From NCBI RefSeq assembly GCF_000521785.1, contig NZ_JALZ01000029.1:1-35467 (forward strand): a DNA stretch of 35,467 nucleotides, given 5' to 3'. The first letter of the stretch is position 1, and every line of letters begins with the position of its first letter. Below the pieces are notes generated by a model, which was given only the letters and a program-made list of their open reading frames with translations, ran no database searches and was not told where the DNA came from. Below, in pieces: positions 1 through 35,467 of this stretch. The DNA comes from Roseivivax halodurans JCM 10272. GTDB taxonomy: Bacteria; Pseudomonadota; Alphaproteobacteria; Rhodobacterales; Rhodobacteraceae. A program made the position numbers and the translations under genes.

Positions 1-429
1 CTCTGGTGGCACGGTCCGCCTGCGATCCTCAAAGGATGGATGGACCGCGTCTTCGTAAGCGGAGGCCTCTACACCAGCCGGATGCGCTACGGCGCGGGCT
101 ACTTCAGGGGACGACTCGCCATAGTATCCGTGACCACCGGCGCGCCGCGCGCCGCCTTCGGCCCGGGAAGCCGGGGCGGAGATTTCGAGACAATGCTCTG
201 GCCGGTGCAATATTCGCTGCACTACATGGGCTTCTCGGTTCTACCGCCCTTCATTTCCTATGGAGTGCAGGGGCATGGCTACAGCTACGAAGACCAAGGT
301 CGCTTGGAAGAGAGGCTGAGGGGAAACCTCACAGCCTGGACCTCCCACCTCGGAGGGTTGGGGGACGTCGAACCGCTTAGGTTCCCTGACTGGCCCGACT
401 GGAACGAGGACGGCAGCGCGACCGGATAG
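1..429 (+). CDS. NAD(P)H dehydrogenase (quinone)-type flavoprotein, 3' part
   Basis: The frame is open from the first base and ends with TAG at 427-429, so only the C-terminal 142 codons are present. The visible start LWWHGPPAILKGWMDRVF carries the family pattern PLWW..PA.LKGW.DRVF..G..Y of the flavodoxin-like NAD(P)H:quinone oxidoreductases (MdaB, KefF, NQO1 relatives), followed by the usual loop and C-terminal helix. Known members are cytoplasmic FMN or FAD enzymes that make two-electron reductions of quinones. The N-terminal dinucleotide-binding half lies outside the window. No partner gene is visible; the next gene is convergent. The family call is firm, the substrate is not. Confidence 0.9.
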   Translation, partial: LWWHGPPAILKGWMDRVFVSGGLYTSRMRYGAGYFRGRLAIVSVTTGAPRAAFGPGSRGGDFETMLWPVQYSLHYMGFSVLPPFISYGVQGHGYSYEDQGRLEERLRGNLTAWTSHLGGLGDVEPLRFPDWPDWNEDGSATG

Positions 430-464
430 CGGCGCCAACCAGGGGCTCGCACCGCGTTCCGGGT

Positions 465-1154
465 TCAGAGGGCAGGGGTCTCGTCTTCGGGCGCCGGCGC
501 GGGAGTTGCGGCGCGCAGGATCGCCTCCTGGCGGCGCAGCGCGATGACCTGGGTCTCGTCGATCCCGTACCCGAGCTCCGACAGCGCCTCGAGCCGGCAG
601 GTCCAGCGAAGTGCGGCGATCCGGTGCGCCTCCTCGAGCGCGTCGATCTGCGGCATGACCGGCTCTTCGATCGCGGCCCGAAGCTCGGCCTCTCCCATGT
701 CGCTCCAGCGGTCCCAGCCCCAGTTGAGCGCCCGCAGCAGCGGGTCCGGGCAGTCGTCCGCCTCCGAGACGATGCGCTGGACCAGCCCGAAGAACTGCAT
801 CGAGAAATGGCGAGGCGGCTCCTGATCCTCGACGTCGATCCGGCACTCGCCCGCCTCGTCGAGAATGCGCGGCTGCGGCGCGCCGGAACTCTGCGCGCGA
901 TCGAGCGCCCGCATCATCGGGTCATGATGCGTGACGCTGTAGGAGATGCGTCCCTCGAGGCGCAGTCCCGCCTGGCTTCGGCTGAGCGAGACGCCGTCGC
1001 GCTCGAATTTCAGCGTGACGATGCCGGCATCGGCCCGCATCCGGGGACATGTCCGGATCCCGGCGTCGGCGAGCGCGGCGATCAGTCCGGGAAGATGATC
1101 CGCGCGTGCGGCGATCTCCCGGATCTCCTGCCGCAAAGCGATTTCGGCGGTCAT
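465..1154 (-). CDS. Hypothetical protein, 229 aa
   Basis: An uninterrupted minus-strand gene. I chose the ATG at 1154 because GAGGGA lies at a good distance upstream; the frame stays open to 1217. The protein begins MTAEIALRQEIREIAARADH and is mostly helical and charged, with a proline-rich acidic tail. Residues about 25-70 (LADAGIRTCPRMRADAG, then FERDGVSLSRSQAG) faintly recall a short segment found in plasmid relaxases, where a basic and aromatic patch contacts DNA, but I would not assign function from that. It follows the 1227-2066 gene on the same strand after 72 bases and may share its transcript. Confidence 0.6.
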   Translation of the reverse strand: MTAEIALRQEIREIAARADHLPGLIAALADAGIRTCPRMRADAGIVTLKFERDGVSLSRSQAGLRLEGRISYSVTHHDPMMRALDRAQSSGAPQPRILDEAGECRIDVEDQEPPRHFSMQFFGLVQRIVSEADDCPDPLLRALNWGWDRWSDMGEAELRAAIEEPVMPQIDALEEAHRIAALRWTCRLEALSELGYGIDETQVIALRRQEAILRAATPAPAPEDETPAL

Positions 1155-1226
1155 GGATCTTGGTCCCTCATGATTTCCGGATCTCCCGAATAGTCGTGGC
1201 TCACCTTGGAAATGCAAAATCGCATT

Positions 1227-2066
1227 TCACGGCGACGGAACGTCGTCGCATTCGACGACCCGGACGGTGTTGCGGACCTCTCCGACCCCGCGGATATGCG
1301 GACGGCGCCAGGTCAGCTCCCCGTTCCGGGCCACGAAGAGATGGCCCCGCACCCAATGGGCGCGGCGCTTGCCGGAGGCCGTGGCGGCATCGCCCATCGC
1401 CGCGAGATGGTTTCGGCCCTCGGCGCCGAGCTTGATGCGAGTGACGGTCCGCTCCGGCAAGGGTCGGCCCTCGCGAACGGCCCGCCGTCGCTGCTGACGG
1501 CTGTAGAGCGGTTCGCCCTCTTCCCGGACAACCTTCTCTTCCCGGCGAAGAGCCGCGAAGGCGAAGAGGACCTGAAAAACGTGCATGGAGAGATGTTCCG
1601 ACGTCTCGAGCCGGTCCTGAAGGGCTTTCGGGTTCGACGCGGCCATGTCCGTCAGCGCTTCCGGATGATCGAGGCGCGCCAGCGGGGGGCCATCCAGCGG
1701 AATACGCGTGGTGATCGCATCAAGCAGCAGGTCCCCGGATCCGCGAAGGGTCAGCAGCCGGACGGACAGACCGGCTGCGTCCCGCTCGACCATCGCGGCG
1801 ATCCGGTTCTCGTCACCCGGATAGCTGATCTCGGCGTAGATCCGGTCGAAGGGAACAAGACCTGTTTCCATCGGAATTCCCGCCCGGATTGTGCTCTTTG
1901 CGATGTCAAAGAGCGCGCGCGTCGCGCTGCTCTCGAAGAGCAGCAACTGGGCGCCCTCGAGCCGGCTTGTGTAGCTCTCCACGACGGCCGGGGCAAAGTC
2001 CTCGAAGTCGAAGGGGGTCCGGCGAACCTTCTCGGCCAATGCCATGAGCTTGTCGTGGATCAACAT
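1227..2066 (-). CDS. Hypothetical protein with C-terminal HWVRGH..WRRPH module, 279 aa
   Basis: Begins MLIHDKLMALAEKVRRTPF with AAAAGGAGAG upstream of the ATG. The N-terminal two thirds are featureless to me. The basic C-terminus contains RRAHWVRGHLFVARNGELTW followed by RRPHIRG, a histidine, tryptophan and arginine pattern seen at the end of a diverse set of phage and plasmid proteins; AcrVA2-type anti-Cas12a proteins have a loosely similar tail (HIRRGHWHGYW), but the match is too short to claim that function. A basic stretch (SRQQRRRAVREGR, about residues 195-207) precedes it. Two TGCGAAAA motifs lie in the 50 bases upstream of the start, one directly abutting a TATAAT sequence. Cytoplasmic, no signal peptide. 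Confidence 0.65.
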   Translation of the reverse strand: MLIHDKLMALAEKVRRTPFDFEDFAPAVVESYTSRLEGAQLLLFESSATRALFDIAKSTIRAGIPMETGLVPFDRIYAEISYPGDENRIAAMVERDAAGLSVRLLTLRGSGDLLLDAITTRIPLDGPPLARLDHPEALTDMAASNPKALQDRLETSEHLSMHVFQVLFAFAALRREEKVVREEGEPLYSRQQRRRAVREGRPLPERTVTRIKLGAEGRNHLAAMGDAATASGKRRAHWVRGHLFVARNGELTWRRPHIRGVGEVRNTVRVVECDDVPSP

Positions 2067-2076
2067 TCGGCTCTCC

Positions 2077-2115
2077 TTTTCGCATTATACGATAGATCCA
2101 ACAATTATTTTCGCA
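2077..2115 (-). promoter_or_regulatory. Paired TGCGAAAA motifs with TATAAT, upstream of the 2066 gene
   Basis: On the minus strand TGCGAAAA occurs at 2115-2108 and again at 2084-2077, exactly 31 bases (three helical turns) apart. A consensus-like TATAAT ends just before the second copy, and the first copy falls where the -35 would be. The second copy lies directly before the ribosome-binding site. This suggests a promoter with two bound copies of one regulator. Confidence 0.5.
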
Positions 2116-2207
2116 ACTCAAAACATGAGGGTGGTAGTACCGAGTGTGCTCCTGTTGCGAGCGCGCCCGCTCCATAGCAGGCGCGCCCGAACCTTGCCTC
2201 GATACTC

Positions 2208-2963
2208 TTAAAACGGGTCGGACACTCCGAAATCTTCCGGGGAATTGAAGTCGCCGGGTTCCGGGTACGAACCGCCTGAGCCGCCGAAATCGCTGCCCCC
2301 GTCGCTGCCCCCGTCATCGTCGTCGAAATCGTTGGCACCGGGGAAGTCGATGAGGCCATCATCGGTTGTTCCGAACGCCGCCTCCGCGGATGCCAGATCG
2401 GCGTCCTCGTCTCCTCCATCGTCATTGAAATCGTCGGTCGTGGCGAAGTCGATGAATCCGAAGCTGTCGGCCCCGAACTCCTCTTCGGCGGCCGCGTTCG
2501 CGGCATCGGACGCGCGCTCCTCCCGGATATCGAGCCGAACGGATGCGCCCTCACTGACGGTCGGTTCGTCGGTTCCGAACAGGCTGTTCTCGAGCATTCC
2601 GGGGATCGCGGCCGGATCGTTCTCGCTCAGCACCTGGATGTTGCGGTTGAGCACGTAGCCCGGCGCGGGCGTAAGCTCCGGTTCATCAATGATGAAGTGA
2701 TCGAGATCGGCCGCCTCGAACGCCCTGTTCTGGATCTCCCGTGAGGTCAGCCCGGACTCCAGGACGACGTCCGGGTTATCCGGTCTGGTGATCCGGTCGA
2801 TGCCGGAGGTGGCCGTATTGAGGCCATCCGCCACCCGGTTTGCCCTGCTTGCCGCATCCCCGATGCCCTGGAGTGAAGGCGGAAGATTGCCGCTTTCGAC
2901 CAGCGCGGTGCCGATGGTCTCGGCGAGGTCTTCGCCTAGCTCTAGGTTGTTGAGTTCAGCCAT
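2208..2963 (-). CDS. Acidic Asp/Gly-rich hypothetical protein, 251 aa
   Basis: Start taken at the ATG at 2963 (MAELNNLELGEDLAET) because GGAGA lies about ten bases upstream; the frame is open to 3047. The protein is strongly acidic. Its C-terminal third is low complexity with repeated units such as FGFIDFATTDDFNDDGG and GLIDFPGANDFDDDDGGS, and then SGGSYPEPGDF. The first half has no motif I recognise. No signal peptide is seen. The gene is divergent from the DUF2927 gene with only 14 bases between the two start codons, so the promoter of each must lie inside or beyond the other gene, an unusual arrangement. The function is unknown; calcium or polycation binding would be speculation. Confidence 0.6.
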   Translation of the reverse strand: MAELNNLELGEDLAETIGTALVESGNLPPSLQGIGDAASRANRVADGLNTATSGIDRITRPDNPDVVLESGLTSREIQNRAFEAADLDHFIIDEPELTPAPGYVLNRNIQVLSENDPAAIPGMLENSLFGTDEPTVSEGASVRLDIREERASDAANAAAEEEFGADSFGFIDFATTDDFNDDGGDEDADLASAEAAFGTTDDGLIDFPGANDFDDDDGGSDGGSDFGGSGGSYPEPGDFNSPEDFGVSDPF

Positions 2964-2977
2964 GACCGAGGTCTCCA

Positions 2978-3775
2978 ATGTCATTCCAGAAACTCGCCAG
3001 ATCCTCCATGCGAGTGCTCTCAGCCTTGACCTTGTCTCTGGCGCCAATCAACGTCAGTGCCGATATCGCGTCACACTGCGCGCAACTTCGCGCGCCGCAT
3101 TTCCCGGAACGGTTTTCCCACATGGCCATGACCTCGGAATCATGTCCTGGCGGTGAGGCATGCGGAGACGAAATAGTCGCGTGGGATGAGGAGGTTGAGG
3201 TGGTCTACGCCATCGACGCCAGCTCCGATTCAACGCTGGCGGGAATCCGCCCTCAGATAGACGCGGTATTGGCGGATATGCGCGAGCTGACCGATCTCGA
3301 TATCACGTTCGACGCCCGCGAAACCGGATCGGACTTCCGCGGCATCGGGATAATCGAGCTCTCGCGGGATCTCGCCCGCGCGCTCGACGAGGGGGCGGCA
3401 CCGGGCCTACGGCCCGACGGGTCTTTGTCCCTGGTGGACATCCATGACCGCGGCGGGTGCATCGGCACGCTCTACTACTCGGATGCGGATGCGCCGGTCA
3501 TCGTGCCCGAGCTGGGGGTCGTGTTTCTCAACGATCAGCTCACCGGCGAGGATCGCGCGCAATGCCTCTGGGAGGAAATGGCGGTGGTCTTCGGGCTCCG
3601 GAACGATCCACCGGAACAGGCCTCGCTGTTCGACGGGGAGAACTTCCGGGATGGGGAGGACGGCTTCGGGTATTCGAAAGAAACCGAGGCCATGCTCGCG
3701 GCGATCTACGAGATGGCGCGCCGGGAGACCGGGGACATTGCAACATTGACAAAAGAGCTGTGCAACGCGGAGTAG
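2978..3775 (+). CDS. DUF2927 family exported protein, 265 aa
   Basis: An N-terminal signal-like segment (SSMRVLSALTLSLAPINVSA, cut after Ala) is followed by a cysteine-containing mature protein. The second half matches the DUF2927 pattern: a GC loop (DRGGCIGTLYY), a beta strand leading to hydrophobic VIVPELGVVFLND, then CLWEEMAVVFGLRNDP, the family's conserved C..EE...GL.ND block, and a terminal helix with ETEAMLAAIYEMA. The family is common in Rhodobacteraceae; its function is unknown, although the EE block makes a metal-dependent hydrolase conceivable. Initiation may be at 2978 or at the internal ATG at 3008; GAGG lies upstream of the first. It ends in TAG. The downstream gene is convergent. 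Confidence 0.75.
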   Translation: MSFQKLARSSMRVLSALTLSLAPINVSADIASHCAQLRAPHFPERFSHMAMTSESCPGGEACGDEIVAWDEEVEVVYAIDASSDSTLAGIRPQIDAVLADMRELTDLDITFDARETGSDFRGIGIIELSRDLARALDEGAAPGLRPDGSLSLVDIHDRGGCIGTLYYSDADAPVIVPELGVVFLNDQLTGEDRAQCLWEEMAVVFGLRNDPPEQASLFDGENFRDGEDGFGYSKETEAMLAAIYEMARRETGDIATLTKELCNAE

Positions 3776-3800
3776 TTTCCGCGCGCACGTCTGTCGCGAT

Positions 3801-4334
3801 TCAGATAGCCAGATCGGCGCCCGACTCTTCGCCCAATTCTTCGACCCGCTCGGCCATCCTGGCATTATGCCACGCAACCGCATCGAGGTCCGGATCCATC
3901 TCGAGCGCAGAGAGTAGCGATCCCGCTCTTGCAGTGTTGTCCGGGCAAGCGACCTCGACCCCCATGATCCGGTCCCAGCCTTCGCCGTCCTCGATCCCCT
4001 GGAAGTATGCCTGCATGGCCTCCTCGGAGCCGAAGAACTTGATCGAGATGCCCCCGAAGTCGTCCGGACCGATGGGCGCCCCTTGGCTGAACGCGGAGGT
4101 GTAGTCCCTGCCGAAGGCCACCACGGTCCGGAACGGCTTTTCGGACGGTGCCGCGGATGGTGCGGCCGGCTCCTCGGCCGCCTTGAGCGTCGCCATCAGA
4201 GCGGCCTGGTTCTCGAAACCGAGCACCTTGGCGATACCGTCGATCCGCTGCAGATGGGAGAGCTTCGAGACGCCGGGATCGGCCATCAGCTTCGACAGGG
4301 CGGATACGCGCGACCGGGTGAGATAAGTGTCCAT
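3801..4334 (-). CDS. Hypothetical protein with LSH-type N-terminal motif, 177 aa
   Basis: The ATG at 4334 has an excellent GGAGG upstream. Residues about 5-47 (KLMADPGVSKLSHLQRIDGI, then AKVLGFENQAALMATLK) follow a pattern, LSH.QALD.IA..LGF.s...L, found at the N-terminus of many small plasmid-borne proteins, including some annotated as glyoxalase-superfamily proteins. An alanine and proline linker follows, then a compact alpha/beta part with FRTVVAFGRDYTSAFSQ and IKFFGSEEAMQAYFQGIEDG. Soluble, no signal peptide. A promoter about 140 bases upstream implies a long leader. Function unknown. Confidence 0.6.
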   Translation of the reverse strand: MDTYLTRSRVSALSKLMADPGVSKLSHLQRIDGIAKVLGFENQAALMATLKAAEEPAAPSAAPSEKPFRTVVAFGRDYTSAFSQGAPIGPDDFGGISIKFFGSEEAMQAYFQGIEDGEGWDRIMGVEVACPDNTARAGSLLSALEMDPDLDAVAWHNARMAERVEELGEESGADLAI

Positions 4335-4477
4335 TGGAGATCCTCCATAAAGGTCCGGCACCGAGTGCGCCCCGTGACTCGCTGGACCCTTGGGAAGGTT
4401 GTCCGTGCGACGGAAGATGCAGAGCGGTTTGGCATGGCTTTCGCCGGGGCTGCCCGGTTCGCTCCGACCGTCCCATG

Positions 4478-4505
4478 ATCATATAAAGGCAAACTGAACT
4501 TGCAA
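4478..4505 (-). promoter_or_regulatory. Sigma-70-type promoter for the 4334 gene
   Basis: On the minus strand TTGCAA (4505-4500), a 16-base spacer and TATGAT (4483-4478) form a good -35/-10 pair directed to the gene starting at 4334. The predicted leader is about 135 nt. The -35 hexamer is itself a palindrome and lies five bases from a TTTTCGCA motif, so the two divergent units may share control. Confidence 0.5.
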
Positions 4506-4510
4506 TGCGT

Positions 4511-4533
4511 TTTTCGCAGTTAGCATATATGCT
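4511..4533 (+). promoter_or_regulatory. TTTTCGCA motif plus AGCATATATGCT palindrome
   Basis: TTTTCGCA at 4511-4518 is followed after three bases by the perfect 12-base palindrome AGCATATATGCT (4522-4533). Both lie within 50 bases of the ATG at 4561, where a -10 region and operator would be expected. The palindrome is a good candidate for a dimeric repressor site; its TATATG core may double as the -10. Confidence 0.4.
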
Positions 4534-4560
4534 CTCGGTAAACCCTGCTGGAGTCCGAAC

Positions 4561-5604
4561 ATGAGCTTTCTCGACCATCTTAGGAAACACCCGGAGGCGA
4601 TGTTCCTCGCCAGCTTCGGCACCATCCTTGTCGCCGGAACCGCCGCCGCGGTCATCGGCGCGGCGCAACCCGATGGAGTGGCCGCCTATGTGAAGGCCGC
4701 CAACGGAATCCAGGTCGCGACCCCCGACAAGACCGCCGCGCAGATTGTCATGACCGAACACCTGCTCGGTGTGGGGCAGGGGATGCGTGACATCGCGTGG
4801 TCGAACCCCGAGATCGAAGCGCGGCTGGATGTTCTCGAGGCTGCTCAACCGGCCGACCTCCGGGACGGGCTGCGCGATGTCTGGGAGAGCGGCTACGAAC
4901 AGGGCAAGAGTGGCCAGTGGTCCGACACCGCTCTCGACGGTTATCTCACGGCAGTCGAGATGTCGCGCGCCGAGATGAACAGCCTCCACGCGGCGGCGCG
5001 GGCGGCGGATCCCTTCGAGGCGTTCTCTCCGTCGATCGCCTCCGCGCAACTGGCCGCGGAACTCGGATCACCTTCGAGCGCGCCGTACCTTGCGCAGGCG
5101 GCCGAAAGCCTCCTTGTCACGGATGAGACCGCGTTCGACATCATCGCCAAGCGTATGAGCGCCGAAAGCCTGAACGACACCGCTCCGATCCGGCTCGCGG
5201 CCTCCGAGGTGGGCACCATGCAGATGCTGCCGGACGATCTGTTGTCGGCGTCAGCGGCCGCGCGGATCGTGTTGGATACTCCCGAGCGCGGAACGGGCAT
5301 CGATCCGTCGGGTATCGTGTCGCCTGCGGAGCCGGGCCGAGCGCTCGAAACGCGGTCGCATGGGATCTCGCTCGACCGGCCCCGGATCGAAGTCCAGCTG
5401 ACCCAGGACGGCATCGCGATCGCGGACCCGTTCGGAGAGGCCCCGGTCCAGGTGACGCTCGAGCGGCAGGCCATCCCGATCACCCTCGAGGCCGAGCGCA
5501 AGGCGATCACGTTCGACCCGTCTTACCTGACCGAAATTGCCGAAGATCCGTTCGGCGAAGCGCGGGACGCAGACTCCGACGTCGACGCCGGGCCCGAACT
5601 CTGA
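4561..5604 (+). CDS. Membrane-anchored hypothetical protein, 347 aa
   Basis: GGAG precedes the ATG. The first residues MSFLDHLRKHPEA are followed by one hydrophobic segment, about residues 14-36 (MFLASFGTILVAGTAAAVIG), which fits an uncleaved N-terminal anchor or a signal segment; the rest is hydrophilic. The middle is alanine-rich and helical, and the C-terminal 90 residues look beta-rich with repeated DPFGEAP and DPFGEAR motifs (about residues 288-294 and 329-336) and alternating ITLEAERKAITFDP. I do not recognise a family. It is monocistronic by spacing, with a regulatory palindrome just upstream. Confidence 0.6.
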   Translation: MSFLDHLRKHPEAMFLASFGTILVAGTAAAVIGAAQPDGVAAYVKAANGIQVATPDKTAAQIVMTEHLLGVGQGMRDIAWSNPEIEARLDVLEAAQPADLRDGLRDVWESGYEQGKSGQWSDTALDGYLTAVEMSRAEMNSLHAAARAADPFEAFSPSIASAQLAAELGSPSSAPYLAQAAESLLVTDETAFDIIAKRMSAESLNDTAPIRLAASEVGTMQMLPDDLLSASAAARIVLDTPERGTGIDPSGIVSPAEPGRALETRSHGISLDRPRIEVQLTQDGIAIADPFGEAPVQVTLERQAIPITLEAERKAITFDPSYLTEIAEDPFGEARDADSDVDAGPEL

Positions 5605-5626
5605 TCGATAAGGGTGAATTCTGCGC

Positions 5627-5642
5627 TGAACTCGCTTATGCT
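5627..5642 (+). promoter_or_regulatory. Promoter element shared with the 8494 gene
   Basis: TGAACTCGCTTATGCT lies 7-22 bases upstream of the MNT start and is nearly identical to TGAACTGGCTTATACT at 8440-8455, upstream of an unrelated gene (14 of 16 bases). Each also has CTGCGCTGAAC next to it. TTATGCT is a plausible -10 region. Confidence 0.4.
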
Positions 5643-5648
5643 TCCATT

Positions 5649-5981
5649 ATGAAAAATGCCGTCACGTTGTCCGAGCATAAGGCACACCGCCGGGACGCCC
5701 GCATCGCTGCTGTCGCGGCTTTGCGCGAGGATCTTGCGACCTACGCGGCGCGCCATGGCGGCGCCTTTTACATCTTCGGGTCCGCCGCGCGTGGCGAACT
5801 CAGGCATGACAGCGATGTCGACGTTCTCGTCGACTTCCCTGAAACAGTCATGCCCGAGGCGCTGAGATACGCGGAGGACGCATGTCGGTCTCGCAGACTG
5901 CCCTGCGACGTTATCGACACGGCGACGGTGTCTGATGCGTTTCGCCAGAAGGCACTCGCAGCGTCGGTTGCCCTCCCTTGA
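5649..5981 (+). CDS. MNT-type nucleotidyltransferase (putative antitoxin), 110 aa
   Basis: A minimal nucleotidyltransferase of the DNA polymerase beta superfamily. The active-site signature is complete: FGSAARGELRHDSDVDVLVD gives G44-S45 and the metal-binding pair D56 and D58. In MNT/HEPN modules such proteins are usually antitoxins, some of which add AMP units to a tyrosine of the HEPN toxin. Its stop codon overlaps the start of the HEPN gene by four bases (TTGA), so translation is coupled. Length and motif are normal for the family. The promoter element at 5627-5642 lies immediately upstream. Confidence 0.85.
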   Translation: MKNAVTLSEHKAHRRDARIAAVAALREDLATYAARHGGAFYIFGSAARGELRHDSDVDVLVDFPETVMPEALRYAEDACRSRRLPCDVIDTATVSDAFRQKALAASVALP

Positions 5982-6463
5982 CAGACGCCCGCTGGCTCGA
6001 GGTCTGGGACGACGCCGAACGCGCCGCTCGCCATTTCCGAAATGCGGCGACGCTGTTCGACGAGGGCGGATTCGATCGCCCCGGAATGGACGGCTATCGA
6101 TCCGAAATGGCGCTCATGCACGCGATGCAGTCCGGTCACACATTGCTCGAGAGTTGTCTGTTGCGCATTCTGAAGATCTTCGACGAAGAAAAGCCTGCAG
6201 GCGACAGCTGGCACGCCGATCTCTTGGCACGAGCGCGCAAGACTGTCGGGGCCAGGGCTGCCATTCTCGACCCGGAAGCTTTCAAGCATGCAGACGAAAC
6301 GCGCCGTTTCCGGACGGTTGCGACGCGTAGCTACGACGATTTCCAGCTCGCCGGAGCCGAGAGGGCCATTGGCTCGGCTCGATGGCTCGCCGAGGTCTTT
6401 GAAGACCTGATCCGGGATTACCAGGCCCGGGTCGACCCGCCATCGGACGACCTCGATCGTTGA
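5978..6463 (+). CDS. HEPN-domain protein with altered RX4H motif (putative toxin)
   Basis: A helical protein of 161 aa translated from a TTG codon overlapping the MNT stop. Fold, length and position fit the HEPN partner of a minimal nucleotidyltransferase. In active HEPN RNases the motif is R(x4)HxY; here the equivalent is RTVATRSY (R112, R117, Y119), so the catalytic histidine is replaced by arginine while the tyrosine modified by MNT partners in other systems is kept. Either this is a diverged or inactive RNase, or the catalytic residue lies elsewhere. The second pair in this window keeps a perfect motif. The gene ends 13 bases before the convergent thrS-like gene. Confidence 0.7.
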   Translation: MTDARWLEVWDDAERAARHFRNAATLFDEGGFDRPGMDGYRSEMALMHAMQSGHTLLESCLLRILKIFDEEKPAGDSWHADLLARARKTVGARAAILDPEAFKHADETRRFRTVATRSYDDFQLAGAERAIGSARWLAEVFEDLIRDYQARVDPPSDDLDR

Positions 6464-6476
6464 CGACGGGCCGGCG

Positions 6477-7658
6477 TCAAAGCCCTTCCGCAAGACGCCG
6501 AACCGCATCCCCCAGATCGAGAGGCCGCTTCTCGTCTCCTCTCTGCAGCATGACCTGGCCGGCCTCCGCCTCCCGCTTGCCGATTACCATCTCCGCCGGG
6601 ATGAGCCGCTCACGCGCCATCACGATCCGCCGCGACAGGCTTTCGCTCTCGGCAAAGAGCGCCGGCCTCAGCCCGGCCGCGCGAAGCGCGTCCATCGCCG
6701 CCCGCGCGGGCCCGAGCTGCGCGTCCGCGATGGGCAGCACCGCCACCTGGTCGGGCGCGAGCCAGAAGGGCAGGCGGCCTCGGTGGTGCTCGAGCAGGAT
6801 CCCGATGAAGCGGCCCATCGACCCGAGGACCGCGTGGTGCAGCATCACCGGCACCTCGCGCGCGCCGCTCTCGGCGATGTAGCTCGCGTCCAGGCGCGAC
6901 GGCAGGACCATGTCGAGCTGGATGGTGCCGCATTGCCAGGACCGGCCCTGCAGATCGCGTAGCGCGAACTCGAGCTTCGGGCCGTAGAAGGCGCCCTCGC
7001 CGGGCAGGAGATCGGGCTCGAGCCCGGCCGCGCGCGCCGCCCCGAGCAGCTGCGCCTCTGCCGCATCCCAGTCCTCCTCGGAGCCCGCCCGTTTCTCGGG
7101 GCGCAGGCTGAGCGCCACGTCGAAGTCCGGAAAGCCGAGATCGGCGTAGACCTCCTTCAGCAGGCCCACGAAGCGCGCCACCTCGGGCTCGATCTGCGCC
7201 GGCCGGCAGATGACATGCGCGTCGTCCTGCTCGAAGCCGCGCGAGCGCATCAGCCCGTGCATCGATCCCGAAGGCTCGTCGCGGTGGCAGATCCCGAACT
7301 CGGAGTAGCGCGCCGGCAGGTCGCGCCAGGAGCGGTGGCCCGCGTTGAAGATCTGCAGGTGGCAGGGGCAGCTCATCGGCTTCAGGGCCAGGTCGCGCCC
7401 CTCGGGTCGGGGCACCGCGAACATGTGCTCGCCGAACTTCTCCCAGTGGCCGGACTTCTCCCAGAGGTCTTGGGGCAGGAGCTGCGGGCTGCGCACCTCC
7501 TCGTAGCCGAGCGCGCGCATCTTGCCGCGGATGTAGTCCTCGAGGGCGCGGTAGATGCGCCAGCCGGCCGGGTGCCAGTAGATCATCCCCGGCGCGTTCT
7601 CCTCCATGTGGTAGAGGTCGAGACGCCTGGCCAGCATGCGGTGGTCTTCGTGTTCCAT
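6477..7658 (-). CDS. thrS: Threonyl-tRNA synthetase lacking TGS and editing domains, 393 aa
   Basis: Charges tRNA-Thr with threonine. The protein begins directly with the class II catalytic core (MEHEDHRMLARRLDLYHMEE, then WHPAGWRIYRALEDYIR) and is about 250 residues shorter than the usual 640-residue ThrRS: the TGS and N2 editing domains are absent, as in known editing-less ThrRS forms. The zinc ligands are in place: C97 in KPMSCPCH, H148 in DDAHVIC, and the third in VMLHHAVLGSMGRFIGIL, which overlaps motif 3. The anticodon-binding domain is present at the C-terminus. AAGGA lies upstream of the chosen ATG. Expression is probably controlled by the threonine attenuator just upstream. Loss of editing would permit serine mischarging unless a separate factor corrects it. 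It could be a second ThrRS giving inhibitor resistance. Confidence 0.93.
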   Translation of the reverse strand: MEHEDHRMLARRLDLYHMEENAPGMIYWHPAGWRIYRALEDYIRGKMRALGYEEVRSPQLLPQDLWEKSGHWEKFGEHMFAVPRPEGRDLALKPMSCPCHLQIFNAGHRSWRDLPARYSEFGICHRDEPSGSMHGLMRSRGFEQDDAHVICRPAQIEPEVARFVGLLKEVYADLGFPDFDVALSLRPEKRAGSEEDWDAAEAQLLGAARAAGLEPDLLPGEGAFYGPKLEFALRDLQGRSWQCGTIQLDMVLPSRLDASYIAESGAREVPVMLHHAVLGSMGRFIGILLEHHRGRLPFWLAPDQVAVLPIADAQLGPARAAMDALRAAGLRPALFAESESLSRRIVMARERLIPAEMVIGKREAEAGQVMLQRGDEKRPLDLGDAVRRLAEGL

Positions 7659-7700
7659 ATCGGTGTCCTTGTCGGATGGAGACAGCCGGGACCCGCATGG

Positions 7701-7735
7701 CAAAACAAAACCCCGCGCGGATGCCCGGCGGGGTT
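7701..7735 (-). terminator. Attenuator terminator of thrS leader
   Basis: On the minus strand AACCCCGC (7735-7728) pairs perfectly with GCGGGGTT (7716-7709), followed by a T-rich run TTTTGTTTTG at 7710-7701: an intrinsic terminator 43 bases before the thrS start. The upstream arm can instead pair with GGCGGGTT inside the end of the leader peptide gene, giving a mutually exclusive antiterminator. That is the classical amino-acid attenuation layout. Confidence 0.85.
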
Positions 7736-7760
7736 GGGGTGGTGAGGATGTTAGATCAGC

Positions 7761-7841
7761 TCACGACCTGAGAACCCGCCTGATTGGCGTGGTGGTCGTG
7801 GTTGTGGCGAGAGCGATCCTGATCATCATGACGAGGATCAT
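7761..7841 (-). CDS. Threonine-rich leader peptide of the thrS attenuator
   Basis: A 26-codon open frame ending in TGA, with six consecutive threonine codons (residues ALATTTTTTPIRR) using ACA, ACC and ACG, flanked by isoleucine codons. CACGACC in the threonine run can pair with GGTCGTG at the leader stop codon (segment 1:2), GGCGGGTT near the end with AACCCCGCC downstream (2:3), and AACCCCGC with GCGGGGTT (3:4 terminator). Ribosome stalling on threonine codons when charged tRNA-Thr is low would therefore favour the antiterminator and raise thrS expression. The start could be the ATG at 7841 or the ATG pair at 7829/7826; no strong ribosome-binding site is visible for either. The frame continues upstream into the broken PIN gene. 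Confidence 0.8.
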   Translation of the reverse strand: MILVMMIRIALATTTTTTPIRRVLRS

Positions 7842-7964
7842 AGGGCGCGGGCTCGGGGGGATCAATGATAACCTGCGAAAGTTGAACCGGTCGATAAGTT
7901 CAAGTCGATTGATGCGAGCAAGCGAGATCAGGGGGCCCGCGTCGGGGACGAGCAGGCGGATCAT
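7842..7964 (-). pseudogene. PIN-domain toxin gene, 5' fragment
   Basis: The first about 28 residues, MIRLLVPDAGPLISLARINR and LELIDRFN, are a textbook start of a PIN-domain RNase toxin (DUF3368/VapC-like), with the first catalytic aspartate in VPDAGPLI. Similarity then ends abruptly and the frame runs into the thrS leader peptide. The remaining about 130 residues with the other acidic ligands are missing. Its ATG overlaps the stop of the upstream antitoxin-like gene (ATGA). The simplest reading is that a thrS cassette with its attenuator replaced the rest of the toxin gene. Confidence 0.7.
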
Positions 7965-8197
7965 CGCAGCTCTCCGAGCTCGACCAGTCGCCCGCGGAGC
8001 AACGGCAAGGCGCCAGCGACCTCCTCTGCGACCTCTTCGTCCGTGCCTCTCGGGAGATGGAACCCTGAGCCCAGCAGAGCCGCGCTGAACGCACGATAAT
8101 CATGAACCCCAATGCCATCCATGCAGTCTTCCCGTCCGATCAGGCCATCCTGGTACGCACGGAGAAAGTCCGCCGTCGTCACGAGCTTTTTGGTCAT
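7961..8197 (-). CDS. Small antitoxin-like protein, 78 aa
   Basis: Starts MTKKLVTTADFLRAYQDGLI with GGAGGG well placed upstream. Small, acidic and helical, with the pattern TxxDFxxAYxDGxIxREexxxGIGVxDYR seen in the first genes of PIN toxin operons. It overlaps the PIN start by four bases, the usual antitoxin-toxin coupling. Since the toxin is truncated, this gene is probably an orphan antitoxin whose promoter may now also feed read-through into the thrS leader region. I infer the antitoxin role from position and size rather than from a named family. Confidence 0.55.
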   Translation of the reverse strand: MTKKLVTTADFLRAYQDGLIGREDCMDGIGVHDYRAFSAALLGSGFHLPRGTDEEVAEEVAGALPLLRGRLVELGELR

Positions 8198-8420
8198 CTG
8201 GTACCCTCCAAACCCGAATGTAGTACCGCAGCGCCAAGACGCGAAGTGCCGTAGTTAGCTTCGAATACGGATTTTTCTCGACTCGGCGGCGGTCGGGTGG
8301 GCGGCGAGCGCAACCTTTGCCGAGCACCTTGCCGTGCTCGGGCGGCGCTGGTCTTCCCTGATGCCGGGGCATCTCGGTTTTCTGTGGAGAACTGCATCGA
8401 ACCAGCCTTCCTCCATGATG

Positions 8421-8455
8421 TGCGAAAAGACGATGAGGTTGAACTGGCTTATACT
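8421..8455 (+). promoter_or_regulatory. TGCGAAAA motif plus TTATACT promoter element
   Basis: TGCGAAAA at 8421-8428 lies 21 bases before TGAACTGGCTTATACT (8440-8455), whose TTATACT is a likely -10. The motif therefore lies at or just upstream of the -35 position for the 8494 gene, as in the 2077-2115 promoter. The rest of the 8198-8493 gap holds no gene I can support. Confidence 0.45.
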
Positions 8456-8493
8456 GCGCTGAACAACTGAGCATTCCTGCGAGGACTCCGCAA

Positions 8494-9531
8494 ATGTATG
8501 ACATACCCCCTGTGCGCATCACCAAACTCGAGCCTGGCGAGTATGGCCCCTTCCTGCTGGATTATGCGAAAGGAAAAGGGATGTGGCGCCTGAGGGCCCC
8601 AGACGACTTCCTTCGCCTGGTGACAGGCGGCGGCGTCAACGCAATTGACGCGCGGTACTTTACCGAAAAGCAGTCCAAAAAAATTATGGCCTCCATGAAC
8701 GCACGCCTCGCGGAAATGGACCTCGTAAAGAGCCTGGAAGCTCCCATCGTCCCGGGTCTCAGGTTCAACGCGACAGAGATCGGGACATGGTCCATCGAGG
8801 GCGACTACCTGACGGCATTCTCCGCACTTGTGCCCGCGTTCAAGACCAACTCGCGCGCCGGGAAGCGCAGCGGCCACTACGACGATCGTATCTTTCTCAC
8901 GAACGGCCAGGTGGTTTCCATGTTGCCAGACCTCGCCGCCGCGGCGCCGCAGATCGAGCGCATGCTTGATGCTCCCTTCCCGGAACACGATGGCCTGAAC
9001 TGCTATTCGGCCAGGAACGGCGATGGCATTGCGAAAGGCGCCCTCCCGCAGCTGATCCGCTATGATCCGGCATTCGGCGAGTTCCGCACCGCAAAGTGGG
9101 CGGGCGGCGTCAACCTGGGGATCAGGTATGGCTACTACTACTGCGCCTTATCCGACCTTCAGGATTTCCGGGCTGAAATCAGCGGCTTCATCACCGCTTT
9201 GAACAAACGGTCGGAGGATGTCGAGAAGCGGTACGGCAAGATCTCGATCATCGTCGACGCAGGCCTCGATCTGACCCCTGAGGAGGACCATCAGGACGAC
9301 ATCACGTTCGATGCTTGGGGCCCCTATCTCAGGTTCTTGTCTCCGTACATTCCCGGATGGAGCAGCGTGATGAGAAACATGGATTTCATCTGGAACGCTG
9401 AGTGGAAGGCCTGGTGCTACCCGGTAGACGCAAACATCTACACGGACGCGGAGTTGATCGGATTGATCGTGGGCCTGCATAGGGCCGTTGGGCGCTATCG
9501 ATCGGAAAGGTCGATGCGTGGAGACGGCTAG
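8494..9531 (+). CDS. Hypothetical protein, 345 aa
   Basis: GAGGA upstream of the ATG, uninterrupted to TAG. Soluble mixed alpha/beta protein with several aromatic clusters (GIRYGYYYCALSDLQDF, FIWNAEWKAWCYPVDANIY) and an acidic patch LTPEEDHQDDITFD. I recognise no domain or catalytic motif. Its promoter resembles that of the first MNT/HEPN pair and carries the TGCGAAAA motif, so it belongs to the same expression network. It is separated from the convergent gene by a strong hairpin. Confidence 0.6.
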   Translation: MYDIPPVRITKLEPGEYGPFLLDYAKGKGMWRLRAPDDFLRLVTGGGVNAIDARYFTEKQSKKIMASMNARLAEMDLVKSLEAPIVPGLRFNATEIGTWSIEGDYLTAFSALVPAFKTNSRAGKRSGHYDDRIFLTNGQVVSMLPDLAAAAPQIERMLDAPFPEHDGLNCYSARNGDGIAKGALPQLIRYDPAFGEFRTAKWAGGVNLGIRYGYYYCALSDLQDFRAEISGFITALNKRSEDVEKRYGKISIIVDAGLDLTPEEDHQDDITFDAWGPYLRFLSPYIPGWSSVMRNMDFIWNAEWKAWCYPVDANIYTDAELIGLIVGLHRAVGRYRSERSMRGDG

Positions 9532-9538
9532 TGTGCCC

Positions 9539-9568
9539 TATGGCTCAGGGCTCCATCCCTGAGCCATA
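9539..9568. terminator. Bidirectional terminator-like hairpin between convergent genes
   Basis: Perfect 12-base arms TATGGCTCAGGG (9539-9550) and CCCTGAGCCATA (9557-9568) with a 6-base loop. It begins eight bases after the stop of the plus gene and overlaps the last seven codons of the minus gene. There is no long T-run, but arm length and position between convergent stops fit a shared terminator. Confidence 0.6.
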
Positions 9569-9838
9569 GATCTTGTTCCAGGCCTCGAACTCCTCGAGAT
9601 CGAAGGTCTCGATTGTTTCGTCGCTCCACTGGATGACACCCGGCTCCGTCGGCATAACCTCGTATTCTTCCTTGACCTCGATCTCGCCGATGTCCTCGAA
9701 CTCGCCCTCATCGACCGAGATAGCTTGGTCGAGCATCGCCTGAACGTAGAGTTCCGCCGCCTGCTTCGGACTCTCGGCGGCCACGCGCCAGTGGCTGTCA
9801 TCGACCGTTTCGCGATGTCCCACCATGTAAAGCTTCAT
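9545..9838 (-). CDS. Small acidic hypothetical protein, 97 aa
   Basis: Starts [20 protein letters not shown] with GAGG upstream of the ATG at 9838. Very acidic in its second half ([20 protein letters not shown]). The N-terminal half, with an [16 protein letters not shown] helix, resembles small plasmid proteins in which a beta strand is followed by an A..A...Y helix, but I cannot name the family. Divergent from smpB with 127 bases between starts; the TTTTCGCA motif sits in that interval. Confidence 0.55.
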
Positions 9839-9929
9839 TGTCGGCATCCTCGTTCTTTGTCGGGTCAAGCTAATGCGTCTTCGAGAAAACGAAAACCGAT
9901 TGCATCCGACACAGAGTGACAGCAATCTA

Positions 9930-9937
9930 TTTTCGCA
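9930..9937 (+). promoter_or_regulatory. TTTTCGCA motif upstream of smpB
   Basis: TATTTTCGCATAACG lies 29-36 bases before the smpB ATG and 92-99 bases before the divergent 9838 start. It is one of about ten exact copies of this 8-mer in the window. Confidence 0.4.
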
Positions 9938-9965
9938 TAACGAGATGAATGTCGAGGGGGCTGAC

Positions 9966-10430
9966 ATGACCGAGAACGCGGCACGCATCGCCGACAACCG
10001 CCGGGCCCGCTTCGACTACCACATCGAGGACGATCTCGAGGCCGGCATCATGCTGACCGGGTCCGAGGTGAAGGCGCTCCGCCTTGGCGGTGTGAACATC
10101 GCCGACAGCTACGCCGCGGTCGAGAACGGCGAGCTCTGGCTCGTGAACGGGTTCATCCCGCGCTACGAGCAGGCGGCCGCGTTCGGTGGCCATGAGGAGC
10201 GGCAGCGACGCAAGCTGCTGGTCTGCAGACGTGAGCTCGCCCGGCTGTGGAATGCCACCCAGCGCCAGGGCATGACCATCGTGCCGCTTTCGCTCTACTT
10301 CAACGAGCGCGGTCGGGCGAAGCTGAAGATCGGCATCGCCAAGGGCAAGAACAAGGCCGACAAGCGCGCCACCGAGGCGAAGCGCGACTGGGGCCGCGAG
10401 AAGCAGCGCCTGCTGAAGCAGGCAGGTTGA
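9966..10430 (+). CDS. smpB: SsrA-binding protein SmpB
   Basis: Partner of tmRNA in trans-translation, binding the tRNA-like domain and the ribosomal A site. Of normal length (154 aa), with the family blocks in order: [67 protein letters not shown], and the basic tail [20 protein letters not shown]. It differs from typical SmpB at usually conserved places ([16 protein letters not shown] in place of the common [31 protein letters not shown] in place of YF..GR.KVE.AL.KGK), so it looks like a diverged accessory copy. Three bases separate it from the ImmA-like gene, which suggests one transcript. I chose the ATG after GAGGGGGC. Confidence 0.93.
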
Positions 10431-10433
10431 GCC

Positions 10434-10988
10434 ATGGGTTACGACATCGTCTCCCCGATCCCGACGCGCGCGACGCGCGCCGCCAACGAGACCTTTGCCG
10501 AGAAGACCCGCCGCGAGGTGGGCCTCGAAACCGGCTTCGATCTCGGGCGGCTCTGCGAGATCAACCGGGGCCGCGTCCAGATGGTCGGCCCGCTCGACGA
10601 GGTGCAGGGGCGCGCGCTCGACATCGCGCCCGACGGCGCCTTTACCGTATATCGATCCAGCCTGCGCTCATCGCTTGGCAACCACATGATCATCGCCCGC
10701 GAGCTCGGGCATGTCCTGCTGCACTGGCCGAAGGTCCGGGCCGCGCATCCGGGCGCCGGCATGTACGTGCCTTGCCAGAGCGACGACGAGGCGATGCTGC
10801 GCTGCAAGTGGGAGGCAACCTGGTTCGCCCGCGCCTTCCTGATGCCGGAAGCCGAGTTCCGGGAGGCCTGGGAGCGGGGCGGACTTGAACACACGCGGGC
10901 CTTCTTCGCGGTGACCGCGGAGCGTGCCCGCGAGCGTGCGGCGCAGCTCGGGATCGAGTCCGTGCCGGAGCCCTGTCCACATACCTGA
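10434..10988 (+). CDS. ImmA/IrrE-family metallopeptidase-like protein with altered zinc motif
   Basis: 184 aa. The central HExxH block of ImmA/IrrE (DUF955) proteins is recognisable as MIIARELGHVLLHWP, but the first histidine is arginine (codon CGC where CAC is expected), giving R89-E90-L-G-H93. The conserved downstream block with the third ligand, KWEATWFARAFLMPEAEFR, is intact. Known relatives cleave phage or ICE repressors, or regulators in the stress response. With one zinc ligand lost this copy may be inactive as a protease or bind metal differently. It is translationally close to smpB. No cognate XRE repressor gene is visible next to it. Confidence 0.85.
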   Translation: MGYDIVSPIPTRATRAANETFAEKTRREVGLETGFDLGRLCEINRGRVQMVGPLDEVQGRALDIAPDGAFTVYRSSLRSSLGNHMIIARELGHVLLHWPKVRAAHPGAGMYVPCQSDDEAMLRCKWEATWFARAFLMPEAEFREAWERGGLEHTRAFFAVTAERARERAAQLGIESVPEPCPHT

Positions 10989-11065
10989 AAGGGCTGAAGT
11001 CGAAAGCGAACGCGACTGGGCCAGAGCTGCTCGGTCCGGGCTGCCGCAGGTGGCGTGCTCACGTA

Positions 11066-11097
11066 CCCTACAAAAGAATCTCTGTAGGGTAGAGATT
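11066..11097. repeat. Two overlapping inverted repeats containing GTAGAGAT
   Basis: CCCTACA (11066-11072) pairs with TGTAGGG (11083-11089), and AATCTCT (11077-11083) pairs with AGAGATT (11091-11097). The two hairpins share a base and are mutually exclusive. The block contains GTAGAGAT (11089-11096), the same 8-mer found three times at 23109-23241. It lies between convergent operons, so either it terminates both or it is a DNA-level site. The rest of 10989-11206 holds nothing else I can support. Confidence 0.4.
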
Positions 11098-11206
11098 TCC
11101 AAAGCCATTGACGTGAATCGCCGTCAGGCTTGCGGTCTGCCGCGGTTCTCCAGCCATACAGACAAAAATCCAAAATTGTCTATAACAGCGCCATCTCGGA
11201 CTTCGA

Positions 11207-12070
11207 TTATGGGCTTCTGAACGCAAGCTCATCGTCGCCCGAGACGTCAGGCTCGAGTTCGGCCAGATGCGCGGCCACCGTCTCCGCGTAAACGACCGGA
11301 TCGGCGAAGAAGATGTCGACACCGCCGGGCCGCGCCGCGGTCACCTCCACGACATGCGCCCGTTCGGTCCCGTCCGGCCCCTCGGCCGATGCGACATCGA
11401 TCGCACCCGAGACCAGCGGGTAGTCGCGGAGAAGCCGTTCGACCGCCTCGCGCTGCCGCGCCAGCCGCTCCGGATCCGCGTCCTCGAGCTCCGACCATGG
11501 GGTACGTGCTTCGCGTCGGCGGTTGGCCGGATCGAGAAGAAGCGCCGGATCCTCGCCGCAGAAGAAGAGCGGGCTCTCTCCCGCAATCTCTCCGGCTACG
11601 ACCAGGAACCGGCGCTCGTGGTGGGTGTCGCGGTTCGGATGAACGAGGACCGGGTCGGTGCCGTTGACGCGGATGTGGTCCTGGCTGATCCCGAAGCTCG
11701 AGCCCGGCGCCAGGAACCGCTTGCGGTTCGACGGATCGAGCATGTTCCGGACAGCAGCACCGAGACCGGCGCGGCTCAGCCGGTCCATTTCCGCCTGCAC
11801 CTTGCAGGCCGGCACGATGACGGAGCCGCCGAGCGCCTCCTGGACGAATGCGTTGTGGTAAGGCGCCCTGCGCAATGCCATCGCGGCGGTCCGCTCCTCA
11901 TAGGGGTCCGGGCCCCAGAGCGGGCCATCGCCGCGGAACGCGTGCAGCGAGCTGTACGGCTGAATCCGCTCACCGAGCGCGGAACTGAGCGCTGCGAAGA
12001 GCATCGCATCCGCGAGCCGGATATCCGGCTCCATCTGGTGCAGCGGCGGGATGTTGTAGTGGATCTTCAT
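11207..12070 (-). CDS. Hypothetical protein, 287 aa
   Basis: Begins MKIHYNIPPLHQMEPDIRLA. Its ATG overlaps the stop of the upstream gene (TGATG), so the two are translationally coupled. Sequence features include HPNRDTHHERRFLVVAGE, an acidic and arginine-rich middle (SELEDADPERLARQREAVER) and a C-terminal VVEVTAARPGGVDIFFADP. No signal peptide or membrane segment. I do not recognise the family. The coupling suggests a two-protein complex or a toxin-antitoxin-like pair, but nothing in the residues proves it. Confidence 0.6.
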   Translation of the reverse strand: MKIHYNIPPLHQMEPDIRLADAMLFAALSSALGERIQPYSSLHAFRGDGPLWGPDPYEERTAAMALRRAPYHNAFVQEALGGSVIVPACKVQAEMDRLSRAGLGAAVRNMLDPSNRKRFLAPGSSFGISQDHIRVNGTDPVLVHPNRDTHHERRFLVVAGEIAGESPLFFCGEDPALLLDPANRRREARTPWSELEDADPERLARQREAVERLLRDYPLVSGAIDVASAEGPDGTERAHVVEVTAARPGGVDIFFADPVVYAETVAAHLAELEPDVSGDDELAFRSP

Positions 12071-12480
12071 CAGGGGGTCATACCGGTCTCGGCCGGCGCC
12101 CGGTCCCGCGGGAAAAGTTCGATCTCATGCTCCGCCGCGATATCGCCGAGCCGCTCGGTGAGCCCGCTCACGCGACCTGAAATCGCAAGGCAGGCGTTCA
12201 CCTCCTCGAGGATCTTCGGTCCGGCATCCGGATGCCGGATCGCCTCCCACGGGATGACCGCGACCTGCACGCTCGGATCGATGGCGCGGATGGCCGCGGC
12301 CTTGGCCTCCACCAGCTCGGTGCGCCCGTGCTTGTGCAGACAACCGCCCAGATCCTCGTCGGTGGTCCATGCGACCGCGAGATCGATGTCACCGACGATC
12401 GTGCGCGAACGCCCTATTTCAAAGAAGAGCTGACCTGTCGCGGCCTCGAAGCGGTATCGTGGCTCGAGTGCGTTGGGCAT
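12070..12480 (-). CDS. Hypothetical protein, 136 aa, coupled to downstream gene
   Basis: GGAAGGA precedes the ATG at 12480. The sequence MPNALEPRYRFEAATGQLFF continues with EIGRSRTIVGDIDLAVAW, suggesting a beta-rich N-terminus, then HKHGRTELVEAKAAAIRA and VAVIPWEAIRHPD. Family unknown. The stop overlaps the next start by one base (TGATG), making a two-gene operon that ends in the convergent repeat region near 11.1 kb. A TGCGAATA variant of the recurrent motif lies 28-35 bases upstream of the start. Confidence 0.55.
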   Translation of the reverse strand: MPNALEPRYRFEAATGQLFFEIGRSRTIVGDIDLAVAWTTDEDLGGCLHKHGRTELVEAKAAAIRAIDPSVQVAVIPWEAIRHPDAGPKILEEVNACLAISGRVSGLTERLGDIAAEHEIELFPRDRAPAETGMTP

Positions 12481-12507
12481 TGCTGATCCTTCCATTTTCA
12501 AGTCAGT

Positions 12508-12515
12508 TATTCGCA
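12508..12515 (-). promoter_or_regulatory. TGCGAATA variant motif upstream of the 12480 gene
   Basis: The minus strand reads CTATGCGAATAACTG. It matches TGCGAAAA except for one base and has the same TAT prefix as the copies at 9930, 17609 and 15103. Confidence 0.35.
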
Positions 12516-12709
12516 TAGTATGCCAGCGCCGGGGAAACGCGAAGCGATATCCGTCTCGGGCAGGCGTTGTCAGCGTGGTGCCGAGGCAACATTACCGTGC
12601 GGGGGCAGTCGCGTGTCGTGCATCGACACGGACCGCCGCGCTAACGCTTTCTTGCGGTCGATCATCGGCGCGTTGAGGCTCGACGAGACACGGGAAGGAG
12701 AGATCGGCT

Positions 12710-13960
12710 GTGACCGAACGTATCGCTGTCCGGCTGGACCGGGCCGGCTCCGACACGCTGCTCGGACATCTGCGCCGCATCCCGAGCCAGGGCGGCGAGC
12801 TTGTCTCGTTCGCCTATGCGGCCGAGTGGCTCGCGCATCCGGACCGGTTCGAGATTGGCCCCGCACTGCCGCTCACGCCCGGAGAGCACTATCCGCCTGA
12901 CGGTCGGATGTTCGGCGCCATCGGAGACAGCGCGCCGGATCGCTGGGGGCGTGATCTGATGCGCCTGTACGAACGCCGCTCGGCCGAGATCGAGGGCCGT
13001 CCGCCGCGGACGCTGCAGGAGGCGGATTATCTCCTGGGCGTCGATGATGCCTCCCGAATGGGCGCCATGCGGTTCCAGGATGAGGCTGCTCGGGATACGG
13101 GGGCGTCCGGGAACGCGGGCGCGCCGGGACCGGACGAGCTCGGCCGCCTGATGACCGCTTCGGACCGGATCCAGACCGACATGTTCGACGATGATGACCT
13201 TGCGGCGATCCTTGCGCCGGGCTCATCGCTGGGCGGGGCGCGTCCCAAGGCAAGCGTGACCGGCTCCGACGGGTCGCTGACGATCGCGAAGTTCCCCAAG
13301 GCAGATGACCGGATCGACATCGAGCTCTGGGAGGCGGTGGCGCTGACGCTTGCTGAGGAGGCCGGCCTGACGGTCGCGCCCTTCACCCTCAAACCCGTCG
13401 GTCGGCGCAACGTGCTGCTTTCGCAGAGGTTCGACCGGCGCGGGGAGGCCCGGCTGCCCTTTATCTCGGCGATGGCGCTAACCGGCCACAGCGACGGGGA
13501 CGAGGATGCCAGCTATCTCGAGATCGCCGACGTGATCACCCGCTCTGGTGCGCGTCCGGAGCGTGACCCCGAGGAGCTCTTTGCACGGATCGGCTTCTCG
13601 ATCCTGATCTCGAATGTCGACGATCACATGCGCAACCACGGCTTTATCCGGACCGGGACCGCGGGGTGGGATCTCTCGCCCGCCTACGACATCAACCCGG
13701 TGCCGCCGCATGCCAAGGACCCGATCCTGTCCACCTGCATCGATTTCGACGATCGCACCGCCGACCCGGACCTTCTTCTGTCGACCGCGGAAGAGTACGG
13801 ACTGAAGCAGGCTCGCGCACGCGAGATCCTCTGCCGGACCGCCGGGGTCACAGGCCGGTGGCGCGAGATCGCACGGCGCTTCGGCGCGCGCGAGGCGGAG
13901 ATCACCGAGATGGCCGGGGCGTTCGAGCACGAGCGCAGGAGCCGCGCTCTCGCGCTCTGA
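12710..13960 (+). CDS. HipA-family serine/threonine kinase, 416 aa
   Basis: GTG start behind GGAAGGAGAG. The N-terminal region (VRLDRAGSDTLLGHLRRIP, WLAHPDRFEIGPALPLTPGE) is the HipA N1 domain; the kinase lobe has GSSLGGARPKASV (phosphate-binding loop region) and the catalytic block LISNVDDHMRNHGFI with the D.H..N arrangement, followed by WDLSPAYDINPVP, the family's metal-binding LAP.YD segment. E. coli HipA phosphorylates glutamyl-tRNA synthetase and causes growth arrest; relatives target other tRNA synthetases. No HipB-like XRE antitoxin gene is adjacent on either side, so this is an orphan HipA or has an unrecognised partner. The substrate is unknown. Confidence 0.9.
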   Translation: MTERIAVRLDRAGSDTLLGHLRRIPSQGGELVSFAYAAEWLAHPDRFEIGPALPLTPGEHYPPDGRMFGAIGDSAPDRWGRDLMRLYERRSAEIEGRPPRTLQEADYLLGVDDASRMGAMRFQDEAARDTGASGNAGAPGPDELGRLMTASDRIQTDMFDDDDLAAILAPGSSLGGARPKASVTGSDGSLTIAKFPKADDRIDIELWEAVALTLAEEAGLTVAPFTLKPVGRRNVLLSQRFDRRGEARLPFISAMALTGHSDGDEDASYLEIADVITRSGARPERDPEELFARIGFSILISNVDDHMRNHGFIRTGTAGWDLSPAYDINPVPPHAKDPILSTCIDFDDRTADPDLLLSTAEEYGLKQARAREILCRTAGVTGRWREIARRFGAREAEITEMAGAFEHERRSRALAL

Positions 13961-14062
13961 CGGAGAAACGCGCTTCTACAAGAGCAGTGCATTTGACCAC
14001 GCCAAAGAGGCGATGCGCCAAGAATGGCACGGTCTCCGGGTTCCGGCAGGATACCGGAGTAG

Positions 14063-14473
14063 TCAGGACTTGGCGTTGTTCACCTGGTCTCGAAGTCGCA
14101 TAAAGAAGCCCGTCACCTGCTCGGGTGCCGATTGCTCTGCAATGCCCGCGGAAACCTGCTTCTGAGTCCAAATCCAGGTTACGGCTGGATCGTGAAGCAT
14201 GGCCCAATGGCTGAACACCCGCTCCTCCACCGGCGCCGCGACATGAAGCCTCATCTCGACGTGGCGGTCGTCGCGCTGAATCCGGGCGAGGGTGTCACGC
14301 ACCCTGTCTTCCGGTCCCTCGAGCCACTGAAGATAGATGTCCTCCCGACAAATAAGCGCGCCGGTGATCCCGTCGCGCTCGTTGGCCCGCCTTGCTTGCA
14401 GAAGAATCCCGTTCAGGATGGCCGCTTCGAAACCGAAGGGGCGGGAGCTGTAAATAGCTCGAAACAGAGGCAT
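14063..14473 (-). CDS. BLUF-domain blue-light sensor protein, 136 aa
   Basis: A flavin-binding photoreceptor consisting of one BLUF domain plus a short helical tail. Key residues are present: Y8 in RAIYSSRPFG, N31 in LLQARRANERDGITGAL, Q49 in IYLQWLEGP, and the later HWAML tryptophan segment. The hydrogen-bond network of tyrosine and glutamine with flavin is the light switch in this family. No output domain is fused, so it probably signals through a partner protein. GGAG lies before the ATG at 14473. It is separated from the 14590 gene on the same strand by 116 bases, so it may have its own promoter; GATATACCC in the gap could be a -10. Confidence 0.9.
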   Translation of the reverse strand: MPLFRAIYSSRPFGFEAAILNGILLQARRANERDGITGALICREDIYLQWLEGPEDRVRDTLARIQRDDRHVEMRLHVAAPVEERVFSHWAMLHDPAVTWIWTQKQVSAGIAEQSAPEQVTGFFMRLRDQVNNAKS

Positions 14474-14589
14474 CGATGCGTATCTCCCGTGTGCGTATCG
14501 GCCGGGGAGTGATCTCCGCGTTCGGCCGGGTATATCGCCCAAGTGCCCGCCGGCACTCCAGCACTACACTGACAGCCGGGATGTCTACA

Positions 14590-15078
14590 TCAATAACTTA
14601 TTGGCGCGGACTGGCCGGTAAGCATCGTCTCGATGCGGTCGGCCCAATCGCGGTGTCCCAGCGTTGTCTCGCAGGCCGCGACCGCCGCGCGCCAGGTTTC
14701 CACGCTGAGGTCGGGCGCCTCGCCCATCGGCACCCGGACGATGTCGTCGGCAAGCCGGCCGACATTCATCCAGGGCTTCGAGGGAATGCCCCGCAGCCAG
14801 TCCTGGGCCGAAGGGATGATCCCGCCGCAATCCTCGCGGACATGCTGCTCGCCGATGAACCGTGTCGGGATCGCCTTGCCGGCGGAGTTCACCAGCGTGG
14901 TGCCGAAGAGCGCCTCCATCTCGAAGATGCCGAACGCGTGGTGACGCAGCGCGCGGTGCCGGAAGTTGGCCATCTGGCTCTTGGATCCGTCGAACCAGGA
15001 ATGGATCTCGAGATAGTCTTCCGGTACGCCGCCGTACTTACGGGCCGAGGATTGCGCGTGATGGTAAGGGTGGGACAT
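14590..15078 (-). CDS. Small conserved protein resembling DUF6915, 162 aa
   Basis: Begins MSHPYHHAQSSARKYGGVPE and continues YLEIHSWFDGSKSQMANFRH and RALRHHAFGIFEMEALFG. This N-terminal pattern (HP.HH..SSAR..GG...DYL.IH.WFD.SK) with a histidine-rich helix and IGEQHVREDCG is, from memory, a family of small proteins annotated DUF6915 in proteobacterial genomes and phages. Closely spaced His, Asp and Glu residues suggest a metal-binding helical bundle, but no function is known. AAGGA precedes the start. The TGCGAATA variant motif lies 25-32 bases upstream. Confidence 0.7.
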   Translation of the reverse strand: MSHPYHHAQSSARKYGGVPEDYLEIHSWFDGSKSQMANFRHRALRHHAFGIFEMEALFGTTLVNSAGKAIPTRFIGEQHVREDCGGIIPSAQDWLRGIPSKPWMNVGRLADDIVRVPMGEAPDLSVETWRAAVAACETTLGHRDWADRIETMLTGQSAPISY

Positions 15079-15102
15079 CTGGTTTCCTTGAGTCAGGACC
15101 GA

Positions 15103-15110
15103 TATTCGCA
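15103..15110 (-). promoter_or_regulatory. TGCGAATA variant motif in a near-palindrome
   Basis: The minus strand reads CCGGTATGCGAATATCGG, a near-palindrome of 18 bases (two mismatched pairs), just upstream of the 15078 gene and within about ten bases of the stop of the upstream gene. It suggests that the recurrent motif can be read by a dimer. Confidence 0.35.
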
Positions 15111-15118
15111 TACCGGGG

Positions 15119-15541
15119 TCAGGGCTCCAAGTCCTCTTCATCGTAATCATAGTCCTCGTCGTCATCGTATGATCCGGGCGTGAAGTCCCCGACCGCGATC
15201 TTGACCGCGTCCCCCTCGACCTCGAGGCGCAGAAACACCGAGCCGCCCTCGTTGTTGGCATAGTCGCCGAGGTAACTGGCATCGTGCTCGATCTGATCGA
15301 CGAGCTTGTCGCGGAACGATGACCGGAAATTGCCGACCGAGCGCTGCTCGAGCGTATCGAGATGCTTCAGAAGCTCCTCTCCCGACATCGTCGCGCCGGG
15401 GCGCATCGCGACGATCATGTCATCCATGGAGCCCTCGTCGCCGCCGCCCGAGAAGCTGGCCTCGATGCTCGCGACCTCGAGCTTGTTCAGCAGCTGGGCG
15501 AGCCAGCGCTCGATGGAACTGGGGGGTGTGTCGTCAGACAT
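15119..15541 (-). CDS. Small acidic hypothetical protein, 140 aa
   Basis: CGGAGG precedes the ATG at 15541. The N-terminus SIERWLAQLLNKLEVASIEA is followed by SFSGGGDEGSMDDM, a Gly/Asp loop like the one in small proteins of the DUF6878 type (my recollection, weak), and a C-terminal beta sheet SVFLRLEVEGDAVKIAVGDF ending in an Asp/Tyr-rich tail DDDEDYDYDEEDLEP. Soluble. It lies 24 bases downstream of the PcfJ gene stop on the same strand but has its own ribosome-binding site, so these are probably co-transcribed. Confidence 0.6.
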   Translation of the reverse strand: MSDDTPPSSIERWLAQLLNKLEVASIEASFSGGGDEGSMDDMIVAMRPGATMSGEELLKHLDTLEQRSVGNFRSSFRDKLVDQIEHDASYLGDYANNEGGSVFLRLEVEGDAVKIAVGDFTPGSYDDDEDYDYDEEDLEP

Positions 15542-15565
15542 GGGTATCGGCCTCCGTTTTTCGTA

Positions 15566-17575
15566 TCACTGTGGGCAGGTCTCGAGTGCATTATCCCGCG
15601 CCAGCTGGACGAGCGCCCTGCGCGCGCATTCATTGAGTTCCGCCAGCCGGCTGATCGTGCGCGTCCCCCCTTTTTCGGCCTGTTTCGCGTCCGTGTCGGC
15701 GAGGCGGGCGGTCCAATCGGAGATGGTGAGCTCGCGCAGCGGCTTGGGCAAGGTGGACTCGATCGCCGCGAGGGCCCGCTCGGGGAGCCTCGGCTCACAG
15801 ATGTTGCCGCCATAGGCATTCAGGACGCGGGCGAGCTTGTCCTTCAGGTTCGCGGTGTCCCGATTGATCGCCGAGATGTAGGCACGAACCTCCTCGTAGG
15901 GGAGCCCCCCGAGATAGGCGACGAGCTGGTCTGCGGCGCGCGACGCTTCAGGGCCGGGGGCGCCGTTGCGGCGCGCCTTGTGCTGCTGAAGGGTCCAGGC
16001 ATAGCCCGGCGATCCTGCGGACGTCTTCACCTCCAACCCGGAGATCTCGGCGGTCGAGAGGATCTCGCCTGCCTCGGTCTCGATCGAGAAGATCAGCGTG
16101 AGCTCTTTCGGCTTGGCTTCCAGAACGTGACGCGAGTAGGAACCGACGCAATGCTCCTCGCGGCGGCCCTGGGTCAGCAGGGCCTCGGAGCTGACGAGCT
16201 CCCGGCCGACAAGCCGATCGATCGGCCGCCGGCCGACGAGGGCCGTCCACGCGATGTCCTTTTCCGTCGCCATCAGCTCGTTGCCGATCTGCTCCTGAAC
16301 ATGGTGCCAGCGTGTGTCGGCTTCGGACAGGGATTTCAGGCTCGCGCCATCGCCGATGACTTGGCGCAGCCTTAGCCCCACCTGGGTCATGGCGTAGGAT
16401 CGATCGGCAAGGCTCATGAGGAAGGTGCTGAGGTAGACGGCGTCATCCTCCTCCACCGGCTCGTCGGACAGCACCCGGTGTGCCGCCGCCGAGATCCGGT
16501 CCATGTCGATGGCCTCGTCCCTGCGGAGCATGTCGACGAGTATGGCGCTGGCGATTGTCTGGGTCGTGCTGCGGATCGAGTCGAGCACATTGCCCATGCG
16601 CTTCCGCTGCAGCTTCAGCCTTTCGGTCGCCTCCTCCCAGTCGCCCGGCCTGATGCGGCTGGTGATCCGGTCGAAGGGCCGCTCTCCGACATTGAGGTGC
16701 GATGAGAAGCCCACCCTCACTTCGGAGAAACGCAGCGAGGCCTGAATGGCCGCAGGGGCGTCGCCTGATTGTGCGGCCGGCAGCTGGTCCATGCGGATGC
16801 GCCGGGCCATCAGGACCGCATGGTTGCGGATACTCGCGAGAGGCGGCACGCGCCGGGGATCCAGTGAGATCGCTTTGCGGGCCGCCAGGCTGCCCTGCTC
16901 ATTGCCTGGTGCGAAAGTGAGCTCTGCGATGGCACGCTCGTAGCGGGCATAGATGCGCATCTGGGCCGCATCGAGTTCGAGATGCTCGCCCACAATCGGA
17001 GCCAGCTCGGTGCGCGCGTCGAGCGGAGCCCGGAACTTCGGCATCTGAACCATGTCCTCGGCCACCATCGGGTAGGTCTCGATCGCCTGCCTCCGCGCCT
17101 CCGTATCGCCCGATGTGAGAAAGTTCAGTGTATCGAAGGTCAACCTGCCTGCGAGGTTCGGGAAGGTCATGAACAGGGGGCGACTGGCCTCGGGGAGGGC
17201 GGTTCGAACAACCGATTGCAAAAGCTCGACCTGATGGGCCGGGAAGTCCTCGCTGATGCGCACGCTCTCGCCCGTCAGGACAGGCAGGACAAGGCCGGTG
17301 TCGATAGTGTCCTGCATGACGCCATAGGACATCTCTTCGAACAGTCGGTCGACGCTGGGTCCGGCCACGCCCGCGGCGCGGTCGATCTCGCGCGCCACCG
17401 TCTCGAGGTCGTCCGCGTCCACACTGATCAGCACCCCGGAAACCAGGCCGAGCTCCGGGCCATGACCGATGAACTCGCGTACCATCGGGTTCTCGCCACG
17501 GATGACTGCGAGGTCCTGGAGATGTGTAAGTGCGTCGGCGGAAAGGTGGAGGGCATCCGTGGGCATGGTCGGCAT
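15566..17575 (-). CDS. PcfJ-domain-containing protein, 669 aa
   Basis: The largest intact gene here. The conserved PcfJ block lies at about residues 465-565: LLTQGRREEHCVGSYSRHVL, LTLIFSIETEAGEILSTAEI, then WTLQQHKARRNGAPGPEA, matching the family pattern M.HCVG.Y......IFSI......sT.E......v.Q..G..N..P. PcfJ proteins occur on conjugative plasmids and phages of many bacteria; their biochemical role is unknown. The long N-terminal region is helical and unrecognised. Start at 17575 (MPTMPTDALHL) or two codons later; no good ribosome-binding site is visible, only a GTAGGATG about 20 bases upstream. TTTTCGCA lies 34-41 bases before the start. Confidence 0.75.
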   Translation of the reverse strand: MPTMPTDALHLSADALTHLQDLAVIRGENPMVREFIGHGPELGLVSGVLISVDADDLETVAREIDRAAGVAGPSVDRLFEEMSYGVMQDTIDTGLVLPVLTGESVRISEDFPAHQVELLQSVVRTALPEASRPLFMTFPNLAGRLTFDTLNFLTSGDTEARRQAIETYPMVAEDMVQMPKFRAPLDARTELAPIVGEHLELDAAQMRIYARYERAIAELTFAPGNEQGSLAARKAISLDPRRVPPLASIRNHAVLMARRIRMDQLPAAQSGDAPAAIQASLRFSEVRVGFSSHLNVGERPFDRITSRIRPGDWEEATERLKLQRKRMGNVLDSIRSTTQTIASAILVDMLRRDEAIDMDRISAAAHRVLSDEPVEEDDAVYLSTFLMSLADRSYAMTQVGLRLRQVIGDGASLKSLSEADTRWHHVQEQIGNELMATEKDIAWTALVGRRPIDRLVGRELVSSEALLTQGRREEHCVGSYSRHVLEAKPKELTLIFSIETEAGEILSTAEISGLEVKTSAGSPGYAWTLQQHKARRNGAPGPEASRAADQLVAYLGGLPYEEVRAYISAINRDTANLKDKLARVLNAYGGNICEPRLPERALAAIESTLPKPLRELTISDWTARLADTDAKQAEKGGTRTISRLAELNECARRALVQLARDNALETCPQ

Positions 17576-17608
17576 CCGTGTTGTGGTCCGGTCATCCTAC
17601 TTAGGGTA

Positions 17609-17616
17609 TGCGAAAA
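17609..17616 (+). promoter_or_regulatory. TGCGAAAA motif upstream of the PcfJ gene
   Basis: GGGTATGCGAAAATCG lies between the PcfJ start (17575) and the end of the methyltransferase gene (17649), so it most likely serves the PcfJ gene, read on the minus strand as CGATTTTCGCATACCC. Confidence 0.4.
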
Positions 17617-17648
17617 TCGTTAATACGGATGTGGTGTGATGGACTGGA

Positions 17649-18356
17649 TCAGCCGGCCAGAGCGGTCTCCCATTCCCGCGTCAGGCGCTCGCAGGACTTC
17701 TCGAACCACTCCGGTTCGATCTCGATGCCCAGGCCGCGGCGGCCGGCCCGCATCGCTGCGACGAGCGTGGAGGCCGAGCCGGCGAACGGGTCGAGCACAA
17801 GCTCGCCCGGCGCGGAGGAGTTGCGGATGTAGTGGTCGAGCAGCGACACCGGCTTCTCGGTCCGGTGGAACCTGGCCTTCGGCCTCTGGCAGGAAAAGAG
17901 CTGCTTGGATCCGGGATTGTTGATGGTCTTCGCGCGCCCCTTCCAGAGGTAGAGCGTGAACTCGAGATCCTTCATGTACCAGCGGTTTCGCGTCGGCGCG
18001 CCCTTGTGCCAGCCGAGGAGGTTGTGCAGCTTCCAGCCTGCGCCGGAGAACGCGGCATGCGCAGCGAAGATGTTCTTGTCGTTCGCCATCACGTAGGCAT
18101 CGCAATCCGGCCGGCAGGCCGCGAAGATCGGCTTGGCCATCGCGCTCCAGGGAACGACCTTCATCAGCAGACCCGAATTGTCGTAGCGCGACCGCGAGAA
18201 GATGCCCGACATCACCTGCCCGGCATGGCCGCCGCTGGTGAGCTTGTAGGGCGGATCGGTGACGACAAGATCGGCCTTTTCGGGAAGGGATTGCAGAACC
18301 TCCAGCGCATCCCCGAGGATGAGCGTGCAGGGACCGATCGTTTCAACTACAGGCAT
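17649..18356 (-). CDS. Beta-class DNA methyltransferase (N6-adenine or N4-cytosine)
   Basis: Motif IV comes first (DLVVTDPPYKLT, DPPY at residues 34-37), and the AdoMet-binding motif I is at the C-terminus (LVLDPFAGSASTLVAAMRAG), which is the beta-class order also found in CcrM-like enzymes. A target-recognition region lies between (NRWYMKDLEFTLYLWKGRAK). It is short (235 aa) and has no neighbouring restriction endonuclease, so it is a solitary methylase, for regulation or self-protection. The start is at 18356 or at ATG 18389, which has the better AGG upstream. Divergent from the NYN gene; a TGCGAAAA motif is in the shared upstream region. Recognition sequence unknown. Confidence 0.9.
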   Translation of the reverse strand: MPVVETIGPCTLILGDALEVLQSLPEKADLVVTDPPYKLTSGGHAGQVMSGIFSRSRYDNSGLLMKVVPWSAMAKPIFAACRPDCDAYVMANDKNIFAAHAAFSGAGWKLHNLLGWHKGAPTRNRWYMKDLEFTLYLWKGRAKTINNPGSKQLFSCQRPKARFHRTEKPVSLLDHYIRNSSAPGELVLDPFAGSASTLVAAMRAGRRGLGIEIEPEWFEKSCERLTREWETALAG

Positions 18357-18416
18357 CCGGAAACTCAATCTGACAAGGTTTGTCCACATGTTACCTGCCG
18401 GATCTGCGGGAAACGG

Positions 18417-18424
18417 TGCGAAAA
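18417..18424. promoter_or_regulatory. TGCGAAAA motif between methyltransferase and NYN genes
   Basis: GGTGCGAAAACGATTG lies in the divergent interval, 61-68 bases from the methyltransferase start at 18356. Nearer the NYN start, TTCGCAAAGCGAA (18476-18488) is a 5-base inverted repeat with a related core. Confidence 0.35.
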
Positions 18425-18513
18425 CGATTGTTATGCACATTTTTCCCAATAGAATTGAGTGAGCCGCGAAGCCACTTCGCAAAGCGAAAAATGAAGATAA
18501 TTCAGGACCGGTC

Positions 18514-19053
18514 ATGTTCTACAAGGATGAGCGTCTCGCTCTTTTCATCGACGGCAGCAGCCTCCACGGCGCCGGTCGGGCCCTCGGCATCGACATCGAT
18601 TACAAGCTGCTGCGCGACGAGTTCGCCCGCCGGGGCCGCCTGGTGCGCGCGCACTACTACACCTGCGTGTCGGACACGGACGAGTTCTCGCCGGTCAAAC
18701 CGCTGACGGACTGGCTCGGCTACAACGGCTTCACGGTGCTGGCCAAGCCGGTGCGGGAATATGTCGACGCAGGTGGGCGCAAGAAGGTCAAAGGCGCGAT
18801 CGGCATCGAGCTGGCGACCGATGCGTTGCTCGCCGCGCCGCATGTCGATCACGTGGTGCTCTTCTCCGGCGATGGGGACTTCCGCAGCCTGGTGCAGGGG
18901 CTCCAGCGGCTCGGCAAGCGCGTCTCGGTTGCCTCCACGCTCAAGTCGTCGACCCCGATGGCCTCGGATGATCTGCGACGCCAGGCGGACAACTTCATCG
19001 ATATCGACGACTTGCGGGACGTGATCGGGCGGACCGATCGCGCTGCCGGGTAA
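18514..19053 (+). CDS. NYN-domain (LabA/DUF88-type) protein, putative RNase, 179 aa
   Basis: A PIN-like nuclease fold. The first acidic ligand is in ALFIDGSSLHG (D13), the middle block is KKVKGAIGIELATDAL, and the third is VVLFSGDGDFRSLVQGLQRL followed by GKRVSVAS, the typical LabA-like arrangement. Members are single-strand RNases or RNA-binding proteins in the cytoplasm. AGGA is upstream of the ATG. The next gene starts 10 bases after its stop, so the pair is probably one transcript. Its C-terminal part (ADNFIDIDDLRDVIGR) is normal for the family. The target is unknown. Confidence 0.85.
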   Translation: MFYKDERLALFIDGSSLHGAGRALGIDIDYKLLRDEFARRGRLVRAHYYTCVSDTDEFSPVKPLTDWLGYNGFTVLAKPVREYVDAGGRKKVKGAIGIELATDALLAAPHVDHVVLFSGDGDFRSLVQGLQRLGKRVSVASTLKSSTPMASDDLRRQADNFIDIDDLRDVIGRTDRAAG

Positions 19054-19063
19054 GGCGGTCGAC

Positions 19064-19666
19064 ATGGGGCACCCACCCGCCTTCTCCGCCCCCCGCCCGC
19101 GCCGGGGCCGCGGCTATGACATGCTGCAGATCTCGCTGGGGATCGCGATCGTTCTGGGTCTGATGATCGGGGGGCTGATGCTCTTCAAGAAGACCTACCG
19201 GGACATGACGTACAACGACATCGCAATTGCGACGCAGTACCTGCGCGGAAAGATCTGGACCGAGGCGTCGATGGGCACGGCGATCGCTGAGGGCGAGATC
19301 CCGGAGGTCTACTACATGGAGCTCCCCGGCTTTCAGCGCGTGGGCGATACGTTTCACCACAAATGGGCCGACACCGTCTCCATCCGCCATGCGGGGGCCT
19401 ACGTCGTGGAGATGACCTTGAGCGGGCTCGACGAGGTCCAGTGCCAGTACATCGCCAAGCACGCGGCCGACTACCTGGACGGATCCTACCAGGGCTATCT
19501 CACGATCGGCGGGTCGATCTATTCCGACCCGGAGGATCCGGTGACCCGCGCCTCGATCTCCTCGGGCTGCGAGGCCGAGGCGGGCGCCGAGATCGGGTGG
19601 GTTTTCGCGACCTCGGAAACGCTCGCCGCCGCGCGGACCGGGCATGCCTGGGCGGACGGGCCATAG
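19064..19666 (+). CDS. Type IV pilin-like (PilS-type) protein, 200 aa
   Basis: The N-terminus has a short basic leader ending RGRG, then YDMLQISLGIAIVLGLMIGG and LMLFKKTYRDM, resembling a class III signal with prepilin cleavage after Gly17 and the hydrophobic N-terminal helix of type IV pilins (PilS/TcpA class). Two later cysteines (EVQC and SSGC) could form the pilin disulfide loop. The glutamate usual at +5 is glutamine here, so processing is uncertain. No other pilus genes are visible nearby. Located 10 bases after the NYN gene. It could instead be a simple single-pass membrane protein. Confidence 0.5.
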   Translation: MGHPPAFSAPRPRRGRGYDMLQISLGIAIVLGLMIGGLMLFKKTYRDMTYNDIAIATQYLRGKIWTEASMGTAIAEGEIPEVYYMELPGFQRVGDTFHHKWADTVSIRHAGAYVVEMTLSGLDEVQCQYIAKHAADYLDGSYQGYLTIGGSIYSDPEDPVTRASISSGCEAEAGAEIGWVFATSETLAAARTGHAWADGP

Positions 19667-19686
19667 ATTTTCGTCACCGGAATATT

Positions 19687-19723
19687 TTTTCGCATTGACG
19701 GTGGACACGGGGTTGGCTAAGCT
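19687..19723 (+). promoter_or_regulatory. Strong promoter with TTTTCGCA at its upstream edge
   Basis: TTGACG (19695-19700), a 17-base spacer and TAAGCT (19718-19723) form the best -35/-10 pair in the window. TTTTCGCA (19687-19694) ends exactly where the -35 starts, within a run of six T. A transcript would start near 19730 and run through the structured leader and the tRNA-like element to the PTH2 gene. Confidence 0.65.
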
Positions 19724-19729
19724 GTTTGG

Positions 19730-19902
19730 GCATCAAGAGAGGACGTGTCCTCGCCAACCTGCCGACCCGGCGAAGGTGGCTCCCTCCCCGGAGGAGATGC
19801 GGGCAAGAAGGCCGCACCCCCATTCGGCCGCCAACAATCGGGTTCATTCTCGAGGCGCTTGCCTCGATCCCGAATTCAGTCGCGGCCATGGCCACGGCAT
19901 AC
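19730..19902 (+). ncRNA. Structured untranslated leader upstream of tRNA-like element
   Basis: Predicted RNA rich in short hairpins: GAGGA/TCCTC with loop CGTG (near 19738), GCCG/CGGC near 19759, CTCC/GGAG near 19780, GGCCG/CGGCC near 19810, and TCGAGGC/GCCTCGA with a GCTT tetraloop near 19850. GCATC near 19731 can pair with GATGC near 19795 and enclose the first three. No convincing reading frame with its own ribosome-binding site is present. It may be a 5' extension removed from the tRNA-like RNA, a regulatory leader, or part of one larger RNA. Confidence 0.4.
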
Positions 19903-19975
19903 GGGTGCGGTCTTGGGAACGGCAGGGGGCCCTAACCTCCACGCCAGGCGGGTTCGAACCCCGTGGCACTCTCCA
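19903..19975 (+). tRNA. Degenerate tRNA-like element with encoded CCA
   Basis: The 3' half is a clean tRNA T arm: GCGGG-TTCGAAC-CCCGT (19948-19964), then GGCACTC, discriminator T and CCA (19973-19975). GGGTGCG at 19903 pairs with six of the seven bases of the 3' acceptor strand. A 3-base D stem (GTC/GGC) and a 4-base anticodon stem (GGGG/CTCC) can be drawn, total 73 nt. The anticodon register is ambiguous: loop CCCTAAC gives CTA (amber-reading), the alternative loop gives CCT; neither has T at position 33. U73 and the missing G3:U70 pair argue against tmRNA. It could be a decayed tRNA, a mobile-element tRNA, a tRNA mimic, or a tRNA 3' end left by integration. Confidence 0.45.
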
Positions 19976-20009
19976 TATTCCGGTGCGCCGGAGGCCCGAA
20001 GGAAAGACG

Positions 20010-20027
20010 ATGACGCGCTTCCAGTAG
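20010..20027 (+). CDS. Five-codon minigene (MTRFQ, TAG) in frame with PTH2
   Basis: ATG at 20010 follows a strong GAAGGAAAG ribosome-binding site, encodes M-T-R-F-Q and stops at TAG 20025-20027. The same frame stays open beyond the TAG into the PTH2 coding region. Either this is a leader minigene, or the TAG is an amber codon inside a longer PTH2 N-terminus (nonsense mutation or read-through). The hairpin CCGG-TGCG-CCGG lies between the CCA and this ribosome-binding site. Confidence 0.45.
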   Translation: MTRFQ

Positions 20028-20060
20028 ATCCCTGACGAACAGGCTGCCGAGGACGGGACC

Positions 20061-20468
20061 TTGCGTCTCTACGCCGTCCTGCGAGGCGACCTGATCATGT
20101 CGGAAGGCAAGTCCAACGCTCAGGCGGGACATGCCTATGTCGATGCGCTTCTCCTTTCGCTGACCGATCCAGATCCCGAGATCCGTGCGCGTGCCGAGGC
20201 CTATGCCGCCTTGCGGCCGGGCACGAAGATCTGCCTCGATGGCGGCGGTCACGCCCGGCTCGAGCGCCTCGCCGATCGGTTCGAGGCAACCGGCATTCCC
20301 TGTGCTCGGATCGTCGACCAGGGCCATGTCGAGCCGCCGCATTTCGACGGCAGCCCGGTCCTGACCGCCCTCGGCGTCGGGCCTTTCCTGAAATCGGACA
20401 CGCCGCGCGCGCTGCGCCGGCTCTCGATGTGGCGCGGTGGCGCCCGCGGGAGGTGCGCCATGAGCTGA
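20061..20468 (+). CDS. PTH2-family peptidyl-tRNA hydrolase, 135 aa
   Basis: Cleaves peptidyl-tRNA that has dropped off ribosomes, releasing tRNA. The archaeal/eukaryotic-type PTH2 fold is recognisable: LRLYAVLRGDLIMSEGKSNA then QAGHAYVDALL (the DL.M..GK..AQ..HA helix), PGTKICLDGGGHARLERLAD, FEATGIPCARIVDQGHVEPP, and SPVLTALGVGPFLKSD. Bacterial chromosomes normally rely on the unrelated Pth, so a PTH2 is an accessory gene. The TTG at 20061 is preceded by GAGGACG and is the likely start if the TAG at 20025 terminates; otherwise translation would begin at ATG 20010. The arginine-rich C-terminal tail may help contact RNA. Located directly downstream of the tRNA-like element. Confidence 0.82.
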   Translation: MRLYAVLRGDLIMSEGKSNAQAGHAYVDALLLSLTDPDPEIRARAEAYAALRPGTKICLDGGGHARLERLADRFEATGIPCARIVDQGHVEPPHFDGSPVLTALGVGPFLKSDTPRALRRLSMWRGGARGRCAMS

Positions 20469-20546
20469 CCGCGTCGCCGCCCCGCGCGGCCTTCCCTCCT
20501 CTCCTTTGCACATTCATGAAAAACACGAAGATCGAAAGATAACCTG

Positions 20547-20966
20547 ATGACACAGATCAAGAAAACCCTGCCCCTGTCCCCGATCACCGAAACCACCAAG
20601 GCCCGCGATCTTGCCTGGGAGCTGCGCTGCAACCGGGCCCACGAGCGTGGCCTCATCTCCCCCTGGCGCCACCTCTGCGGCGCGCCGGATCCGTTCTTCC
20701 GCGGTGAGCTCGGGCTCGAAGCGAAGGACGACTACATCGCGTTCCGCGACGCGCTGAAGGCGCATATCCGGTTCTTCGCGGCGGACCAGAAGCGCCTCTC
20801 CGCGCTGATGCGCCAGCCGGGCGGCAATTCCGCGGCCCAGGAAGACCGCGCCATGCAGGCGCGGGTCATCACGCAGCTCATCGAGATCCGCCGGGCCGGG
20901 AAGGCCTGGTCGAAGACGCGGGCCAAGGCCGCACGCACGGCGGCCCGAAAGGCCGATGCGGCCTGA
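20547..20966 (+). CDS. Basic helical hypothetical protein, 139 aa
   Basis: Begins MTQIKKTLPLSPITETTKAR and is rich in arginine, alanine and lysine, ending SKTRAKAARTAARKADAA, a possible nucleic-acid-binding tail. The middle is helical (DDYIAFRDALKAHIRFFAAD). No family recognised. The ribosome-binding site is weak. It overlaps the next gene by one base (TGATG) and follows PTH2 after 78 bases, so it may belong to the PTH2 transcript. Confidence 0.5.
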   Translation: MTQIKKTLPLSPITETTKARDLAWELRCNRAHERGLISPWRHLCGAPDPFFRGELGLEAKDDYIAFRDALKAHIRFFAADQKRLSALMRQPGGNSAAQEDRAMQARVITQLIEIRRAGKAWSKTRAKAARTAARKADAA

Positions 20967-21154
20967 TGGGCACCCGTGTGGCTCGCCTCTCCTTCGGCCG
21001 GTTCGACTGGCTGAAGGAGCCCTGGTGCTGGATCCGCCGGCACCACGAGGTGTGCATGCCCTGCGCGCCGAGCGAGACGTATGTCGGCACGTATTGCCTG
21101 CGATGCGGGGCGCACTGGAACCATGCCGAGATGACCGGGGTGGATCAAGCCTGA
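20966..21154 (+). CDS. Small zinc-ribbon-like protein, 62 aa
   Basis: The ATG overlaps the previous stop codon (TGATG), a good sign of a real coupled gene. Two CxxC pairs, CMPCAPSETYVGTYCLRC, about residues 30-47, form a likely single zinc ribbon, with aromatic and basic residues before it (FDWLKEPWCWIRRHHEV). Such proteins usually bind nucleic acid or serve as adaptors. Too short for family assignment. The 274 bases that follow contain no gene I can support; the TTAGATAT just before 21429 may be a -10. Confidence 0.5.
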   Translation: MGTRVARLSFGRFDWLKEPWCWIRRHHEVCMPCAPSETYVGTYCLRCGAHWNHAEMTGVDQA

Positions 21155-21428
21155 CCCAATGGGCAGCCGGTTCCGGACGCGCGCGCTGACACGAGGTGCG
21201 CGCGCTCCACGAGAAGGCAAAAGCGGCTCTGTGCCGGACACGTGCTGTGTTGATGGAGCCACGACGGAAGAGCGTGGCGCTGCTTTGATCAAACTCAGAG
21301 CAGCAGACACGGACGTACCACGCGAGCGATCGGCAAGCGCCCAAAAGCCGGCTCCACGATGAATTGCGCCTTGAGTTTCGAACCTATTCGGTCATTCTGG
21401 ATTCGATTTTAGATATGGAGATTTTCCA

Positions 21429-22058
21429 ATGCGCCTGATCGCATTCCCCGTCGTTGCCGCAGCGTTGCTCTCATACCAGTCTGCCGCCGCCCAGCCAGAA
21501 TTTCTAAAACAAGCCGACCCTGCACAGCAGATCGCAGAAGCCTGTGGGAGCATAGATGTCGCAGACGCCGGTGCGGTCTATGATTGCCTTGCATTGAGGC
21601 CGAGAAACGCGGCGCTTGCCGGCATGCGTCCGACGGACGATTGTCAAAAGGTGGTTGACCAGCTGGCATTCATGGTCCGGGAGGCTGGGAAGACGGGCGC
21701 CGCAGTAACCACCGATCCAGCCGCGTTGCCATGTGAGAGCGCGGCCCAAGTCATCTACGATGCCAGTGGAACGGAGCCCTATTGGACCGCATGCATGGGC
21801 TATGATCCCGCCAGCAAGGTCGAGCATTTCGGAAGCTGCGTAATCGCCTATTACATGGGGCGCACTCGCCGAAGCGAAGAAGTCGCCGTTGAGACGTTCC
21901 AGGGTGCGGGATGCGACGAGCTCAAGTCGATCTATTACAACGGCGCCATGCCGGACGCCTACAAGGAGATGGTATGGCCGGATGGCCAAATCCGGAATCT
22001 TCCCGAAAACATCGAAGATATCGACTGCACCGACATTGCAACCATCAGCTTTAACTGA
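21429..22058 (+). CDS. Exported cysteine-rich protein, one repeat module, 209 aa
   Basis: A signal peptide (LIAFPVVAAALLSYQSAAAQ, cut after AAA or AAAQ) targets it to the periplasm or outside. The mature part has a module W..C......H...C....(12-20)..C..l...Y.......Y......C, here YWTACMGYDPASKVEHFGSC then GCDELKSIYYNGAMPDAYKE and DCTDI. The downstream gene carries two more copies. Cysteines are even in number within the module, consistent with disulfides in the periplasm. GGAG precedes the ATG. I know of no named family. It probably acts together with the downstream paralogue, 29 bases away. Confidence 0.65.
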   Translation: MRLIAFPVVAAALLSYQSAAAQPEFLKQADPAQQIAEACGSIDVADAGAVYDCLALRPRNAALAGMRPTDDCQKVVDQLAFMVREAGKTGAAVTTDPAALPCESAAQVIYDASGTEPYWTACMGYDPASKVEHFGSCVIAYYMGRTRRSEEVAVETFQGAGCDELKSIYYNGAMPDAYKEMVWPDGQIRNLPENIEDIDCTDIATISFN

Positions 22059-22087
22059 GCAATGAATGCACGAGGCGGGGGCGCGCC

Positions 22088-23032
22088 ATGATTAGAAGTG
22101 TCGCCATCTTACTGGTCGCGCTTGGATTTTATGCGGCTGTGCCATCCCCGGTGCTGGCCCAACCCCAATTGGCGGCTTTATCCTGCGACGACATCCTTAC
22201 CCGTATCGACTTGAGCGAGGAGGCCGGCAATGTGCGCCCCACATGTGAAGCCGTGGCGAACGCCGTCGCGGGCATCACCGGGGAGCTACCGGCTTGGACG
22301 GGATGTGTCGGACAGGCGGAGCTCGACCCTGCGGCTCATGCCGGGCGATGCCTCATTATGCGTTCCATCGCCGACCCCTCTCTCGAGCTACCGGATCCGG
22401 CCGATTGTGACGGCATCAGGCGGGCCTATGCGGATGGATTGGCGCAAGCGTCCATCCAGGGAGCGGCAAGCGAAGACGGGCTCGACTGTGACGCAGCCGC
22501 GGAGGCGGCGCTTTTGTGGTCAGCCGGGCGCTCGGATTGGCTGAGGTGTCGCAACTACAAACAGGCGAACGAGGCGAGCCATGCATTCAGTTGCTTATTT
22601 CATGACGACGAGCTCGTAAATATCGACCCGCGCAATGCATGTGCCGGCGTAAAATCTCTGTACGAGGAGCGCCTTCTCAATGCGTACGGAAGGCTCCCCG
22701 ATGATTATCGGCCCCTGAAATGCTCGAGCGCGGACAAGATACTCGAAGAGGCACAGCAACGTATCGTTGAGCGCCAGGCCGAGCGCGCTCGCGCCGCCGA
22801 ACTGACCGCCCAGATACGGGAAAGAGCCATGGCGAACAGGACGAACTCAACCGACGAGGGCGGGTTGATCGTGGCGGGGGCGATCTTGCTCTTGTTGGCC
22901 GCTGCGGCAAACGCGGACGCGGCTCCCGCAGCTGGATATCAGCCCACTCCGACATTCGGACCGGGGTCAAGCTCGTGTACATCCGGAATGGGCGCGGTCG
23001 ACATGAATATCGGCTATATGCTGGGTTGCTGA
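22088..23032 (+). CDS. Exported cysteine-rich protein, two repeat modules, 314 aa
   Basis: Signal peptide VAILLVALGFYAAVPSPVLA. Two copies of the module in 21429-22058: first AWTGCVGQAELDPAAHAGRC with DCDGIRRAYADGLAQA and DCDAA; second DWLRCRNYKQANEASHAFSC with ACAGVKSLYEERLLNAYGR and KCSSA. A charged coiled-coil-like segment (EEAQQRIVERQAERARAAEL) leads to a hydrophobic stretch GGLIVAGAILLLLAAAANAD, which could be a membrane anchor, then a Gly/Ser/Cys-rich end. The linked pair suggests a periplasmic or surface complex. Function unknown. Confidence 0.65.
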   Translation: MIRSVAILLVALGFYAAVPSPVLAQPQLAALSCDDILTRIDLSEEAGNVRPTCEAVANAVAGITGELPAWTGCVGQAELDPAAHAGRCLIMRSIADPSLELPDPADCDGIRRAYADGLAQASIQGAASEDGLDCDAAAEAALLWSAGRSDWLRCRNYKQANEASHAFSCLFHDDELVNIDPRNACAGVKSLYEERLLNAYGRLPDDYRPLKCSSADKILEEAQQRIVERQAERARAAELTAQIRERAMANRTNSTDEGGLIVAGAILLLLAAAANADAAPAAGYQPTPTFGPGSSSCTSGMGAVDMNIGYMLGC

Positions 23033-23108
23033 AGGTCGCTCGGTCGGACGGCAAACAGTTCACCGACGCCAGGCCGATCCTTCATGGGATCCATGAACTC
23101 CGTCCGCT

Positions 23109-23241
23109 ATCTCTACAGAAACGCAATGAATTCGCTACGGTCGCGTAGAGATATACCCCGATGCCAATCTGGTAACTCGACACGACGCCAAACCGCATCT
23201 CTACGCCAACGTAATCGTTTCGCTACAGATCTGTGAAGATA
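23109..23241. repeat. Imperfect direct repeats with ATCTCTAC and TTCGCTAC units
   Basis: Two imperfect copies of about 43 bases begin at 23111 and 23199, 88 bases apart. Both contain CTCTAC, AACG and TTCGCTAC in the same spacing (CTCTAC to CGCTAC start 22 bases apart), and GTAGAGATA closes the first copy as an inverted repeat of TATCTCTAC. The 8-mer ATCTCTAC occurs three times here (two orientations) and once at 11089. The layout resembles iterons or multiple operator sites. The rest of 23033-23352 contains no gene. Confidence 0.5.
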
Positions 23242-23352
23242 ACCCGCGACCACCATATCTGGGCATCACACCGGAGGATAACGTGTTGCGGAAGAAACAA
23301 TTCAAGACCAATCTCACGGCGGACCCATCGCGGCACCGACAAGGATGACTCA

Positions 23353-23787
23353 ATGGCAGATGACTTCACATACGGGATGGTTCGGCGGCAGCTTGGTAAA
23401 GCGACCTCGGCGACTGCGCGCAAGAATGAGCAGATCGCTGACATGGCTGATCACATCGAAGAGCTGAAAAGCAACTACAACCATGCGACCGAGAGGAACT
23501 GGGAGCATCGTTGCCACATGCGTGCTCTTGAGGCCGAGCGGGACGTTCTTTTAGAGGCCCTCGATGTCGCCCTCGGAGGGAAGGAGAACAACCCGCTTCG
23601 TGAGGCGGTCAGCGATTCCGAGGATGCCCCCCGAATACCGGTTGGTCCGCGTGCGGGTCAGCCTGTCGAGCACCGGGATGAAATATACTTCGCTGCTTTT
23701 GCAAAGGAAGCAGCGAAGGCACCGTCGGCGTTCGAGATATTCAAGCGTCCTATGGACCTCATACGTCGTGGCAGCATATTCAGGTAA
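23353..23787 (+). CDS. Small coiled-coil hypothetical protein, 144 aa
   Basis: AAGGATG precedes ATG 23353. After MADDFTYGMVRRQLGKATSA the segment ARKNEQIADMADHIEELKSN and HMRALEAERDVLLEALDVAL shows heptad spacing typical of a coiled coil (about residues 20-75). The C-terminal part is basic with FEIFKRPMDLIRRGS. It lies directly downstream of the direct-repeat region, which may be its control region. No family recognised. Confidence 0.5.
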   Translation: MADDFTYGMVRRQLGKATSATARKNEQIADMADHIEELKSNYNHATERNWEHRCHMRALEAERDVLLEALDVALGGKENNPLREAVSDSEDAPRIPVGPRAGQPVEHRDEIYFAAFAKEAAKAPSAFEIFKRPMDLIRRGSIFR

Positions 23788-23867
23788 CTGACCGCGGTCA
23801 GTCTTGTTGCCAAGTCCATCGTGTCCCGGCAACGTGGACGCATCCAGCACGGCGGGGACCGATGGCC

Positions 23868-23969
23868 ATGAAAGAAGACATCCTCGAGCAGATCGTCGAG
23901 GAGTACCTGATCCACCGCGGCTACTTCGTGCAGCACAAATTGGCGGGGCAGCCCAGCAGGCGAACTTGA
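23868..23969 (+). pseudogene. N-terminal remnant of a plasmid-type MKEDILEQIVEEYL protein
   Basis: MKEDILEQIVEEYLIHRGYF followed by VQH is the well-conserved start of a family common on alphaproteobacterial plasmids (from memory, proteins beginning MKE..LEQIVD.YL...GYF..HN). Here similarity stops after VQH and the frame ends 11 codons later in TGA, so about 23 codons of a once longer gene survive. This marks a deletion or recombination point just before the macro-SLOG gene. Confidence 0.5.
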
Positions 23970-24046
23970 CCGATGCGAGGCGTCGTCGCGTTCGTGATTT
24001 TCGGCCCGGCATGGGAGAATGACCTTCTTCAGAAAGGCCGCGTCTC

Positions 24047-25132
24047 ATGATCACGTATTCCCCCCGCCTTGCCGTCCAGAACGCGAAAGCGGAACTTCTC
24101 GTCAATACGGTGAACACCGTCGGGGTCATGGGCAAGGGGCTTGCCCTCGACATGAAGACGCGGTTCCCGGAGATCCTCGAGCCTTACGAGCGGGCCTGCC
24201 GCGAACGGCGCCTGGCGCCGGGCACGTTCCAGCTGGTGAAGACCGATGACGGCCGGCAGGTGATGAACCTCGCGACGAAGCAGGAATGGCGAGACCCCTC
24301 GCGATACGACTGGGTCGGAGTGGGGCTTGTCTACATGAACAGGTTCCTTGTCGATGGCGGGCGCGACATTCGATCGGTCGCGATGTCGATGCCGGGTTGT
24401 GGCAATGGCGGTCTCGATGCCGCACGCGTCCAGCACATGATGCGCATCTACCTCGCGCGCAGCCTCGAGGCCGGGATCGAGATCGAACTGGCCCACGATG
24501 AGCTGGCCGCGATCGACGATCCGCTCTTCTTCGCGGGCGTCGGCTCGCGCGAGACGCCGGCCGCGATCCAGGCCTTGATGACGGAGATCGGCGGGCTCTT
24601 GACCGAGGACGGGATGCGGCTTCGCTCGGGCGGCGCGATCGGCGCTGACACCGCGTTCTGGACCGGCGCCCGCGCGGCAAACCCGGAGGGCATGGAGATC
24701 TTCCTGCCGAAACCGAAGCGCCACATTCCGGAGGGCATCGTGAAGATGAGCCCGGTCTTCGAACGGCTCGCGCTGAACTTCCATCCGCACCCGGACGGCA
24801 TCCGCCCGAACCCGAAGAACCCCGACGACAAGAGGCACTATTTCCTGAAGTTGATGGCCCGGAACGGCAACCAGATCTTCGGTGAGGATTTCCGCGTTCC
24901 GTCGAGCGTGGTGGTCTGCTGGACGCCGAAGGGCGAGGCCGGCGGCGGCACCGGCCAGGCCATCCGGCTCGCGACCTCGGTCGGCATTCCGGTCATCGAT
25001 CTCGGCCGGCCGGACCTCGCCGGCATCTCGGCCACCGAGGTGCGGGACATGGCGCGCGAGAGGGTTGCAGTGTTCCGGCAGAGCCGTGGACTTCCGAGGC
25101 TCGACAGGGAGAGCGTTCCAGTCCCGGTCTGA
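24047..25132 (+). CDS. Macro domain - SLOG domain fusion protein, 361 aa
   Basis: Residues 1 to about 150 are a macro domain of the DarG-like type: LLVNTVNTVGVMGKGLALDM with the ADP-ribose-binding GVMGKG loop, and SMPGCGNGGLDAARVQHMM. Residues about 155-355 are a Rossmann-like SLOG (DprA/LOG-type) domain: FFAGVGSRETPAAIQALMTE, LRSGGAIGADTAFWTGAR, and WTPKGEAGGGTGQAIRLA. Macro domains bind or remove ADP-ribose; SLOG domains bind nucleotide-derived ligands. The fusion suggests sensing or breakdown of an NAD-derived signal, as in phage counter-defence or NAD-based immunity. No DarT-like toxin is adjacent. Confidence 0.85.
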   Translation: MITYSPRLAVQNAKAELLVNTVNTVGVMGKGLALDMKTRFPEILEPYERACRERRLAPGTFQLVKTDDGRQVMNLATKQEWRDPSRYDWVGVGLVYMNRFLVDGGRDIRSVAMSMPGCGNGGLDAARVQHMMRIYLARSLEAGIEIELAHDELAAIDDPLFFAGVGSRETPAAIQALMTEIGGLLTEDGMRLRSGGAIGADTAFWTGARAANPEGMEIFLPKPKRHIPEGIVKMSPVFERLALNFHPHPDGIRPNPKNPDDKRHYFLKLMARNGNQIFGEDFRVPSSVVVCWTPKGEAGGGTGQAIRLATSVGIPVIDLGRPDLAGISATEVRDMARERVAVFRQSRGLPRLDRESVPVPV

Positions 25133-25147
25133 TCGGTGCCGCGGCAT

Positions 25148-25176
25148 TTGTCGGTTCACCCTTCCTGCAGTATATT
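25148..25176 (+). promoter_or_regulatory. Promoter of the second MNT/HEPN pair
   Basis: TTGTCG (25148-25153), a 17-base spacer and TATATT (25171-25176) are a near-consensus sigma-70 pair 22 bases before the MNT start. No TGCGAAAA motif is present here, unlike most other units. Confidence 0.6.
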
Positions 25177-25197
25177 CATCGCACAGGAGCCTGACGA

Positions 25198-25512
25198 ATG
25201 ACCCGGTTTGAAGTGATCCAGAAACAGCGCCGCGAGGCGCATGAAGCTGCCGCTCGGGCGACATGGGCAGAACTCCGCGCGGCACTGGGTGCCCTCGGGA
25301 TCGAGTACCGTCTGTTCGGATCTTTGAAGAATGGAGACTTCATGGAGCATTCAGATATCGATCTGATGATCATGGGCGACCCCGATCAGGACACCGTTCG
25401 TCAGATCCGGCAAGCGATCGCCGCAGCAGGGCGGAGCCGGGATATCGACATCGACCTTCATTTTGCGCGGGACATGACGTCTGACTTTCAGGAGGCCCTC
25501 CTTGAACGCTGA
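25198..25512 (+). CDS. MNT-type nucleotidyltransferase (putative antitoxin), 104 aa
   Basis: Minimal nucleotidyltransferase with G41-S42 and D53/D55 in RLFGSLKNGDFMEHSDIDLM, a complete metal-binding signature. AGGAG precedes the ATG. The HEPN gene begins 11 bases before this gene's stop, so translation is coupled. In characterised pairs of this kind the MNT protein neutralises the HEPN RNase by adding AMP to its tyrosine. The intact HEPN motif next door makes this the more likely functional pair of the two in the window. Confidence 0.87.
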   Translation: MTRFEVIQKQRREAHEAAARATWAELRAALGALGIEYRLFGSLKNGDFMEHSDIDLMIMGDPDQDTVRQIRQAIAAAGRSRDIDIDLHFARDMTSDFQEALLER

Positions 25513-26026
25513 ATTTACCTCTCCCGCCCTGACCGCGAGTTCGAAAAAGCTTGAAGGCGCTTTCCGAGAATGGGATCGTCTTTCCGATTTCGTCGCAGAG
25601 AAGCCGCTGGAGACTGAAAGTGCGGCAATGCGCTGGTCGGCTGTGACCACGATCGCGTCGGCGCTTCACAATATCTACAACGGCTTGGAGGACGTCATGA
25701 AGACGCTGTGCAAGAGCGTCGACTCCTTCGTCCCGACAGGCTCCTCATCGCACCAGGACATTCTCGACCAGATGAGCAGCCCGCGAAAGGATGTCCGCCC
25801 GGCGCTCGTTGGCGAGGACTGGTATGCGGACATGAACGAGCTCCGGGCGTTTCGCAATCTGATCAGCCACAACTACAGGCGCGAGTTGCGCGGAGACCTG
25901 GTGATCGAAAACCTGAAGCGGATGGAGACGATCCTGCCTCTGTTCTTGGCGGCGATGCATGATCTGGATCGGCACCTGTCCGAACCGAATGGTGACGACC
26001 CCGTGCCGGGTCCCTACGACAGGTAA
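25502..26026 (+). CDS. HEPN-domain RNase toxin with intact R-x4-H-x-Y motif
   Basis: 174 aa helical protein starting at a TTG that overlaps the MNT gene. The HEPN signature is perfect: FRNLISHNYRREL with R118, N119, H123 and Y125. Y125 is the residue AMPylated by the MNT antitoxin in studied systems. Such toxins cut RNA, often tRNA, during phage attack or stress. The RNA target cannot be read from the sequence. Confidence 0.85.
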   Translation: MNAEFTSPALTASSKKLEGAFREWDRLSDFVAEKPLETESAAMRWSAVTTIASALHNIYNGLEDVMKTLCKSVDSFVPTGSSSHQDILDQMSSPRKDVRPALVGEDWYADMNELRAFRNLISHNYRRELRGDLVIENLKRMETILPLFLAAMHDLDRHLSEPNGDDPVPGPYDR

Positions 26027-26067
26027 GCCAGCTTGGGGCGCCGGTCCCGGCCAGCGTCCCGCTCGCG

Positions 26068-26355
26068 TCAAGTGAAGAGGAAGTGGTCCTCGGTCAGGGC
26101 CCAGACGCCCGTTACGACGAACTCGCTGTCCTGATCGTCGAAGCCGGTCACGACCAGGCCGTCGCGCACCGCGGACAGTGACAGATCCTCGTAAGTGAGC
26201 CCCGCGACCCCGATGCGGATCAGGTCCTCGCCCGCGGCGAAGTCTCGGATGATGTCCTTGCCAGTGGCGGGCCCGAACTCGAAGATGTCCGCACCGACGC
26301 CGCCGATGAGGATGTCCCGGCCGGTACCGCCATCCAACAGGTCGGCGCCGGACCC
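26068..26355 (-). pseudogene. C-terminal fragment of an RTX calcium-binding protein
   Basis: GADLLDGGTGRDILIGGVG and ADIFEFGPATGKDIIRDF show GGxGxD calcium-binding repeats followed by the typical terminal region of RTX secreted proteins (DFAAGEDLIRI, ending HFLFT). The upstream part, which should hold further repeats and a functional domain, is absent: the sequence before LGSGADLL is unrelated and no start signal is seen. This is the 3' remnant of a large type I-secreted protein gene. Confidence 0.75.
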
Positions 26356-26455
26356 GAGAGGAGATAAGGAGACCTCTTCCGAAGGACATAGGTGCGTAAC
26401 GAAAAACGCATCCCGGCGGCCGGTATGCGTTGGATGATGCGGCAAGCTGGCGCGT

Positions 26456-28108
26456 TTAGGACGGGCTGGGTGCATTGTCCGGCTGGTCAGGCTGGATGAA
26501 CTGCGACGGCTTGAGGAAGCGGCACTGGCCCGAGCCGATCTCCTGAAGGGTATTCACGCCGTGTTCCGCGTGCCGGAGGATCTCTACGCAGCGCTGGTTG
26601 CGCGTCTCGATCTCGGGAAGAACGGCGGTCACGCGCGCCACCATCGCAGTCCTGATCCGAATCTCCTCTGCCGAGAAATCGTCCCAGAGCTGCCTGTGAG
26701 TGCGCAGCTCGCGCTTGCCCCCGAGGCGCCCGAGGAGGCCGGGCTTCGACGCGACCCTGCCGTTGGTCACGTCTTCGGCAGTCCGCTCCGCATCATTCTT
26801 GATGGAGATCCCCGGTCTGACCACGCCGCGGAGAGACATCCTGCCGCCGCGGTCCTCGGGGGAGTCGTTCCGGATTGCCGAGACAAGCTCGGTACAGCAT
26901 AAGACATCGTTCAACCACTGTCGGACCCCTCTCCGAAGTCGCTCGACGACATCATCCCTCTGTGCCTCGGCGAGGATGTCGAGAAGAGTGACGTTTTCAT
27001 CGGTCAGGCCCTGGATTCGTTTCTGGATTGCCTCATACCAGAACGGCGACGGACCCTGATCCGAATAGTCGCGATCTGGCCCAAAGGCAGGTGCGTGATC
27101 GACCACCAGATCGGGATCAGACGTCGCATTGTCGACGTCTTTCACGGCATCGGAGAGCGTGTTCCAGATCTTCTTGATGTTCCTGCTCGTCGGGCCGGTG
27201 ACGGCGTGTTCGATCGCGCGGAAGTCGTTTTGCAGAATGCCGATGACGGCATCGGAATACTCACGCAGGATGCGCTCGGCCGTATCACCGTGCCGGGTCA
27301 TGACAGGGTCGGTTGCAGCGAGCGCGAGCATCCGCCAGTCCATGTCCACCGCATGCTTGAGATGATGGCTGGCGGCCCTCTCATGCTCCACCTCGAGGTA
27401 GCACTTCGCCAGTTCGAAATGCGTGAACTGGCGCGCATGCGGGATCTTCAGCGCATCGAGGTAAGTGTCGATCGCTCGTTCGTAATCTTCACCGAGGAAA
27501 GACGACGCGGCCGCCCTGCAGAGCGCGACTGCCTTGTTCTCGTCCTCCAGGTGAATGGCCGCCTGCCGGAAGGCGCAATGTGCGGCATCGTAGTCGACGG
27601 CTGACTTGTCCGAGCCCGGATGGTCGCCGATCCGGATCTCGCCGAGCGTGATGTGGTAGGCCGGGATGTGACGGAAGGCGGGGCCGTTGCCGTTCGCGAT
27701 CGCGGCCTCGACGTTTCCCAGCGCATCTCCGACATGGCCCTTTTTCAGAAGCTCCACGGCACGTCGATGGCGCTCGTTTGCGAGCGTGATTTCCGGGTTA
27801 CCGGTGTTCTTCTCGATCTCGCCGAGCTTCCGGTCGAGATTGGACAGGCGGTTGGCGATCTCGACGAACCCGGTGCGCATGTCTTTGCGCAGACCGTCGA
27901 TCGCCCCATTCATGCGCTCGAGAACCTCGCCCTGCATTGCGATCGTGTCGTCGATCTGGCTCAGGCGGTCATCGAGCCTGCCGGTCATATCCCGCATGGC
28001 GTTGGTCTGTGAGCTTGCCAGGGCCATCAGTCCGGAATGCATCCTGTCGCTTGCGCGTTTGATATCCGACGAGATCATCATGTGGGAGTAGAAGCTCAGG
28101 TCAGACAT
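26456..28108 (-). CDS. Coiled-coil and TPR-like hypothetical protein, 550 aa
   Basis: No signal peptide. Residues about 30-100 form a coiled coil (TGRLDDRLSQIDDTIAMQGE, IANRLSNLDRKLGEIEKN). From about 110 to 260 comes a helical repeat region of TPR character: RRAVELLKKGHVGDALGNVE, NKAVALCRAAASSFLGEDYE, ERAIDTYLDALKIP, FELAKCYLEVEHERAASHHL. The C-terminal third is unrecognised, with GLLGRLGGKRELRTHRQLWD. Probably a scaffold protein. The TTTTCGCA motif lies only 16-23 bases before the ATG, close enough to block ribosome or polymerase if bound. Confidence 0.65.
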   Translation of the reverse strand: MSDLSFYSHMMISSDIKRASDRMHSGLMALASSQTNAMRDMTGRLDDRLSQIDDTIAMQGEVLERMNGAIDGLRKDMRTGFVEIANRLSNLDRKLGEIEKNTGNPEITLANERHRRAVELLKKGHVGDALGNVEAAIANGNGPAFRHIPAYHITLGEIRIGDHPGSDKSAVDYDAAHCAFRQAAIHLEDENKAVALCRAAASSFLGEDYERAIDTYLDALKIPHARQFTHFELAKCYLEVEHERAASHHLKHAVDMDWRMLALAATDPVMTRHGDTAERILREYSDAVIGILQNDFRAIEHAVTGPTSRNIKKIWNTLSDAVKDVDNATSDPDLVVDHAPAFGPDRDYSDQGPSPFWYEAIQKRIQGLTDENVTLLDILAEAQRDDVVERLRRGVRQWLNDVLCCTELVSAIRNDSPEDRGGRMSLRGVVRPGISIKNDAERTAEDVTNGRVASKPGLLGRLGGKRELRTHRQLWDDFSAEEIRIRTAMVARVTAVLPEIETRNQRCVEILRHAEHGVNTLQEIGSGQCRFLKPSQFIQPDQPDNAPSPS

Positions 28109-28123
28109 GCGGGGTATCCATCG

Positions 28124-28131
28124 TGCGAAAA
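28124..28131 (+). promoter_or_regulatory. TGCGAAAA motif upstream of the 28108 gene
   Basis: The minus strand reads CCTATTTTCGCACGATGG, 16-23 bases before the start. Nothing else I can support lies in 28109-28269. Confidence 0.35.
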
Positions 28132-28269
28132 TAGGTGATCGTCGTCATTCTGTTCGGGCGGTCCGATAAAGCAAAGCTCTTTCGGGACGCCGAGTTCGAT
28201 TGGCCGGAGAATGCGGCGCAAGGATGACGCTCGGGACACGCGCCAGCATGGGCTGGCGATGCGCCACCT

Positions 28270-29200
28270 TCAGGCCGACCGCGAGAGCCGCGGGAGCCGC
28301 ATCCGGCGCTCGGTTTCCCGGGGCGGAATGAGGCACTGCCCGGCCTTGTCCGGGCCGGACGCTTCCCCGGTGACGATCGCCCGCGCTTCCTCACCGGACA
28401 GGGTCTCGGTTTCGAGAAGGGCCACGGCCAGGCGGTTGAGACCCTCGAGGTTCTCCTCGAGGACCTGGCGAGACCGATCCATTCCGGCCGCCGTGATGGT
28501 CGAGATCATCCGGGCCGGCGGATTGTTCACGTCGAAGAGCGCGGGGTCGTTCGGGTTGACGACCACAAAGCCGAAATCGGACATGCCGTAACGCGTGACC
28601 ATAGCCCGGGCCAGTGCGGTGGCCTGCTGGATGCCGGATGCGGCGCCGGTGGTGATCATGTCCTCGCCAAAGGCGAGCTGCTCGGCCATGCGCCCCGCCG
28701 CCATGACGCCAAGCCGCGCTTCGAGGCGCGCCTGGGTCTCGAAGACGCGGTCGCGGTCGGGCGATTGCAGCACGAAGCCCATCGCGGCGCCCTGCGGGGT
28801 GATGGTCACCTTTTCGACCGGATCGGCGTGAGGCGATAGGAGCGCGACCACGGCGTGGCCGGCCTCATTGATCGCGATGATTTCGCGCTCTTCCCCGAGA
28901 AGCGCGATACTGCCGCCGGATCTCGGCAGGAGTATGCGATCGCGCGCCCGGGTGAAGTCGAGCATCTCGACGATGTGGCGGGCGTTCCCGCCCGGCAGTT
29001 AGGGCGACCTCGTTGACGAGGTTCTCGAAGTCGGCACCGGACGACTGGAAGGCCATGGCGGCGATGGCGCGCAGGTCGACCTCCGGCGCCAGGATCATCT
29101 TGCGGGTCTTCACCTGCAGGATCTCTTCACGCACGTTGATGTCGGGCAGGGTCATGGCAATCTTGCGGACGATGCGACCCGGACGCTCCTCGGAAGCCGG
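28270..29200 (-). pseudogene. FtsH (AAA protease) C-terminal remnant with frameshift
   Basis: From about 29200 downward the minus strand encodes RPGRIVRKIAMTLPDINVRE and MAFQSSGADFENLVNEVAL, the second half of the FtsH AAA domain. A one-base insertion in the GGGCGGG tract (28987-28993 on the plus strand, CCCGCCC) shifts the frame, after which NARHIVEMLDFTRARDRILL and the peptidase domain continue to 28270. The zinc motif HEAGH is NEAGH here (AAT for CAT). The membrane helices, Walker A and Walker B are missing. Membrane protease activity is therefore excluded. The gene is broken in three ways. Confidence 0.85.
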
Positions 29201-29452
29201 AAGATCGCGCAGCACTTCGCGGAAGACATCTCCAATCTCGCAAACACTCAAAAAGGCCGTCGTCGCCTGCACCTTCGCCGATGGCGCTATGGAGACCCAG
29301 ATGCGGATGTTTCTGCCGCGCGAGGCCGAATTCCGGAGCCTCGAGGATGGCAGCGTCCTGCAAATCCTGGCACCCATCCCGGGCGATGTCGTTCTCGTAG
29401 ATCTCCTGACGCATGACGGGACGATGCCGCGGAAGCATACGGACTGGTGCGG

Positions 29453-29753
29453 CTACTGACTAATAAGTATCGCGGCCAGTCTGTCCTGGGCAGGCCAGCT
29501 TTCCGTCATTTTGGCGGCTTTCTTCATGCGATCAGGCCGCTCAGCTGTGTAGGTGAGGGAGATAAAAAAATTCCGGTTTCCAGAACCAGTGTTGTCTGGC
29601 CGCGTATAAATTCTTGTCAGGCTTTGCGGGGCGGAGGCGTCGAATTCGAGGCCGTTGGATCTCCCGCCCAAATTGCTCGAACTCCTTGCCCTCGGAAGTC
29701 TTCGGCCTGACTTTATTTTTAAGCTGGCTCCCTTGGACTACTAGCTCTACCAC
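29453..29753 (-). pseudogene. Possible frameshifted small gene
   Basis: Two overlapping minus-strand frames read as pieces of one protein: KTSEGKEFEQFG from the first, then GRSNGLEFDASAPQ, IYTRPDNTGSGNRNFFISLT and MKKAAKMTESWPAQDRL in the second, joined by a one-base shift near 29660. The region is more AT-rich than its surroundings. A GTG at 29753 could start it. I see no family, and this may be chance. Confidence 0.25.
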
Positions 29754-29800
29754 GGGATGCGGCCATGCTCGATAAAGTTCGATAAGTACGCTGACCCCAT

Positions 29801-29818
29801 ATTATCGGATCGGATAAT
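29801..29818. promoter_or_regulatory. Inverted repeat ATTATC-N6-GATAAT
   Basis: Perfect 6-base arms around GGATCG in an AT-rich stretch, a plausible operator or promoter region. A partial match (ATTATCGGACTAAT) occurs near 34580, just before the IS30 element. Confidence 0.35.
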
Positions 29819-29904
29819 TTTCCGAGCCGCGGCGGACTTCGCGAGCTCGTGCGCCCTTGCAGTGGGATCGCAGGGCCCACGTCCGGCCAAGCCTCACCGC
29901 CGCG

Positions 29905-30006
29905 ATGGACCCATTCAAGCAAATTCGGGGCGGGAAGCGAGTTCTGCTTTATGGAGATGATCTTTATCGTGCGTGTGTAGAGCTCTATGCGGAAGGCGAA
30001 ACATGA
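29905..30006 (+). CDS. Small open frame MDPFKQIRGGKRVLLYGDDL, 33 aa
   Basis: ATG 29905 to TGA 30006, overlapping the next start by four bases (ATGA). The residues GKRVLLYGDDLYRACVELYA look protein-like. There is no obvious ribosome-binding site. It may be the surviving part of a decayed gene in this degraded stretch. Confidence 0.3.
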   Translation: MDPFKQIRGGKRVLLYGDDLYRACVELYAEGET

Positions 30007-30190
30007 TCAATCTTTCACGGACATTCCCGTGCGATAATAATCTGGACTTTGACCGTCCACGTGGTGTTCTGGATGCGAAATATAATAAGTCAATTTTGAA
30101 TCAGGAAGCCGAGCTCCCAAGATCGCCGACCTGCGCAAGCTGCTGCACTTTCGGGACAGGATCGCAAAACTCCGGGCCGCATTTGGCTGA
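30003..30190 (+). pseudogene. Small gene, apparently frameshifted
   Basis: GGAAGG precedes ATG 30003. MINLSRTFPCDNNLDFDRPR continues to ILNQEAEL, then reading seems to shift by one base at CTCCCAAG (about 30117-30124), after which KIADLRKLLHFRDRIAKLRA ends in TGA 30190. Without the shift the frame runs on in low-quality sequence to 30224. It overlaps the preceding small frame by ATGA, so both were probably one operon. Confidence 0.3.
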
Positions 30191-30257
30191 CGACCGGTTT
30201 GTGAAATTCAGCAGGGACCAGTAGATCTCAAGGGTATCAGTGGAACCGGGGTGCGAG

Positions 30258-31001
30258 ATGAGCGGGAAGAACACCGAAGATTTGGGTCCGGTAAGGGAGG
30301 ACGCTGCGGTCACGGTGACTGCGCGGGACGCCGTCATGGCGCCCTTCCGCATGTCGCATCGCAGCGCCTTCGTCCATGAGGACGGGACCTGCATGTCATT
30401 GCGCGAAAGCCGGAATGCCTCGGGTGACAGGACGCATGTCGAGGCGCTGGTGACGGCGCTGTCCAGCGCCGAGGTTCCGGGATGGCGCCTCGAGATCTAC
30501 AGCGGCGTGCCCGCGGATCCGGTCCCGGCGGAGAACGACGGGATGACGGCCGAGGTCTACCATGACCGCATGGATGCGGCGGTCGCCCAGCTGCGGGATG
30601 TCGGCGTCCACAATCCGGACGGGGTCCGCAACCTCCCGGCGGGATGGACCTCGGTGATCGAACGCGCATGCGCGGGGATCGCCGCACGCGTGGCGCTCCC
30701 GCAAGCCGGAGACGTCCACATTCAGCAGACGAAGGAGAAGTTTGGCACTTTGCGCTTCTACGTGTTTGCGGACGGGGGAGGGGAGACGTTCTTCGGCGAC
30801 ATCCAGCAGATCGCCGACTGGGCGGAAGCGGCGACGGAAGGGCGATGCTGCGTCACCGGAGCGCCCGGCGCGCAGGTCGGCCCCGGCTGGGTGCTGACGC
30901 TTTCTCCGGAGATGGCCGCTCTGAGGAATGAGGATATGTCCGCGTTCCACGACAGGCTCTACCCGCCGGCCCCCACACCCGGTCCCGACCTGACCGGCTG
31001 A
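30258..31001 (+). CDS. Hypothetical protein with KEKFGTLRFY motif, 247 aa
   Basis: ATG 30258 is chosen over GTG 30240. The C-terminal half carries a pattern recurrent in phage and plasmid proteins: GWTSVIERACAGIAAR, then HIQQTKEKFGTLRFYVFADG, and a later ADWAEAATEGRCCVTGAPGA resembling S...C..CG..G blocks, here with adjacent cysteines. The N-terminal half has VTVTARDAVMAPFRMSH and is unrecognised. Soluble. The function of the KEKFG domain is not known to me. Confidence 0.6.
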   Translation: MSGKNTEDLGPVREDAAVTVTARDAVMAPFRMSHRSAFVHEDGTCMSLRESRNASGDRTHVEALVTALSSAEVPGWRLEIYSGVPADPVPAENDGMTAEVYHDRMDAAVAQLRDVGVHNPDGVRNLPAGWTSVIERACAGIAARVALPQAGDVHIQQTKEKFGTLRFYVFADGGGETFFGDIQQIADWAEAATEGRCCVTGAPGAQVGPGWVLTLSPEMAALRNEDMSAFHDRLYPPAPTPGPDLTG

Positions 31002-31054
31002 GCTGTCGGGGGCTTCGGGTGCGCAACAATATTCGTAACTCATTCCAAAATACT

Positions 31055-31067
31055 TTTTCGCATATGC
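31055..31067 (+). promoter_or_regulatory. TTTTCGCATATGC motif upstream of the 31126 gene
   Basis: TTTTCGCA (31055-31062) runs into the palindrome GCATATGC, parallel to the 4511-4533 site where the motif is also followed by a CATAT-centred palindrome. It lies 60-70 bases before the start codon. Confidence 0.4.
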
Positions 31068-31125
31068 CGTTTGAGATTGTAAGACCGTCTATCATTCCGC
31101 CACAGACTTCAGGCTGGAGGCCGCC

Positions 31126-31533
31126 ATGTTCCGTATCGCGACCGCCGCTCTCGTTCTTGGCCTCGGCTCGACCGCAACGGCTCACTCCCAGGATATGCGG
31201 TTTCACGTCGAGTGGGCGCAGCCCGGCGTGCATAAAACGGTCGACGACAAGTTCGGCGGCCAACGAAAACGGGTGAACTTAGTCCTCGATGAGGGTAGCT
31301 TCGAGAGCGCGCCGATTACGCTTACGCTCGATAACGAGGAATACGAGTTCCACCCAAGCTGCCGGCCGCACGAATGCGCCATGAGACGCATCGTCCTGCT
31401 GATCGGTGAGGAGGGCTCGGTCGACGTCCATCTCTACGACACCGAGACCGAGACCGAGCAGCAGCTCTTTGCGTGCCGCCGATCAATGTCGAGGGGCCCT
31501 GCGCGCGAAGCACTCGTCTTTCGAGCTCCCTAG
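31126..31533 (+). CDS. Small exported protein, 135 aa
   Basis: A clear signal peptide (FRIATAALVLGLGSTATAHS, cut after AHS or ATA) places the mature chain of about 115 residues in the periplasm or outside. It is beta-rich, with VNLVLDEGSFESAPITLTLD, two cysteines in FHPSCRPHECAMRR suited to a disulfide or metal site, and VDVHLYDTETETEQQLFACR. No family recognised. It has its own promoter region with the recurrent motif. Confidence 0.6.
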   Translation: MFRIATAALVLGLGSTATAHSQDMRFHVEWAQPGVHKTVDDKFGGQRKRVNLVLDEGSFESAPITLTLDNEEYEFHPSCRPHECAMRRIVLLIGEEGSVDVHLYDTETETEQQLFACRRSMSRGPAREALVFRAP

Positions 31534-31600
31534 CCTTCAGCCATGGCCCAGTCGATCCGGTGGGCGGGGCCACCATACATGCGGAGCCGGCCACGATAGC

Positions 31601-32547
31601 TCAGTTGCTTCCTGCCAACTCGCGGAGGCTGTCGAGAACCTCATCGAAGCGGTTCACGTAGATCAGGCGATCGCGCTCCGGAACCCCTACGATCTCGGCC
31701 TCGTAGTCCGAAATGATCCCGTCTAGGTCCTGCGCGATGTTTCCGATCGCGATCCGCAACAGCTCTGAGCGGCCCGAAGCGCCGAGACCTGAGTCTCGAG
31801 TTCCTGAACGCGCCCCGCTGCCGCCTCCTCCTCGTCAATGGATGCAGAGAGCTGCTCGCTCAGCTGATCGCGCGTTGCGGCCAGTAGGGCATCGAGTTCT
31901 GCCAAGGCATCGGCGTCGCGCTCAAGGCTCGCAATCCTGTCCGTGTACTCGGCGTTTTCAGACAGAAGCAGATCATTCCTACCTTCGAGATCATCGACCT
32001 GCCGCCGCAAGGTTTCGATTTCCGACCGCAGCGCGGCGACTTCCTCCTGGAACTCGGCGCGTACGCTCAACGGAAGAACTTGTTTGACGTCCTTCTCCAG
32101 CGCGATCAGCGTTTCCCTGATCCGTGGATCCCTGTCCCACTCGCTCTTAAAATCTCGGAGGCTCGCCGCCACCGTCGAGAGCTCCCCCTCTATACCGGGC
32201 ACTCCGGGCCCCCCCAGGAGGGCTGTTCTCATCTCGCCGATCGCACCGTAGCCCTCCTCGAGACGCCCGTTTGCCGGAAGCATCCGATCCAAGCCGCTTT
32301 CCAGATCGTCGATCACATTGCCAAGCTCGTCCTTGAATGACCGCAGTTCGGTCACGTCAGAGACGATCCCACCTGTACCTTCCTGCCCATAGAGTGCTGT
32401 CTGGATGCGAAACACCTCGCCCGTGTTCCGCTTAATATCCGAGATGCTCTCGCCGTAGGTTTGGCTGAATACAAACATCCCGCCGCCGATCGACAAGGCG
32501 GAGGACACGACTATACCGAGGCAGGCGATGACGGCGTCGATCTTCAT
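31601..32547 (-). pseudogene. Membrane-anchored coiled-coil protein with one frameshift
   Basis: Start ATG 32547 behind GAGGA. MKIDAVIACLGIVVSSALSI and GGGMFVFSQTYG form an N-terminal membrane anchor; then a long coiled coil (EEVAALRSEIETLRRQVDDL and so on). After ALRAAQ (near 31765) the frame closes at 31723, but a one-base shift gives ELLRIAIGNIAQDLDGIISD and ERDRLIYVNRFDEVLDSLRE, clearly coding, to TGA at 31601. So about 54 C-terminal residues lie in the -1 frame. No slippery heptamer is seen, so a single-base deletion or sequencing error is more likely than programmed frameshifting. Confidence 0.7.
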
Positions 32548-32710
32548 GAGGTCGGTCCTCGTCCCGGCAAACCGCAAGGACCCACGGTAGTCCTCCCCCT
32601 CGATGATTACGATTTACATATTCCGTGCAAGGCACTTTTAACGCGGATTGCGGCTGCCGTCGGAATAGCCACGCATCCACTCCCTTACAGGCGCCTAGCT
32701 CGATGCGACT

Positions 32711-32935
32711 TCAATGGGCGTCGGCGCATCCTGCGCGTCGGGCAAAAAGCGCGTTGGCGATCGCCCAGCTGAGCGCCACGATGCCGAAGACCGGTCGCAT
32801 CAGGGCGCGCGCCACCGATCCGCCTTCTGAGAGCAGGATGATCAGAGCGGCGCCGATCATGGCACCGGGCACGGAGACCACACTCGCAGCGATTGGCCCG
32901 CCGGTGAACTGGCCCGATCCGGTCACGACGGCCAC
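32711..32935 (-). CDS. Two-helix membrane protein fragment, 74 aa
   Basis: ASVVSVPGAMIGAALIILLS and PVFGIVALSWAIANALFARR are two hydrophobic helices. The frame extends upstream as RNGLYRYNGVEAV, suggesting a longer N-terminus that ends near 32970 in a possible shift. GTG 32935 is the only start in reach. It could be a remnant of a larger membrane protein or a holin-sized protein. The remainder of 32548-33053 contains nothing else I can support. Confidence 0.3.
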   Translation of the reverse strand: MAVVTGSGQFTGGPIAASVVSVPGAMIGAALIILLSEGGSVARALMRPVFGIVALSWAIANALFARRAGCADAH

Positions 32936-33053
32936 CGCCTCGACCCCGTTGTAGCGATAGAGCCCGTTCCGGCTGTCCCCCCGAGCAGCGCAATTCCGAA
33001 ACCGGTGACCGCGCGCAAATCGTTGGGGTATCAGGAGTTGCCGTCTATCTTAC

Positions 33054-33188
33054 AGAATAACCCGCTTCGGCACGAACCACCAGGTGAACCAGAACTTGGA
33101 AGCGAAAGCGTCCGTGTCGCTGATCAACAGCACCGCCGAATTCTTCGACGACACGCAGTACGGCATCGATATCGCCTGGCGGTTCTGA
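33054..33188 (+). pseudogene. Outer-membrane beta-barrel protein, C-terminal remnant
   Basis: RITRFGTNHQVNQNLEAKAS and DDTQYGIDIAWRF, ending in TGA, have alternating beta-strand pattern and a terminal Phe after WR, the classical C-terminal signature of outer-membrane barrels recognised by BamA. Only about 44 codons remain. It is directly followed by an intact terminator, so a 5' deletion left the gene's end in place. Confidence 0.6.
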
Positions 33189-33212
33189 GCCCGGCTCGCT
33201 CGAAAAAGACGG

Positions 33213-33241
33213 CGCCCCGGCCCTCGTGTCCGGGGCGTTTT
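33213..33241. terminator. Intrinsic terminator after the barrel remnant
   Basis: CGCCCCGG (33213-33220) pairs with CCGGGGCG (33230-33237) around a 9-base loop, followed by TTTT. A-rich GAAAAAGA lies on the other side, so it could act in both directions. Confidence 0.85.
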
Positions 33242-33326
33242 CATGTACGAGGACCGGTCCTGCCGCACCCAAACCGGCCTTGCGTGCGGGGCATGGTCCT
33301 GTAGCCTCGGCGCGATCGGAGGCCGC

Positions 33327-34244
33327 ATGAAATTCTTCTCCAAGCTCTTCAGACGCGGGCGGCGCGACCCAATCGCTGCCGGCGATCCCGCTGAAGCGAT
33401 GACGCCGGCGGAGAGGGCGCACGAGGAGAGAATGAAGCGCCAGGAGACGGCCGTTGCGCCTCAATCCGAGCAGACACGGCCCGCGCCGCCACCGCCCCGC
33501 CCGATAAACTGGGTGCCGCCCCGCGCCGTGCCACGCTATACCCCGCCTCGATCCGCCAGGGTTCAATGGCGAGATGGCTCCTTCCCGATGCCCGTGGTGG
33601 GCGAGTCGCACTACCAGGCCGCGCTGATCGGCCTCGTGGTCCCCAACAGCCGGTACGGCGTCGACATCGAGGCCGTCGCGCGCATCGCGCGGGATCCGTC
33701 CAACCCGCACGATTCCAATGCCGTGAAGGTCACGATCGAGGGCCGGCTTGTCGGCCACCTGCCGCGCGATCAGGCCGAACGGGTCTCGGCACAGATGGCC
33801 GAGGACGGCATCGCCGCCGCGAACTGCCGTGCGCGGATCAAGGGCGGGTGGCGCACCAATCAGCATGACGAGGGCCTCTACGGCGTCTCGCTCGGCATCA
33901 ATAGCTGGGGCTGGATCGATTTTGGCCTCGGGAAGGCGCCGCCGACCCCGCCACAGCGACCGAAGCCCGCACCCGAAGGGCCTCTGAAAGGGTTGCGGGT
34001 CGTGATCGACGATGCGGAGACCGGTGGAGATCTGCAGCGCGAGTTCGCCGCCAGGGGCGCACAGATCATGGCCGCTGTGGGTAAGACCACCGACTATCTC
34101 GTTCTTGCAGATGATCACGGCTGGGATCTCGAGAGCCCGGGGCCGGGCGGAACCGGCAATGTCTGGACCGCCGCGAAATATCGCGACGAGGGCCGGAAGA
34201 TCCGGCTGATCACGCTGAGCGAGGCGCGCGAGCTGGGCGCCTAG
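33327..34244 (+). CDS. HIRAN - BRCT domain protein, 305 aa
   Basis: GGAGG before ATG 33327. After a basic and proline-rich N-terminus (RRGRRDPIAAG, PAPPPPRPINWVPPR) comes a HIRAN domain at about residues 88-190: VVGESHYQAALIGLVV, IARDPSNPHDSNAVKVTIEG and RLVGHLPRDQAERV. A BRCT domain follows at about residues 225-304: LKGLRVVIDDAETGGDLQRE, GKTTDYLVLADD, and TAAKYRDEGRKIRLITLSEA, as in the BRCT domain of DNA ligase A. HIRAN binds 3' DNA ends or damaged DNA in eukaryotic and bacterial helicases, so a DNA-damage recognition protein is likely. The solo MNT gene begins 7 bases downstream. Confidence 0.85.
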   Translation: MKFFSKLFRRGRRDPIAAGDPAEAMTPAERAHEERMKRQETAVAPQSEQTRPAPPPPRPINWVPPRAVPRYTPPRSARVQWRDGSFPMPVVGESHYQAALIGLVVPNSRYGVDIEAVARIARDPSNPHDSNAVKVTIEGRLVGHLPRDQAERVSAQMAEDGIAAANCRARIKGGWRTNQHDEGLYGVSLGINSWGWIDFGLGKAPPTPPQRPKPAPEGPLKGLRVVIDDAETGGDLQREFAARGAQIMAAVGKTTDYLVLADDHGWDLESPGPGGTGNVWTAAKYRDEGRKIRLITLSEARELGA

Positions 34245-34251
34245 AGAGACC

Positions 34252-34551
34252 ATGCATTCCCGTTTTTGGCAGCTTCTGGACGCGGCGTCGGACATTCAGG
34301 ACTTCTGCGACCGCGAGGGCATCACGGTCGGGTTCTTTGGCTCGTTTGCCGATGGTACTTGTGACGGGAATTCCGACCTCGATATCCTGATCATCGACGG
34401 CTTCGATCCGCCCAGGCGCTTTCGCGTCGCCTCGCAGATCGAGGATATTGCGTTTTCTCGCGGGGTTTTGCCCGACATCGCCTTTCGCGACCTCTCACCG
34501 CATCTGAAGAAGACCTGCCGCTCGTTCCACGCCATCCGCGAGGAGCTGTAA
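34252..34551 (+). CDS. Solo MNT-type nucleotidyltransferase, 99 aa
   Basis: FGSFADGTCDGNSDLDILII carries G30-S31 and D42/D44, a complete signature. Unlike the other two MNT genes it has no HEPN gene after it; the interval and the IS30 element follow at once. It starts 7 bases after the HIRAN-BRCT gene, so both are co-transcribed. Either its HEPN partner was lost to the IS insertion, or it works with the HIRAN-BRCT protein. Confidence 0.8.
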   Translation: MHSRFWQLLDAASDIQDFCDREGITVGFFGSFADGTCDGNSDLDILIIDGFDPPRRFRVASQIEDIAFSRGVLPDIAFRDLSPHLKKTCRSFHAIREEL

Positions 34552-34559
34552 CCGTCACT

Positions 34560-35467
34560 CCGTTTGCCACATAACCCTGATTATCGGACTAATGCCTTGT
34601 AGCCGGGCACATTCTAGACTGGGTTGCGACAGACCCCCTATCTTGCTGACAAGCAAGGAGATTGGAGATGTGCCACACAGAGTTGGATTTGCGCGAGCGA
34701 CGCGAGATCGAGGACTTGCTCAACGCGAAGGTGCCGATTGCCAAGATTGCGGCTCAGATCGGTCGGCATCGCTCAACGGTCTACCGCGAGATCAAGCGGA
34801 ACCGCTTTGAAGATACTGAGCTGCCATATTTGAGTGGGTACTACGGTATGATTGCGCGACGGTATGCATCAGACCGGCGAGCGCGAAGACGCAAGCTTGT
34901 CCGTTTGGACGGTCTGCGCGCGCATGTCATCCGCCAGTTGAAGATTGGCTGGACGCCCGAACAGATCGCCGGGCGTCTTGGATATGGTGGTCAGCTCGAG
35001 CGCGTCAGCCACGAGACGATCTATGCCTATGTCTACAGCCCGGAAGGACAGTCCGAACAGCTGGCGCGCCATCTCCCAAGCCGTCGAAAGAAACGCCGGC
35101 CACGGCATGCCAGACGCTCCAGAAGCCAGGTATTCCCACCGGATCGATCCATTCATCAACGCCCGGAGCATGTGAAGACCCGGGAGAGCTTTGGCGAATG
35201 GGAAGGCGATCTGATGATTTTCGAGCGTGCCCAAGGCCCGATGAACGTCGCCTCGCTTGTCGAGCGAAAGACGCGGTACGCCGTCCTGTTTCGCAACAAC
35301 GACCGCAGCTCCACGCATTTCATGAACACGCTCATGGATGTGATGGAGCCACTGCCCCAGCGCGCTCGCAAGTCGATCACCTTCGACCGCGGTTTCGAAT
35401 TCCGCGAGTGGCGCAAGCTAAGGTCCGGCATCGGCACGGAAAGCTGGTTCTGCGATCCGCAGGCGCC
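34560..35467 (+). mobile_element. IS30-family insertion sequence, left part
   Basis: The transposase frame and its short upstream region define an IS30-type element cut by the window end. The left terminal inverted repeat should lie between the stop of the MNT gene (34551) and about 34640; I cannot fix it without the right end. The coordinate given is approximate. Confidence 0.6.
34668..35467 (+). CDS. IS30-family DDE transposase, 5' part
   Basis: ATG 34668 behind AAGGAGATTGGAG. The N-terminal helix-turn-helix (IAAQIGRHRSTVYREIKR) binds the terminal repeat. The catalytic core has the first Asp in FGEWEGDLMIFERAQG and the second in ITFDRGFEFREWRK. The frame runs off the window just after CDPQA, where IS30 proteins have CDP.APWQ...E with the catalytic glutamate. 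The 266 visible codons are intact, so the element may be active. Other hallmarks: WTPEQIAGRL and SHETIYAYVYS. Confidence 0.95.
   Translation, partial: MCHTELDLRERREIEDLLNAKVPIAKIAAQIGRHRSTVYREIKRNRFEDTELPYLSGYYGMIARRYASDRRARRRKLVRLDGLRAHVIRQLKIGWTPEQIAGRLGYGGQLERVSHETIYAYVYSPEGQSEQLARHLPSRRKKRRPRHARRSRSQVFPPDRSIHQRPEHVKTRESFGEWEGDLMIFERAQGPMNVASLVERKTRYAVLFRNNDRSSTHFMNTLMDVMEPLPQRARKSITFDRGFEFREWRKLRSGIGTESWFCDPQA

What the first reader, a model, noticed from the sequence alone, without database searches (positions are those of the whole stretch)
19903..20468. tRNA-like element, minigene and PTH2 in one transcript
A strong promoter drives a structured leader, a tRNA-like RNA with encoded CCA and a possible CTA anticodon, then a five-codon minigene ending in TAG, then a peptidyl-tRNA hydrolase in the same frame. 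Minigenes are known to cause peptidyl-tRNA drop-off, the substrate of such hydrolases, so the minigene could sense Pth activity. Alternatively the TAG is suppressed by the adjacent tRNA-like RNA, coupling the two.
Basis: partly seen in the sequence, partly recalled or inferred. Interest (0 to 1): 0.8.

Follow-up and report, generated by a model that had tools for sequence, protein, structure and literature searches.

The report
Private tRNA unlocks a blocked gene
In giant plasmids and giant phages, one gene for a translation clean-up enzyme carries a stop signal a few codons after its start, and the same DNA element usually carries a special tRNA matched to that stop signal, so the enzyme can probably be made only when this private tRNA is working.

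Summary
The window has a leader that matches the SAM-I/IV riboswitch family, a 73-nt tRNA-like element with CUA in a 6-nt anticodon loop and an encoded TCCA end, the short ORF ATG-ACG-CGC-TTC-CAG-TAG, and PTH2 in the same frame.

Relatives on megaplasmids and phages show a rule. In one PTH2 clade, 60 of 62 loci carry a stop, or a +1 frame break, soon after the start codon. The cognate tRNA follows the break. UAG goes with CUA tRNAs (34 of 46 loci, plus tRNA-like elements in the window and Defluviimonas). UGA goes with UCA (3 of 3). Quadruplets UAGC, UGAC, UAAC, UAGG and CAUU go with tRNAs whose bases 34-37 pair with all four letters (9 of 11 loci). PTH2 genes outside the clade have ordinary starts (19 of 19).

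Best reading: PTH2 is gated by a private suppressor or quadruplet-decoding tRNA, in the window under a SAM-I/IV leader. Decoding is inferred by comparison and was not measured. What the gate is for is open. My paper searches found no report of it.

The parts
19695..19723 (+). promoter-like TTGACG-N17-TAAGCT, just 5' of the leader
   Evidence: read in the sequence; similar TTGACG-N17-TAATCT in L018; consensus scan listed none
19725..19848 (+). leader matching SAM-I/IV riboswitch RF01725
   Evidence: 47.3 bits, gathering 41.1; only match in the genome; conserved in L018, 45.7 bits
19903..19975 (+). tRNA-like element with short D arm and encoded TCCA end
   Evidence: cloverleaf 19 of 20 pairs, arms placed by hand; 5 two-sided changes against L018; not called by ARAGORN or Rfam tRNA
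19932..19934 (+). CTA in the anticodon loop CCCTAA (19930-19935)
   Evidence: same loop in L018 with a changed stem
20010..20027 (+). start codon, five codons (ATG included) and the in-frame TAG (20025-20027) at the 5' end of PTH2
   Evidence: AAGGA upstream; ATG and TAG; L018 has ATG-AAA-CGC-ATC-CAG-TAG
20010..20468 (+). PTH2 gene read through the TAG
   Evidence: PF01981 E 5e-12; alignment A2; model pLDDT 90.6, first strand at residues 12-18 after the TAG, before the first in-frame ATG at residue 24

Best explanation
A gated gene and its key. Ribosomes start at ATG 20010 and meet UAG at codon 6. Normally they stop there and release a pentapeptide. The tRNA-like element made from the same DNA just upstream, once processed and charged, reads UAG with its CUA anticodon, and full-length PTH2 (peptidyl-tRNA hydrolase) is made. 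Across giant plasmids and giant phages the same gene is blocked by UAG, UGA or a four-base frame break, and the replicon usually carries the matching tRNA. In the window a SAM-I/IV-type leader precedes the unit, so tRNA, PTH2 or both may also depend on S-adenosylmethionine. The effect would be that PTH2 appears only once the element's own translation parts work, and in proportion to how often the chosen stop is misread. Shown here by sequence: the anatomy, its conservation, the absence of alternative starts in most relatives, and the codon-anticodon co-variation. Inferred: that the RNA is a charged working tRNA, that decoding happens, the role of SAM, and the purpose.
For: (1) In the clade 60 of 62 loci are interrupted: 46 UAG in frame, 3 UGA in frame, 11 in the +1 frame (classes assigned by me from these outputs); the 19 loci outside the clade have ordinary starts. 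(2) 46 of 61 have no ATG/GTG/TTG between the stop and the first strand; the PTH2 frame ends in TAA or TGA in 45 of 45 UAG loci tested (in L134 already after 79 residues). (3) Cognate tRNA: CTA in the fetched stretch at 28 of 46 UAG loci, all on the PTH2 strand, against 0 of 21 own-start loci (Fisher 5e-7; flanks 3 kb or 1.5 kb), plus Phosso and 5 more elsewhere in their records. TCA at 3 of 3 UGA loci; UGA arose at least twice. (4) At +1 loci bases 34-37 pair with the quadruplet in 9 of 9 tRNAs tested, 8 exactly and 1 through A34.C; shuffled mean 2.8, P 5e-5. These 9 all have odd anticodon loops, against 45 of 362 other tRNAs (Fisher 2e-8). (5) In window and L018 the cloverleaf stems co-vary while CCCTAA and CAGTAGATCCCTGACG stay. 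(6) Variovorax, with a normal start, has no suppressor anticodon among 48 tRNAs read.
Against: No expression, charging or decoding data. ARAGORN and Rfam do not call the window's tRNA-like element; its loop has 6 nt and C at position 33. In the window a TTG at 20061, with a possible Shine-Dalgarno, could start PTH2 without the gate. No CTA tRNA was found for 10 of 46 UAG loci: 9 of these records were scanned with one pattern only, which covers one tRNA shape, and L020 only in its fetched stretch; their completeness is not known. Rhizobium (L005) has a UAGC site but no dedicated tRNA among 57 read, only ordinary ones such as Ser(GCU). A37 is usual in ordinary Ser(GCU), Arg(CCU) and Asn tRNAs, so part of the four-base match is expected of any tRNA for the +1-frame codon. 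Three contigs have a further TAG inside PTH2 and 10 of 44 phage loci gain over 8 points of coding density with TAG as sense, so some phages may recode more widely. The loci are related, so counts are not independent events.
Confidence: 0.84

Rival explanations
1. The stop is incidental in the window: PTH2 is translated from TTG 20061 and the short ORF is an upstream ORF that tunes or senses Pth activity by peptidyl-tRNA drop-off.
For: TTG 20061 is in frame at the start of the first strand, with GAGG eight bases upstream; 10 of 61 clade members have only GTG/TTG in that interval and 5 have ATG, two of them the own-start loci L007 and L033.
Against: 46 of 61 members have no start codon there at all; 11 loci need a +1 shift; stop type follows anticodon. 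An upstream ORF would not need a matching tRNA.
Confidence: 0.08
2. Ordinary whole-genome reassignment of TAG (code 15) in phages; PTH2 is one of many genes with TAG as a sense codon.
For: Suppressor tRNAs with CTA and TAG recoding are known in jumbo phages (PMC13037316, passages); L104, L105 and L117 have another TAG inside PTH2; 10 of 44 phage loci gain over 8 points of coding density when TAG is sense.
Against: Over all 44 UAG phage loci, TAG as sense adds 4.4 points of coding density, less than the TGA control's 5.0; in the window 3.4 against 4.7. TAG ends 11 of 45 ORFs of 80 aa or more in the window and 42 of 393 in those loci, by a greedy ORF picker that also takes spurious ORFs. The UGA and +1 versions cannot be code 15.
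Confidence: 0.05
3. For the +1 loci only: a prfB-like programmed frameshift driven by slow termination, in which the neighbouring tRNA plays no special part.
For: Stop followed by C (G in L026) and PTH2 in the +1 frame, as in prfB (recalled); a 3' element TCTTGCGNACGG is conserved in 7 loci; Rhizobium has the site without a dedicated tRNA; A37 is usual in several of these tRNA types.
Against: In Bosea the paired quadruplet is CAUU, which begins one codon ahead of the stop, with AAUG in the tRNA; 9 of 9 tested tRNAs match and have odd loops. The prfB study's section heading says TAG is not found as its premature stop (outline).
Confidence: 0.2
4. Pseudogene or sequencing error.
For: A stop near the start of a gene usually means decay.
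Against: The same break in 60 of 62 loci from plasmids, phages, isolates and metagenomes, with conserved PTH2 cores and a confident fold.
Confidence: 0.01

Closest known systems
Phage suppressor tRNAs with TAG or TGA recoding (codes 15 and others)
   Same: mobile-element tRNA with CUA or UCA anticodon reads a stop as sense
   Different: in the papers I saw, either genome-wide recoding (PMC13037316, passages) or no identified target (XacN1 and Atu_ph07 papers, passages); here one gene is blocked near its start and the anticodon follows the block
Selenocysteine and pyrrolysine decoding (recalled)
   Same: a dedicated tRNA reads a stop codon in few genes
   Different: a special amino acid, SECIS-like element or dedicated synthetase was not looked for; stop identity changes between relatives and includes four-base codons
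prfB (RF2) programmed +1 frameshift
   Same: early in-frame stop, full protein only by recoding, possible feedback
   Different: here mostly in-frame reading with UAG; the +1 forms usually have a matching tRNA; prfB lacks TAG (section heading)
Quadruplet-decoding tRNAs (frameshift suppressors, engineered qtRNAs)
   Same: four-base codon-anticodon pairing and altered anticodon loops
   Different: known ones are suppressor mutants or engineered; authors expected natural ones to be rare (PMC9094753, passages); here they would be natural and tied to one gene
Lambda bar minigenes and Pth (recalled)
   Same: two-codon ORFs such as ATG-TTG-TAG and a peptidyl-tRNA hydrolase
   Different: here the minigene is the 5' end of the hydrolase gene itself
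PTH2 family (PF01981)
   Same: fold and conserved residues
   Different: start region interrupted by a recoding gate

Membership tests
PTH2 (PF01981) | profile match above the curated cut-off | tested here: met
   46.5 bits, cut-off 23
PTH2 (PF01981) | PTH2 fold | tested here: met
   model pLDDT 90.6; 2zv3 TM 0.87 by target length, E 6e-8
PTH2 (PF01981) | hydrolysis of peptidyl-tRNA | not testable with these tools
   needs an assay
Amber suppressor tRNA (window element) | CUA in the anticodon loop | tested here: met
   loop CCCTAA, identical in L018
Amber suppressor tRNA (window element) | recognised as a canonical tRNA | tested here: not met
   ARAGORN none; Rfam tRNA none; short D arm, 6-nt loop. 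Filed as tRNA-like only
Amber suppressor tRNA (window element) | cloverleaf supported by co-variation | tested here: inconclusive
   19 of 20 and 20 of 20 pairs, 5 two-sided changes, but two sequences only and arms placed by hand
Amber suppressor tRNA (window element) | aminoacylation and decoding of UAG | not testable with these tools
   needs bench work
SAM-I/IV riboswitch (RF01725) | score above gathering | tested here: met
   47.3 against 41.1; relative 45.7
SAM-I/IV riboswitch (RF01725) | SAM binding and switching | not testable with these tools
   12-bp helix to the tRNA-like 5' strand in the window not conserved in L018, P about 0.06
Code 15 (TAG reassigned) | TAG sense in many genes of the replicon | tested here: not met
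   window: gain 3.4 points against 4.7 for TGA, TAG ends 11 of 45 ORFs; 44 phage loci pooled: 4.4 against 5.0, though 10 single loci gain over 8 points. Regions only, not whole genomes
prfB-type frameshift | +1 shift at an early stop | tested here: not met
   window is in frame 0; met in 11 relatives
Quadruplet-decoding tRNA (relatives, not the window) | four-base complementarity at 34-37 | tested here: met
   9 of 11 +1 loci; of the other two, Vibrio has GCTA one base off in my cloverleaf and Rhizobium has no dedicated tRNA

The most novel reading that the evidence does not exclude
Giant plasmids and phages use private codons: a replicon-borne tRNA and one blocked gene, PTH2, co-evolve as lock and key. 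The lock has changed between UAG, UGA and five natural quadruplet codons (UAGC, UGAC, UAAC, UAGG, CAUU), with a matching tRNA found for each kind. If so, four-base decoding exists in nature as a conserved, dedicated device, and PTH2 production reports whether the element's own translation system works.
Probability: 0.6. Interest if true: 0.96.

Novelty: categorically new. Interest (0 to 1): 0.92.

Why it matters
It offers a target for phage suppressor tRNAs, which two jumbo-phage papers left open (XacN1 and Atu_ph07 papers, passages): in Atu_ph07 the UCA tRNA matches a UGA in PTH2. XacN1 itself is not explained, since its PTH2 has a normal start. It would be a conserved natural case of dedicated four-base decoding, and of a gene gated by a private tRNA. 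Such lock-and-key pairs could supply ready-made suppressor and quadruplet tRNAs. It also means annotators miss the true start of these PTH2 genes: three records seen here start PTH2 at the internal ATG, which by the window's model would lose the first strand.

Tried and rejected
Tried without result: DNA similarity of the unit in plasmids (only a 47-base piece inside PTH2) and in 61 genomes, own included (own genome plus one short match); PTH2 by protein in 292 genomes of the order (own genome plus one weak match) and by profile in 398 genomes of the phylum and 394 of the family (own genome only). The unit looks rare and mobile. The first viral scan with the single protein found no relative; alignments found 19 and then 65 loci. 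A ThrRS search to place the window's replicon was uninformative. Folding energies of the tRNA-like element and the leader are not better than shuffles; the two Vibrio copies are modestly better, z -1.7 and -1.8.

Considered and rejected: tmRNA for the tRNA-like element (no Rfam or ARAGORN call). A SAM-controlled helix that hides the 5' strand of the tRNA-like element: 12 bp in the window, absent from L018, 6% of shuffles as long. XacN1 as a solved case: its PTH2 belongs to the uninterrupted group. L131 as a UAGA quadruplet: no ribosome-binding site, long branch, left uncertain and not counted.

What was and was not taken in: 10 of 15 plasmid hits were fetched (one of four Variovorax, two of four Vibrio); of the phage records hit (19, 45, overlapping) 13 were fetched. 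Rows dropped before counting: near-duplicates L014, L027, L035, L037, L125, L141; L144-L148, in which I recognised no usable PTH2 start region; L131, uncertain. The tree also dropped five short rows (L039, L104, L105, L117, L134) and did not hold L129. L129 was classed by eye from the print and is not. Classes were assigned by me; starts of L105, L113, L114, L115, L120 and L127 were read by eye, that of L114 as GTG. Against the clean split: the script also lists chance short ORFs before PTH2 in 5 of the 19 own-start loci outside the clade (L041, L135, L136, L140, L143) and in L033, none with a ribosome-binding match; all have a start codon of their own at or near the core. The 11 phage loci among those 19 had 1.5 kb flanks, most others 3 kb. 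The triplet suppressor tRNAs (CTA, TCA) also have odd loops more often than other tRNAs, 11 of 35.

Full report
What is in the window. The leader 19725-19848 matches the SAM-I/IV riboswitch family (47.3 bits, gathering 41.1) and is the only match in the genome. It is followed by a 73-nt tRNA-like element (19903-19975) with an encoded TCCA end and the loop CCCTAA, then by ATG-ACG-CGC-TTC-CAG-TAG (20010-20027) and PTH2 in the same frame to 20468. ARAGORN and the Rfam tRNA model do not call the element. A promoter-like TTGACG-N17-TAAGCT lies at 19695-19723; the scan listed no promoter there. The window is contig C29 of a 149-contig genome that also has a contig with 32 tRNAs in 11 kb. The Rhizobium and Variovorax megaplasmids carry such clusters too.

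Closest relative. Defluviimonas salinarum (L018; PTH2 62% identical) has the same order: SAM-I/IV leader (45.7 bits), tRNA-like element, ATG-AAA-CGC-ATC-CAG-TAG, PTH2 in frame. With arms placed by hand, the two elements pair at 19 of 20 and 20 of 20 positions; 5 pairs differ on both sides, 4 on one, 10 are the same and 1 is broken in the window. The loop is identical while the stems change.

The wider clade. tblastn found PTH2 relatives on 15 plasmids of 0.7-1.3 Mb, of which 10 were fetched. Profile searches found 4 genome loci and 65 viral loci, 19 of these already in the first scan; 13 phage records were added. After removing near-copies, five loci without a usable start region and one uncertain locus, one clade holds 62 loci. 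In 46, an in-frame UAG follows the start, mostly within nine codons (codon 24 in L105; two UAGs in L113, L115, L120 and L127). In 3 an in-frame UGA does the same. In 11 the short ORF ends and PTH2 continues in the +1 frame. Two (Variovorax L007 and L033) have an ordinary start. Outside the clade 19 of 19 PTH2 genes have an ordinary start. In 46 of 61 clade loci no ATG, GTG or TTG lies between the stop and the first strand; 10 have GTG or TTG only, the window among them; 5 have ATG. The PTH2 frame of UAG loci ends with TAA or TGA in 45 of 45.

The key follows the lock. A CTA tRNA lies in the fetched stretch at 28 of 46 UAG loci, always on the PTH2 strand, against 0 of 21 own-start loci (Fisher 5e-7; flanks were 3 kb or 1.5 kb). 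One more is elsewhere in phage Phosso and five more in other records: 34 of 46, and 36 with the two tRNA-like elements. None was found for 10; nine of these records were scanned with one pattern and L020 only near PTH2. All 3 UGA loci have a TCA tRNA in the same record: two about 4 kb away, and one far off in phage Atu_ph07. That phage's paper had reported a UCA suppressor without naming a target gene (passages). On the tree UGA arose at least twice, each time with UCA.

Four-base versions. At the +1 loci the co-encoded tRNA pairs at bases 34-37 with a quadruplet: GCUA with UAGC (L008, L010, L011, L021), GUCA with UGAC (L012), AUUA with UAAC through A34.C (L019), CCUA with UAGG (L026, the only tRNA matched in its 41-kb contig), AAUG with CAUU (L006, L009), where the quadruplet begins one codon ahead of the stop. 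That is 9 of 9 tRNAs tested; shuffling partners gives 2.8 on average and P 5e-5. I allowed two candidate quadruplets per site, and some loci are close kin. All 9 have a non-standard anticodon loop, a 31-39 mismatch (7) or no U at 33 (2), against 45 of 362 other tRNAs (Fisher 2e-8). A caveat: A37 is common in ordinary Ser(GCU), Arg(CCU) and Asn tRNAs, so part of the match is what a cognate +1-frame triplet tRNA would show anyway; G37 in the Bosea AAU tRNAs is not explained that way. The Vibrio elements hold GCTA one base off in my cloverleaf. The Rhizobium plasmid has the site and no dedicated tRNA among 57 read. Variovorax, with an open gate, has no suppressor anticodon among 48 tRNAs read.

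Is it only genome-wide recoding? Reading TAG as sense adds 4.4 points of coding density over 44 UAG phage loci, against 5.0 for TGA as control; TAG ends 42 of 393 ORFs there and 11 of 45 in the window (a crude ORF picker). Three contigs do have a further TAG inside PTH2 and 10 of the 44 loci gain over 8 points, so some of these phages may recode more widely.

How it most likely works. Shown by sequence: anatomy, conservation, absence of other starts in most relatives, and co-variation of stop or quadruplet with anticodon. Inferred: the element is processed and charged, reads the UAG, and lets PTH2 be made. The model puts the first strand at residues 12-18 after the TAG and the first in-frame ATG codes residue 24, so a start at that ATG would lose the strand; a start at TTG 20061 would keep it and is the main rival for the window. 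Purpose is inference: PTH2 clears peptidyl-tRNA, and suppressor tRNAs cause readthrough and stalled ribosomes; making PTH2 in proportion to suppressor activity would match clean-up to damage, or would hold PTH2 back until the element's own tRNAs are made. The SAM leader would add a second condition; I found no conserved switching helix.

What is known. Ten paper searches in an open-licence library without preprints listed no account, by title and abstract, of an interrupted PTH2 with a matching tRNA or of natural quadruplet tRNAs on megaplasmids; most subscription journals are missing there, and I opened only five papers (passages of four, outline and abstract of one). XacN1 authors looked for targets of two CUA tRNAs downstream of amber stops and found none (passages); its PTH2 has a normal start. 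Authors of a quadruplet study expected natural cases to be rarer than other non-canonical codes (passages).

Noticed in passing
L022:1944-2020, L032:3352-3429, L040:3402-3480: tRNAs with four-base anticodons as ARAGORN calls them, GGAA, GTAA and GCAA, close to PTH2 in phage contigs; expected codons UUCC, UUAC, UUGC; targets unknown.
   Followed up: no
L113:2866-3020: The CTA tRNA lies inside the open frame of PTH2, in frame, between two TAG codons.
   Followed up: partly
window 9960-10427 and 6480-7703: A SmpB gene and a threonyl-tRNA synthetase with core and anticodon domains only, more translation genes in the same stretch.
   Followed up: no
G000 contig C21 (L193): 32 tRNA genes in about 11 kb covering most amino acids, without a CTA tRNA.
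   Followed up: partly
L005, L008, L010, L011, L012, L013, L021, just after the stop: TCTTGCGNACGG is conserved at the DNA level between Rhizobium, Pseudomonas and Vibrio plasmids; possible 3' stimulator of the +1 shift.
   Followed up: no
window 19808-19819 and 19903-19914: 12-bp complement between the SAM leader and the 5' strand of the tRNA-like element; not in L018, 6% of shuffles as long.
   Followed up: yes
L013:2625-2775 and L035: Two tandem near-identical tRNA-like elements upstream of the Vibrio plasmid PTH2, not called by ARAGORN.
   Followed up: partly
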